Source: a virus. Taken from it: a stretch of 37,088 nucleotides of DNA. The translations under genes and the position numbers were made by a program. The notes beneath the pieces are model-generated. The model made no database searches. It saw only the letters and a program-made list of their open reading frames with translations, and was not told where the DNA came from. This document shows, in pieces, positions 1 through 37,088 of this stretch (the first letter of the stretch is position 1; each line of letters opens with the position of its first letter). The stretch covers positions 1-37,088 of the IMG/VR virus record IMGVR_UViG_3300050175_000018. The stretch is one strand, 5' to 3'.

Positions 1-8
1 GCTTAATT

Positions 9-38
9 TTTACACCCGCAAAATGGAAGTGTTATAAT
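9..38 (+). promoter_or_regulatory. Putative sigma70-type promoter upstream of the packaging and head genes
   Basis: TTTACA at 9-14 and a perfect TATAAT at 33-38 are separated by 18 nt, and the first gene starts at 63. The promoter would drive the rightward packaging, head and tail genes, which have almost no intergenic space down to 15600. The consensus -10 suggests recognition by host polymerase without an activator, which is notable for a late operon. No terminator is visible between it and the HNH gene at the far end of the window. Confidence 0.55.
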
Positions 39-62
39 ATAACAAACTAAGTAGGAATGATA

Positions 63-467
63 ATGGCCGGTAGACCTAGAAAACCAACAAACATATTAGC
101 CCTAAAAGGCGCGTTTAAGAAAGATCCGGCAAGGCTAAAAAAAAGAGAAGGGGAACCGGTAGACGATAATCCGGTTGGAGAACCGCCGATGCACTTGTCA
201 GAAAACGCTAAACAGGCATGGAACGAAATAATAAGCACTTCTATAGGCGGCGTTCTAGGCCAGGCCGATAGGATAGCGATAGAAATGGCCGCGAATGCTT
301 TGGTTAAGTGCCGAGGATTGCCGGGGCCTGGCGGTGAAATCGCTAAGATAACTATGTCAGACCAGACTTTGCTTTTTAAGTACCTTAGCCAATTTGGCAT
401 GACCCCGGCGGACAGATCAAAAATAAGAATCCCGGCAAAGAAAAAGAAAAACGATTTTGACGATTAA
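63..467 (+). CDS. terS: Terminase small subunit, P27 family
   Basis: DNA-recognition subunit of the packaging motor; it binds the packaging site and recruits the large subunit. The N-terminus (MAGRPRKPTNILALKG) and the following GEP, LSENAKQAW and QADRIAIEMAANAL segments are typical of P27-type small terminases (Terminase_4 family), and the length of 134 aa is near the usual 130-170. I chose ATG 63 over the in-frame ATG 57 because AGGA at 53-56 is 6 nt from ATG 63 but abuts ATG 57. The stop overlaps the start of the large subunit by one base, so the two are translationally coupled. The HNH gene at the right end of the window would lie immediately upstream if the ends are joined, the usual order for this terminase type. 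Confidence 0.9.
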   Translation: MAGRPRKPTNILALKGAFKKDPARLKKREGEPVDDNPVGEPPMHLSENAKQAWNEIISTSIGGVLGQADRIAIEMAANALVKCRGLPGPGGEIAKITMSDQTLLFKYLSQFGMTPADRSKIRIPAKKKKNDFDD

Positions 468-2158
468 TGCTAGACGCGTTCGACAATTACCCGCATTCTC
501 AAGACGCATATATCTATGCTTGTCATGTAACAAAAGGACATATCGATGCTTGCTTGCAGATAAAGCAGGCATGCCAAAGGTACTTAGATGATTTTTATAG
601 AGAGGATTTTGATTACGTATACGACGCGGAGAAAGCAGAAAAAGCCTGTCGTTTCATTGAGAAGATGCCGCACACCAAAGGGGCTTGGGCAGCCAAAAAG
701 TTAAAATTAACCATGGGGCCTTGGCAGAAGTTTTTAGTATGCAATATATTTGGTTGGGTCAACAGCAAAGGGCTAAGAAGGTTTAGGAGGTTTTACTTAA
801 AAGTTCCAAGGAAAAACGGGAAAACTTTGTTAGCCGCAGCACTGGGTAATCTAATGCTTTCAAATGATGGGGAGTTCGGAGCTGAGGTTTATTGCGGCGC
901 AACAACAGAGAAACAAGCATTGGAAGTTTTTGTTCCAGCTAAAAAAATGTGCCAAAACACGCCCGGCTATAAGGAAAAATTCGGCATAACTGTAAACGCG
1001 AAAAGCATAACAATACTTGCTAATGGGTCAAAGTTCGAACCGTTGATTGGGAAGCCTGGTGATGGATCCAGTCCTAGTTTTGCGGTGGCCGATGAATATC
1101 ACCAACAAGATACAAATCATTTTGTAGATGCAATGGAAACAGGGATGGGCGCGCGCGAGCAACCATTAATGGGAATAACCACAACGGCAGGAGATAACAT
1201 TTCCCGCCCCTGTTTCGGTTTAGAGCAAGAGTGCATAAAGATGTTGGCGGGGGTGTTCGAAGATAATCAGACTTTTGCGTTAATTTACGGAATAGATGAG
1301 GGGGACGACTGGACAGACCCGGCTATATTGGAAAAGGCTAATCCTAATTTTGACATATCAGTTAGCGGTGAATTCTTATTAGCAAAGCAGAAGGAGGCTG
1401 TAAGGTCAGCGGCCAAACAGAATGCATTTAAACGCAAGCATTTAAACGTCTGGGTAGGCGCGAACGTAGCATTTTTAAACATGGAGGATGTCAATAAATG
1501 CGCTGAATCCTTAGATATTAAAGACTTTGCTAACGATGATTGTGTTATAGCTGTTGATTTAGCGTCTAAAATAGACATCGTAGCGACGCCCAAGGTGTTT
1601 TACAGAGAGATTGATGGTAAAATGCACTATTATTTCTTTTCAAAGTTCTATATTCCAGAAGATACAGCACTTGACCCGAAAAACGAAAGGTATCAGAAGT
1701 GGGTTATAGACGAATATTTAACCGCGACCGATGGCAATGAAATTGACTTTAATGAAATTCAGCAAGAAATAGAGCAAAGTATGTCTGATTGCAATGTTAG
1801 TGAAATAGCTTACGACCCATGGAGAGCATCGCAGCTTGCGCAAAGTCTGCAATCCGGTGGCGCTAATATTGTTGAATTTCGGAACACTGTACAGAATATG
1901 TCTCCTGCGATGTACGAACTAGAAGCGGCTATAGTTTCTGGCCGGTTTCATTACGATTCAAACCCCTGCATGACTTGGATGTTCTCGAATTTAGTTGGTC
2001 ATATTGACGCAAAGGACAACGTATATCCTCGGAAGCAGAAGCCTGAAAACAAAATAGATGGTGTTGTTGCTGCAATAATGGCAATAGGGCGAATAATGGT
2101 AGGTCAGGAACAGGCTATGAATATAGATGACTTTCTCAACGATCCGGTAACAGCATGA
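467..2158 (+). CDS. terL: Terminase large subunit (ATPase and nuclease)
   Basis: Motor that translocates DNA into the prohead and cuts concatemers. A Walker A-like KVPRKNGKT lies at residues 112-120 and a Walker B FAVADE at about 205-210. The C-terminal RNase H-like nuclease shows its acidic positions in IAVDLAS (about 361), YDPWRAS (about 448) and NKIDGVVAAI (about 527). Length 563 aa and motif order fit the Terminase_1 family that partners P27-type small subunits. ATG 467 overlaps the TerS stop and its own TGA overlaps the portal start (ATGA at 2155), so the three genes are tightly coupled. No damage to the catalytic residues is visible. Confidence 0.95.
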   Translation: MLDAFDNYPHSQDAYIYACHVTKGHIDACLQIKQACQRYLDDFYREDFDYVYDAEKAEKACRFIEKMPHTKGAWAAKKLKLTMGPWQKFLVCNIFGWVNSKGLRRFRRFYLKVPRKNGKTLLAAALGNLMLSNDGEFGAEVYCGATTEKQALEVFVPAKKMCQNTPGYKEKFGITVNAKSITILANGSKFEPLIGKPGDGSSPSFAVADEYHQQDTNHFVDAMETGMGAREQPLMGITTTAGDNISRPCFGLEQECIKMLAGVFEDNQTFALIYGIDEGDDWTDPAILEKANPNFDISVSGEFLLAKQKEAVRSAAKQNAFKRKHLNVWVGANVAFLNMEDVNKCAESLDIKDFANDDCVIAVDLASKIDIVATPKVFYREIDGKMHYYFFSKFYIPEDTALDPKNERYQKWVIDEYLTATDGNEIDFNEIQQEIEQSMSDCNVSEIAYDPWRASQLAQSLQSGGANIVEFRNTVQNMSPAMYELEAAIVSGRFHYDSNPCMTWMFSNLVGHIDAKDNVYPRKQKPENKIDGVVAAIMAIGRIMVGQEQAMNIDDFLNDPVTA

Positions 2159-3396
2159 GCTTATTTTCGAAAATTAGTAGGTTCTTTGGAGGCAACGCTA
2201 ATACTCAGAAAAAAGGAAGCCAGGACAGCTCTCCTTCAAATATTGTTCATGAAAATACTGTCATAGTAGGGGTAGACGGCGCGCTTCAGGTCTCAACAGT
2301 ATGGGCCTGTGTATCTCTGCTAGTCGAAACGATATCAAGCTTACCACTGGTAACTTACGTGTCAGACCCGGAAGGGAATAGAAGCGTAGATAAAAGTCTC
2401 AGAATTTATAATATTCTTCATGACTCGCCGAACAGTCGACAGACTTCACAAGAGTTCTGGGAACAAATGATGCTAAATTATTTCTTTCGCGGCAACGCTT
2501 ACGCACGTGTGCTGAGAGACGGTAAAGGCGAGGCGATAGCGCTATGGCCGCTTTCATCGGAGCAAGTGGAAGTTATTGTAGCTGACGATGGCAGTCTTGT
2601 TTATATTTACAGGTTCGACAATACAGAATTAATATATCTTGAAAGCGATATATTGCATATACGCGGCATGGGTAACGGTGTAATCGGACTGTCAAGACTC
2701 GATTACATGAGATCTAGCGTTGGTCTTGCAGTTGCGGCGCAAAATCACACGAATAAAACTTTCGGGAAAAACGCAAGGCGTCCTGGTGTTTTAATGTCTG
2801 ATCACATGCTCAATTCGGATCAGAGAGCAAAGCTTAAGGAAAATTTCGATGATATCGTAACCGGCAAAGACAACGAGCTTTATATACTAGAAGCTCAATT
2901 TAAATTCGAGGCGCTAGGAATGGCCCCGGCAGATATACAGCTATTAGAGACCAGAAAGTTTTCTGTTGAAGACTTGGCCCGATGGTTTGGTGTGCCTTCG
3001 GTATTGATTAACGACGCGAGCAGCACAACAACTCTGGGTTCGAGCGTCGGCGAGATAATTAACGGTTTTCATAAATTAAACTTACGCCCTCAGCTATCGC
3101 GAATAGAACAAGCAATAAAAAAGCGGGTTTTGACATCGAGGCAAAGAGCTAAAAACATAGAAATAGAATTCAATTTAGATGCTTTGTTAAGAGCCTCGTT
3201 AGGTGATAGAATGGAGATATATGCAAAAGGCGTACAAAACGGGATATATAGCAGAAATGAGCCGAGGAAAAAGGAAAATCTACCTCCTTATAGCGGCGGT
3301 GAAATATTTACAGCGCAGTCAAACCTATATCCTGTTGACAAGCTTGGCGAACAGCAGTCAACGAAACCAACTCCAGAAAAGGAGATAATGCAATAA
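2155..3396 (+). CDS. Portal protein, HK97 family
   Basis: Forms the dodecameric ring at one capsid vertex through which DNA is packaged and ejected, and docks terminase and the neck. The 413-aa sequence has the family features: VSTVWACVSLLVETISSLPL near the N-terminus, then YFFRGNAYARVLRDGKG, and the conserved FGVPSVLINDASSTT with the following GSSVGEIINGFHKLNLRPQL. Length is normal for HK97-type portals. It overlaps TerL by 4 nt and is followed after a single base by the protease gene, the standard HK97 head order. The C-terminal tail (about residues 370-413) is Pro- and Lys-rich and looks disordered. Confidence 0.95.
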   Translation: MSLFSKISRFFGGNANTQKKGSQDSSPSNIVHENTVIVGVDGALQVSTVWACVSLLVETISSLPLVTYVSDPEGNRSVDKSLRIYNILHDSPNSRQTSQEFWEQMMLNYFFRGNAYARVLRDGKGEAIALWPLSSEQVEVIVADDGSLVYIYRFDNTELIYLESDILHIRGMGNGVIGLSRLDYMRSSVGLAVAAQNHTNKTFGKNARRPGVLMSDHMLNSDQRAKLKENFDDIVTGKDNELYILEAQFKFEALGMAPADIQLLETRKFSVEDLARWFGVPSVLINDASSTTTLGSSVGEIINGFHKLNLRPQLSRIEQAIKKRVLTSRQRAKNIEIEFNLDALLRASLGDRMEIYAKGVQNGIYSRNEPRKKENLPPYSGGEIFTAQSNLYPVDKLGEQQSTKPTPEKEIMQ

Positions 3397-3397
3397 T

Positions 3398-4192
3398 ATG
3401 AAAAATTGGTACTCGATAAAAAACAAATCGGCGGGCGAGCTTAACGTCTCTATCCATGAAGAAATCGGGATGTGGGGAATAACTGCCGCAGAATTTATTG
3501 ATGAGTTAAGAGCGCCTAAAAACGTCGATAAAATTAACCTTTCTATCCATACGCCAGGTGGAAGCGTGCTAGATGGTTTTGCAATGTATAATGCGCTTAA
3601 GTCTCACCCAGCGAAAGTTTACGGGCATGTAGAAGGAATAGCAGCCAGCGCAGGATCTTTTATATTGATGGCGTCAGATTATATTAGTATGCCGGAGGAT
3701 TCTTGGGTTATGATACACAATGCTTACGGTGGGGCATTCGGAGATTCCGAAGAAATTAGAAAAGCGGCCGACATAGTTGAAAAGCTACAAGACTCAGTTA
3801 TTAATATCTATCATAAGCGCACAGGAAAAGATGTAAACGAGCTTGCTGATATGATGAAAGAGGAAACATGGATGAACGCCCATCAAGCTGTAGAGCATGG
3901 GTTTGCTGATACGATAACAGACGCTATAGGAGTTGCATCTAGATGCCACGGATTTGAGAAATATTTTAAATCTATGCCGGTGAAAAACGAAATCGATATT
4001 TCTAGCATAGACACAATAAAAGAATTTGAGAGATACCTGAGAGATTCCGGTATATCTCGATCTAAAGCTACAGCTCTATCGAGCCGGGCTAAAGTTGTTT
4101 TTCAGAGTGATTCTGACAACGATGACGAACTAGCGGGTATTGCCGATTTATTGAATAAATTTAAAGTTCCCGAATCACTTAACCAAAAATAG
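3398..4192 (+). CDS. Prohead maturation protease, ClpP-like serine protease
   Basis: Cleaves the capsid scaffolding (delta) domain during head maturation and then itself. The ClpP/S49-like fold is evident from HTPGGSVLDG (residues 51-60), the nucleophile motif GIAASAGSF with Ser84 as the expected catalytic serine, and MIHNAYG with His107 as the expected base. Length (264 aa) is typical. Residues from about 190 onward are hydrophilic and may be a capsid-interaction or self-cleaved tail. It sits between portal and capsid, as in HK97. No separate scaffolding gene is present, which fits a capsid carrying its own N-terminal scaffold domain. Confidence 0.93.
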   Translation: MKNWYSIKNKSAGELNVSIHEEIGMWGITAAEFIDELRAPKNVDKINLSIHTPGGSVLDGFAMYNALKSHPAKVYGHVEGIAASAGSFILMASDYISMPEDSWVMIHNAYGGAFGDSEEIRKAADIVEKLQDSVINIYHKRTGKDVNELADMMKEETWMNAHQAVEHGFADTITDAIGVASRCHGFEKYFKSMPVKNEIDISSIDTIKEFERYLRDSGISRSKATALSSRAKVVFQSDSDNDDELAGIADLLNKFKVPESLNQK

Positions 4193-4200
4193 GTATAAAA

Positions 4201-5355
4201 ATGACTATCGAATTAATTACTAAACAAATTGAGTCCATTGAGCAATCAATGAAAGCTTTTCAGGACAAGGCCGCCGAAGAAATCAAGTTGTCTGGCAAGG
4301 CCAACGAAGACACTGTGGCAGCAATGGACAAGCTCGCGGAGTCTCAGCGGGAAATAGCTGACCGGCTTTTAAATATTGAGCAGTCCTCTAGCACGCCAGC
4401 AGGTGGCGAGGAAGTTAAATCTATTGGAAAGCAGTTCACGGACTCGCCGCAGTATAATGCGTTTCGCGAAGGCTCTGCCCAAAAAGCAAGAGTCGAGGTT
4501 CAGAATAATACGCTGACCGGTTCTGATACAAACGTTGCTCCAGACCGTAAGCCCGGTGTAGTTCCTGGCGATTTCCCTTTTCTAACGCTTGAAGACCTTT
4601 TCCCGTCAATTCCTACTAGCAGCAATGCTATTGAATACACTAGGGAAGCTTCATTCACCAATTCAGCAGCGGAAGCAGCGGAAGCAGCGGAAAAGGCAGA
4701 ATCGGCGATCACGTGGGCATTGAATACAATGCATGTATCTACTGTCGCACACTGGTTGAAGATATCAAAGCAGCTTGCCTCAGACGCCCCGGCACTAGCC
4801 GCTTACGTTAATTTCCGCATGATTTACGGCGTTAATCGACGTGTTGAGACTCAGCTTGGTTCAGGCGATGGAGTATCTCCGAATATTTCTGGTATTTTAG
4901 ATACTGGCAATTTTACTGCTCATGGTTTTGCTGATGCCGATTTAGGCACGTTAAAGAAGATCAACTTGATAACAAAGATCAAAGGCGCTTTGTGGGCTTT
5001 AGGCGGTCGTGCTACAGCTATCTTGCTTAACCCTGCTGACTGGGCACAAATCCAGGTAGATATTACAGATAGTGCGGTAAACGCGGTTCGGGTTGACTAT
5101 TCTAACGAAATGGCCCCGCTGCTGAATGGTGTTCGAGTTGTTCAGAGCAATGGCATAACCGCCGGTCAAATTGTGGTTGGCGATTTCGCTATGGCCGGGA
5201 CGATACACAACCGCGAAGGCGTAGTAGTTGAAATGTCTGATTCAGACGATGACAACTTTACAAAGAACTTGATTACAGTTCGCGCTGAAAGGCGTTTAGC
5301 GTTAACTATCGAGCGTCCATCTTTAATAATTGCCGGTGGTTTAACCCCTGCATAA
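4201..5355 (+). CDS. Major capsid protein, HK97 fold
   Basis: Main shell subunit. Residues 1 to about 70 form a charged coiled coil (MTIELITKQIESIEQSMKAF onward) matching the HK97 delta scaffolding domain, expected to be removed by the upstream protease. The mature part starts near residues 75-90, before the FTDSPQYNAFREG region, and contains an E-loop-like AAEAAEAAEKAESAITW and the late GIVVEM-type/ERRLALTIERP motifs of the Phage_capsid family. Length 384 aa is typical. No obvious decoration-protein gene follows directly. A short Ala/Glu codon repeat at about 4672-4690 lies in the E-loop and looks like normal coding low complexity. Confidence 0.95.
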   Translation: MTIELITKQIESIEQSMKAFQDKAAEEIKLSGKANEDTVAAMDKLAESQREIADRLLNIEQSSSTPAGGEEVKSIGKQFTDSPQYNAFREGSAQKARVEVQNNTLTGSDTNVAPDRKPGVVPGDFPFLTLEDLFPSIPTSSNAIEYTREASFTNSAAEAAEAAEKAESAITWALNTMHVSTVAHWLKISKQLASDAPALAAYVNFRMIYGVNRRVETQLGSGDGVSPNISGILDTGNFTAHGFADADLGTLKKINLITKIKGALWALGGRATAILLNPADWAQIQVDITDSAVNAVRVDYSNEMAPLLNGVRVVQSNGITAGQIVVGDFAMAGTIHNREGVVVEMSDSDDDNFTKNLITVRAERRLALTIERPSLIIAGGLTPA

Positions 5356-5382
5356 TTTTTAACTAAAGGAAAGGGGTCAGCA

Positions 5383-5403
5383 ATGGCCCTGGTTTTAAAA
5401 TGA
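5383..5403 (+). other. Six-codon leader minicistron with a T TTA AAA slippery site
   Basis: ATG 5383 follows a good ribosome binding site (AAAGGAAAGGGG, 5365-5376) and encodes only MALVLK before TGA. The last codons form the heptamer T TTA AAA (5394-5400), a classic -1 slippery sequence, directly before the stop. The stop overlaps ATG 5400 as ATGA. Ribosomes could therefore reach the next gene by reinitiation or by a -1 slip, which would fuse MALVLK to the downstream protein. ATG 5400 has no ribosome binding site of its own. Which mechanism operates cannot be told from sequence. Confidence 0.45.
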
Positions 5404-5570
5404 AAACTATCAAGATACTGAAATCATTTAATACCACCCATTACGGCTTCCTGGAAGCAGACAAAGAGTACCCAGTGCCAGACCACTTTGCTAGTTACGC
5501 TGTTGATGGTATGCGCGGGGCGGCGGTGATTGTTAAAAAGGGAAAGGGAAAGGAAAAGAAAAGTAATTAA
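5400..5570 (+). CDS. Small protein between capsid and connector genes, unknown function
   Basis: A 56-aa protein beginning MKTIKILKSFNTTHYGFLEA and ending in a Lys-rich tail (KKGKGKEKKSN). Small proteins with a similar opening and a KEYPVPDHFA-type segment are common just after the capsid gene in HK97-like phages; I know no assigned function. It lies in a head operon with no other gap, supporting its reality. Its start overlaps the six-codon leader at 5383, so its expression is probably coupled to it. The basic tail could bind DNA or the capsid interior, but this is speculation. Confidence 0.65.
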   Translation: MKTIKILKSFNTTHYGFLEADKEYPVPDHFASYAVDGMRGAAVIVKKGKGKEKKSN

Positions 5571-5572
5571 AA

Positions 5573-6136
5573 ATGAAATTCGAAAGAATATTAGACGCAA
5601 AAGCAGAGGCTATATCGTTAGTCGAGGCAAGAAACCAGTGCAAGATAGACGGCACTGATAGCGACGACGATTTAAGGATTTATATAGAATCTGCGCGTAA
5701 TTATGTAGAAAACGTGCTTGGGTATTCTTTGGTTTCATCTACGTACGCATTTAAATTTGACGGTATTCAGAGTCATTACGAGATATTCAAGCCCATTGTT
5801 TCTATAACTTCTTTCGAATACAAGACAGAAATCAACACTTCGGCATATTCTGGGAGCCTTACGGCCTCTGATTATCATCTTGACGAGCAAGAAGGTTTAT
5901 TAATTCTAAATGATAACTCGGCTAGTGATTTAGTTAGTCAGATAAATGCCGTTAAAATAACGGCTGTTACCGGTCAATCAAATATTGGGGTCATTAAGGG
6001 CGACATAAAGCTAGCTATGCTGCTATTGATTTCGCACTGGAACTCAAACAGAGAGAGCGTTTCAGTTGCCCCTCTTACCAGTATACCCTTCGGCGTTGCG
6101 GAATTGCTCGCTACTTATCGGGCTGTAGCTATATGA
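5573..6136 (+). CDS. Head-tail connector protein (gp6-like adaptor)
   Basis: Adaptor ring that binds beneath the portal and begins the neck. The N-terminus (SLVEARNQCKIDGTDSDDDL, then RIYIESARNYVENVLGYSL) is the signature of the HK97 gp6/SPP1 gp15 family, with the acidic DDD loop followed by a long helix ending in a YVE motif. Length (187 aa) is that of the longer members. The ribosome binding site is poor, with only purine-rich sequence more than 10 nt upstream. Its last codon overlaps the next gene by 4 nt. Position after the capsid and before the head-closure gene fits exactly. Confidence 0.88.
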   Translation: MKFERILDAKAEAISLVEARNQCKIDGTDSDDDLRIYIESARNYVENVLGYSLVSSTYAFKFDGIQSHYEIFKPIVSITSFEYKTEINTSAYSGSLTASDYHLDEQEGLLILNDNSASDLVSQINAVKITAVTGQSNIGVIKGDIKLAMLLLISHWNSNRESVSVAPLTSIPFGVAELLATYRAVAI

Positions 6137-6450
6137 GAGCTGGCAAGCTAAATAATCGCATTGAAATTGAGCATAAAACGGAATCGAGGGATTCTTATGG
6201 TGGAGTTGTAAACACCTGGGCCACGTATAAAACAGTTTGGGCTGAAATATTAACGAACTCAGGAAAGGAGTTTATAAATGCAAAGCAGCAGCATTCAAGC
6301 CTTACTGCTGTCATGACAATCCGATTTACCGAAGGCGTAACAACTAAAATGAGGGTCAATCGCAAGGGGCAGTATTATAATATACTTGCAGCGTTTGACC
6401 CTGACTTCGGTAGACGTGAGATAAGGTTATACTGTGACTCTCAGCTTTAA
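6133..6450 (+). CDS. Head closure (head-tail stopper) protein
   Basis: Caps the connector after packaging to stop DNA leaking and to present the tail-binding surface. The family pattern (MRAGKLNNRIEIEHKTESRD, then YGGVVNTWATYKTVWAEI) is very characteristic of the Phage_H_T_join/SPP1 gp16 group, and 105 aa is the expected size. ATG 6133 overlaps the connector stop (ATGA). The downstream gp10-like gene starts with GTG inside its last codons, so the neck genes form a translationally coupled string. Confidence 0.9.
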   Translation: MRAGKLNNRIEIEHKTESRDSYGGVVNTWATYKTVWAEILTNSGKEFINAKQQHSSLTAVMTIRFTEGVTTKMRVNRKGQYYNILAAFDPDFGRREIRLYCDSQL

Positions 6451-6853
6451 AATACAAGGCGGCAAAGAGCTTGATAATGCCCTGAAAGAGTTAGGCAAAG
6501 ATCTTGAAAAGAAAGTCGCTAAAAGTGCAGTCAGGCAAGGCGCTAACGTTATAGCGAAAGAAGCTAGACTAAATGCGCCCGTCGGTAATAGCGGGAATTT
6601 AAGGCGTTCAATTAGAGTTGTTGCCAGGTCTCGGCGCGTTGGCGATGCTGTTGTCTCAGTAGTAACCAGAAGCGGCAAGAAGTGGCAGTCCAGAGGGATG
6701 AACGCATGGTATGCTGGTTTAGTTGAGTTTGGAACTAAGAACAGGGCGGCTACCCCGTTCATAAGACCGGCGTTAGATTCAAAAAGCGCGGAAGCGGTAA
6801 AGGCTATGTCTCTAATGATACAAAAACGAATCAGCAAGCTGGCTAAAAAATGA
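6434..6853 (+). CDS. HK97 gp10-like neck/tail component
   Basis: A 139-aa member of the HK97-gp10 family, which acts at the head-tail junction or tail completion step. Visible family features are MTLSFKIQGGKELDNALKEL, the central VAKSAVRQGANVIAKEARLN helix, then the WYAGLVEFGTKNRAATPFIRPAL motif. The start is GTG 6434 with AAGG 7 nt upstream; it lies inside the previous gene (17-nt overlap). The stop overlaps the next ATG by 4 nt. No unusual composition. Confidence 0.9.
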   Translation: MTLSFKIQGGKELDNALKELGKDLEKKVAKSAVRQGANVIAKEARLNAPVGNSGNLRRSIRVVARSRRVGDAVVSVVTRSGKKWQSRGMNAWYAGLVEFGTKNRAATPFIRPALDSKSAEAVKAMSLMIQKRISKLAKK

Positions 6854-7242
6854 GCTTAGAACAAGCCATTATCGCAAGACTAGCAGAAGTATCAGAGGTT
6901 ACTGATCTTGTAAGCAACCGAGTTTATGCGAATACTTACCCAGATGGTCAGCCATTGCCAGGAATTGTTTATCAGCTAATATCTAGCGTGCCGATTGACT
7001 CAAACCTTAACTCAGACGGCGGTAAATTACAGTCAAGAATACAGTTTACTTTGTTGTCTGATAGCGTTTCTACTACTGTTAGTCTTGAAAATGCTGTAAA
7101 ATTAGCTTTTACAAGATATCAAGCGACTATTGCTAGCACAACCATTATAGACAGTCGTTTAGAAAATGTTTTTGACCAGAGTTATGATTTAGAGACAGAA
7201 CAAACAGCACGAATAGTCGACTACTTAATTTATTGGGAATAA
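6850..7242 (+). CDS. Tail terminator/completion protein, DUF3168 family
   Basis: Caps the finished tail tube and joins it to the neck. The sequence MSLEQAIIARLAEVSEVTDL, then VSNRVYANTYPDGQPLPGIVYQLIS, matches the DUF3168 pattern (short helix, Y-P-G-x-P hinge, beta strands), and 130 aa is the usual size. It overlaps the gp10-like gene by 4 nt and precedes the tail tube gene, the standard siphovirus order. Function is assigned from family and position. Confidence 0.85.
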   Translation: MSLEQAIIARLAEVSEVTDLVSNRVYANTYPDGQPLPGIVYQLISSVPIDSNLNSDGGKLQSRIQFTLLSDSVSTTVSLENAVKLAFTRYQATIASTTIIDSRLENVFDQSYDLETEQTARIVDYLIYWE

Positions 7243-7245
7243 TCA

Positions 7246-7377
7246 ATGAAAATGTATCATAAAGATTCAAAAGAGCCGGTCGATGTACACGCATCGCAAG
7301 TCGAAACTATGGAAAACCGTGGGTGGTCAAAAGTGCCGCCTGTTAAGACGAAAAAATCAAATGAAAAGGTGAAATAA
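7246..7377 (+). CDS. Small basic protein before the tail tube gene, unknown function
   Basis: A 43-aa protein, MKMYHKDSKEPVDVHASQVE then TMENRGWSKVPPVKTKKSN. Small proteins with a central SQVETMENRGW-type segment are common next to tail tube or head-completion genes, but I know no proven function. It lies exactly between the tail completion gene (3-nt gap) and the tail tube gene (start immediately after its stop), in a dense operon, which argues that it is translated. The C-terminus is Lys-rich and probably unstructured. Confidence 0.65.
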   Translation: MKMYHKDSKEPVDVHASQVETMENRGWSKVPPVKTKKSNEKVK

Positions 7378-7770
7378 ATGGCAGCTAAAACAGGCGTAGG
7401 CGGACTTGTGAAAGTCGCTAGTAATACTGTAGCAGAAATAAATGGTTTTACAGTAGAAGAAAGCGCTAACACAATATCGAATACAAACCTAAATGATACC
7501 GCTGAATCTTCTATTGCTGGGAGAACAAGCTGGTCGGCAACAATAGAATGTTTTTGGGACAAATCCGATACTACCGGGCAAGGCGCTTTGGCTATCGGCG
7601 CTTCTGTTTCTGTAGTGCTACAGCCGGAAGGCGATACAAGCGGTGATGAAACCCTTACAGGGACTGCGATAGTTACATCAGCAAGCAAAACTATTGCTGA
7701 TGAAGCTATGACAAGTCGGTCTTTTTCACTTCAAGGCGTAGGTGCCTTGGTTGTTGGAACAGTCGCGTAA
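7378..7770 (+). CDS. Major tail tube protein
   Basis: Builds the tail tube. The 130-aa sequence is beta-rich with MAAKTGVGGLVKVASNTVAE, then GFTVEESANTISNTNLNDTA, SWSATIECFWD and a final RSFSLQGVGALVVG, the pattern of short tail tube proteins in many gammaproteobacterial siphophages. It lacks any C-terminal Ig-like extension. It precedes the tail chaperone and tape measure genes, the position expected for the tube protein, and its stop overlaps the chaperone start by one base. Family assignment is from pattern and position. Confidence 0.85.
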   Translation: MAAKTGVGGLVKVASNTVAEINGFTVEESANTISNTNLNDTAESSIAGRTSWSATIECFWDKSDTTGQGALAIGASVSVVLQPEGDTSGDETLTGTAIVTSASKTIADEAMTSRSFSLQGVGALVVGTVA

Positions 7771-8108
7771 TGAGTGAAATATCGGATCTTTTAAAAGATA
7801 CTTACCAGGAACGGCTAAACGGTGAGTTAGAAAGTTGCACTATTGAAGAGCTTCCAGGCAAAAAAATATACTGGAAACCGTTGACCGGCTCGCAGCAAAA
7901 GAAAATACAAAAAATGGCCGAAAAGTCTACAGCCGAAGGTATTTGCATGCATGTAAAGGCTCGCGCTATAGATGAAAACGGCGAGTATATTTTTAAGGAC
8001 ATAGCTTTAGTTGGTCTTATGAATGATTTCGATTTCGAGGTAATTTCGAAAATATTTTTCGCTATGACGGGTGTAGATATTTCGACGGATGAAATAGAAA
8101 AAAACTAA
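7770..8108 (+). CDS. Tail assembly chaperone, short (G-like) form
   Basis: Coats the tape measure protein and brings tube subunits to it during tail assembly; not expected in the virion. The 112-aa product contains EELPGKKIYWKPLTGSQQKK and IFKDIALVGLMNDFDFEVIS, typical of lambda G-like chaperones. It ends GAA AAA AAC TAA, so the stop follows directly on the slippery heptamer at 8099-8105. A fraction of ribosomes should slip -1 there to make the long form described next. Position between tail tube and tape measure genes is diagnostic. Confidence 0.88.
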   Translation: MSEISDLLKDTYQERLNGELESCTIEELPGKKIYWKPLTGSQQKKIQKMAEKSTAEGICMHVKARAIDENGEYIFKDIALVGLMNDFDFEVISKIFFAMTGVDISTDEIEKN

Positions 8109-8242
8109 TTAAGGATACTGATTTGCTGGTCTTATTCGACATAGGTAAGTATTTAAGCAAGTCGGTATCCGAAGTCCTTGAACTCTCAGTGGACGAAATA
8201 CGAGGATGGGTTGCACATATGAGGATCAGAAATGGCGAATAA
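7770..8242 (+). CDS. Tail assembly chaperone, -1 frameshifted long (GT-like) form
   Basis: The same 112-aa N-terminal part is extended by 45 residues read in the -1 frame from 8105 to the TAA at 8240-8242. The extension has no start codon of its own and reads LIKDTDLLVLFDIGKYLSKS, then VSEVLELSVDEIRGWVAHMR and IRNGE. This is the usual T-domain pattern (short helix, E-I-x-x-W, ending R-I-x-N-G-E) that binds the tape measure in lambda-like tails. The stop overlaps the tape measure ATG at 8232. The intact frame, the slippery site and the conserved C-terminus together make expression by frameshift very likely. Confidence 0.88.
8099..8105 (+). promoter_or_regulatory. Programmed -1 ribosomal frameshift site, A AAA AAC
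   Basis: The heptamer A AAA AAC lies in the chaperone frame, with AAC as the last codon before TAA 8106. It is among the most efficient X XXY YYZ slippery sequences known. Slipping back one base opens the 45-codon T-like frame. I see no strong hairpin directly downstream, so stimulation may come from an upstream Shine-Dalgarno-like element or from sequence alone. Confidence 0.85.
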
Positions 8243-10394
8243 TGTTGTAGGGTCACTCATTGTCAACCTCGGTTTAGAAACAGGCCGATTAAATTCTGAC
8301 ACAAAAAAAGCGTCTAAGCATTTCAACACGTTTGAAAAAAAAGCTTCCCGTGCGTTAAACAGAATAAAAAGCAGGGCTTTAACTCTTTCCACCCAAATAA
8401 GTAAACTTGGTTTTATCGCTGGCGCGGTTTCCGCCGGGGGCATGCTTGCGCTCTCAAAATCGGCTATCAATAGCGCTGATGAGATACAAAAACTGTCAAT
8501 CAAACTGGGGTCGTCTACTGAGGCCCTTAGCGAGTATAGGCATGTTGCTGAATTATCCGGGGTTCAGTTTGGAACTCTGACAAAAGGATTTCAGAACATG
8601 GTGGATAAAATTTCCGATGCTTCTAAAGGCACCGGTGAAGCCGCCAATTCTATAAAAGATTTAGGTCTCGATGCTGAAAAGCTAAACAGGCTAAAGCCAG
8701 AACAGCAGTTCGAAGCTATTGCAGACGCAATGCTGGGCATATCAAACCAGGGCGATAAAGTACGTATAGCAATGGACTTATTCGGCGGTCGTGGTGTTGG
8801 GTTAATACAGGCCATGGAGGGCGGGGCCGCTGGCATAAGAGCGATGAGGAAAGAGGCGGAAATGCTAGGCATAACATTGTCTAGGGATGACGCTGACGGC
8901 GCGGCGCTTGCCAATGACAATATGACCAGGCTGGAGGCGACAGCCTCGGCGCTAGCAGTAACCATGGGCAGGCACTTACAAGGGCCTATCGCGCAAATAT
9001 CAGACAAATTAACAAAGGCGGCATTAGCTTCTGGCGGATTCCAGAAAGAAATAAAAACCGCTGTAAAGGTTGGCATAGGGTCGCTGGCTACGATGGTAGA
9101 AACCACAGATGGAGTAATCGATTATTTTAACGAGCGCGAAGGACTGGCTACAGCGGGCATAGTCGGATACATGCTATTCGGTAAGAAAGGTTTGGCCGCA
9201 GTGGCCGCAGCTCAATTGGTTGTTGACGCTACAGCTAATTCAATACAAGCTATGAACTCTGCGGTTAATAGCACTCAATCTACCATTGTTGATACTGGAG
9301 AAATAGAAGCGGCAAGGAGTCGGCTTGTTTTCTTAACAAAGCAATATAACGATGAAGTAGAAAGAGGTTTAGACGGAACAAGGGCGGGACTCAGAGACTT
9401 GGCTTCAGGCACTTTGAAAATGCTAAACACTCAAAAAATGCGAGTGTCTGGCATGGAATTAATGATAATCGGTCAGCAAAAACTTAACAAAGAGCAGGAG
9501 CAATCTGACGGCCTTTTATCAAGCATAGCTAGGTCTCTGCGGGATGCACAGAAATCCATGGACGATCTAACAGAAACAGGCGGAAAATTTAAACCAGAAA
9601 AGAAAATAGCAGATACCATACCGCTAGGAATAGTAGCCGGTGAGGAGGAAGTTAAGGCCCAAAAAAAGGCAGACGCTACACTACAAATAAAACTAGACTC
9701 GCTAACAGTCGCCCTGATGAATGAAGAGCAAAGGCTTTTCGATTCGTACGCTAATAGAGATTTCATAATTGAAGACGCATTCGAGCGTGGTTTAATAAAC
9801 GAGCAGCGATATCAAGAGCTGTTGGAGCAAAACAGGCTAGACCACGAAAAGAAATTAACGGATATAACAAAAAAAGGACTTTCCGAAAGAAGTAAATTTC
9901 AAGCCCTTTCAACTAGGGAGCAAACAAGCCAGGTACTCGGCGAACTTGTTACTCTTACTGCTGGAGTGGCTCAGCACAATAAAGCGTTATTTAGAATCAA
10001 TAAAGTTGCCGGTATAGCTCAAGCTATTGTGAATACACACAGGGGAGTATCAGAAACGCTAGCAGCCTACCCTCAGCCGCTGGCCGGTATATTGGCTGCC
10101 GGGCATTTGGCTGCCGGGGTTGCACAGGTTAGCGCGATAAAAGCCACGTCGTACGGTGGCGGTGGCGGTGTTGGTTCTATTCCTAGCTCAGCGGGGACTG
10201 TCACCAGTTCAAATGATAATCAGGAAGCAGCAGCGGTAACATCAAACGGGAGTGATGTGGGAGACTCTACTCAAATTAGGATATACATAGAGGGGAATAT
10301 CATAGGTACAGAAGAAGGCATTAGAACAATAGTTGTGGAAGCCATGGAACAAGCGCAGGCAAATGACGAAATAAGGCTTGTCGGTAATGGCTAG
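8232..10394 (+). CDS. Tail tape measure protein
   Basis: Sets tail length and is ejected with the DNA. At 720 aa and about 1.5 angstrom per residue it predicts a tail of roughly 105-110 nm. Features are the N-terminal VGSLIVNLGLETGRLNSDTK, a helical hydrophobic stretch near residues 55-75 (LGFIAGAVSAGGMLALSKSA), AMDLFGGRGVGLIQAMEGGA, a hydrophobic segment near 310-325, a coiled coil around 490-560, and a C-terminal block with GIAQAIVNTHRGVSETLAAY, then AGHLAAGVAQVSAIKA. A Gly/Ser linker (YGGGGGVGS) follows near residue 640. This end pattern is common in lambda-type tape measures. Its ATG lies within the T-like frame. Confidence 0.92.
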   Translation: MANNVVGSLIVNLGLETGRLNSDTKKASKHFNTFEKKASRALNRIKSRALTLSTQISKLGFIAGAVSAGGMLALSKSAINSADEIQKLSIKLGSSTEALSEYRHVAELSGVQFGTLTKGFQNMVDKISDASKGTGEAANSIKDLGLDAEKLNRLKPEQQFEAIADAMLGISNQGDKVRIAMDLFGGRGVGLIQAMEGGAAGIRAMRKEAEMLGITLSRDDADGAALANDNMTRLEATASALAVTMGRHLQGPIAQISDKLTKAALASGGFQKEIKTAVKVGIGSLATMVETTDGVIDYFNEREGLATAGIVGYMLFGKKGLAAVAAAQLVVDATANSIQAMNSAVNSTQSTIVDTGEIEAARSRLVFLTKQYNDEVERGLDGTRAGLRDLASGTLKMLNTQKMRVSGMELMIIGQQKLNKEQEQSDGLLSSIARSLRDAQKSMDDLTETGGKFKPEKKIADTIPLGIVAGEEEVKAQKKADATLQIKLDSLTVALMNEEQRLFDSYANRDFIIEDAFERGLINEQRYQELLEQNRLDHEKKLTDITKKGLSERSKFQALSTREQTSQVLGELVTLTAGVAQHNKALFRINKVAGIAQAIVNTHRGVSETLAAYPQPLAGILAAGHLAAGVAQVSAIKATSYGGGGGVGSIPSSAGTVTSSNDNQEAAAVTSNGSDVGDSTQIRIYIEGNIIGTEEGIRTIVVEAMEQAQANDEIRLVGNG

Positions 10395-10773
10395 TTTTAC
10401 TTACACGGCAAAAAGAGAAATAAAGGCGGGTCACACTGCTGATACTTCATATACAATAACGGTCGATTTAGAGTCGTTGTCCGGGGTTATGCCAAAGCCT
10501 GTGAGAAATGAGAGTATTGCTTTGGATGGTACTACAGTAACGGTTTTACATAGATCTGACAAAGTATACACCATGTCCACTGTGCCATTGCCGATTACCG
10601 GCGGGGCTTATGAATTAGAAGATTTCCTAGAGTTTTTTGCAAGCGTTATCGGCGGGGAAACGTTTGTTTTTAATGATGGTGCAGACCATAATGTGATTAT
10701 GACGACAGCCCCGCGAGAGACAAGAAAAGAAGGTATTTATTTTAGTTATTCGCTTACAGTAAGAATAATATGA
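10387..10773 (+). CDS. Minor tail protein, probable tail-tip component
   Basis: A 128-aa beta-rich protein, MASFTYTAKREIKAGHTADT onward, between the tape measure and the large tail-tip gene. This is where siphoviruses place the distal tail protein or lambda M/L-type tip proteins, so a tip role is likely; I do not recognise a named family. I use ATG 10387 (AAGG 10 nt upstream) rather than the upstream in-frame TTG 10378, which lies deeper in the tape measure gene. It overlaps the tape measure by 8 nt and the next gene by 4 nt. Confidence 0.7.
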   Translation: MASFTYTAKREIKAGHTADTSYTITVDLESLSGVMPKPVRNESIALDGTTVTVLHRSDKVYTMSTVPLPITGGAYELEDFLEFFASVIGGETFVFNDGADHNVIMTTAPRETRKEGIYFSYSLTVRII

Positions 10774-13700
10774 AAGAGCAGACAGAAGAATTTGATAACC
10801 TATCTGCGCTATCTGTTTTAGAGCCTCGATATGTATTGGCTTTGTCTTTTGATGACGATGATACAGACGTTACATATCTAACGAGTCATTCGGATTCACT
10901 AGATCCCGGATCAATAGCAGATATAGATAGAATTGATGGTTGTATAATATCGATCAGCGGCCAAAGCCAAAAAATAAACCCTGCTAAATCTCAACACACA
11001 ATTGGCGGGATAACTATCAGGCTCCTTGATGTTAACGGCGAGATTTCTACTAAAATAAAAACTAAACTTGAAGGTGGCGAAGGCGTAAACAGAAAGAACC
11101 TGGTTCTTTATCAGGGATTTAAAGGGATACCTGAATGGTCTGATTACAGCAAAAGACTAACTTACAAGATAGATGGTTTATCCTATCAAAACGGCGTTTA
11201 TATACTAAAAGCTTCTGATATACAGCGAACAACAAAAACTAAAATATTCGACATACATCAAGGCGTTTTAACAAGTACCATCACAGCATCAGATACTTTA
11301 ATACCGGTAACAACGCCGAACGCAAGCGGTAAGTTCCCCTTAGTCGCTCATGACGCCGCTTATTCTGCGAATGCGTCCACGTTAGTAGGTTATATAAGAA
11401 TAGATGATGAGATTATTGCACACAGCGGTTGGTCTGACGGAACTTATACTGCGCTCACAGTCGTAGAGCGTGGAGCATTGGGAACCGGCAGCCTTGAACA
11501 CATTGTTGACGCATCTACAGACGACGACAGAAAAAAGAAAGTAGATGAATTAGTTTATTTAGAAATGCCCGTACCTAAAATGATCTACGCGATATTGACA
11601 GGTGTTCTATATGGTCAATCGGCGTCACTTCCTGACCATTGGCACCTTTCTGTCCCGACCGGGTTTGTCGATATCGATTCATTTACGGGCATTGGCTCAG
11701 ACCTTTGGGATACCTCCGATAATGCCGGTAGGTCGGCTAGATTCATCGGAGAGAAAGACCAGAACGGAAAATCTTTTATTGAATCTCAGTTGCTTAGTTG
11801 GTCGGGCTTGTTCATGCTTGTCAATTCTAGCGGTCAGTATGTTCTTAGAAAGCTTTCTCCGGTGCTGCCGTACAGTAGTTACGCGGCATATATAGACGAA
11901 TCTGAAATAGTTTCATACACTGATTTGGTATACGATCAAAAAGCAGTAATAAACAACATTGTTGTAAAATGGAACTGGATAGAAACTCTTGAAAGATTCG
12001 CAAAAACAACTCAGTTAGTTGATTCTAATTCAGTATCAAAGCACGGGCTAGCAGATACCGCAGATTTTGAATTTCGGGGTGTTTTTGTCGGGATACATTC
12101 AGATGCTGATTTGCAAAACTATTTCAAGCAGATTAGGGACAGATACGGCTCGCCACCTCTTAGGCTTAAAGTTACAGTTCACCCTTACTGGTCAGTTTTA
12201 GAAGTTGGCGACCCGGTTAGAATAAAGAATTCATACATCAATGATTATCATTTAAATGAGACTTTGGATAGAGTTTTCGAAGTTCAGGGCGTAACTACAG
12301 ACTGGGTAACAGGAAAAGTAACGCTTGATCTGTTTGGCGGCGTTGAGCCAGGAAGCAATAATGCATTGTCCGGTGATTTTGTTATGTCAGATGACTTCTA
12401 CACTGATACTGGCACAAATTTAACTAGTGCTTTGACAATATCCGGCGGTGCTGTTACTGCTTCTGGAACTCTTACCGGCGGTGCTAGTCATGAATCAAAC
12501 GTATATTACTACGATAGCGATTTAACTATAAACTCCGGCGTAGTTGTTACAATCGAAGACAATGTACAGCTCAGAATTAAAGGAACTTTAATAATAAATG
12601 GCGATATCGATGGCGCTGGAAATGGTCTTCCCGGCGGGGTTCATATTCCCGGTACTATCCCGGAAAACGGAGGAATAAGGGGCGGGGTTGGATCAATTGG
12701 AGTAACCAGAGGGGCTGCCGCGATTCCGGCGGGTTCAGGCGGGCCGACATCCGGCGTGGTTTTATTTTCCTATTTCCCATGGACTTCTGACTATTACAAC
12801 CCTGACCAAATAAACAGCCTGAATATTTTAAATCCAGACGGGCAATCCTTAACGGGAATCCCTTCTGATTTGAGAGGAAGCACAAGCCCTAGCGGTGGGG
12901 GCGCTGCCGGATATACACCAGCAACAATTCATATTGCAGATGGTGGAGATAGCGGAGACGGCGGGGCCGGTCTTGTCATCATATCTCGCGGCGGTGGGTT
13001 TGGCCCGTCAGGCGGTATTGATTTAAGCGGTGGAGATGGCGAGCTTGGGGATTCCGGTTCTTTCCATGGCACTATTATGCACGCAGGCCCTGGAGTAGGT
13101 GGTAATAGCGGAGGGTTGGTGTGGATGATTGACGGCAACGGGGCTGCCCCTTCAAAGAATTTTCTTACTTTTCAAAACGGCCTTACGCCTACTCCTGATG
13201 TTGATGAAATTAGAGTAAGATGGTTATATGAGTTCGTCTCAAGCGGTAGATCTGCGGCAGTGGATCCGATTTATCAGCAAGTAGACCAGCGTGACGTCCA
13301 TGTAAATATAGGATACATCCCTAAAGCGCTAAATGGGTACACGTGGTTGCCAGCGCAAGAAGAAGATTCTTTGGGTGGTTATGGCGCTACTCAATCAGTA
13401 GATGCACCGACATCGATAACTCTGGCTAGCAACGATGATCAGTTAGCCCCGTCATCAGACGGAACTGTAATATCAAGAATAAAAGTTACATGGGTTGCTG
13501 ATAATCAATCGGGGTTGGACGGGTTTGAGATTGAGTATAAGAAATCATCTAGTAGCGATTGGCTCACAGCAGAAACAGTTAGCGGAGTTACCAGGTCGTC
13601 ATTTATCTCAGATGTAGAAGACGGCATAGATTATGATGTTAGAATACGTTCACTAAGCTGGACGGGGTACAAGAGCGCTTACACTGAATCCTTAGGTCAT

Positions 13701-14666
13701 ACGGTCATAGGAAAAACCGCAAAGCCTAGCGACGTATCTAATTTTGTAGTGCTTCAAGACGGTAATAGCGTAACATTCAAATGGGATAAAATAACCGATT
13801 TAGACCGAGATGGTTACGACATAAGGTACTCCCCGCAAGGCTCTACAATATGGGAAGACGCAACGCCAATAACGGAAGTTACGAAAGGAACTAATATATC
13901 ATCCACAGACGTAGCGCCGGGAAACTGGACTTTTTTTATAAAAGCCGTCGATACCGGTAAGCGTGAGTCAACGAATGCAAATACTTTTGACGCTGTTATA
14001 TCTAACCCGCTTAACGTCATAGAAACTCAGATTAACGCGCCTGAGTGGGCCGGAACTTATACCGGTTTTGTGAGGCATCATACCGGGGTTTTAGTTCCGT
14101 TATCGACATCAGTAAACTCAGATATAGGTTGGCGAACATTTGATGAATTTGTTCCTGACCCGATATCTGAAGCGACATATGAGACGCCGGAAATAGATAT
14201 AGATTTTGACGATAACGTGAGAGTATGGGGAGAAATTGAATCGTCACTAGGCCCCGGAGAAACTGGGCTAGCTAACCCGCATTTTCAAGTTGACTATAAG
14301 CTTTCTGCCGGATCTTACAGCGGATTCGTTAACTGGTCAACTGGGGAATTAACGTTTAGATACTGTAAAGCTAAGCTAGTTTTAGATACTGCCGTTGGTA
14401 TTGCTATAATCAAGAATATGGAGCTAACTACAGATAAGAAAGAAAAAATAGTCAAGTTTGAAAGTCTGACAATAGCCCCCGGCGGGACTACAGTAAACTT
14501 TGATGTCCCTTTTCATACGCCACCGTTCGTAAGAGTTTTCAGCGAAACTGGCGGCGTGTTCCCAACAAGGGAAAATGTTACAATAAATGGATTCGACTAT
14601 CATATGTGGAACACTTCCGGCACAGACGCTGGCGGGACTGGTTCGGCGGAAGCAATAGGGGTATAA
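10770..14666 (+). CDS. Large tail-tip/host-specificity protein with glycine-rich and fibronectin III regions
   Basis: A 1298-aa protein with three parts. Residues 1 to about 530 resemble a baseplate-hub or central tail protein, with IDDEIIAHSGW and VLEVGDPVRIKNSY, the latter common in tail-tip proteins. Residues about 600-800 are very glycine-rich (GDIDGAGNGLPGGVHIPG, GGDSGDGGAGLVIISRGGG, GVGGNSGGLVWM). Residues about 880-1075 look like two fibronectin type III-like domains (IKVTWVADNQSGLDGFEIEY; VTFKWDKITDLDRDGYDIRY). The C-terminal about 90 residues (PGGTTVNFDVPFHTPPFVRV onward) form a beta module often seen in receptor-binding proteins. It replaces the separate lambda K, I and J genes. Receptor binding is inference. 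Confidence 0.8.
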   Translation: MKEQTEEFDNLSALSVLEPRYVLALSFDDDDTDVTYLTSHSDSLDPGSIADIDRIDGCIISISGQSQKINPAKSQHTIGGITIRLLDVNGEISTKIKTKLEGGEGVNRKNLVLYQGFKGIPEWSDYSKRLTYKIDGLSYQNGVYILKASDIQRTTKTKIFDIHQGVLTSTITASDTLIPVTTPNASGKFPLVAHDAAYSANASTLVGYIRIDDEIIAHSGWSDGTYTALTVVERGALGTGSLEHIVDASTDDDRKKKVDELVYLEMPVPKMIYAILTGVLYGQSASLPDHWHLSVPTGFVDIDSFTGIGSDLWDTSDNAGRSARFIGEKDQNGKSFIESQLLSWSGLFMLVNSSGQYVLRKLSPVLPYSSYAAYIDESEIVSYTDLVYDQKAVINNIVVKWNWIETLERFAKTTQLVDSNSVSKHGLADTADFEFRGVFVGIHSDADLQNYFKQIRDRYGSPPLRLKVTVHPYWSVLEVGDPVRIKNSYINDYHLNETLDRVFEVQGVTTDWVTGKVTLDLFGGVEPGSNNALSGDFVMSDDFYTDTGTNLTSALTISGGAVTASGTLTGGASHESNVYYYDSDLTINSGVVVTIEDNVQLRIKGTLIINGDIDGAGNGLPGGVHIPGTIPENGGIRGGVGSIGVTRGAAAIPAGSGGPTSGVVLFSYFPWTSDYYNPDQINSLNILNPDGQSLTGIPSDLRGSTSPSGGGAAGYTPATIHIADGGDSGDGGAGLVIISRGGGFGPSGGIDLSGGDGELGDSGSFHGTIMHAGPGVGGNSGGLVWMIDGNGAAPSKNFLTFQNGLTPTPDVDEIRVRWLYEFVSSGRSAAVDPIYQQVDQRDVHVNIGYIPKALNGYTWLPAQEEDSLGGYGATQSVDAPTSITLASNDDQLAPSSDGTVISRIKVTWVADNQSGLDGFEIEYKKSSSSDWLTAETVSGVTRSSFISDVEDGIDYDVRIRSLSWTGYKSAYTESLGHTVIGKTAKPSDVSNFVVLQDGNSVTFKWDKITDLDRDGYDIRYSPQGSTIWEDATPITEVTKGTNISSTDVAPGNWTFFIKAVDTGKRESTNANTFDAVISNPLNVIETQINAPEWAGTYTGFVRHHTGVLVPLSTSVNSDIGWRTFDEFVPDPISEATYETPEIDIDFDDNVRVWGEIESSLGPGETGLANPHFQVDYKLSAGSYSGFVNWSTGELTFRYCKAKLVLDTAVGIAIIKNMELTTDKKEKIVKFESLTIAPGGTTVNFDVPFHTPPFVRVFSETGGVFPTRENVTINGFDYHMWNTSGTDAGGTGSAEAIGV

Positions 14667-14667
14667 A

Positions 14668-15600
14668 ATGGCACTACCAGACTACACGACGCAAGATTCA
14701 TCAACATATAAAGCAAACATAGATCAATCAATTTCTGATAACCTGAACCGCAGGAATGAAAACGGTGTAACCACAATTGCAACCCCACAAGGGGGGGCGT
14801 TTAATGGCGGGTTCTCTTCGATGCCTGGGGCGATAGTAATTACATTGCCCCAAACTTGGACAGATACGATGCTCAAGTTTGAGATTGACGTTTATAATTA
14901 TCAGGAAGGCGAGTCTTTTACAGTTTTTGTTAGCGGCTTTACAAATTCTGCGGCTACTGCTTGGCAGCGCCCATCCATTAATATTAAAGGAAGCATTCTT
15001 GTTAACTATAAGATTAGACTTGGGCACGACGGTTCCAAACTTTGTGTTGCTATTGGAGAAACTTCGAGTACATGGCAATATCCTGTCGTCGCGGTAAAGA
15101 ATTTCCAGGCTGGTAATCTAAACCAAGCTATCGCAAACTGGGAAAGTGAATGGGATGTTTCTCTTGAAACTAGTTTGGCCGGGTATACTTTTACAGTTGA
15201 TGAGGATGACAACCTCCCCGCTGCAAGCGAGATAGTTAGCCAAGGCGATCTAGCAACCCAAGATACTGTAAATTATGCAACTCAGGTTACCAATAAGCCG
15301 ACTTTGATCTCTACAGCGATAGACATCGGTGATTGGGATATGGACACAGACGGAGCTATAACTGTGGCACACGGTTTAACTCTGTCAAATATCAAAGGGT
15401 TTAACGCATTTATTAGAAATGATGCCGGAACAAGCCAATACCCAATTAACATTGAGAATTCAGGTACAGTTCTTGGGTCGATTAGCGCGCTTTCTTCTGA
15501 TATCTCTTTAACTCGTGCGGGGGCTGGTTTTTTCAACTCCGCAAGTTATAGTGCGACAAGTTACAATAGAGGCTATATAATTATTTGGCATACAGAGTAG
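14668..15600 (+). CDS. Tail fiber-like protein
   Basis: A 310-aa protein starting MALPDYTTQDSSTYKANIDQ, followed by beta-rich sequence, a middle segment AVKNFQAGNLNQAIANWESE common in fiber proteins, and a C-terminal module (IDIGDWDMDTDGAITVAHGL, ending YNRGYIIIWHTE) like terminal beta domains of tail fibers. It is the last rightward gene of the tail operon, one base after the tip protein, where side-fiber genes usually lie. No chaperone follows it. Host recognition is inferred from position and style. It meets the leftward genes tail to tail, with no clear hairpin terminator in the 29-nt gap. Confidence 0.7.
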   Translation: MALPDYTTQDSSTYKANIDQSISDNLNRRNENGVTTIATPQGGAFNGGFSSMPGAIVITLPQTWTDTMLKFEIDVYNYQEGESFTVFVSGFTNSAATAWQRPSINIKGSILVNYKIRLGHDGSKLCVAIGETSSTWQYPVVAVKNFQAGNLNQAIANWESEWDVSLETSLAGYTFTVDEDDNLPAASEIVSQGDLATQDTVNYATQVTNKPTLISTAIDIGDWDMDTDGAITVAHGLTLSNIKGFNAFIRNDAGTSQYPINIENSGTVLGSISALSSDISLTRAGAGFFNSASYSATSYNRGYIIIWHTE

Positions 15601-15629
15601 TCCCATGCGGATAAAAGGCAACTAAATTA

Positions 15630-16073
15630 TCAAAATCGCCCTTCGTACTCAAGGCCAAGCACTGAAACTTGGCCCATTTGGTACCATTTAAAGTAGCCAT
15701 ATTTAACCGAAAGCCCGCCAAACGGCGTAAAAAAATCGTCTGCCACATAGTCTTCATACCCGGTGGCTATGCCTAAAAAAGCTTCTGCTGTAAAACTTTC
15801 ATAACTATAGCTATAAAAAGTTCTACTGTAGAAGTACGCATAGCAACCTTTGTCGTCTGAATCATCCAAGATTGTTTCACAATAAGAGTGCTTGTATACG
15901 CCGGCGCAATCGTTATCAATGCAAAAGTAAATACTCCGGTGGTCTGACTCGTTGTAGTCGAATGAATCGTCATGGTGGTCAGATTGCAGAAAAGTACCGA
16001 TTCGGTAATTGTCCGATTCAGCCTGGGCCGAGAAGCAAAATAGAATTAATATTAGTGCAGTTAGTTTATTCAT
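15630..16073 (-). CDS. Secreted small beta-barrel-like envelope protein
   Basis: A 147-aa protein with a clear Sec signal peptide (MNKLTALILILFCFSAQA, cleavage after AQA). The mature part is aromatic and acidic, with four cysteines that could form disulfides (FCIDNDC; YCE; GCYAYF) and ends EYEGRF, a terminal Phe typical of outer-membrane strands. The segment FLGIATGYEDY, then PFGGLSVKYGYFKW, resembles small exported proteins found as accessory genes in Pseudomonas-type phages and their hosts. Start is supported by AGAGGA upstream of ATG 16073. It opposes the tail operon. Altering the infected cell surface or superinfection exclusion is possible but unproven. Confidence 0.65.
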   Translation of the reverse strand: MNKLTALILILFCFSAQAESDNYRIGTFLQSDHHDDSFDYNESDHRSIYFCIDNDCAGVYKHSYCETILDDSDDKGCYAYFYSRTFYSYSYESFTAEAFLGIATGYEDYVADDFFTPFGGLSVKYGYFKWYQMGQVSVLGLEYEGRF

Positions 16074-16075
16074 CG

Positions 16076-16150
16076 TTATTCCTCTTTCATTGACAACGGA
16101 GAAGTCCGCTTGTATCTCCAGTATGTGGGTTTAGATTTGTAGTCAGTCAT
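16076..16150 (-). CDS. Possible 24-aa basic peptide between leftward genes
   Basis: ATG 16150 overlaps the stop of the upstream 90-aa gene as ATGA, and the frame runs 24 codons to TAA at 16076-16078 (MTDYKSKPTYWRYKRTSPLS, then MKEE). Its end carries the ribosome binding site of the secreted-protein gene. It may be a real peptide or a coupling leader that keeps ribosomes moving to the next start. There is no family evidence. Confidence 0.3.
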   Translation of the reverse strand: MTDYKSKPTYWRYKRTSPLSMKEE

Positions 16151-16419
16151 ATACCAGCTTTATCAAGCTCTGCTAATAGCCCTTCTTTGTTGAGTTTTAA
16201 AAGAAAATCGATGTCAATAATTGCAAATGTGCTAACTTTGTCACCGCCGTGACCAATAAAAAAACCTTCCATTGTCATCCCTATAAAAACCGAATCATCG
16301 TCTATAATTTCCTTTATCCGTTTGGCGACAGAATTTGTAATTAAATCATGTTTTGCGTGGCTCTCTATCGATGTTCTTAACGCTGTTTCCGCTTTCTGTA
16401 ATGCTGTTGATGCTTTCAT
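16147..16419 (-). CDS. Hypothetical protein, 90 aa
   Basis: A 90-aa product, MKASTALQKAETALRTSIES onward, with an N-terminal amphipathic helix and a C-terminal part FIGMTMEGFFIGHGGDKVST, then FAIIDIDFLLKLNKEG. I do not recognise the family. The start overlaps the stop of the upstream leftward gene by 4 nt, so the pair is coupled. It belongs to the leftward early operon from the promoter near 16930. No membrane segment or signal peptide is visible. Confidence 0.6.
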   Translation of the reverse strand: MKASTALQKAETALRTSIESHAKHDLITNSVAKRIKEIIDDDSVFIGMTMEGFFIGHGGDKVSTFAIIDIDFLLKLNKEGLLAELDKAGI

Positions 16420-16883
16420 TTTATTTCTCCAATAAGTTTAGTAAATTCTGGAGTGTTGTAGTATTCTTCAAGGCGGTCGGCAATGGAGTTCATGTATTGA
16501 AAGAAATAGGCTTGGTTCTCTTTGTATTCATAGGTAACAATAATCTTATTAATATTGGTATGCTTAAAATGCAGCCTATGTAAGCCATGAAAATACGATA
16601 ATGCTTCTGCAATATTCCCTGTACGCGCTTTATCTAGTGCCCTTAGTTTCCCTCCGATGTCGTCGTTATAATCCTTCGGGCTTAATGAGATCCTGATATC
16701 CGCTCCCAGCGATTTAGCCATTACAGACCCTGCCAGGCATGCATGACATTTATTGTTGTACATAGGTATCTCATGCCACCTGTTCATATTAATAATGTAA
16801 TTAGGGTCGCTTTCACACGCCTTGAGATCATCTAAAGCTACGCGGATTAATTCATGCAGTGTGCTTGGTAATTGTTGTGTCAT
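16416..16883 (-). CDS. Hypothetical protein with a C-x2-C-L-A-G motif, first gene of the leftward operon
   Basis: A 155-aa product containing NNKCHACLAGSVMAKSLGAD, a motif I associate with uncharacterised phage and Pseudomonas proteins. The rest is helical with a Tyr-rich C-terminus (NSIADRLEEYYNTPEFTKLI). I chose ATG 16883 because GAGGAT lies 7 nt before it but only 1 nt from the alternative ATG at 16889; the longer frame upstream would reach into the promoter. It occupies the place of the CI repressor in lambda-like maps but has no helix-turn-helix, so it is not a repressor by sequence. The cysteine pair could bind metal. Confidence 0.65.
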   Translation of the reverse strand: MTQQLPSTLHELIRVALDDLKACESDPNYIINMNRWHEIPMYNNKCHACLAGSVMAKSLGADIRISLSPKDYNDDIGGKLRALDKARTGNIAEALSYFHGLHRLHFKHTNINKIIVTYEYKENQAYFFQYMNSIADRLEEYYNTPEFTKLIGEIK

Positions 16884-16911
16884 TGTCATATCCTCGGCGA
16901 TTGTCTTATTT

Positions 16912-16939
16912 AGTATATTACTATATACGAACAAGTCAA
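16912..16939 (-). promoter_or_regulatory. Leftward early promoter with an inverted repeat over the -10
   Basis: On the minus strand TTGACT (16939-16934) and TATACT (16917-16912) are separated by 16 nt. An inverted repeat, GTATAT-AGTA-ATATAC (16913-16928), covers the -10 and part of the spacer, and looks like an operator. It drives the gene starting at 16883. Its -35 faces the rightward promoter whose -35 starts at 16962, so one bound regulator could control both. Confidence 0.6.
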
Positions 16940-16961
16940 CAACTAAAGTTTATTAAAATAC

Positions 16962-16989
16962 TTGACACAGAATATTAAAGTAATAAAAT
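16962..16989 (+). promoter_or_regulatory. Rightward early promoter, probably giving a leaderless Cro-like mRNA
   Basis: TTGACA (16962-16967), a 16-nt spacer and TAAAAT (16984-16989). The spacer contains TATTAAAGTAA directly before the -10, the same register as in the promoters at 28138 and 32091. A second copy, TATTAAAATACT (16951-16962), touches the -35. The -10 is followed by 6 nt and then the ATG, so transcription should start at or next to the start codon. Confidence 0.6.
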
Positions 16990-16995
16990 GCGCAA

Positions 16996-17205
16996 ATGAA
17001 AAAAGAAAAATGGCACGAAGAGACATATAAGCTTTTACTTGAAACCAAGGCTAGCACTGCGGAAATACTCGAAGGAGCTGGCGTAGACAAGCAGTGGTAT
17101 CATAAATTTAAAGCTGATAAATACAATGAACCCGGAGTAAATAAAATAAACCGGATGAATGTATTCTTAAAGAAGCACGCGAAGAAAGTAAAAAAGTCGA
17201 AATGA
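16996..17205 (+). CDS. Small Cro-like helix-turn-helix regulator
   Basis: A 69-aa basic protein. Residues about 17-55 (TAEILEGAGVDKQWYHKFKA, then NEPGVNKINRMNVFLK) match the helix-turn-helix core of short phage regulators, in which an alpha-helical pair is followed by an N-P-G-V-x-x-I segment. The C-terminus is Lys-rich (KKHAKKVKKSK). It is the first gene of the rightward early transcript and has no ribosome binding site, fitting a leaderless mRNA as for lambda cI from PRM. It is the best candidate for binding the repeats around 16913-16984. A terminator follows directly. Confidence 0.7.
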   Translation: MKKEKWHEETYKLLLETKASTAEILEGAGVDKQWYHKFKADKYNEPGVNKINRMNVFLKKHAKKVKKSK

Positions 17206-17214
17206 CTTGAAGGC

Positions 17215-17277
17215 CCCGGCGTTCCCTATCCTCAGCGCCGGGTTATTTGGCGGTTGTGAAATGCAGCCGCCTTTTTT
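17215..17277 (+). terminator. Tandem-hairpin intrinsic terminator after the Cro-like gene
   Basis: The first hairpin is CCCGGCG (17215-17221) with CGCCGGG (17236-17242). The second pairs GGCGGTTG (17249-17256) with CAGCCGCC (17264-17271), 8 bp with one G-U pair and a 7-nt loop, followed by six T (17272-17277). This strong terminator lies between the Cro-like gene and the rest of the early operon, the place of lambda tR1. Downstream early genes would then need antitermination or another promoter. Confidence 0.85.
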
Positions 17278-17297
17278 AACGAAACTGGAGATAGATC

Positions 17298-17492
17298 ATG
17301 GCAAGAAAGATGTCAGCAGCCGCGCAAAATATTCTAGATCTGGTGAATTTCTATATTGATTTTATGGAGTCCGAAGGGAAGAAACCAGCCTGCATTTATT
17401 TAACAAAAAATCAAAGATCTAGCATTCTGGAAGAAATAGACGGAAAGGAAGCGCCGAAAATTCGAGGCATCGATATAGTGATTGTCGAGTAA
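17298..17492 (+). CDS. Hypothetical protein, 64 aa
   Basis: A 64-aa product, MARKMSAAAQNILDLVNFYI then DFMESEGKKPACIYLTKNQR and a C-terminal IRGIDIVIVE. The predicted order is one long helix followed by strands. I do not recognise a family. GGAG lies 8-9 nt before ATG 17298. It is the first gene after the strong terminator and the start of a run of small rightward early genes, which are often host-takeover functions, but nothing in this sequence shows which. Confidence 0.55.
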   Translation: MARKMSAAAQNILDLVNFYIDFMESEGKKPACIYLTKNQRSSILEEIDGKEAPKIRGIDIVIVE

Positions 17493-17517
17493 CAGCAACC
17501 AATGAAAAGGTCTAACT

Positions 17518-17691
17518 ATGAAGGATGCACCCCCACCATTTGTAATAGAAAAAAGCAATAAAACATTTTCTGATGTAGTTGAAGTTCCAGAGCAAGCAAA
17601 ACAACGGTATAGAGATATCATTGATAACCGATCGATCAATAATTACGAGAGAGAAAACGACCCCGACAGCAACGAATACTGGGGATTATAA
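17518..17691 (+). CDS. Hypothetical acidic protein, 57 aa
   Basis: A 57-aa frame, MKDAPPPFVIEKSNKTFSDV onward, ending DPDSNEYWGL. It is acidic and hydrophilic with no membrane segment or cysteine. It lies in the gap between two other rightward early genes, with AAAGG (17506-17510) 7 nt upstream of ATG 17518. I know no family. Continuous coding between neighbours and a proper ribosome binding site support it as a gene. Confidence 0.5.
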   Translation: MKDAPPPFVIEKSNKTFSDVVEVPEQAKQRYRDIIDNRSINNYERENDPDSNEYWGL

Positions 17692-17708
17692 AGCTAGAGG
17701 ATAAACCA

Positions 17709-17957
17709 ATGTACGTAAAATACGAGCATGTTAAAGAGGATTTCGCCAAGTTCGAAAAGACTATCGAAGAGAAGGAAAAGGAGATAGCGGCGCTTAAGGA
17801 CAGAGAAAACGCCAAAGCTTTAGACGGCCAAAGGGATGCTTATAAAAAGCTATTCGAAGCAAAGAAGAAAATAGTTGACCTGCAAAATCAATTGGATGAG
17901 AAAGATAAAGCAATCAGCTATTTGATGGTTGGTCGAGCCACTCATAAAGTCCACTAG
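17709..17957 (+). CDS. Small coiled-coil protein
   Basis: An 82-aa protein that is nearly all charged heptad-like helix: YVKYEHVKEDFAKFEKTIEE, EKEKEIAALKDRENAKALDG, KKIVDLQNQLDEKDKAISYL. It probably forms a coiled-coil dimer. The C-terminal MVGRATHKVH leaves the helix. No enzymatic motif is present. It lies two bases before a small membrane protein gene, and its stop and that start are close enough for coupling. Function unknown. Confidence 0.6.
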   Translation: MYVKYEHVKEDFAKFEKTIEEKEKEIAALKDRENAKALDGQRDAYKKLFEAKKKIVDLQNQLDEKDKAISYLMVGRATHKVH

Positions 17958-17958
17958 T

Positions 17959-18099
17959 ATGAAAACATTTACTAATCACCTTGCCTTGGCGTTGTTAATT
18001 AACGTTTTTTTATTCGCATACATTAACGACATAATCCAATTTAAGGTAAGCAGTGACCCTACCCCATGGCTAGCGCCTAAACATTTTTGGAGTGATTAA
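17959..18099 (+). CDS. Small single-pass membrane protein
   Basis: A 46-aa protein with one hydrophobic segment (HLALALLINVFLFAYIN, residues about 7-23) and a short polar tail (SSDPTPWLAPKHFWSD). The start is 2 nt after the stop of the coiled-coil gene, suggesting translational coupling because no clear ribosome binding site is present. The tail would face the periplasm or cytoplasm depending on topology, which I cannot decide. Tiny early membrane proteins in phages sometimes block superinfection or host functions, but there is no direct evidence here. Confidence 0.5.
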   Translation: MKTFTNHLALALLINVFLFAYINDIIQFKVSSDPTPWLAPKHFWSD

Positions 18100-18100
18100 T

Positions 18101-18373
18101 ATGAAAATTAGCATTGATTTAGTAGTAGAAAATTTCCCTGTTCCTGATTGCGTGGCTGTAACTGACCAAAGCGGAATGACTATAGATGAGATTCATGTTG
18201 AATCTTTGTCTGAAGACTCTCTGTACAAGCTATGCAATCGACTTGTAATGGATATCTACAAGAACGCTGGCAAGGAAAAGCATGACATTACCTTAACCGT
18301 TACTATCCCGCGTGATTCCCCCAAGCCGGATAGCGAGGAAAAGCCTAGAATATATAGTCGAAGGCAAAAATAG
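18101..18373 (+). CDS. Hypothetical protein, 90 aa
   Basis: A 90-aa protein, MKISIDLVVENFPVPDCVAV onward, with predicted beta strands (ISIDLVVE; HDITLTVTIPR) around a helix and a basic tail (RIYSRRQK). I chose ATG 18101 because GGAG (18089-18092) lies 8 nt upstream; a GTG at 18092 is in frame but inside that site. No family is recognised. It starts just after the membrane protein stop and continues the early operon. Confidence 0.55.
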   Translation: MKISIDLVVENFPVPDCVAVTDQSGMTIDEIHVESLSEDSLYKLCNRLVMDIYKNAGKEKHDITLTVTIPRDSPKPDSEEKPRIYSRRQK

Positions 18374-18442
18374 CCTTGGACTACCTAGCTACATAATTGA
18401 AAAGTACACGACGAATAACCCCCACACAGAAGGAGAATAACA

Positions 18443-18625
18443 ATGAATGAATTATATGAAATGAAGTTGCATGATACGTTAGAACCGTTTCCGGGACAGC
18501 ACGTTTCAATTATTTCAATTGTCCGCGTTCCTGGAGGATGGGTTTATAACACGCTCATGAACGAAGATTCTAATGCATCGGTATTCGTCCCTTTCAGCAA
18601 TGAATTTAATCCAGAAGCTGTGTAA
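18443..18625 (+). CDS. Hypothetical protein, 60 aa
   Basis: A 60-aa product, MNELYEMKLHDTLEPFPGQH then VSIISIVRVPGGWVYNTLMN, with a small beta-barrel-like pattern and a C-terminal VFVPFSNEF. The VRVPGGWVY segment recurs in small phage proteins of unknown role that I have seen next to early genes, so it is probably a real conserved family. GAAGGAG lies upstream of ATG 18443 at good spacing. No cysteine or membrane segment is present. Confidence 0.55.
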   Translation: MNELYEMKLHDTLEPFPGQHVSIISIVRVPGGWVYNTLMNEDSNASVFVPFSNEFNPEAV

Positions 18626-18631
18626 TACATA

Positions 18632-18865
18632 ATGAACGAAAAATTATTGGATACCTGGCGCATACAGCACTACAGAGAAAGCGCCAATAGGCCATGGGTT
18701 GATGATGCACGTATAGTGCTTATCAATGACGGATTAATAGCCTTGCCTCACGAAATTAGCGAAGAGATGAAAGATTACGAGCCTCCTATGACTGAAGCGG
18801 CTGATAGAGCTAACTTGATTATCCGTAAAATGATAAGCCGGTATATTAACCGTGAAGCCTCATAA
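18632..18865 (+). CDS. Hypothetical protein, 77 aa
   Basis: A 77-aa mostly helical protein, MNEKLLDTWRIQHYRESANR onward, ending LIIRKMISRYINREAS. Nothing identifies a function. It begins 6 nt after the previous stop with no good ribosome binding site of its own, so translation is probably coupled. Its end overlaps the GTG start of the next gene by 14 nt, which also suggests coupled expression of the two. Confidence 0.5.
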   Translation: MNEKLLDTWRIQHYRESANRPWVDDARIVLINDGLIALPHEISEEMKDYEPPMTEAADRANLIIRKMISRYINREAS

Positions 18866-19067
18866 CGAGCTTAAAAGGGCAGTATGGGAAGGCAGGCAGG
18901 CTTTTATTGATGGAGTCGAAGATTGCCCTTATTCTCTCGATACGGTAAACCTGGCTACCCCTAGCCAACAGGATTGCTTATGGTTTAGGTGGCATTCAGG
19001 CTACATTATGGAACACGAACGATACTTAATGAATAAAGACTTATCGGCAAGTAAGATTCACAGCTAG
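18852..19067 (+). CDS. Small protein resembling the ribosome modulation factor (Rmf/CrpP) pattern
   Basis: A 71-aa product with AVWEGRQAFIDGVEDCPYSL and a later CLWFRWHSGYIMEHE. The spacing E-G-x-x-A-F-x-x-G-x-x-x-C-P-Y, then W-x-x-G-Y, recalls the Rmf-like small-protein fold, in which Rmf dimerises ribosomes. The likeness is by eye and may be only structural. The start is GTG 18852 inside the previous gene. Its 3-prime end runs 27 nt into the leftward zinc-finger gene, so the two transcripts overlap. A ribosome-binding role is inference. Confidence 0.5.
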   Translation: MKPHNELKRAVWEGRQAFIDGVEDCPYSLDTVNLATPSQQDCLWFRWHSGYIMEHERYLMNKDLSASKIHS

Positions 19068-19241
19068 TTTTATCGTTTTATCGTTATGCAATATTTGGTC
19101 TATAGGTATAAACTCTCTATTGCAGTTGTTGCAAATAGTGTAATCCAGGTACACTAGTAAATCGGCGTTATCATACCGAATGATATCTAGGTTTTTATTA
19201 ACCCTTGTGTCTGTCGAATTACATTTATTGCATTTAATCAT
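19041..19241 (-). CDS. Small two-CxxC zinc-finger protein, MqsA N-domain-like
   Basis: A 66-aa leftward gene with Cys4-x2-Cys7 and Cys37-x2-Cys40 spaced like a zinc ribbon, plus a middle strand region (RYDNADLLVYLDY). The layout resembles the N-terminal zinc domain of MqsA/YgiT-type antitoxins but lacks their helix-turn-helix half. No toxin gene is adjacent. It has no ribosome binding site: a -10-like TATACT ends 7 nt before the ATG, suggesting a leaderless mRNA. A perfect 17-bp inverted repeat lies just upstream (19258-19274). It is the only leftward gene in this part of the early region. Confidence 0.6.
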   Translation of the reverse strand: MIKCNKCNSTDTRVNKNLDIIRYDNADLLVYLDYTICNNCNREFIPIDQILHNDKTIKLAVNLTCR

Positions 19242-19247
19242 AACAAA

Positions 19248-19274
19248 AGTATATCAAAGTATACAAAATATACT
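19248..19274 (-). promoter_or_regulatory. Promoter and palindromic operator for the leftward zinc-finger gene
   Basis: Read leftward, an extended -10 (TGATATACT, hexamer at 19253-19248) is followed by 6 nt and ATG 19241. Overlapping the upstream side is AGTATA-CAAAA-TATACT (19258-19274 on the plus strand), a perfect inverted repeat with 6-bp arms. No good -35 is visible, as is usual for extended -10 promoters. The arms match the AGTAT/ATACT half-sites at the other early promoters. Confidence 0.5.
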
Positions 19275-19320
19275 ATAGTTTTATTCGATACTTAGTTAAG
19301 TTGATATAGGTTATATAGAT

Positions 19321-19353
19321 AAAAAAGCCCTTGAGAAAAAGATCAAAAGGGCT
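19321..19353 (-). terminator. Leftward intrinsic terminator at the end of RNA A
   Basis: On the minus strand AGCCCTT (19353-19347) pairs with AAGGGCT (19332-19326) and is followed by a T run (complement of A 19321-19325). The plus strand has no T run after the hairpin. The copy at 20281 has the same distance between hairpin and U tract, so both its position and direction are conserved. Confidence 0.65.
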
Positions 19354-19640
19354 ATACTCAGACTTATCAACCGGGTAACCAGCCCTTTTGAACAGTAAAG
19401 ATAAACGTATTTACGGCCCAAATGCACTAAGTGCGATCGATTTAAAGATTCTATCTTAAAGCTGCTCAAGATTAAAGTTACCTGTAAGTGTTTTTAAATC
19501 GTGGCTGATGTAGTACTGAATTCGATTAAGTAGATTATCAATAGGTAAGCGGCATTTTAAGGGCCTTTCATCGACACCGGCCTTATAACCGTAAGTCCTT
19601 CCTGACAGGCACTTGTTAATCTGTCAGCCACGTTTTAAGA
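19321..19640 (-). ncRNA. Candidate structured non-coding RNA A, paralogue of the RNA at 20281
   Basis: Fills the 429-base gene-free stretch 19242-19670. Its left domain matches 20281-20435: without gaps, 50 of the first 78 positions agree by my count, with TTGAACAGTAA and ATTTACG conserved. The stem TTGAACAG (19388-19395)/CTGCTCAA (19462-19469) plus AAGATA (19398-19403)/TATCTT (19452-19457) is preserved by different bases in the other copy, as is the hairpin GCAC-TAA-GTGC (19424-19434). A right domain is closed by GTGGCTGA (19501-19508)/TCAGCCAC (19624-19631), with a competing CTGACAG/CTGTCAG hairpin (19602-19627). Strand is uncertain; I favour minus because a U-tract terminator ends the left side. 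The right boundary is approximate. Confidence 0.55.
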
Positions 19641-19670
19641 ACATTTCCAACAACATAGAGAGGTTATAAA

Positions 19671-19973
19671 ATGAGTTTCATTTTAGACTTAAACGATTTG
19701 AAATTGCGCCACGCTGGATGGCTTAAATCAATGGGATGGTGGAAGAATAAAACGATCCTAGAATCACTGATGCTAGTAGTTTCTGAATGCGGCGAAGCTG
19801 CAAATGAAGTTCGCGGCGATAAACCAACAGATAAATTTGAAGAAGAATTAGCGGACATAATTCTACGGGTTGTTGGAATAGCGGGGGAGCAGGAAATTAA
19901 TATACAGCAAGCTGTCTTAAACAAAATGCGGAAAAACCGAGAACTAGCGCACAACCCTGACAGAAAGAAATAA
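19671..19973 (+). CDS. MazG-like nucleotide pyrophosphohydrolase
   Basis: A 100-aa single-domain all-alpha NTP pyrophosphatase. The metal-binding helices are visible as ESLMLVVSECGEAANEVRG (E-x-x-E-type first helix) and FEEELADIILRVVGIA (E-E-E-L-A-D second helix). Phage MazG-like enzymes hydrolyse (d)NTPs and have been proposed to lower host alarmone levels or adjust nucleotide pools. Substrate here is unknown. GAGAGG 7 nt upstream supports ATG 19671. It is the first gene after structured RNA A and looks intact. Confidence 0.82.
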   Translation: MSFILDLNDLKLRHAGWLKSMGWWKNKTILESLMLVVSECGEAANEVRGDKPTDKFEEELADIILRVVGIAGEQEINIQQAVLNKMRKNRELAHNPDRKK

Positions 19974-20010
19974 GCTTAAGAACATTTAACCAACGAATAG
20001 AATATAGATT

Positions 20011-20244
20011 ATGAGCGAGCAAAGAAATAAATTAAGAGTAATGTGCAGTAGAACTGAATGCATAGAAACAGGGTGTTCCTTCCCTGACTGCTTAGATAAA
20101 GAGTCCAGGGAGATTTATGATAGCTGCGGAACCTGTCAAGATGGATCTTACGGGCCGTCACACTGCGGTTCTGCTAATTGTGAATCTGGATCAATAGCGA
20201 GTGGAGGTGATAAAAGCCACTGTTCTTGTGATATTTGTTTTTGA
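20011..20244 (+). CDS. Small cysteine-rich protein, conserved phage family
   Basis: A 77-aa protein with 12 cysteines. The core SCGTCQDGSYGPSHCGSANC, then ESGSIASGGDKSHCSCDICF, is a pattern I recognise from many unrelated siphophages and is probably a compact zinc-binding fold. Its function is not known to me. The start has no clear ribosome binding site. It stands alone between the MazG-like gene and the second structured RNA. The high cysteine and histidine content argues for metal binding rather than disulfides, since no signal peptide is present. Confidence 0.7.
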   Translation: MSEQRNKLRVMCSRTECIETGCSFPDCLDKESREIYDSCGTCQDGSYGPSHCGSANCESGSIASGGDKSHCSCDICF

Positions 20245-20280
20245 TTCACCTAGCAATATGTTAGTCAGTAGAAAGCAAAT

Positions 20281-20313
20281 AAAAAACCCGTTGCTAAAGG
20301 AAGCGAACGGGTT
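20281..20313 (-). terminator. Leftward intrinsic terminator at the end of RNA B
   Basis: On the minus strand AACCCGTT (20313-20306) pairs with AACGGGTT (20292-20285), extended by GCT/AGC across a bulged base, and is followed by a T run (complement of A 20281-20286). The hairpin is 11 bp and strong. On the plus strand no T run follows it, so it would act only on leftward transcripts. Confidence 0.68.
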
Positions 20314-20800
20314 TAGAATATAATTATCGATTGGGTTGACAGCCTAGTTGAACAGTAAGAGATATTTACGAATCCAATACCCTAACGGGCAACCGATAAG
20401 TCAATTTTAATCTCTATCTCTTACTTTTTCAACCCTGCTGTAGATTTTATTCAATCGACGTTATACCTACCACCAGGCACGTACCGAAAGGGAACCGCCA
20501 AAGGATAATTTATTATCTGGATTAGAAGGGGTGGCGACATTCTCGCAACAATAAGGAATGGAGATAAACAGAACTTATACTGATACAAGGTGTTAAACGT
20601 CACTGACCTTAACTCAAGTGCGCAGCAAACAAAGCTGAATAAAAAATAATCGGCTTTATCAGTGCCAGTCAGTAAAGACTTTAATTCAAAAGGTTGCTAT
20701 CACAGAAAGGGGCCACACCGCGAACTGCCCGATAGCCTAAGTGGAACCAACAGGAAAAGGGGACTCTAGTACTTGTAATTGGTAGTTACCATGCAGGGAA
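20281..20800 (-). ncRNA. Candidate large structured non-coding RNA B
   Basis: Fills the 581-base gene-free stretch 20245-20825. The left domain, shared with RNA A, has AGTAAGAGAT (20354-20363)/ATCTCTTACT (20416-20425) stacked on GTTGAA (20347-20352)/TTCAAC (20428-20433). Crossing it, TTATCG (20324-20329)/CGATAA (20394-20399) with ATTGG/CCAAT would make a pseudoknot. To the right lies a three-way junction closed by ACTGATA (20579-20585)/TATCAGT (20657-20663) with hairpins 20587-20610 and 20632-20656. Further helices are GCTATC (20696-20701)/GATAGC (20731-20736) stacked with GGGC/GCCC, CGCCA/TGGCG (20496-20536), and a CC-GAAA-GG loop at 20484. Strand is uncertain; minus is favoured by the terminator at its left end. 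The right boundary is approximate. Confidence 0.55.
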
Positions 20801-20825
20801 AGGGCGGTAAATATGAGGAAATTAA

Positions 20826-21167
20826 ATGAAATACTATGTTTACTTTGTGCAGGAAAAGAAAAGAAAATCTGGTAAAGGTGGAAATATGCCGGTAAAGATT
20901 GGTAGCACTAATGACCCTGAGAAGAGGTTGAAAGCCTTGCAGACTGGGAATCCTAGAAAGCTGGTTATTAAAGCCTCACTTCTGTTCGATGAAAGAAAGC
21001 AGGCTCAAGAAATGGAATTTACTTTGCATAATTTGGCGGGTAAAAAACATAAAAGGCTGGTTGGTGAATGGTTTATGATTTACGGATCATTTAAAACTTT
21101 AATAGGCGAGGCTTACAAGATATTCGACGGTAACGCTAGAGCGAAGAAGGAAGCCCCTTCTAGTTGA
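20826..21167 (+). CDS. GIY-YIG-related T5orf172-like protein
   Basis: A 113-aa protein with the pattern YYVYFVQ, then MPVKIGSTNDPEKRLKALQT, LFDERKQAQEMEFTLHNLA and LVGEWFMI. This is the T5orf172/Mug113 branch of the GIY-YIG nuclease superfamily, in which the V-K-I-G-x-(T/S)-x-D-x-x-x-R segment carries the catalytic arginine and a later E lies in the helix. Members are thought to act on DNA, but the role in phages is unclear. GAGGAAA upstream supports the start. It directly follows RNA B. Confidence 0.75.
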   Translation: MKYYVYFVQEKKRKSGKGGNMPVKIGSTNDPEKRLKALQTGNPRKLVIKASLLFDERKQAQEMEFTLHNLAGKKHKRLVGEWFMIYGSFKTLIGEAYKIFDGNARAKKEAPSS

Positions 21168-21197
21168 TAGTATGGTTAATTTAAAGAGGAAGATAAA

Positions 21198-21629
21198 ATG
21201 GGATATAGCACTAAATTTAACGGCGAATTAAAGTTTGTAAATGAATTAACAGTTAGTCAGTTGTCGAAAGTTAAAAGCTTTTGTGGCGAGGATTGTCGAG
21301 AACACCCGGAATGGCTCGAAGCTGAAGGGTTGTATTATATTGATCTTGAGCTAACAGATGACTTTACCGGTCTTAGATGGGATTTTTCGGAAAAGACATG
21401 TGATATGGAAAAACTAGTTAATGTGATTGTCTTAAACATGCGTCAAGAATATCCAGAGTTCAGTATAACGGGGGAAATGCTAGCGCAAGGTGAAGAAGTC
21501 GGCGATATATGGAAAGTTGCTACAGCCGATGGCCTGGCTTTCCGTCAAGATATCCACGTGCATGGAGATAGAGTAATTTGCCCTTACTGCGAAGGAGTCT
21601 TTGAAATTAAAGGGCAGATTACTTTTTAA
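21198..21629 (+). CDS. Conserved phage protein with C-terminal CxxC, unknown function
   Basis: A 143-aa protein opening MGYSTKFNGELKFVNELTVS, with GLYYIDLELTDDFTGLRWDF, then SEKTCDMEKLVNVIVLNMRQ and a C-terminal VICPYCEGVFEIKG that looks like half a zinc knuckle. The G-Y-S-T-x-F-x-G-E opening and L-R-W-D/E-K segment recur in many phage genomes without an assigned role. AGAGGAAG lies before ATG 21198. It sits upstream of the replication genes in the early operon. Confidence 0.65.
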   Translation: MGYSTKFNGELKFVNELTVSQLSKVKSFCGEDCREHPEWLEAEGLYYIDLELTDDFTGLRWDFSEKTCDMEKLVNVIVLNMRQEYPEFSITGEMLAQGEEVGDIWKVATADGLAFRQDIHVHGDRVICPYCEGVFEIKGQITF

Positions 21630-21656
21630 GCAAAAACGAGTATAGAGGAAATGAAA

Positions 21657-21929
21657 ATGGCAATTAAAGATTTTGAAGTTGAAGTAGTTTTCACGGTTAA
21701 AGTCACTATTGATGACGAAAAGATCAACGGTGATTTTATAGAAAAGTTCAAAGAAGACTTCTATCAATTTGATAGGCTTAAAGATCATGCCGGGCATTTG
21801 GCGCAAATGGAGGCTAGAGGTTTGATAGGCATTTCAAATTTTGTAGAAGGGTACGGAGATTTAAAGGAAGATGTTAATTGCAGGGTTGAAGTAATTGGGC
21901 AGGCAGAGTATGTAAAGCCATTAGAATGA
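21657..21929 (+). CDS. Hypothetical protein, 90 aa
   Basis: A 90-aa protein, MAIKDFEVEVVFTVKVTIDD onward, with alternating strands and an internal amphipathic helix, ending RVEVIGQAEYVKPLE. I place the start at ATG 21657, because GAGG (21645-21648) is 8 nt away; the in-frame ATG 21651 is only 2 nt from it. No family is recognised. It follows the CxxC protein by 27 nt in the same operon. Confidence 0.55.
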   Translation: MAIKDFEVEVVFTVKVTIDDEKINGDFIEKFKEDFYQFDRLKDHAGHLAQMEARGLIGISNFVEGYGDLKEDVNCRVEVIGQAEYVKPLE

Positions 21930-21959
21930 ATTCGACAAACTAAACAAAGAGGTTTAATC

Positions 21960-22454
21960 ATGGAATTAACGAATGCAGGAATACAAGCTCTTAAGGATTA
22001 CCAGATAGCAGAAAGGGAGCGTATATTCCACAAGCAGTGGGACGAGAAGTTTAATAATTTGGAAGCCAGGTTAGACAGCTTAAGCGGGAAAGTGCAAAAA
22101 CTTAGCCGGGAAATAAAACTGATAACTGAAAAGAAAGAAAGGGATATTTTAGAAGTTCCTGGATGTATAAATAAAGAATCTTGGAGCGAGTTTGAAGAAC
22201 ACAGGAAATTGATTAAAAAACCCCTGACCAATTTAGCTAGGAAAAAACTGTTTAACTCGCTTAAAGATTTTACTTTTGACGAGCAATCGGAAGCTATCAA
22301 TGAATCAATCAAGTCAAGATGGGCAGGAATTTTCCCCAAAAAAATTAATGGTGCGCAAAATGAAAGATTTGCCAGAAGTAATACAGCAAGAAGTGAATCG
22401 AACCTTGCTAGAGTATCCAGAAAAACAAAAGCAGATATCGCCGCAGAGCGATAA
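21960..22454 (+). CDS. Replication protein with O/DnaT-like C-terminal domain
   Basis: A 164-aa protein. Residues 15 to about 65 form a coiled coil (AERERIFHKQWDEKFNNLEA onward). Residues about 72-125 contain ESWSEFEEHRKLIKKPLTNL, then ARKKLFNSLKDFTFDEQSEA and IKSRWAGIFP, the common W-x-E-F ... K-K-P-L-T ... W-x-G-(L/I)-F-P signature of phage replication proteins upstream of P-like loaders. The usual N-terminal winged-helix origin-binding domain is missing, so how the origin is recognised is unclear. GAGG lies 7 nt before the ATG. The last about 50 codons overlap the next gene in another frame. Confidence 0.65.
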   Translation: MELTNAGIQALKDYQIAERERIFHKQWDEKFNNLEARLDSLSGKVQKLSREIKLITEKKERDILEVPGCINKESWSEFEEHRKLIKKPLTNLARKKLFNSLKDFTFDEQSEAINESIKSRWAGIFPKKINGAQNERFARSNTARSESNLARVSRKTKADIAAER

Positions 22455-22890
22455 AGTTATCAACCGATTGTTTGCTGTATTGATGATTAGATACACGCAC
22501 AAGTGGGCTAGTCAATTCGCAGGGGAAACTGAAGAGGAGGTTGATGAGAATGTCGAAGCAGCTAAGCAAGTTTGGGCATCAGGGCTTAGCGGACTGACAA
22601 AAGACCAAATAAAGCACGGACTTGATTTGTCAGTAGAAGCACACCCAAGCTGGCCGCCATTGCTGGGAGAGTTTAAGCTTTTATGCAAGCAGGGTTGTCA
22701 AGATATAGAATTAAGACAGTTGTCACTACCGGACAGAACGAAAAAAGCGATAACAAAGGACGAAAGAATATCTATAATCGGTAAACATTTACCAAATCTT
22801 CATTTAGCGCTAAAGGGTGAATACGTCGAAAAAGATATTGTCGAAGATGAGCAAATGGCAAAAATCAACATTAACAAAGCAAAGGTATAG
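22300..22890 (+). CDS. Lambda P-like replicative helicase loader
   Basis: A 196-aa protein, MNQSSQDGQEFSPKKLMVRK, then LPEVIQQEVNRTLLEYPEKQ, IRYTHKWASQFAGETEE, GLSGLTKDQIKHGLDLSVEA and HPSWPPLLGEFKLLCKQG. The H-K-W-A-S-Q-F and L-T-x-x-Q-I-x-x-G-L ... W-P-P-x-x-x-E-F-x-x-L-C features are those of lambda P, which delivers host DnaB to the origin. I chose ATG 22300 because GGAAG (22289-22293) is 6 nt upstream; the upstream TTG 22276 lacks one. Starting here gives a 155-nt out-of-phase overlap with the preceding gene. A shorter alternative from ATG 22348 or 22360 would reduce it. Confidence 0.75.
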   Translation: MNQSSQDGQEFSPKKLMVRKMKDLPEVIQQEVNRTLLEYPEKQKQISPQSDKVINRLFAVLMIRYTHKWASQFAGETEEEVDENVEAAKQVWASGLSGLTKDQIKHGLDLSVEAHPSWPPLLGEFKLLCKQGCQDIELRQLSLPDRTKKAITKDERISIIGKHLPNLHLALKGEYVEKDIVEDEQMAKININKAKV

Positions 22891-22893
22891 AAA

Positions 22894-23220
22894 ATGGAAA
22901 ATAAAGACGAAGTTCAGAAGTTGAGGAATGCGGTAAAGGAAGTTAAAAAAGCTTTTAGTCAAATGACTTTTAGCCCAATTGGTGGGTGGGAATCAATAAG
23001 GCATGTAAAAGAAGTGATCGACGAAGCATTAAAGCCTGAGTTCGAGCCGGTTAAAGGACGGCTCTATTATTTTTGGGATTTCTCGGAAGGTTTTGAAGTA
23101 TATGGAAAATTCATAGGTTATGACGGGAGTTTGTATGGGGTTAAAACACCCGGCAATAATATCTCTTATGTCATAAACTGCCGAGAGCTAACCGACGAAG
23201 AGAAAGGGGTATCGAAATGA
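22894..23220 (+). CDS. Hypothetical protein, 108 aa
   Basis: A 108-aa protein with an N-terminal helix (NKDEVQKLRNAVKEVKKAFS) and a beta-rich C-terminal half (GRLYYFWDFSEGFEVYGKFI, then YDGSLYGVKTPGNNISYVIN). The second half looks like a small barrel but I do not recognise the family. AAAGG lies 8 nt before the ATG, and the stop overlaps the next start by 4 nt. It lies between the helicase loader and an 87-aa gene, so a role in replication or DNA handling is possible from position only. Confidence 0.55.
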   Translation: MENKDEVQKLRNAVKEVKKAFSQMTFSPIGGWESIRHVKEVIDEALKPEFEPVKGRLYYFWDFSEGFEVYGKFIGYDGSLYGVKTPGNNISYVINCRELTDEEKGVSK

Positions 23221-23480
23221 GCAGCTTTGAACGTTTCCCAAAATTAAACAATGACGTAGCAGATCAGTTTTTGCTTAGTGGCTTGCCGAAATATGAAAAG
23301 GAGGAGCTAACGTCAGTCGAGACTGAGATACTGGCCCTGTGGCAGGAAATGAACAGTTATGGAGCGGAAAAAAAGCAGATATATAAGTCAATTTTCAGAT
23401 CAGGGCTTTCGCCGACGTTTTCAGCGGCAAGGCATCGAGTAGCCAGGATACATGAAAAGGGCTGGATTCGTTTTTTTTGA
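23217..23480 (+). CDS. Hypothetical protein, last gene of the replication segment
   Basis: An 87-aa basic helical protein, MSSFERFPKLNNDVADQFLL onward, ending FSAARHRVARIHEKGWIRFF. The C-terminal helix pair (IYKSIFRSGLSPTFSAARHR, then GWIRF) resembles a winged-helix end and could bind DNA, but I do not recognise a family. AAAGGGG lies 8 nt before ATG 23217, which overlaps the previous stop. A gene-free stretch of 336 nt follows. Confidence 0.55.
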   Translation: MSSFERFPKLNNDVADQFLLSGLPKYEKEELTSVETEILALWQEMNSYGAEKKQIYKSIFRSGLSPTFSAARHRVARIHEKGWIRFF

Positions 23481-23599
23481 TACTGCGTGTTAACATCACT
23501 AATAACTAATCGTGTAAGCAGAGCTGTTTCTCAGTGCGATTATACCGCCTGACCTAAACCAGGTTGCTAGCTGGACTGGTGATATCAAAGAGTGCTGTT

Positions 23600-23628
23600 A
23601 AGCCTGCCATGAGTGGGCTTTATTTTTT
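23600..23628 (+). terminator. Intrinsic terminator after the replication genes
   Basis: AAGCC (23600-23604) pairs with GGCTT (23616-23620), followed by TATTTTTT (23621-23628). The stem is short but the T tract is good. It lies about 120 nt after the last replication-segment gene and would separate that transcript from the second Cro-like gene. Confidence 0.6.
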
Positions 23629-23804
23629 ACAAGAATCTTGAAATTAACATGGCCCTACGATCTAACGCAGGGCCAAGGAAGTCGTAATATTTCCGGGGAT
23701 ATTGCGCGCTCGACTTCATGCGCGGATCATATTCTCAAATATACATATAGTCAACCGGTATAAGCATATAATAAATAGGTATTATATAAAAACAGGATAA
23801 TAGT

Positions 23805-23810
23805 TAAAAT
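23805..23810 (+). promoter_or_regulatory. Putative -10 of a leaderless promoter for the second Cro-like gene
   Basis: TAAAAT lies 6 nt before ATG 23817, the same hexamer and spacing as before the first Cro-like gene. No ribosome binding site is near the ATG. The -35 region is poor (TTATAT at 23782-23787). Another -10-like TATAAT is at 23767-23772, so a longer transcript is also possible. Confidence 0.45.
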
Positions 23811-23816
23811 ATCTAA

Positions 23817-24029
23817 ATGAAATTAATCAACAAGAAAAAGGTTGCTTTTTTTGGCAAAGAGTTTGACACTCAAAGAGAGTGCGCGGAATATTTCGGTGTT
23901 AGTAATGCTTTCATGAGTACTGTATTCAGAGGTATTAAGCCGCCGAGCAACGAAATGTTGGAGCGGTGCGGTTATCGGAAGATTGTTAAAAAAACCATCA
24001 CTTACGAAAAAATCAATGATCTTGACTAG
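23817..24029 (+). CDS. Second Cro-like helix-turn-helix regulator
   Basis: A 70-aa protein. Residues about 17-50 (DTQRECAEYFGVSNAFMSTV, then FRGIKPPSNEMLERCGY) form a classic helix-turn-helix as in phage Cro/CI-like proteins with the G-x-x-x-P-P-S-x-x-M-L-x-x-x-G-Y tail. No ligand or cleavage domain is present. It stands alone after a terminator, with an AT-rich upstream region, and is followed 15 nt later by a small gene. It may control the genes of the nin-like segment or antagonise the regulator at 16996. Confidence 0.75.
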   Translation: MKLINKKKVAFFGKEFDTQRECAEYFGVSNAFMSTVFRGIKPPSNEMLERCGYRKIVKKTITYEKINDLD

Positions 24030-24044
24030 ATCTGGGGAAATAAG

Positions 24045-24320
24045 ATGCTGGAAATAACAAATCAAACCGAAAAAGAAGCGCCGCAAATAGTAGCCATGAA
24101 GGATATGAATCCTTTGCAGGGAGGCAGAATTGTCGCTTTGCAAGGGAGCGAGTTTAACGGGTCATATGTATGTCGGACAGCTAGCACGGATAAATTCGAA
24201 GTAATGAATTTATCGCGGCCCGGTGCAAACCGGTGCTGGACTGCTTTATCTGCACGAGACATTAAAGTCCGCCTGCTGCTTCCAGGCGAAGAAATAACCC
24301 TTAAGCTGTTTAACAAGTAA
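24045..24320 (+). CDS. Hypothetical protein, 91 aa
   Basis: A 91-aa protein, MLEITNQTEKEAPQIVAMKD onward, with a beta-barrel-like core (GGRIVALQGSEFNGSYVCRT, ARDIKVRLLLPGEEITLKLF). I do not recognise the family. GGGGAAA lies before ATG 24045. It follows the second Cro-like gene and may be cotranscribed with it. The 181 nt after it hold no convincing gene and one short hairpin, TACCT (24421-24425)/AGGTA (24442-24446). Confidence 0.55.
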   Translation: MLEITNQTEKEAPQIVAMKDMNPLQGGRIVALQGSEFNGSYVCRTASTDKFEVMNLSRPGANRCWTALSARDIKVRLLLPGEEITLKLFNK

Positions 24321-24501
24321 AATACTGGTTTCTCTCTTCCACTGTACGTCGGGAGGCGTAAAGAACCCATGATGATTATGCGGCCAATGTCCAGAACCAT
24401 TAGCATTGTCAATAAAGCATTACCTGAGAGAGTAAAGCTATAGGTAGAATCACGGGTATCCATTTAACAACAGAAATTATTAATTGCAAGGCTGGGGAAT
24501 A

Positions 24502-24651
24502 ATGAATACAGAGAAGAAATTAAATTTAATTTTGTCTTATCAGAAGAAGATAAGAAAGGCAGCGATTGACGTTGAGAGCGGTTTAAAAGTATCACCGGAT
24601 TATGTAGATGATTTAGCCGCTAACTTGGCTAAAGTAAGAGAGTCTTTATAA
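24502..24651 (+). CDS. Small helical protein, 49 aa
   Basis: A 49-aa protein, MNTEKKLNLILSYQKKIRKA then AIDVESGLKVSPDYVDDLAA, ending NLAKVRESL. It is hydrophilic and predicted all-helical. The sequence GGCTGGGGAATA before ATG 24502 contains a usable GGGG site. No family is recognised. It lies alone between two short structured intergenic regions. Confidence 0.5.
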   Translation: MNTEKKLNLILSYQKKIRKAAIDVESGLKVSPDYVDDLAANLAKVRESL

Positions 24652-24661
24652 GTAAATTTAA

Positions 24662-24713
24662 GCATGCTTCCGGCGCGTCCCTTAACCCCCTTAATTTATT
24701 AGCGCTGGCGGCA
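24662..24713 (+). repeat. Long imperfect hairpin between two small genes
   Basis: ATGC and CCGGCGC on the left pair with GCGCTGG and GCAT on the right: 11 bp with one G-U pair and a 2x2 internal loop, closing a 23-nt C- and T-rich loop with CCTTAA repeated around CCCC. There is no T tract on either side, so it is not an ordinary terminator. It could be an RNA-processing, protein-binding or antitermination element. Confidence 0.45.
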
Positions 24714-24745
24714 TGACTTAAGTTTATTGAAACGGAGGTAGAAGA

Positions 24746-24973
24746 ATGGTTTTTTATACAAACAAATACCCGATCAAAGGGATTTTCCAACATGGTATGG
24801 ATGATCTGGCTACTATCCCGGCTGGAACGCCGTTTGAAATTGAAAGCATGGACGAATGCTTTATTAATTTAAAACCGTTAGAGCGCATAGACGGCGTTGA
24901 AAGTATCGCTATTGCCCCGGACATGCTGGCGCTTTGTTATCAAGAAGTAGAAGGCAGGAAGTCTAGTGATTAA
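24746..24973 (+). CDS. Hypothetical protein, 75 aa
   Basis: A 75-aa protein, MVFYTNKYPIKGIFQHGMDD onward, with IPAGTPFEIESMDECFINLK suggesting a small beta barrel, ending CYQEVEGRKSSD. The ribosome binding site GGAGG before ATG 24746 is strong. No family is recognised. Its last codons overlap the GTG start of a small membrane protein, so the two are probably coupled. Confidence 0.55.
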   Translation: MVFYTNKYPIKGIFQHGMDDLATIPAGTPFEIESMDECFINLKPLERIDGVESIAIAPDMLALCYQEVEGRKSSD

Positions 24974-25145
24974 TATAATCGAAGAAGCGGTAAGGAACTC
25001 ATTGCTGTACATTTTGTTTTTCTTAATCGGAATGTTTATTGGCTTGTCTGTGAGAAAATCTCGGACTGAATCTATAGAAGACCAGGTAGACGAAGATCAG
25101 CCAGACATTCGTTTAGTTAACGTTAAACATCAAAAAAAGGATTGA
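24966..25145 (+). CDS. Small membrane-anchored protein with an acidic tail
   Basis: A 59-aa protein starting with GTG 24966, with AGGAAG 5 nt upstream. Residues about 11-29 (NSLLYILFFLIGMFIGLSV) form one membrane helix, followed by RKSR, which by the positive-inside rule puts the acidic C-terminus (EDQVDEDQPDIRL) in the cytoplasm. It overlaps the previous gene by 8 nt and ends 3 nt before the next. Function unknown. It is too short and too simple to assign to a family. Confidence 0.55.
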   Translation: MINIIEEAVRNSLLYILFFLIGMFIGLSVRKSRTESIEDQVDEDQPDIRLVNVKHQKKD

Positions 25146-25148
25146 ACG

Positions 25149-25703
25149 ATGGAATTATCACAAGTTAAAGACCATTTTTTACGGGATGTTAGCGGACTCG
25201 AAATGAGAGTCATTCAAGATACTGGCTCGCACCGGCATATTAGTTTTTCTCGAAGTCTAGGCCGGAAACGATACAACCAGTTTGATTTAATTGCTTGGCC
25301 CGGACATCTTTGCATATCTGGAGACTGTAGCACTTATGTATTTAGTCGTGTGACTGACATGTTTGGTTTTTTCAGGCAATCAGACTTAAAAATCAACCCT
25401 GGCTATTGGGCTGAAAAAGTGCTGGCAGAAAGTTGCAACGAAGGTATCAAAGAGTATTCGCATGATATTTTTTGCGAGACGGTTATCAAAGATATTGAAA
25501 GATATATAAAAAGTTCAAGTCTCAGCGTAGAGCAGATAGTTGGCTTAAATGAAGGTGTAAGACAAGAGTTGATAGAGGGTGGTTTTGAAGACGAAATACG
25601 TGCTCATGATGCAGTCAATTACTTCGGTTTCTACGATCCTGGTTTGTTTCAAGACTTTGGGGAGCATGATCTCAAGGATTTCACATATAAATTTATCTGG
25701 TGA
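25149..25703 (+). CDS. Conserved phage protein of unknown function, 184 aa
   Basis: A 184-aa protein with DTGSHRHISFSR, FDLIAWPGHLCISGDCSTYV, DMFGFFRQSDLKINPGYWAEK and a C-terminal NYFGFYDPGLFQDFGEHDLK. The W-P-G-H-L ... G-D ... Y-x-F-x-R-x-x-D-M-F-x-F-F ... I-N-P-x-Y-W-x-E-K pattern occurs in many phages, often near recombination genes, but I know no assigned activity. AAGGA upstream supports ATG 25149. It directly precedes NinB. Confidence 0.7.
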   Translation: MELSQVKDHFLRDVSGLEMRVIQDTGSHRHISFSRSLGRKRYNQFDLIAWPGHLCISGDCSTYVFSRVTDMFGFFRQSDLKINPGYWAEKVLAESCNEGIKEYSHDIFCETVIKDIERYIKSSSLSVEQIVGLNEGVRQELIEGGFEDEIRAHDAVNYFGFYDPGLFQDFGEHDLKDFTYKFIW

Positions 25704-25773
25704 TTATATGCCATTGTCTGGGGTATCCAGCAATACGATAATCTTTTATCTAGTCAGTCAATGACTGGTAAGC

Positions 25774-26235
25774 ATGAGAATATTTAAAATAAAGGATATT
25801 CGGTACTTGAATGCCGTTGTGGACTTGGTGAAAAATTCAATAGTTGAGGGATTACCAGGCGGGCCTTTAGAAATCAGAATAGTCAGAGAATCAAAAAGCC
25901 GGGAGCAGGAAGAAAAATATCACGCAATGATCGGAGACATAGCAAAAACGGTAAAGGTTTACGGTAAGTGCTACGGCGCTGATATTTGGAAAGCTCAGTT
26001 AGTCGATGAATTCAGAAAGCAGCGCGAAGAAATGGGCGAGCCATTATCGCACCCAGGCAAGACAGTGATTAGCTTGGACGGTGAAAGAAAAATAACCGTA
26101 AGGCCCTCAACTCGGAAATTTCGGAAAAAAGAATCATCGGATTTCATCGAATTTCTCTACGCTACCGGGATAGAGTACGGCGCAAAGTTCACTGATAAAT
26201 CGATGAATTACTATGAAGATCAAATTAATAAATAA
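25774..26235 (+). CDS. ninB: NinB-family recombination protein
   Basis: A 153-aa protein. The pattern GGPLEIRIVRESKSREQEEK, then YHAMIGDIAKTVKVYGKCYG, ADIWKAQLVDEFRKQREEM and FIEFLYATGIEYGAKF is that of lambda NinB (Orf), which binds single-stranded DNA and SSB and helps annealing proteins load. Length fits. The ribosome binding site is weak (TGGTAAG). It starts the NinB - Gp37/Gp68-like - NinG cluster, and later genes encode an ERF annealing protein and a YqaJ exonuclease, fitting a lambda-style recombination set. Confidence 0.88.
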   Translation: MRIFKIKDIRYLNAVVDLVKNSIVEGLPGGPLEIRIVRESKSREQEEKYHAMIGDIAKTVKVYGKCYGADIWKAQLVDEFRKQREEMGEPLSHPGKTVISLDGERKITVRPSTRKFRKKESSDFIEFLYATGIEYGAKFTDKSMNYYEDQINK

Positions 26236-26244
26236 GGATTATCT

Positions 26245-26985
26245 ATGGCTGATAAAACCGGGATAAGCTGGACTGATCACACATTCAACCCTTGGTGGGG
26301 CTGTACAGCGATAGCCCCAGGCTGTGATAACTGTTATGCCGCTGCATTGGACAAGAGAACTGGTGGTAACTATTTTGATGTTAAAGTAGCTCCGCGCCGC
26401 ACTTCAAGTAAAAACTGGCGAAAACCGATCTTTTGGAACCGGGAGGCCGCGCAAGGCCGGAGGCACAGGGTATTTTGTGGCTCTATGATGGACTGGTGTG
26501 ACAATGACGCGCCAGAAGGTGCGCTTGATGAACTCTGGCAGTTAATACGTGATACACCATGGCTCGACTGGCAGTTGCTTACTAAACGCGCAACGCTGAT
26601 CGAGCGATGTTTGCCGAGCGATTGGGGCAATGGCTATCAAAATGTCTGGCTTGGTGTCACCGTTGAAGATATCAAATACGGGATGCCGCGCATCATGTCC
26701 TTACGAGACATCCCAGCAAGGGTGAAATTTATCAGCGCTGAACCGCTTTTGGAAGACGTTAGTAGCATTAATTTAAAATGGATTGATTGGGTAATCATCG
26801 GCGGGGAATCCGGTCAAAATTTCAGGCCGATGTATTCGCATTGGGCAGAAAACCTGCTGCAAGAATGCAAGGAATCGAGAGTTCCTGTTTGGTTCAAGCA
26901 ATGGGGCGGCAACACTCGCGACAAAGGCGGCAATAAAATATTAGGTAAAATCTACCAGGAATGGCCGCTCAATGCCTGTGGGTAA
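26245..26985 (+). CDS. Phage Gp37/Gp68-family protein (DUF5131), likely Fe-S radical SAM-like
   Basis: A 246-aa protein. The N-terminus ISWTDHTFNPWWGCTAIAPG, then CDNCYA, gives C-x6-C-x2-C, the family cysteine cluster resembling radical SAM sites but with atypical spacing. Later come FCGSMMDWCDNDAP, WLDWQLLTKR, NVWLGVTVED and WVIIGGESGQNFRPM, all diagnostic of DUF5131. Members are common in phages, but I know no firmly assigned substrate. It lies between NinB and NinG, with a 14-nt overlap into NinG. Modification of nucleic acid or protein is only inference. Confidence 0.88.
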   Translation: MADKTGISWTDHTFNPWWGCTAIAPGCDNCYAAALDKRTGGNYFDVKVAPRRTSSKNWRKPIFWNREAAQGRRHRVFCGSMMDWCDNDAPEGALDELWQLIRDTPWLDWQLLTKRATLIERCLPSDWGNGYQNVWLGVTVEDIKYGMPRIMSLRDIPARVKFISAEPLLEDVSSINLKWIDWVIIGGESGQNFRPMYSHWAENLLQECKESRVPVWFKQWGGNTRDKGGNKILGKIYQEWPLNACG

Positions 26986-27601
26986 GCATAGATGCACTGG
27001 ATGTAAAAACTACTACCCCGCTAATTCTATGATTATAGTCCCGGCGGGGAAGTTTCACGAAAAAGACTGCCTAATTCAGTACGGTATGAAGAATACTGAT
27101 AAAGTCATTCAATCAGCAAAGGCTCATAAGAAAGAAGTTAACGCTAAAGAAAAGGCTAAGCACTACGCAAATGATTTGCCGAGACAAAAGAAGCTAACCC
27201 AAGAAGTTTTTAATAAGCTTCGTAAATTGCAGGAATACAAGTGGTTTGCTGATCGAGGGCTAGATCCTGAGTGCATATCGTGCGGGAAAAAGAACATGGA
27301 CTGGTGTTGCGGCCATTTTAAGACTGTAGGGTCGCAAGGGTCGCTAAGGTACGATGTAAAAAACACATATCTACAATGCAACATGTATTGCAATAAATCC
27401 CTGGCTGGAAACATAAACGGCAACAAGACAACAAGGGGTTACATTGCTGGTTTAGTCGAGAGATTCGGGGAAGAAGAGGCTTCGAAGATAATCCAATATT
27501 GCGAAAAGGATAGAATTAAAAAATGGTCATGCGAGGAATTAATCGAAATGAGAAAGAAAATGAACGTAGAGATTAGGCTGTTACTTAAAAATAAAAATTA
27601 A
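26972..27601 (+). CDS. ninG: NinG-family recombination protein
   Basis: A 209-aa lambda NinG (Rap)-like protein, a Holliday-junction and D-loop resolvase in phage lambda. Visible features are the N-terminal CTGCKNYY with a matching C, RQKKLTQEVFNKLRKLQEYK, then CISCGKKNMDWCCGHFKTVG, SLRYDVKNTYLQCNMYCNK and a C-terminal helix. The C-x2-C ... C-G-H-(F/Y) and N-x-x-x-Q-C-x-x-C-N clusters are the metal and catalytic region, of HNH-like type. Its start overlaps the preceding gene by 14 nt. A new promoter follows at 27618. Confidence 0.9.
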   Translation: MPVGKHRCTGCKNYYPANSMIIVPAGKFHEKDCLIQYGMKNTDKVIQSAKAHKKEVNAKEKAKHYANDLPRQKKLTQEVFNKLRKLQEYKWFADRGLDPECISCGKKNMDWCCGHFKTVGSQGSLRYDVKNTYLQCNMYCNKSLAGNINGNKTTRGYIAGLVERFGEEEASKIIQYCEKDRIKKWSCEELIEMRKKMNVEIRLLLKNKN

Positions 27602-27617
27602 ATCAGGCAAATAGTAG

Positions 27618-27646
27618 TTGACACGTTAACCCCTAACGTATATAGT
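27618..27646 (+). promoter_or_regulatory. Consensus-like promoter with an inverted repeat in the spacer
   Basis: A perfect TTGACA (27618-27623), 17-nt spacer and TATAGT (27641-27646). The spacer contains ACGTTA-ACCCC-TAACGT (27623-27639), a perfect inverted repeat with 6-bp arms, probably an operator. It differs from the AT-rich motif of the promoters at 16962, 28138 and 32091, so a separate regulator is likely. It drives the gene starting at 27678. Confidence 0.75.
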
Positions 27647-27677
27647 TCACTTACTTAACAACGAACAGGACAATAAC

Positions 27678-27908
27678 ATGATAGACATCGAAGCACTCAA
27701 AGCCCGCCGCCTTCGCTCACTATCCCGCGCTAAAAAGGCCGTAGAGAAAATAGAAAAGGAAATCGACTTTGGCGGAGGGCGCGCCACGGAAGAAGATCAC
27801 GCGGCCTATTGTACAGCAGTCGAAGTGCTAGGGATTAAGATGAACTTGGCTTACAAAGTTGCTACTGACGCCGAGGTGTACGACGCGGTTCCCGAACTTT
27901 TCCTTTAA
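27678..27908 (+). CDS. Hypothetical helical protein, 76 aa
   Basis: A 76-aa protein, MIDIEALKARRLRSLSRAKK then AVEKIEKEIDFGGGRATEED, all-helical with a basic N-terminus. It has its own strong promoter and AGGA 7 nt before the ATG. No family is recognised. It is followed by a GNRA-type hairpin and a small DNA-binding-like gene in the same transcript, so it may belong to a short regulatory operon. Confidence 0.55.
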   Translation: MIDIEALKARRLRSLSRAKKAVEKIEKEIDFGGGRATEEDHAAYCTAVEVLGIKMNLAYKVATDAEVYDAVPELFL

Positions 27909-27919
27909 TCAGACAGGAA

Positions 27920-27935
27920 CCCGCCGAAAGGCGGG
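27920..27935 (+). promoter_or_regulatory. GAAA-tetraloop hairpin just before a start codon
   Basis: CCCGCC (27920-27925) and GGCGGG (27930-27935) form a perfect 6-bp stem with a GAAA tetraloop. Only GTATTCT separates it from ATG 27943, so the G-rich right arm is the only Shine-Dalgarno-like sequence available and would be buried in the stem. There is no T tract. It may act as a translation switch or attenuate the gene, or be a weakened terminator. Confidence 0.5.
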
Positions 27936-27942
27936 GTATTCT

Positions 27943-28128
27943 ATGAAACAAAAAAAACCACTATCAATCTCTCAAAGAGTTAAGCGAAGCACCGAAAAAT
28001 ATAAAGGTGCGGGGCTTTCTCATATTAAAGTATGGTCTCATCCCGATGAATCGGCACAAGTTAGAGAATTTGCAGCCAGGTTGCCAAAAACAAAAGCAAT
28101 ATTGTTTGATCTGGCTAAAAGAAAGTAA
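27943..28128 (+). CDS. Small ribbon-helix-helix-like protein
   Basis: A 61-aa protein, MKQKKPLSISQRVKRSTEKY then GLSHIKVWSHPDESAQVREF and AARLPKTKAILFDLAKRK. The segment I-K-V-W-x-H-P-D-E-x-A-x-V-R-E-F-A-A-R-L has the strand-then-helix pattern of small ribbon-helix-helix or antitoxin-like regulators, and the basic N-terminus fits DNA binding. A longer frame back to 27859 is open but its sequence is out of style and crosses the hairpin, so I use ATG 27943. Possible regulator of the promoter at 28138 or 27618. Confidence 0.55.
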   Translation: MKQKKPLSISQRVKRSTEKYKGAGLSHIKVWSHPDESAQVREFAARLPKTKAILFDLAKRK

Positions 28129-28137
28129 TAAAATTGT

Positions 28138-28184
28138 TTGACAACATGTATTAAAGTACTATACTAGATAGTATTAAAATACTA
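28138..28184 (+). promoter_or_regulatory. Promoter and palindromic operator upstream of the pentapeptide-repeat gene
   Basis: TTGACA (28138-28143), a 16-nt spacer and TATACT (28160-28165). The spacer ends TATTAAAGTAC, the same motif and register as at 16962 and 32091. A second copy, TAGTATTAAAATACTA (28169-28184), covers the expected start point and is an inverted repeat with AGTAT/ATACT arms. AGGA at 28184-28187 serves ATG 28195. Confidence 0.72.
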
Positions 28185-28194
28185 GGATAAGTAA

Positions 28195-28701
28195 ATGACA
28201 GATCAAAAAACACTAGGTCAAGACGAAGTAAACGAGATATGCAAGAAACATCAGCTATGGTGCGATAAGCAGGAAGGCGGCGAGCCAGCTTTATTCCAGA
28301 ACTACGTGTTTAAATCGGTTGATTTCAGCGATTTAAATTTAGAGCATTCTTTTTTTGCAGACTGTTTTTTTAAAGATTGTCTATTTAATCGATCCAAACT
28401 TAATTACAGTATCTTTAATAACGGCAAATTTTTCGGCTGTGATTTCCATGAGTCCAAATGCTGCAAATTGATCTTTGATGATTGTTTTGTATCAAACACA
28501 GATTTTGGTTCGTCGTGTCTGGGTATGGGAAGGGTGCATAATACGCAAATTAATAATTGTGATTTTAGTCACTCGAATTTAAAGAGTTCGTTTTTTATCA
28601 TGTCGAACATAAGTTATTCAGATTTTGCAAAAGCGGATATAACTAAAGCTGATTTTAGTAGTAGTAAAATAACTAATTCCAGAGGCTTAGAACATGTCTG
28701 A
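28195..28701 (+). CDS. Pentapeptide-repeat protein
   Basis: A 168-aa protein. Residues about 40-160 carry repeats of the A(D/N)LxF type: VDFSDLNLEHSFFADCFFKD, FNRSKLNYSIFNNGKFFGCD, INNCDFSHSNLKSSFFIMSN, YSDFAKADITKADFSSSKIT. This gives a right-handed quadrilateral beta helix that can mimic DNA; related proteins such as Qnr and MfpA bind gyrase. There is an N-terminal helix of about 35 residues. It is the first gene after a strong regulated promoter and overlaps the next by 8 nt. Binding partner is unknown. Confidence 0.85.
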   Translation: MTDQKTLGQDEVNEICKKHQLWCDKQEGGEPALFQNYVFKSVDFSDLNLEHSFFADCFFKDCLFNRSKLNYSIFNNGKFFGCDFHESKCCKLIFDDCFVSNTDFGSSCLGMGRVHNTQINNCDFSHSNLKSSFFIMSNISYSDFAKADITKADFSSSKITNSRGLEHV

Positions 28702-28969
28702 TTTACTTGATACTGTCATAGACGGTGTGCGATGTGATGTTGATATCACTTTCGACTCGCACGATCCAGAAGACGAACCAGTGGTTTTCAGGCTGAAAGC
28801 TGAGGCTTTGAATAGTTCTCAACAGGGTAAAGTAGAATGGATTAACCAGCTAGACGTAAACAGCGTAGATTCAGAGCGCTACGAAGACTGGCAAGAGGTA
28901 GCTGATTCTATGCTTTACGCTTTAAAGGTTTCTTGGGCTGAATCAAAAAACCCTATAGATTGGGATTAA
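28694..28969 (+). CDS. Hypothetical acidic protein, 91 aa
   Basis: A 91-aa strongly acidic protein, MSDLLDTVIDGVRCDVDITF onward, with a central DVNSVDSERYEDWQEVADSM and ending NPIDWD. It starts inside the pentapeptide-repeat gene with AGAGG 8 nt upstream, so the two are produced together. I do not recognise a family. The negative charge would suit a DNA mimic or an inhibitor of a DNA-binding protein, but this is only a suggestion. Confidence 0.55.
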   Translation: MSDLLDTVIDGVRCDVDITFDSHDPEDEPVVFRLKAEALNSSQQGKVEWINQLDVNSVDSERYEDWQEVADSMLYALKVSWAESKNPIDWD

Positions 28970-28981
28970 CGGAGGTTTGTG

Positions 28982-29245
28982 ATGAGTAAATTCCTTGACC
29001 CGATATATCTTTTTACACAACTGATCAAGTTAATCACTATTTTACTGTTCGGGAAAAGGGTTTTTAACTTAATCGCTCTGGCCTTGGGAATAATGAAGTT
29101 ATGGTTTATGGGTAAAAGATCGAATGATGAGAATCTACGTTATTTACTCGATTTGTGCTACACGGTTTCGGCGGTTGAGTTTAATCAATTCAGATACTGG
29201 TGGATGCCAAGGTTCAAAATAAACGAGGACAAATTCAATGCCTAA
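28982..29245 (+). CDS. Membrane-associated hypothetical protein, 87 aa
   Basis: An 87-aa protein with a hydrophobic segment (LITILLFG, then VFNLIALALGIMKLWFMG, residues about 18-45) interrupted by a short polar turn, followed by a cytoplasmic-looking tail with YLLDLCYTVSAVEFNQFRYW. GGAGG (28971-28975) is 6 nt before ATG 28982 and only 3 nt before an in-frame GTG 28979. No family is recognised. It is coupled to the next gene by an 8-nt overlap. Confidence 0.5.
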   Translation: MSKFLDPIYLFTQLIKLITILLFGKRVFNLIALALGIMKLWFMGKRSNDENLRYLLDLCYTVSAVEFNQFRYWWMPRFKINEDKFNA

Positions 29246-29606
29246 ATTAGCAGACAAGACAAACGCGGAATTAAGGGATGAATGCGTCCAGCATTGGGAG
29301 CGTGCTAGGGATTTAACCGTTGAGCAGATATTCGCAGGTGAAGAGTCGATAACTGGAGGTAATTGCGCATTTTGTAACGTATACATTAAAGGAAAAGGCT
29401 ACGATGACAGATGTATCGGCTGCCCTATTTTCCTTAAAACAGGCTGGAAGAGTTGCTTTTACACCCCTTACCATGGAGCGTCCGATTCTAGGGAATATGT
29501 TACAGAGATAGATGATAGAAGCGGAGAGGTTCTAAGGGACGCTATTTCAGAATATAAATCTAGCTGTCAAGACATGATAGATTTCCTTGAAAACCTAGAG
29601 GTTTAA
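29238..29606 (+). CDS. Conserved phage protein with a cysteine-rich zinc-binding core
   Basis: A 122-aa protein. After a helical N-terminus it has GGNCAFCNVYIKGKGYDDRC, then IGCPIFLKTGWKSCFYTPYH. The arrangement C-x2-C ... C-x2-C-P-I ... C-x-x-T-P-Y recurs in uncharacterised phage proteins and looks like a small zinc module. The C-terminal helix (EVLRDAISEYKSSCQDMIDF) may mediate dimerisation. GAGGA lies 8 nt before ATG 29238. Function unknown. Confidence 0.6.
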   Translation: MPKLADKTNAELRDECVQHWERARDLTVEQIFAGEESITGGNCAFCNVYIKGKGYDDRCIGCPIFLKTGWKSCFYTPYHGASDSREYVTEIDDRSGEVLRDAISEYKSSCQDMIDFLENLEV

Positions 29607-29609
29607 GCC

Positions 29610-29978
29610 ATGAGTAAAGCAATCGATTCTTCTGAAAACTGGGAAGATAAAACCGAAAGTGAGAAAGAAATTTTCCGTTTAGAGTGGGAGAATATAGCTC
29701 AATCTGAAGAAATAAAGTCTTTAAAAGTCAGGCTCGAAGGCCGCGAATGGGTTGATCGAATGGGAGAAGTAGTTCAGGCGGTATTCGATAATGAGGGGTC
29801 ATTCATACAAAAGTTTTTACCTAACATAGGGTCAAAGATAATTAGTTCCTTTTACATGTCTGGGAAGAACTCTGTGATAATGTATGAGCAAGAGAGGGAA
29901 TGGCGGGAGGCGGATACCTGGATAAGAACCCTTGAGGTTCTAGACTGGTTCGAATCACTCCAAGAAAAGGATGTTTGA
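29610..29978 (+). CDS. Hypothetical protein, 122 aa
   Basis: A 122-aa acidic protein, MSKAIDSSENWEDKTESEKE onward, helical with a coiled segment near residues 20-45 (EIFRLEWENIAQSEEIKSLK) and several tryptophans toward the end (REWREADTWIRTLEVLDWFE). I do not recognise it. It starts 4 nt after the previous stop and ends directly before a small membrane protein gene, in a run of small early genes without internal gaps. Confidence 0.5.
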   Translation: MSKAIDSSENWEDKTESEKEIFRLEWENIAQSEEIKSLKVRLEGREWVDRMGEVVQAVFDNEGSFIQKFLPNIGSKIISSFYMSGKNSVIMYEQEREWREADTWIRTLEVLDWFESLQEKDV

Positions 29979-30134
29979 ATGAAAACCACTCTAATAATAG
30001 TTGGGTGTACATTAGAGATAACTTCAGACTTTCATTCTGAGTACGGGCTTGTTGTTAAAGTGTTTGGTGTCTTGCTTGTTGTTGCCGCCGTATTGCTAGA
30101 TAAATCAGTTATAAACAGCAGAAAAAGAGGCTAG
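29979..30134 (+). CDS. Small membrane protein, 51 aa
   Basis: A 51-aa frame, MKTTLIIVGCTLEITSDFHS then EYGLVVKVFGVLLVVAAVLL, ending DKSVINSRKRG. Residues about 23-41 form a membrane helix, and the basic C-terminus predicts a cytoplasmic tail; the N-terminal hydrophobic part is short. AAGGA lies 8 nt before ATG 29979, which follows the previous stop directly. It sits just before the ERF gene. Function unknown. Confidence 0.5.
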   Translation: MKTTLIIVGCTLEITSDFHSEYGLVVKVFGVLLVVAAVLLDKSVINSRKRG

Positions 30135-30140
30135 AAAGAA

Positions 30141-30884
30141 ATGACAGATAATAAAGAGTTTGAAAATATACCGGCAGATAATTCATTGGAAGCTATTCAA
30201 AGTCCAATGGCTATGATGATCCAGGCCAAGCAGGCCGGGTTTGATATGTCGGAAATCAAGGAAATGATGGACTTACAGGATCGTAATGACCAAAGGCTAG
30301 CTAAGCAGTCATTCAACAAAGCGGTAGCGGCATTCAAAGCTGAAGACATTACGATTAAAAAAGATAAAACTGTGATATTTGAACATAAGGACGGCAGAGG
30401 TCAAACTGTATACGACCATGCGACGCTAGGGAATATTGTCGCAATAGCCGTGCCGCTCATGGCTTCGCATGGGCTTAGTCATAAATGGGAAGCAAAGCGA
30501 GAAGCTGACCGCATCGAAGTGCGCTGTATTTTGGCCCATAGGGAGGGGCATAGCGAGGCAACAGAATGGTGGCCCGGCCCGCTGGATTCATCCGGTAGTA
30601 AGAATTCAATACAGCAAGCAGCATCAACAGTGACTTATTTAGAAAGGTATACTTTTCTAATGATTACTGGTTTAGCGGTGGAGAATCAGGATGACGACGG
30701 TAACAGCGTTATTGAGTACGTAAGCCAAGAAGACGCCATTAATTTGCAGGCTGCTTTAGAAGATGTCGGCGGCAACAAGGAAAAGTTCCTGAAGCTTTTT
30801 AATGCCGGTTCTTTCGAAGAAATTAGGTTGCATCGTCTCGAAAAAGCTTGGGACGCAATCGAGCAAAAGAGAACAGCTCAATGA
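30141..30884 (+). CDS. erf: ERF-family single-strand annealing recombinase
   Basis: A 247-aa protein. The ERF core runs from about residue 55 to 185: AKQSFNKAVAAFKAEDITIK, DHATLGNIVAIAVPLMASHG, then the diagnostic SIQQAASTVTYLERYTFLM and GLAVENQDDDGN. ERF proteins form rings on single-stranded DNA and anneal complementary strands during phage recombination and concatemer formation. The C-terminal part (about 190-247) is helical. It overlaps the exonuclease gene by 4 nt, forming a two-component annealing system like lambda Bet/Exo. Confidence 0.9.
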   Translation: MTDNKEFENIPADNSLEAIQSPMAMMIQAKQAGFDMSEIKEMMDLQDRNDQRLAKQSFNKAVAAFKAEDITIKKDKTVIFEHKDGRGQTVYDHATLGNIVAIAVPLMASHGLSHKWEAKREADRIEVRCILAHREGHSEATEWWPGPLDSSGSKNSIQQAASTVTYLERYTFLMITGLAVENQDDDGNSVIEYVSQEDAINLQAALEDVGGNKEKFLKLFNAGSFEEIRLHRLEKAWDAIEQKRTAQ

Positions 30885-31489
30885 TTAAGCTAGATGTTGA
30901 GCAAGGTTCGCCAGAGTGGTTTGCTGCACGATGCGGCATTCCAACAGCTTCAAACTTCAATAAAATTTTCACTAGCAAGGGCGAAAAGTCGGCTTCTGCA
31001 AAAGGATACATGAACACTTTAATAGCGGAGTCCTTGACAGGGGAAAAAACGAGCTTCAATCCAACCAAGTGGATGAAGCGAGGCACAGATCTTGAGGATG
31101 AAGCCCGTAACGCTTATGAGTTTATTACTGATTCGGAAGTTGAGACTATTGGACTAGTGTATAGAGATGAAAATAAAAAAGTGTCATGCTCTCCAGACGG
31201 AGGACTGCTTTCGCTAAAAGGGCTAGAGATTAAATGCCCTTCTCCCGGAGTCCATGTTAGTTATCTTTTGGGTCAAAAATTACCTACTGAATACGTTCAG
31301 CAAGTACAAGGCTCTATGTGGGTAACGGGGTTACAGGAATGGGATTTCATGAGCTATCACCCTGGAATGAAGCCTTTTATTATAACCGTACCGAGGAATG
31401 AAAGGCTTATGGTTGCAATTGAAGAAATTATCGGTGATTTCAATGAAGACATGGCCGCAAAAAAACTACTTTTAACGGAGATTAAATAA
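30881..31489 (+). CDS. YqaJ/lambda Exo-type recombination exonuclease
   Basis: A 202-aa nuclease of the YqaJ (lambda exonuclease-like, PD-(D/E)XK) family. Visible motifs are the N-terminal GSPEWFAARCGIPTASNF, MKRGTDLEDEARNAYE, SCSPDGGL with the catalytic Asp, LEIKCPSP with the E-x-K pair, and the following YVQQVQGSMWVTG. It resects double-stranded ends to give the strands used by the ERF protein. Start is ATG 30881, overlapping the ERF stop (ATGA); an upstream in-frame TTG lies inside ERF and is rejected. Intact length. Confidence 0.9.
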   Translation: MIKLDVEQGSPEWFAARCGIPTASNFNKIFTSKGEKSASAKGYMNTLIAESLTGEKTSFNPTKWMKRGTDLEDEARNAYEFITDSEVETIGLVYRDENKKVSCSPDGGLLSLKGLEIKCPSPGVHVSYLLGQKLPTEYVQQVQGSMWVTGLQEWDFMSYHPGMKPFIITVPRNERLMVAIEEIIGDFNEDMAAKKLLLTEIK

Positions 31490-32076
31490 TGAAAACTGAT
31501 ATAGTTGAGTTGGAAAAAATGAACGCGGCGAAAGTAAAAGATTCGGTTGTTTCTTTGCTTGAGAAATCTATTGTTGCACGTGAAAAGTACGAAGCGGAGC
31601 AAGCGGAGCTTGAAAAACTTCGAGAAGCAGAGGAAGAGCGCAAGAAGCAAGAAGAGCAGAAGCGTATTGAAGAGCTCGCCAAGGCAGCCGCCGAGGCAGC
31701 CGCTCAAAAAAAGGTTAAAGACGCTGAAGACAAAGCCGAGCGTGAGCGTAAAGAATTCGAAGAGCGCGAAAAGCAATTGGAAGCTGATCGCATTGCGGCA
31801 GCCGAGAAATTCGAGGCAGAAAAGATAAAAGCCGCTGAAAAGGCAGAGAACGACAAAAACCAGGCTATTGATGCAGAGGTGCAACGCCAGATTAAAGAGA
31901 AAGCGAGGTTAGAAAGAGAAGCGGCGGCAAGGGCTGCTGATACAGCAAACAGGAGAAAAGTTAACAACGAGGCCCTAGCGGCGTTTAAGAAAGGTGGTCT
32001 TGATCCGAAGGCGGCAAAACTTGCTGTAGAGCTAATAGCAAAAAAGATGATTGCGAACGTCGTTATAAACTACTAA
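31489..32076 (+). CDS. Long Ala/Glu/Lys-rich coiled-coil protein
   Basis: A 195-aa protein. Residues about 30-150 are an almost uninterrupted charged helix (EKYEAEQAELEKLREAEEER, KKVKDAEDKAERERKEFEER), followed by a small globular end (EALAAFKKGGLDPKAAKLAV). Coiled-coil proteins of this design, with the final ALxxxG-(L/D)-x-x-x-A-A-K-x-x-V-x-x-I-A segment, often follow recombinase genes in phages, but I know no biochemical role. It overlaps the exonuclease stop by one base. GGAG lies 7-8 nt before the ATG. Confidence 0.65.
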   Translation: MKTDIVELEKMNAAKVKDSVVSLLEKSIVAREKYEAEQAELEKLREAEEERKKQEEQKRIEELAKAAAEAAAQKKVKDAEDKAERERKEFEEREKQLEADRIAAAEKFEAEKIKAAEKAENDKNQAIDAEVQRQIKEKARLEREAAARAADTANRRKVNNEALAAFKKGGLDPKAAKLAVELIAKKMIANVVINY

Positions 32077-32090
32077 ACAGCAAAAAAGGC

Positions 32091-32118
32091 TGGACAAAGT
32101 ATATTAAAATACTATACT
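32091..32118 (+). promoter_or_regulatory. Promoter with shared spacer motif, upstream of the lipoprotein gene
   Basis: TGGACA (32091-32096), a 16-nt spacer and TATACT (32113-32118). The spacer ends TATTAAAATAC, aligned exactly with the motif in the promoters at 16962 and 28138. AGTAT-ATTAAA-ATACT (32098-32113) is an inverted repeat. GAGGA before ATG 32143 shows the mRNA has a normal leader. Confidence 0.65.
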
Positions 32119-32142
32119 AAGGAAAAAAAAGAGGATAACAAC

Positions 32143-32433
32143 ATGACACAGATAACTACTACCTTAGTTCTGGCTTTAATGTTAACAGGCTGCGCAAAGC
32201 AGACAAATACGGTGAATATTGGTGATGTTAATTTGAGCGCTGATGTTCCAGATCAGATATCAATCTTGCTAGATGTTCCTTATATCGCCGAATACAACGG
32301 TTTATTAGTGGTTCGCTACTTGATCGAAACAGAGAACGCTATCGAAGAAATATGTAAATTAGTCGATATTCACCAGCTTTCTGAGTTGATCGATATTCGC
32401 GATGCAGAGAGTTATGGGGAGTGTGTTACTTGA
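32143..32433 (+). CDS. Small phage lipoprotein
   Basis: A 96-aa protein with a lipoprotein signal: MTQITTTLVLALMLTGCAKQ, lipobox LTGC with Cys17 as lipid anchor. The mature part is acidic, with VNIGDVNLSADVPDQISILL, then EICKLVDIHQLSELIDIRDA and a later Cys. Residues after the anchor (A-K) do not give the Asp+2 inner-membrane retention signal, so outer-membrane sorting is expected. Phage lipoproteins often block receptors against superinfection; spanin o-subunits are shorter and Pro-rich. It shares a promoter type with the pentapeptide-repeat gene rather than sitting in the lysis operon. Confidence 0.65.
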   Translation: MTQITTTLVLALMLTGCAKQTNTVNIGDVNLSADVPDQISILLDVPYIAEYNGLLVVRYLIETENAIEEICKLVDIHQLSELIDIRDAESYGECVT

Positions 32434-32456
32434 GCATTTAAAACGCTAGCGGACTT

Positions 32457-32466
32457 GTGGTATTAT
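32457..32466 (+). promoter_or_regulatory. Extended -10 promoter for a leaderless lysis-region transcript
   Basis: TGG-TATTAT (hexamer 32461-32466) is an extended -10, followed by 6 nt and ATG 32473 with no ribosome binding site. No clear -35 is found, as expected for this class. It could start the lysis cassette transcript. A TATACT-like overlap (32465-32470) is too close to the ATG to be used for this gene. Confidence 0.4.
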
Positions 32467-32472
32467 ACTGCT

Positions 32473-32649
32473 ATGAACTGGACTAGCACTAAGTTTGTAA
32501 CAACTTCTTTTTCTCTAGTAGCTGCATTGTACTGTGTAGCTAACGGTTATATAGATGGAACCGCTTACGTTACAATAACATTGGGAGTTCTGGCTAATTA
32601 TGCTCATCACGATGTAAAGCAGAAAGGGTTGAATGATGGAAATACTTGA
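32473..32649 (+). CDS. Small membrane protein upstream of the holin, possible antiholin or holin partner
   Basis: A 58-aa protein, MNWTSTKFVTTSFSLVAALY then CVANGYIDGTAYVTITLGVL and ANYAHHDVKQKGLNDGNT. Two hydrophobic stretches (about 8-24 and 30-46) suggest a helical hairpin. The pattern is holin-like and it lies directly before the 3TM holin, overlapping it by 17 nt. A role as pinholin or antiholin is inference. The start is ATG 32473, preceded by a -10-like element instead of a ribosome binding site. A longer frame from TTG 32455 would include that element. Confidence 0.55.
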   Translation: MNWTSTKFVTTSFSLVAALYCVANGYIDGTAYVTITLGVLANYAHHDVKQKGLNDGNT

Positions 32650-33160
32650 TATACTAGGTGTCGGCGGGTCAGTAGTGTCAGGTGGGGTTTTTGGTCTTCT
32701 CGGCTCAGCATTCGGGGCATGGATGAAAACCAAGCAAAAAAAAGCTGAATTGGAAGAAAAAGCGGCAGAAAGGAATCATCAAAAAGAAATGTTCAAGCTA
32801 AACATGGAAAGCAATTCTCAACAGGGATCGTGGGCTGCTTTAGAAACTTCTTTGAGGGCCGAAGAATTAACTAATAATACTAACAATTACAAATGGGTAT
32901 CAGCTATAAAAGCTTTGTTCCGACCGTTCTTGACAACTTCGCTATGGGGGATGGTAGCCTGGGAAATTAATTTACTGCTTTCTGGGTCATTGACGACTTA
33001 TTTAGCACAAGCAATTGACTCTCAAGCTATATTTGAACCCACTGAAATAGTCTCGATAGTCAAATACATTATTTATTCAACTGTTTTTTCTGCTACTACC
33101 GCTACTACATGGTGGTTCGGTGAAAGAAGTTTGACAATGCCAGAATTCAAAAATAGGTAA
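32633..33160 (+). CDS. Holin of the 3TM (gene-transfer-release) type
   Basis: A 175-aa protein. It begins with a Gly-rich hydrophobic helix (ILGVGGSVVSGGVFGLLGSA), then a charged coiled coil (KTKQKKAELEEKAAERNHQK, residues about 33-65) and two further membrane segments (LTTSLWGMVAWEINLLLSG and VKYIIYSTVFSATTATTWWF). The W-V-S-A-I-K-A-L-F-R-P-F-L-T junction is diagnostic of the 3TM holin family. Holins open the inner membrane at lysis time. AAAGG is 6 nt before ATG 32633. The next gene encodes the putative lysis enzyme. Confidence 0.8.
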   Translation: MMEILDILGVGGSVVSGGVFGLLGSAFGAWMKTKQKKAELEEKAAERNHQKEMFKLNMESNSQQGSWAALETSLRAEELTNNTNNYKWVSAIKALFRPFLTTSLWGMVAWEINLLLSGSLTTYLAQAIDSQAIFEPTEIVSIVKYIIYSTVFSATTATTWWFGERSLTMPEFKNR

Positions 33161-33164
33161 TGAA

Positions 33165-33605
33165 ATGATAGTAATTAGACGCCAGCCAGACAGTAAAAAA
33201 GGCACTCATGGGTTTATGGATCCAGGCGGTAAGCTGTGGCATTCGATCGAAGCCCCCGATCTTGGTAATAAGCCTTTTGTGTCATGCATACCATGCGGTG
33301 AGTATGTTTTAGTGCCGTATTCTTCTTCCAGGTATGGAGAATGTTTCATGATGGTTAATCCAGACCTGAACGTTTATGCCAGAAAAGACTCTCCAGGTAG
33401 GGGCGAAACCGGACGCTACAAGTGCCTTTTCGTTCATGCAGGTAATGAGGTTGAGAATTTTATCGGTTGTGTTGGCGCTAGTCATGCTTACGATGTAGAG
33501 AACGACCGGCTATTATCTAGCACTAAAAAAGCGTGTTTAGAAATTAATAGATTGGTTCATGAAGAAGGTTCTTATAGACTTCTGATCACAAAAGATTATA
33601 TTTAA
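33165..33605 (+). CDS. DUF5675-type protein, candidate endolysin of unusual fold
   Basis: A 146-aa protein with CIPCGEYVLVPYSSSRYG (residues 41-58), a segment SPGRGETGRYKCLFVHAGNE with His91-Ala-Gly-Asn, then FIGCVGASHAYD with Cys102. The I-P-x-G-x-Y ... H-x-G-N ... G-C pattern is that of DUF5675, which recalls the His/Cys layout of L,D-transpeptidase-like folds. No other lysozyme, amidase or peptidase is seen in the window, and the gene lies between holin and spanin-like genes, so it is the best endolysin candidate. No signal peptide, so export would need the holin. Activity is not proven. Confidence 0.65.
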   Translation: MIVIRRQPDSKKGTHGFMDPGGKLWHSIEAPDLGNKPFVSCIPCGEYVLVPYSSSRYGECFMMVNPDLNVYARKDSPGRGETGRYKCLFVHAGNEVENFIGCVGASHAYDVENDRLLSSTKKACLEINRLVHEEGSYRLLITKDYI

Positions 33606-33606
33606 C

Positions 33607-33864
33607 ATGGCTGCTGAAAAAATAACCGCACTTGTGGGTAAAGTAATTTTAACAGCGGCATTGTCATTTGGTGGTGCTACAGTCGGGTTCCTAGTTCAGT
33701 TTGGAAGAATGGATATAAGGATAACCGACCTAGAGGTACTTCAGCACCCACCAATGCTGTATAGGCAGCTACAAGACGAAAGAAATAGGAATTTACAAGA
33801 TTCAATAAATTCGCTCAGAAGAGATTTAGAGCGCCATCGAAGACATCAATACAATGAGAGGTAA
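33607..33864 (+). CDS. Spanin-like (Rz-type) membrane coiled-coil protein
   Basis: An 85-aa protein with an N-terminal membrane segment (ALVGKVILTAALSFGGATVG, then FLVQFG; residues about 8-30) and a charged helical remainder (DERNRNLQDSINSLRRDLER) ending RHRRHQYNER. This is the layout of an inner-membrane spanin. No lipobox-bearing outer-membrane spanin is seen in or after this gene, so the pair is incomplete or the protein has another role, such as a holin helper. It starts one base after the DUF5675 gene and lacks a ribosome binding site. Confidence 0.55.
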   Translation: MAAEKITALVGKVILTAALSFGGATVGFLVQFGRMDIRITDLEVLQHPPMLYRQLQDERNRNLQDSINSLRRDLERHRRHQYNER

Positions 33865-33869
33865 AATAT

Positions 33870-34118
33870 ATGCCGGGCGGAAATAGAGGTTTAATAGACC
33901 GAGACGTGGCTTTATCTTTGAACACAAACACGCACGAAGAAACTGCTGACGCGATAATTATGTGGCTAGAGTCAGGGGACTATCAGATAGTAGTTACTCC
34001 GGCTGCTCTGGACAGAGCATATCAGTCATGCATCCATCATGACTCACTAACAAAGGTTTTCTGTGCCGCGCTTAAGTGCAAGGGCATAGCGTCTGAATAC
34101 GGTGGAAGTGATGCATAA
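33870..34118 (+). CDS. Hypothetical protein in the lysis region, 82 aa
   Basis: An 82-aa soluble protein, MPGGNRGLIDRDVALSLNTN then THEETADAIIMWLESGDYQI, ending KCKGIASEYGGSDA. No signal peptide or membrane helix. GAGG lies 8 nt before ATG 33870. I do not recognise a family. Its 3-prime end overlaps the next gene (a polytopic membrane protein) by 8 nt, so it belongs to the same transcript as the lysis genes. Confidence 0.5.
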   Translation: MPGGNRGLIDRDVALSLNTNTHEETADAIIMWLESGDYQIVVTPAALDRAYQSCIHHDSLTKVFCAALKCKGIASEYGGSDA

Positions 34119-34791
34119 AGCTGTTGCTGGGCTAATCTTTATATTATGTGTCTCGGCAATTAATTATTTCTGGTGGGGTGACGCCGGTTTTATAGTTCAT
34201 TTAATGGGTTTAGCTGTCCCGACTTACACTTTGATTTGGCTATGGATATCTATGATTGCGATGATGTTCGGGTTTAGTCTAGTAGTTAACTTCGCGCAAA
34301 AGCAGTCAGTTTGGCCTTTGGTGGCTATTTGGTGGGCTTTCAACATATTAATAATCGAGTCATTGCAGGCTATTAGCTATCGGCCTGTTGAGTCGGCTGG
34401 AAGTTATTTTGCAGGGCTGCCTAGCCTGATCTATGATTTTGTCGCATTAGGGGCCTTGGACTTATGCAGCTTGTTCATAATTTGGCTTCTTGTAATAGGC
34501 GGAATGATAACCGCGTCTGTTTGGACAGTTATTTTTAGCGGGTTTCTTGTGGTAAACCTATTCGGGCACGCTTTTGGGGCATACGGGCTAATGACCGGGT
34601 TGCACCCAGAAATGATAGCTCAATCATACGATTCATACATGTATTTAGCCTTTACTCTCATGCTCGCGGTTCAGGTTTTTGGCTCTGGTTTCGGCGCTAT
34701 ACTAAGATTAGGGGGGTCAAATGTGGATATATATAGTGACATTCGCCCTTCTTTGCATCGCGTTGCTGGTAGGCATACACATATATCATAA
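34111..34791 (+). CDS. Polytopic membrane protein, 226 aa
   Basis: A 226-aa protein with five or six membrane segments: AVAGLIFILCVSAINYFWW, LMGLAVPTYTLIWLWISMIA, WPLVAIWWAFNILIIESL, LCSLFIIWLLVIGGMITASV, WTVIFSGFLVVNLFGHAFGA and YLAFTLMLAVQVFGSGFG. Such a large multi-spanning protein is unusual in this position; phage holins are normally much smaller. I recognise no family. I use ATG 34111 (GGAAG nearby) rather than the in-frame GTG 34102. The last 71 nt overlap a small membrane gene in another frame. Function unknown. Confidence 0.6.
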   Translation: MHKAVAGLIFILCVSAINYFWWGDAGFIVHLMGLAVPTYTLIWLWISMIAMMFGFSLVVNFAQKQSVWPLVAIWWAFNILIIESLQAISYRPVESAGSYFAGLPSLIYDFVALGALDLCSLFIIWLLVIGGMITASVWTVIFSGFLVVNLFGHAFGAYGLMTGLHPEMIAQSYDSYMYLAFTLMLAVQVFGSGFGAILRLGGSNVDIYSDIRPSLHRVAGRHTHIS

Positions 34792-34846
34792 AGTATATTT
34801 GCACTATAAAAAGGAGCGCAGGAAAAAGAAAAGGAATAAGATTTAA
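34721..34846 (+). CDS. Small membrane protein overlapping the polytopic gene
   Basis: A 41-aa frame, MWIYIVTFALLCIALLVGIH then IYHKVYLHYKKERRKKKRNK and a final Ile. One membrane helix (residues 2-20) and a strongly basic cytoplasmic tail. GGGGGG is 4-5 nt before ATG 34721, which lies 71 nt inside the preceding gene. The arrangement and typical membrane-plus-basic tail make it plausible as a real overlapping gene. Confidence 0.45.
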   Translation: MWIYIVTFALLCIALLVGIHIYHKVYLHYKKERRKKKRNKI

Positions 34847-34859
34847 TCGCTTTTATGCC

Positions 34860-34892
34860 GCCTGTGGTAAAATAAGGTTAATATTACCTTTT
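34860..34892 (+). promoter_or_regulatory. AT-rich region with inverted repeat before the last virion genes
   Basis: The short gene-free stretch 34847-34904 contains AAGGT-TAATATT-ACCTT, an imperfect palindrome also readable as GGTAA ... TTACC. TAATAT can serve as a -10, but no good -35 is visible. It may contain a promoter or an operator for the 34905-36684 transcript. Confidence 0.3.
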
Positions 34893-34904
34893 AAGGGCAA
34901 ACAC

Positions 34905-34949
34905 ATGCTGAATTTTACAAAAATGATGAATAGGTCTAGCCGTGGCTGA
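34905..34949 (+). other. 14-codon leader peptide overlapping the next start
   Basis: ATG 34905 has AAGGG 7 nt upstream and encodes MLNFTKMMNRSSRG before TGA 34947-34949. The next gene starts at GTG 34942 inside it, so translation of the leader would bring ribosomes to the GTG, whose own site (AGG) is weak. The same design occurs before the gene at 5400. Confidence 0.4.
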
Positions 34950-36264
34950 TAATACGATATTGCCCGGTACTGGGGAAACGTACGCGGCTAAAGAGATTGG
35001 CGGCGGTATTAAGTATCAGAAGGTGCTTACTGAGCCGATGGATGGGCGCTCTTTGGGAGCGTTCGGGCGCAGAAGAATTTGCGAGCCAGTAACTCTATTT
35101 GCTTCTAAGATGCTGTCTTCTGACAAACAGCCTTTATTTTGGGATGAGGCCCTAGAGAGCGGCAGCGGTATAACATCAACAACACCGACTCAATACAAGC
35201 CCTATATTGACTTCGTAAGCACGGATTCGACAGCGGGTGTTTTTACAAGGCAGACATTCCGCCGGTTCGATTACCAGCCAGGTAAGTCGCAATTAGTTTT
35301 AATTACTGGCGTACTGGAATTATCGGGCGAAACAAAAACGGGCTGTGAGCGAAGAATAGGCTATTTTGATGATGATAATGGCTTATTCTTTGCTTCAAAC
35401 GCTGGAGAAATAGGCGTTACTATAAGAACTAGCGATTCAGGCTCGGCTGTTGATACAGTGATTTATCAATCATCGTGGAATATAGACAAGCTAGATGGAT
35501 CTGAAACAGAAGAGAACCCCAGTAAAATAAATGCTGACTGGAGCAAAGGACAGATATTTGTATTCGATTTCCAATGGCTCTCACTAGGTAGAGTGAGGTT
35601 TGGCGTGGAGATAGACGGAATCATATACTATGTTCACGAAAGCGGGCAGGCGAATAATTCCCAAATCCCTTGGTGTAGCAACCCTAACCTCCCTATTCGG
35701 TATCAAATGGTTACTACTGCATCGAGCGGCGTTTGCTCTATGCGCGTAATATGTTCAGCGGTAATATCAGAAGGTGGTACTGAATCAGTTGGTGTTCTGC
35801 ATAGAGAATCAACAGCGGGCGCTTCAGTCGAAACGGCAGTAGAGGGCACACTATATGCTGTTGTTGGTATTAGATTAAAGTCAGATCGATTAAGTACTAC
35901 TGTAGAAATTGTTAGCGGAGCTTTGCAAGTTCAAAGCTCTGGTGAGTATGTAGAATGGGTTATATTGTTTAATCCATCTGTATCAGGGACGTTCACATAT
36001 AGCGATTTAGATAACAGTGACTGCCAAACAGCCTTGGGCGCTACTGTTAATACAGTAACTGGCGGGACTGAAATAGGGGGAGGTTATTCTGAATCAAGCG
36101 GAGGCAATGGGGCTGGCGGGTCAGATGCTGCTAGTATCTCAGATGAGTTAAAGCTAGGTGCGGCTATAGACGGGACAAGGGATCAGATTGTATTGTGTGT
36201 CAGAGGCATTGGCGGCAGCAGTTCCGCAACAGTAGAAGGCGGGATAGCTTGGAAGGAGCTTTAA
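34942..36264 (+). CDS. Virion structural protein, probable receptor-binding or decoration type
   Basis: A 440-aa protein. The start MADNTILPGTGETYAAKEIG with GGIKYQKV matches a common N-terminal module of phage structural proteins. It continues EPVTLFASKMLSSDKQPLFW, then RQTFRRFDYQPGKSQLVLI and GYFDDDNGLFFASNAGEIGV, a module I recognise in several podo- and siphophage virion proteins. The C-terminal third is Ser/Gly-rich with short repeats of beta type (SESSGGNGAGGSDAASISDE). Whether it sits on the head or on the tail is unclear. Start is GTG 34942. It lies apart from the main structural operon, after lysis. Confidence 0.65.
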   Translation: MADNTILPGTGETYAAKEIGGGIKYQKVLTEPMDGRSLGAFGRRRICEPVTLFASKMLSSDKQPLFWDEALESGSGITSTTPTQYKPYIDFVSTDSTAGVFTRQTFRRFDYQPGKSQLVLITGVLELSGETKTGCERRIGYFDDDNGLFFASNAGEIGVTIRTSDSGSAVDTVIYQSSWNIDKLDGSETEENPSKINADWSKGQIFVFDFQWLSLGRVRFGVEIDGIIYYVHESGQANNSQIPWCSNPNLPIRYQMVTTASSGVCSMRVICSAVISEGGTESVGVLHRESTAGASVETAVEGTLYAVVGIRLKSDRLSTTVEIVSGALQVQSSGEYVEWVILFNPSVSGTFTYSDLDNSDCQTALGATVNTVTGGTEIGGGYSESSGGNGAGGSDAASISDELKLGAAIDGTRDQIVLCVRGIGGSSSATVEGGIAWKEL

Positions 36265-36399
36265 ATGATAATTCCTAACTTATCGCAACCAGCGCTAGGG
36301 GTAAACAGAACTGTAACAGCAGTTAGCGACAAAAGGGTTGTTTCTAATAAAACCGATAATAGAGTATTATATACAAACGCAACCAGGAAGATTAATTAG
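36265..36399 (+). CDS. Small hypothetical protein, 44 aa
   Basis: A 44-aa frame, MIIPNLSQPALGVNRTVTAV then SDKRVVSNKTDNRVLYTNAT, ending RKIN. It directly follows the virion protein stop and has a very good AAGGAG 7-8 nt before ATG 36265. It is basic and has no membrane segment. It probably belongs with the virion proteins, perhaps as a small accessory. No family is recognised. Confidence 0.5.
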   Translation: MIIPNLSQPALGVNRTVTAVSDKRVVSNKTDNRVLYTNATRKIN

Positions 36400-36414
36400 C
36401 AGTGAGTATTCTAT

Positions 36415-36684
36415 ATGGAATATAAAAGTGCATCATCAGTTCTTGACTATCAGCATGATCTATCGTTATTGCTGGGGTCTGACACGATAGCATCTAGCAA
36501 TTGGGTAGTTGACGCAGGTATCACTATAGATAGTGAAACGAACACGACTACAACGGCAACAGTTTGGTTGTCAGGGGGAACGACAGGTCAAACGTATAAG
36601 CTAAAGAATACAGTGGTCACTAATGGCGGGAGAACTTACGTGAGAGAGTGGTACTTAAGAATACAAGACCAGGTATCTAGCTAA
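36415..36684 (+). CDS. Ig-like small virion protein
   Basis: An 89-aa beta-rich protein, MEYKSASSVLDYQHDLSLLL then TIASSNWVVDAGITIDSETN, ATVWLSGGTTGQTYKLKNTV and VTNGGRTYVREWYLRI. The S-x-D-T-I-A-S-S ... T-V-W-L-S-G-G-T-x-G ... T-x-x-G-R-T pattern is a common Ig-like fold in phage virion proteins near fibers or head decoration. It lies between a large virion protein and the HNH gene. Its ATG is preceded by AGTGAG at 8 nt. Exact placement in the particle is unknown. Confidence 0.65.
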   Translation: MEYKSASSVLDYQHDLSLLLGSDTIASSNWVVDAGITIDSETNTTTTATVWLSGGTTGQTYKLKNTVVTNGGRTYVREWYLRIQDQVSS

Positions 36685-37028
36685 TGCCAATGTCACCGCC
36701 GCAACATAGGCCAGCATTCGCTCCCAGCAAGAAACAGCAGAGGCTTAACACACACAAGGAGTACAATAGAGCAAGAAGAGACCAAGCAAGCCAGAAGTTC
36801 TATAACTCTGGTGTATGGCGTAGAGTGAGCAAGTATCACAAGAAGTTAAACCCATTTTGTATTAGATGCTACTCAAAGGGTTATGTAGTATCGGTTCAAG
36901 TAACTGATCACATAGTGCCAATATCTCAAGGAGGATCAAAGCTAGACCTTGATAACTTACAGAGCTTATGTATATCTTGTCACAACACAAAGACAGCAGA
37001 AGAAATAAAAAGTATTAGTCATGAGTAG
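36684..37028 (+). CDS. HNH endonuclease associated with packaging
   Basis: A 114-aa HNH nuclease. The core has CIRCYSKGYVVSVQVTDHIV, with D-H as the H of HNH and the first zinc cysteines, then PISQGGSKLDLDNLQSLCIS and CHNTKTAEE with the N and final H plus the second cysteine pair. Such enzymes work with TerS and TerL of P27/HK97-type packaging to cut at the cohesive-end site. The N-terminus is basic. It is the last gene in the window and would lie just before TerS if the ends join. Start overlaps the previous stop by one base; ATG 36690 is an alternative. Confidence 0.9.
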   Translation: MPMSPPQHRPAFAPSKKQQRLNTHKEYNRARRDQASQKFYNSGVWRRVSKYHKKLNPFCIRCYSKGYVVSVQVTDHIVPISQGGSKLDLDNLQSLCISCHNTKTAEEIKSISHE

Positions 37029-37046
37029 AGATAAATAATTAATAAA

Positions 37047-37066
37047 GGTAGGGCGGGTCAAAAGTC
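37047..37066 (+). other. G-rich motif between HNH and small terminase genes, possible packaging-site element
   Basis: GGTAGGGCGGGTCAAAAGTC lies 18 nt after the HNH stop. A G-rich stretch followed by GTCAAA or GTCGAAA is, as I remember, common at this position in phages with HNH plus P27-type terminases, next to the packaging site. No terminal repeat between the two ends of the window is visible. Its precise role (cos part, or coding of a short peptide read across the junction) is unproven. Confidence 0.4.
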
Positions 37067-37088
37067 AAGGGATTACAATGCAAAACAG

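Follow-up and report, generated by a model that had tools for sequence, protein, structure and literature searches.

Small RNAs in phage genomes

To our knowledge, few phage small RNAs are known apart from those of prophages of E. coli and Salmonella, and fewer still come as paralogous pairs. In lambda, the leftward OOP RNA lies next to O, just upstream of the replication genes and opposite the early operon; it is short, terminated, present as a single RNA and antisense to cII. The sibling sRNAs OmrA/OmrB are adjacent paralogues that have short identical segments in common, each with its own terminator. Another pair was shown by RNA-seq in the virulent phage PAK_P3, whose sRNA1 and sRNA2 (about 100 bp, strongest late) lie in neighbouring intergenic gaps; their role is unknown, as is that of RNA C and RNA D of T4 (PMC4933390), and they are not known to be paralogous. 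The put RNAs of HK022, about 70 nt long with two stem-loops, belong to the transcribed early strand, where they follow PL and PR, bind the zinc-binding domain of the RNAP β′ subunit and antiterminate (PMC9378689). Finally, type III antitoxins and pseudo-ToxI are built of tandem repeats of about 36 nt (PMC3475682).

The virus genome considered here carries two related segments, hereafter copies A and B, that can be set beside these systems. Like the PAK_P3 and T4 RNAs, they would form a phage RNA pair of unknown role and, like the former, they occupy neighbouring intergenic gaps. As in phage intergenic sRNAs, both are intergenic, structured and provided with a terminator. They resemble OmrA/OmrB in being adjacent paralogues with short identical segments and a terminator each, with no known sequence relation to them, and resemble putL/putR in that the early region of a lambda-like phage contains a related pair of structured RNAs.

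Two gaps in a rightward early region

The window, the whole 37,088-base record of an uncultivated virus, belongs to a phage of the HK97 type as judged from terminase, portal and capsid. Its rightward early region has a lambda-like gene content, with an O-like protein (21960) and a P-like loader (22276), then NinB (25774), NinG (26972) and Erf (30141). Copies A and B, situated about 2.5 and 1.5 kb upstream of the O-like gene, occupy gaps among the rightward genes. The rightward genes to the right of A are MazG-like and ORF20011, and those to the right of B are GIY-YIG, O and P. The proposed RNAs and their terminators are the following.

19321 to 19490, minus strand: RNA A, putative leftward small-RNA gene of about 165-170 nt, proposed from homology to B, fold and terminator
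19321 to 19353, minus strand: intrinsic terminator of A, AGCCCTT/AAGGGCT followed by a U tract, rank 4 of 121
20281 to 20455, minus strand: RNA B, paralogous putative leftward small-RNA gene, proposed from fold and terminator
20281 to 20314, minus strand: intrinsic terminator of B, AAACCCGTT/AACGGGTTT followed by a U tract, rank 1 of 121

The ORF list of the window holds no rightward ORF of at least 50 aa under A or B. A mechanical 52-aa ORF starting with TTG spans copy A (19311-19469, minus strand) and has no counterpart of at least 50 aa in copy B. The initial annotation was right that neither copy lies within a gene.

Several neighbouring features may be mentioned. To the left of A, a leftward ORF of 66 aa (19041-19241, minus strand) has two CxxC pairs and is zinc-ribbon-like; it reaches the threshold of no family in Pfam or PHROG, shows no clear ribosome site and is directly preceded by the AT-rich repeats AAAGTATAC (19246-19273). 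To the right of B, a 370-bp gap without any plus-strand ORF of at least 50 aa (20456-20825, plus strand) precedes the GIY-YIG-like (T5orf172) gene; it looks RNA-like by eye and has no Rfam match at the gathering score. Farther away, a PagP-like lipid A acylation protein (15630-16073, minus strand; phrog_3600, E 5e-7) may be a moron gene. Many unrelated phages encode relatives of a Gp37Gp68/DUF5131-like protein (26245-26985, plus strand), one of them, at locus L017, at 68%; over the DNA compared, its two closest loci have no other compared gene in common. Judged by TerL, the relatives of the phage in the collections searched are distant: the nearest reach 65%, one in a MAG and one in a short viral contig.

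Homology of the two copies

At a fixed offset of 960, A and B are identical at 50 of 78 bases without gaps, which reproduces exactly the approximate count of the initial annotation. Their gapped local score is 208, against 61.7 ± 11.0 (maximum 115) for 500 dinucleotide-shuffled pairs, that is about 13 SD above the shuffles. On this alignment, the homology of the two copies is beyond doubt. It extends to about 19495 and 20455, past the block ends first given. The motifs and hairpins named at that time are all found in the sequence, and TTGAACAGTAA and TATTTACG have no further occurrence anywhere in the 37 kb. The following shared segments are likewise restricted to the two copies within the window.

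19388 to 19415, minus strand: shared segments of A, CGUAAAUA (19415-19408) and CUGUUCAA (19395-19388)
20348 to 20370, minus strand: shared segments of B, CGUAAAUA (20370-20363) and CUGUUCAA (20355-20348)

A and B have diverged by about 40% and yet keep identical stretches of 8 and 11 bases. Such retention suggests that these bases contact another molecule, RNA or protein.

Predicted structure of the RNAs

Both RNAs are predicted to form an outer helix, a long imperfect main stem and a large apical loop. In each copy, three features lie in the loop: the first strand of a crossing helix, a small hairpin with a UUA loop and the invariant CGUAAAUA. On the 3′ side of the loop come the invariant arm UUACUGUUCAA, GGCUG, the outer 3′ strand and the second crossing strand, followed by a diverged linker and the terminator. 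The elements are as follows.

19374 to 19482, minus strand: helix P1 of A, GGUAAC (19482-19477) with GUUACC (19379-19374), from the sequence
within 19388 to 19469, minus strand: main stem P2 of A, part 1, UUGAGCAG (19469-19462) with CUGUUCAA (19395-19388)
within 19388 to 19469, minus strand: main stem P2 of A, part 2, AAGAUA (19457-19452) with UAUCUU (19403-19398)
19366 to 19441, minus strand: crossing helix of A, possible pseudoknot, AUCGAUC (19441-19435) with GGUUGAU (19372-19366), a conserved helix
19424 to 19434, minus strand: small hairpin of A, GCAC-UUA-GUGC, from the fold
within 20347 to 20433, minus strand: main stem P2 of B, part 1, GUUGAA (20433-20428) with UUCAAC (20352-20347), from the fold
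within 20347 to 20433, minus strand: main stem P2 of B, part 2, AGUAAGAGAUA (20425-20415) with UAUCUCUUACU (20364-20354), from the fold
within 20333 to 20441, minus strand: outer helix of B, first option, ACAGC (20441-20437) with GCUGU (20343-20339), from the minimum-energy fold
within 20333 to 20441, minus strand: outer helix of B, second option, GGGUUGA (20435-20429) with UCAACCC (20339-20333)
20324 to 20399, minus strand: crossing helix of B, possible pseudoknot, UUAUCGGUU (20399-20391) with AAUCGAUAA (20332-20324)
20379 to 20390, minus strand: small hairpin of B, GCCC-GUUA-GGGU, from the fold

Since the two forms of the outer helix of B are mutually exclusive, a structural switch is possible there. 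The 8-bp helix that crosses the main stem is common to A and B, and on the minus strand alone it is continuous in each of them; it was selected by RNAalifold itself, and 4 of its 7 outer pairs are changed on one or both sides. It may be noted that the crossing strand of B (20404-20391) appears by eye pairable with 19374-19362 of A on the minus strand, over about 12 bases with several G.U pairs; through this complementarity, the two RNAs might pair with each other.

The initial annotation had proposed that the copies keep the same pairing with different bases. This description fits some of the pairs, namely in the crossing helix, in the terminators and in the main stem of B, where a GA/TC insertion of 2 bp relative to A affects both arms at once. 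It does not fit the UUACUGUUCAA arm, which is identical in both copies, nor the 5′ arms, which shift register. For these reasons, and because only two sequences are compared, strict column covariation is modest: the best covarying helix score was reached in 76 of 400 shuffles and helix length alone stood out. Covariation between A and B may thus be called suggestive.

Assignment of the strand

The initial annotation gave no strand; the data favour the minus strand for both RNAs. Five G.U pairs of the minus-strand helices each become an A.C mismatch on the opposite strand. Three of them belong to A (main stem, one; crossing helix, two) and two to B (hairpin and crossing helix, one each). This count is biased in that the helices were picked from the minus strand, and in the fold of A on the plus strand, at least one pair, in CGGGUAAC/GUUACCUG, runs the opposite way. 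The stem TTGAACAG/CTGCTCAA, initially described as part of a long stem, is broken by an A.C mismatch when read on the plus strand and is complete only on the minus strand, thanks to G.U pairing. Folding each block on each strand, a check proposed at that stage, showed that both fold better than shuffles. Copy B reaches -55.7 (z -6.06) on the minus strand versus -45.5 (z -4.68) on the plus strand; copy A, with z values of -2.71 (minus) versus -4.59 (plus), does not by itself favour the minus strand. For the aligned pair, the column-shuffle z of RNAalifold is -5.1 on the minus and -4.2 on the plus strand, and -4.4 versus -3.2 after removal of the terminator. The longest helix common to A and B column by column has 8 bp on the minus strand and 5 bp on the plus strand; column shuffles attained these lengths in 13 and 349 of 400 cases, respectively. 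The model R2 also matches copy B on the plus strand (E 0.041), as is expected for a hairpin-rich element.

The hairpin flanked by an A tract, pointed out at the outset on the left side of each block, is indeed present in both copies and, read leftward, forms a minus-strand intrinsic terminator. The rankings given above come from a scan of the full 37-kb window on both strands, which yielded 121 candidates. In the alignment the two terminators, both on the minus strand, coincide in position; they differ by one exchanged pair (G-C for A-U) and one added G-C pair. Because they serve leftward transcription and the genes to their right run rightward, each would need a leftward RNA of its own.

Such a leftward RNA could be the attenuator or riboswitch of the zinc-ribbon-like ORF (19241-19041), in which CAAAAGGGCU of A would pair with AGCCCUUUUG and open the terminator. 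This 10-bp alternative pairing does exist in A, with a competing hairpin at 19348, and the ORF lies 80 nt downstream of A on the same strand. However, B has neither a downstream ORF nor the alternative pairing, and a terminator before a same-strand gene is found in A only. Moreover, a promoter-like site (TTAACT-16-TATAGT, 19299-19272) belongs to the ORF itself, which lacks a clear ribosome site and is accompanied by no Rfam class. Attenuation is, in our opinion, highly improbable.

A second model would read the elements rightward, as leaders placed before MazG/ORF20011 and GIY-YIG/O/P and acting on elongation or translation, either put-like or as attenuators. Rightward genes do lie to the right of both copies, the plus-strand folds likewise beat shuffles, and promoter-like hexamers occur on the plus strand at similar places (19331-19358, 10/12; 20291-20319, 9/12). 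However, the -10 hexamers are one base out of register between A and B, and promoter-like matches are about as numerous in the region as in shuffled sequence (16 versus 15.1). Further points against leaders are the strong terminators on the minus strand and the plus-strand helices, which are broken by A.C mismatches and, when shared by columns, do not exceed 5 bp. Such leaders seem quite unlikely. As for the put-like antitermination suggested in the initial annotation, it is unsupported because, on the favoured strand, transcription would run against the early genes and stop at a terminator, and because the length is more than twice that of put, although the promoter-like hexamers of the plus strand would suit a sense-strand position behind an early promoter: the homology covers about 165 nt with one long stem, unlike the roughly 70 nt and two stem-loops of HK022.

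Search for relatives

No Rfam 15 family reaches its gathering score in the window with covariance models, and the best sub-threshold matches (E up to 10) are far below it, as illustrated by GibS (21.9 versus 115). Together with the folds that beat shuffles, this comparison, already advised in the initial annotation, leaves standing its view of two paralogous structured RNAs of no recognised family. A search for homologues, also advised there, gave no third member in the phage, plasmid, IMG/VR and genome sets. Within the window, nhmmer with a model of the A and B pair detected no third copy. When the region and each single copy were compared with phages by blastn, and copy B also with plasmids, only short chance matches appeared, among them a 26-bp match in Salmonella phage 39 (E = 2). 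Pattern searches of IMG/VR retrieved 8 and 5 stretches, none related on alignment. Around relatives of the MazG, DUF5131-like and TerL genes (about 150 related loci), nothing was found with nhmmer or R2. R1 had no match in the MAG with the nearest TerL (65%), nor R2 in 15 viral records. Genomes of one order (210) and of one class (369), chosen around this MAG, contained no true relative by R2; the single match (G449) is next to an operon of the nuo type, does not include the 73-position core and corresponds to AT-rich flanks. As no positive control had been planted in the genome searches, absence from them is weak evidence. The RNA family would thus be absent from the collections searched, and covariation rests on two sequences.

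An RNA of this sort might act as a decoy or inhibitor, its core binding a host protein, for instance a ribonuclease of a defence system or a regulator that binds RNA, with two copies for dose. The compact fold and the identical unpaired segments of A and B would suit this role, for which pseudo-ToxI offers a precedent of phage RNA mimicry (PMC3475682). But the copies match no known RNA family and contain no tandem array of repeats of about 36 nt of the ToxI kind, and we hold a decoy to be very unlikely.

Possible transcription and functions

Examination of the 5′ ends revealed no convincing sigma-70 site before RNA A or RNA B. A 26-bp motif is found, in two inverted copies identical at 22 of 26 positions.

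19483 to 19508, minus strand: motif TCAGCCACGATTTAAAAACACTTACA, candidate promoter or operator at the 5′ end of A
19624 to 19649, plus strand: motif copy TCAGCCACGTTTTAAGAACATTTCCA, upstream of the MazG-like gene

The first copy abuts the start of P1 of A and the inverted one is about 22 bases 5′ of the MazG start codon; by our estimate, chance would give such a pair in about one per thousand such regions. A shorter piece, TTAAGAACATTT, is identical at 19635-19646 and 19976-19987 (plus strand), about 25 bases 5′ of the start codons of two rightward genes, MazG-like and ORF20011. Copy B is devoid of the TCAGCCACG half of the motif and retains only CGATTGAATAAAATCTACAG. The 26-bp motif is put forward as a candidate shared promoter or operator of the divergent units A and MazG-like.

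Homology, folding, terminators and strand preference support the idea of sibling small RNAs. In this model, on balance probable, a duplication would have produced two leftward RNA genes, separately terminated and lodged between genes of the rightward early region. Transcription of A would start at the motif shared with the MazG-like gene. Each RNA would have about 165-170 nt and consist of the long stem, the looped hairpin, a possible pseudoknot and the intrinsic terminator. Both would act in trans, as OmrA/OmrB do, through the identical CGUAAAUA (loop) and UUACUGUUCAA (3′ arm). Pairing of the shared segments with the start regions of the phage genes compared was not clearly better than that of shuffled segments, and for most segments it was no better at all. 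The one lower value, for the hairpin of A against ORF 34102 (-15.5 versus a null of -12.2 ± 1.7), concerns one of six segments and a self-complementary hairpin. A target in the host would hence be more likely than one in the phage.

Alternatively, the leftward RNAs could act in cis as OOP-like antisense RNAs, pairing with the rightward early transcript and damping MazG, O and P by cleavage or shielding. By position, strand preference and terminator, A and B would indeed be short leftward RNAs, each with an intrinsic terminator, encoded upstream of the O-like gene (21960) and the P-like gene (22276). The UUAG of the hairpin loop also conforms to YUNR, a loop motif of antisense RNAs. Lambda OOP is similarly near O (PMC12197685). 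It differs in being shorter, single and antisense to cII; here there are two paralogues, no sequence similarity to OOP was found, and no gene, in particular no rightward ORF of at least 50 aa, lies underneath. Moreover, pairing in cis would not require identical segments in both copies. This mechanism appears unlikely.

The readings thus rank as follows: sibling trans-acting sRNAs, OOP-like antisense RNAs, leader elements, protein decoy and attenuator. Among the roles first envisaged, a regulatory ncRNA is the likeliest, a decoy or sponge is conceivable, and put-like antitermination has no support. If A and B are ordinary regulatory sRNAs, they would add one further orphan family. They would, with little probability, be a diverged pair of a new class of pseudoknotted phage RNAs that bind and block a host protein, for example a defence nuclease, or a host RNA machine. 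Two diverged copies in one genome make a built-in comparison that exposes the constrained parts, namely CGUAAAUA, UUACUGUUCAA, the UUA loop and the crossing helix, and the question of what they bind thereby becomes directly testable.
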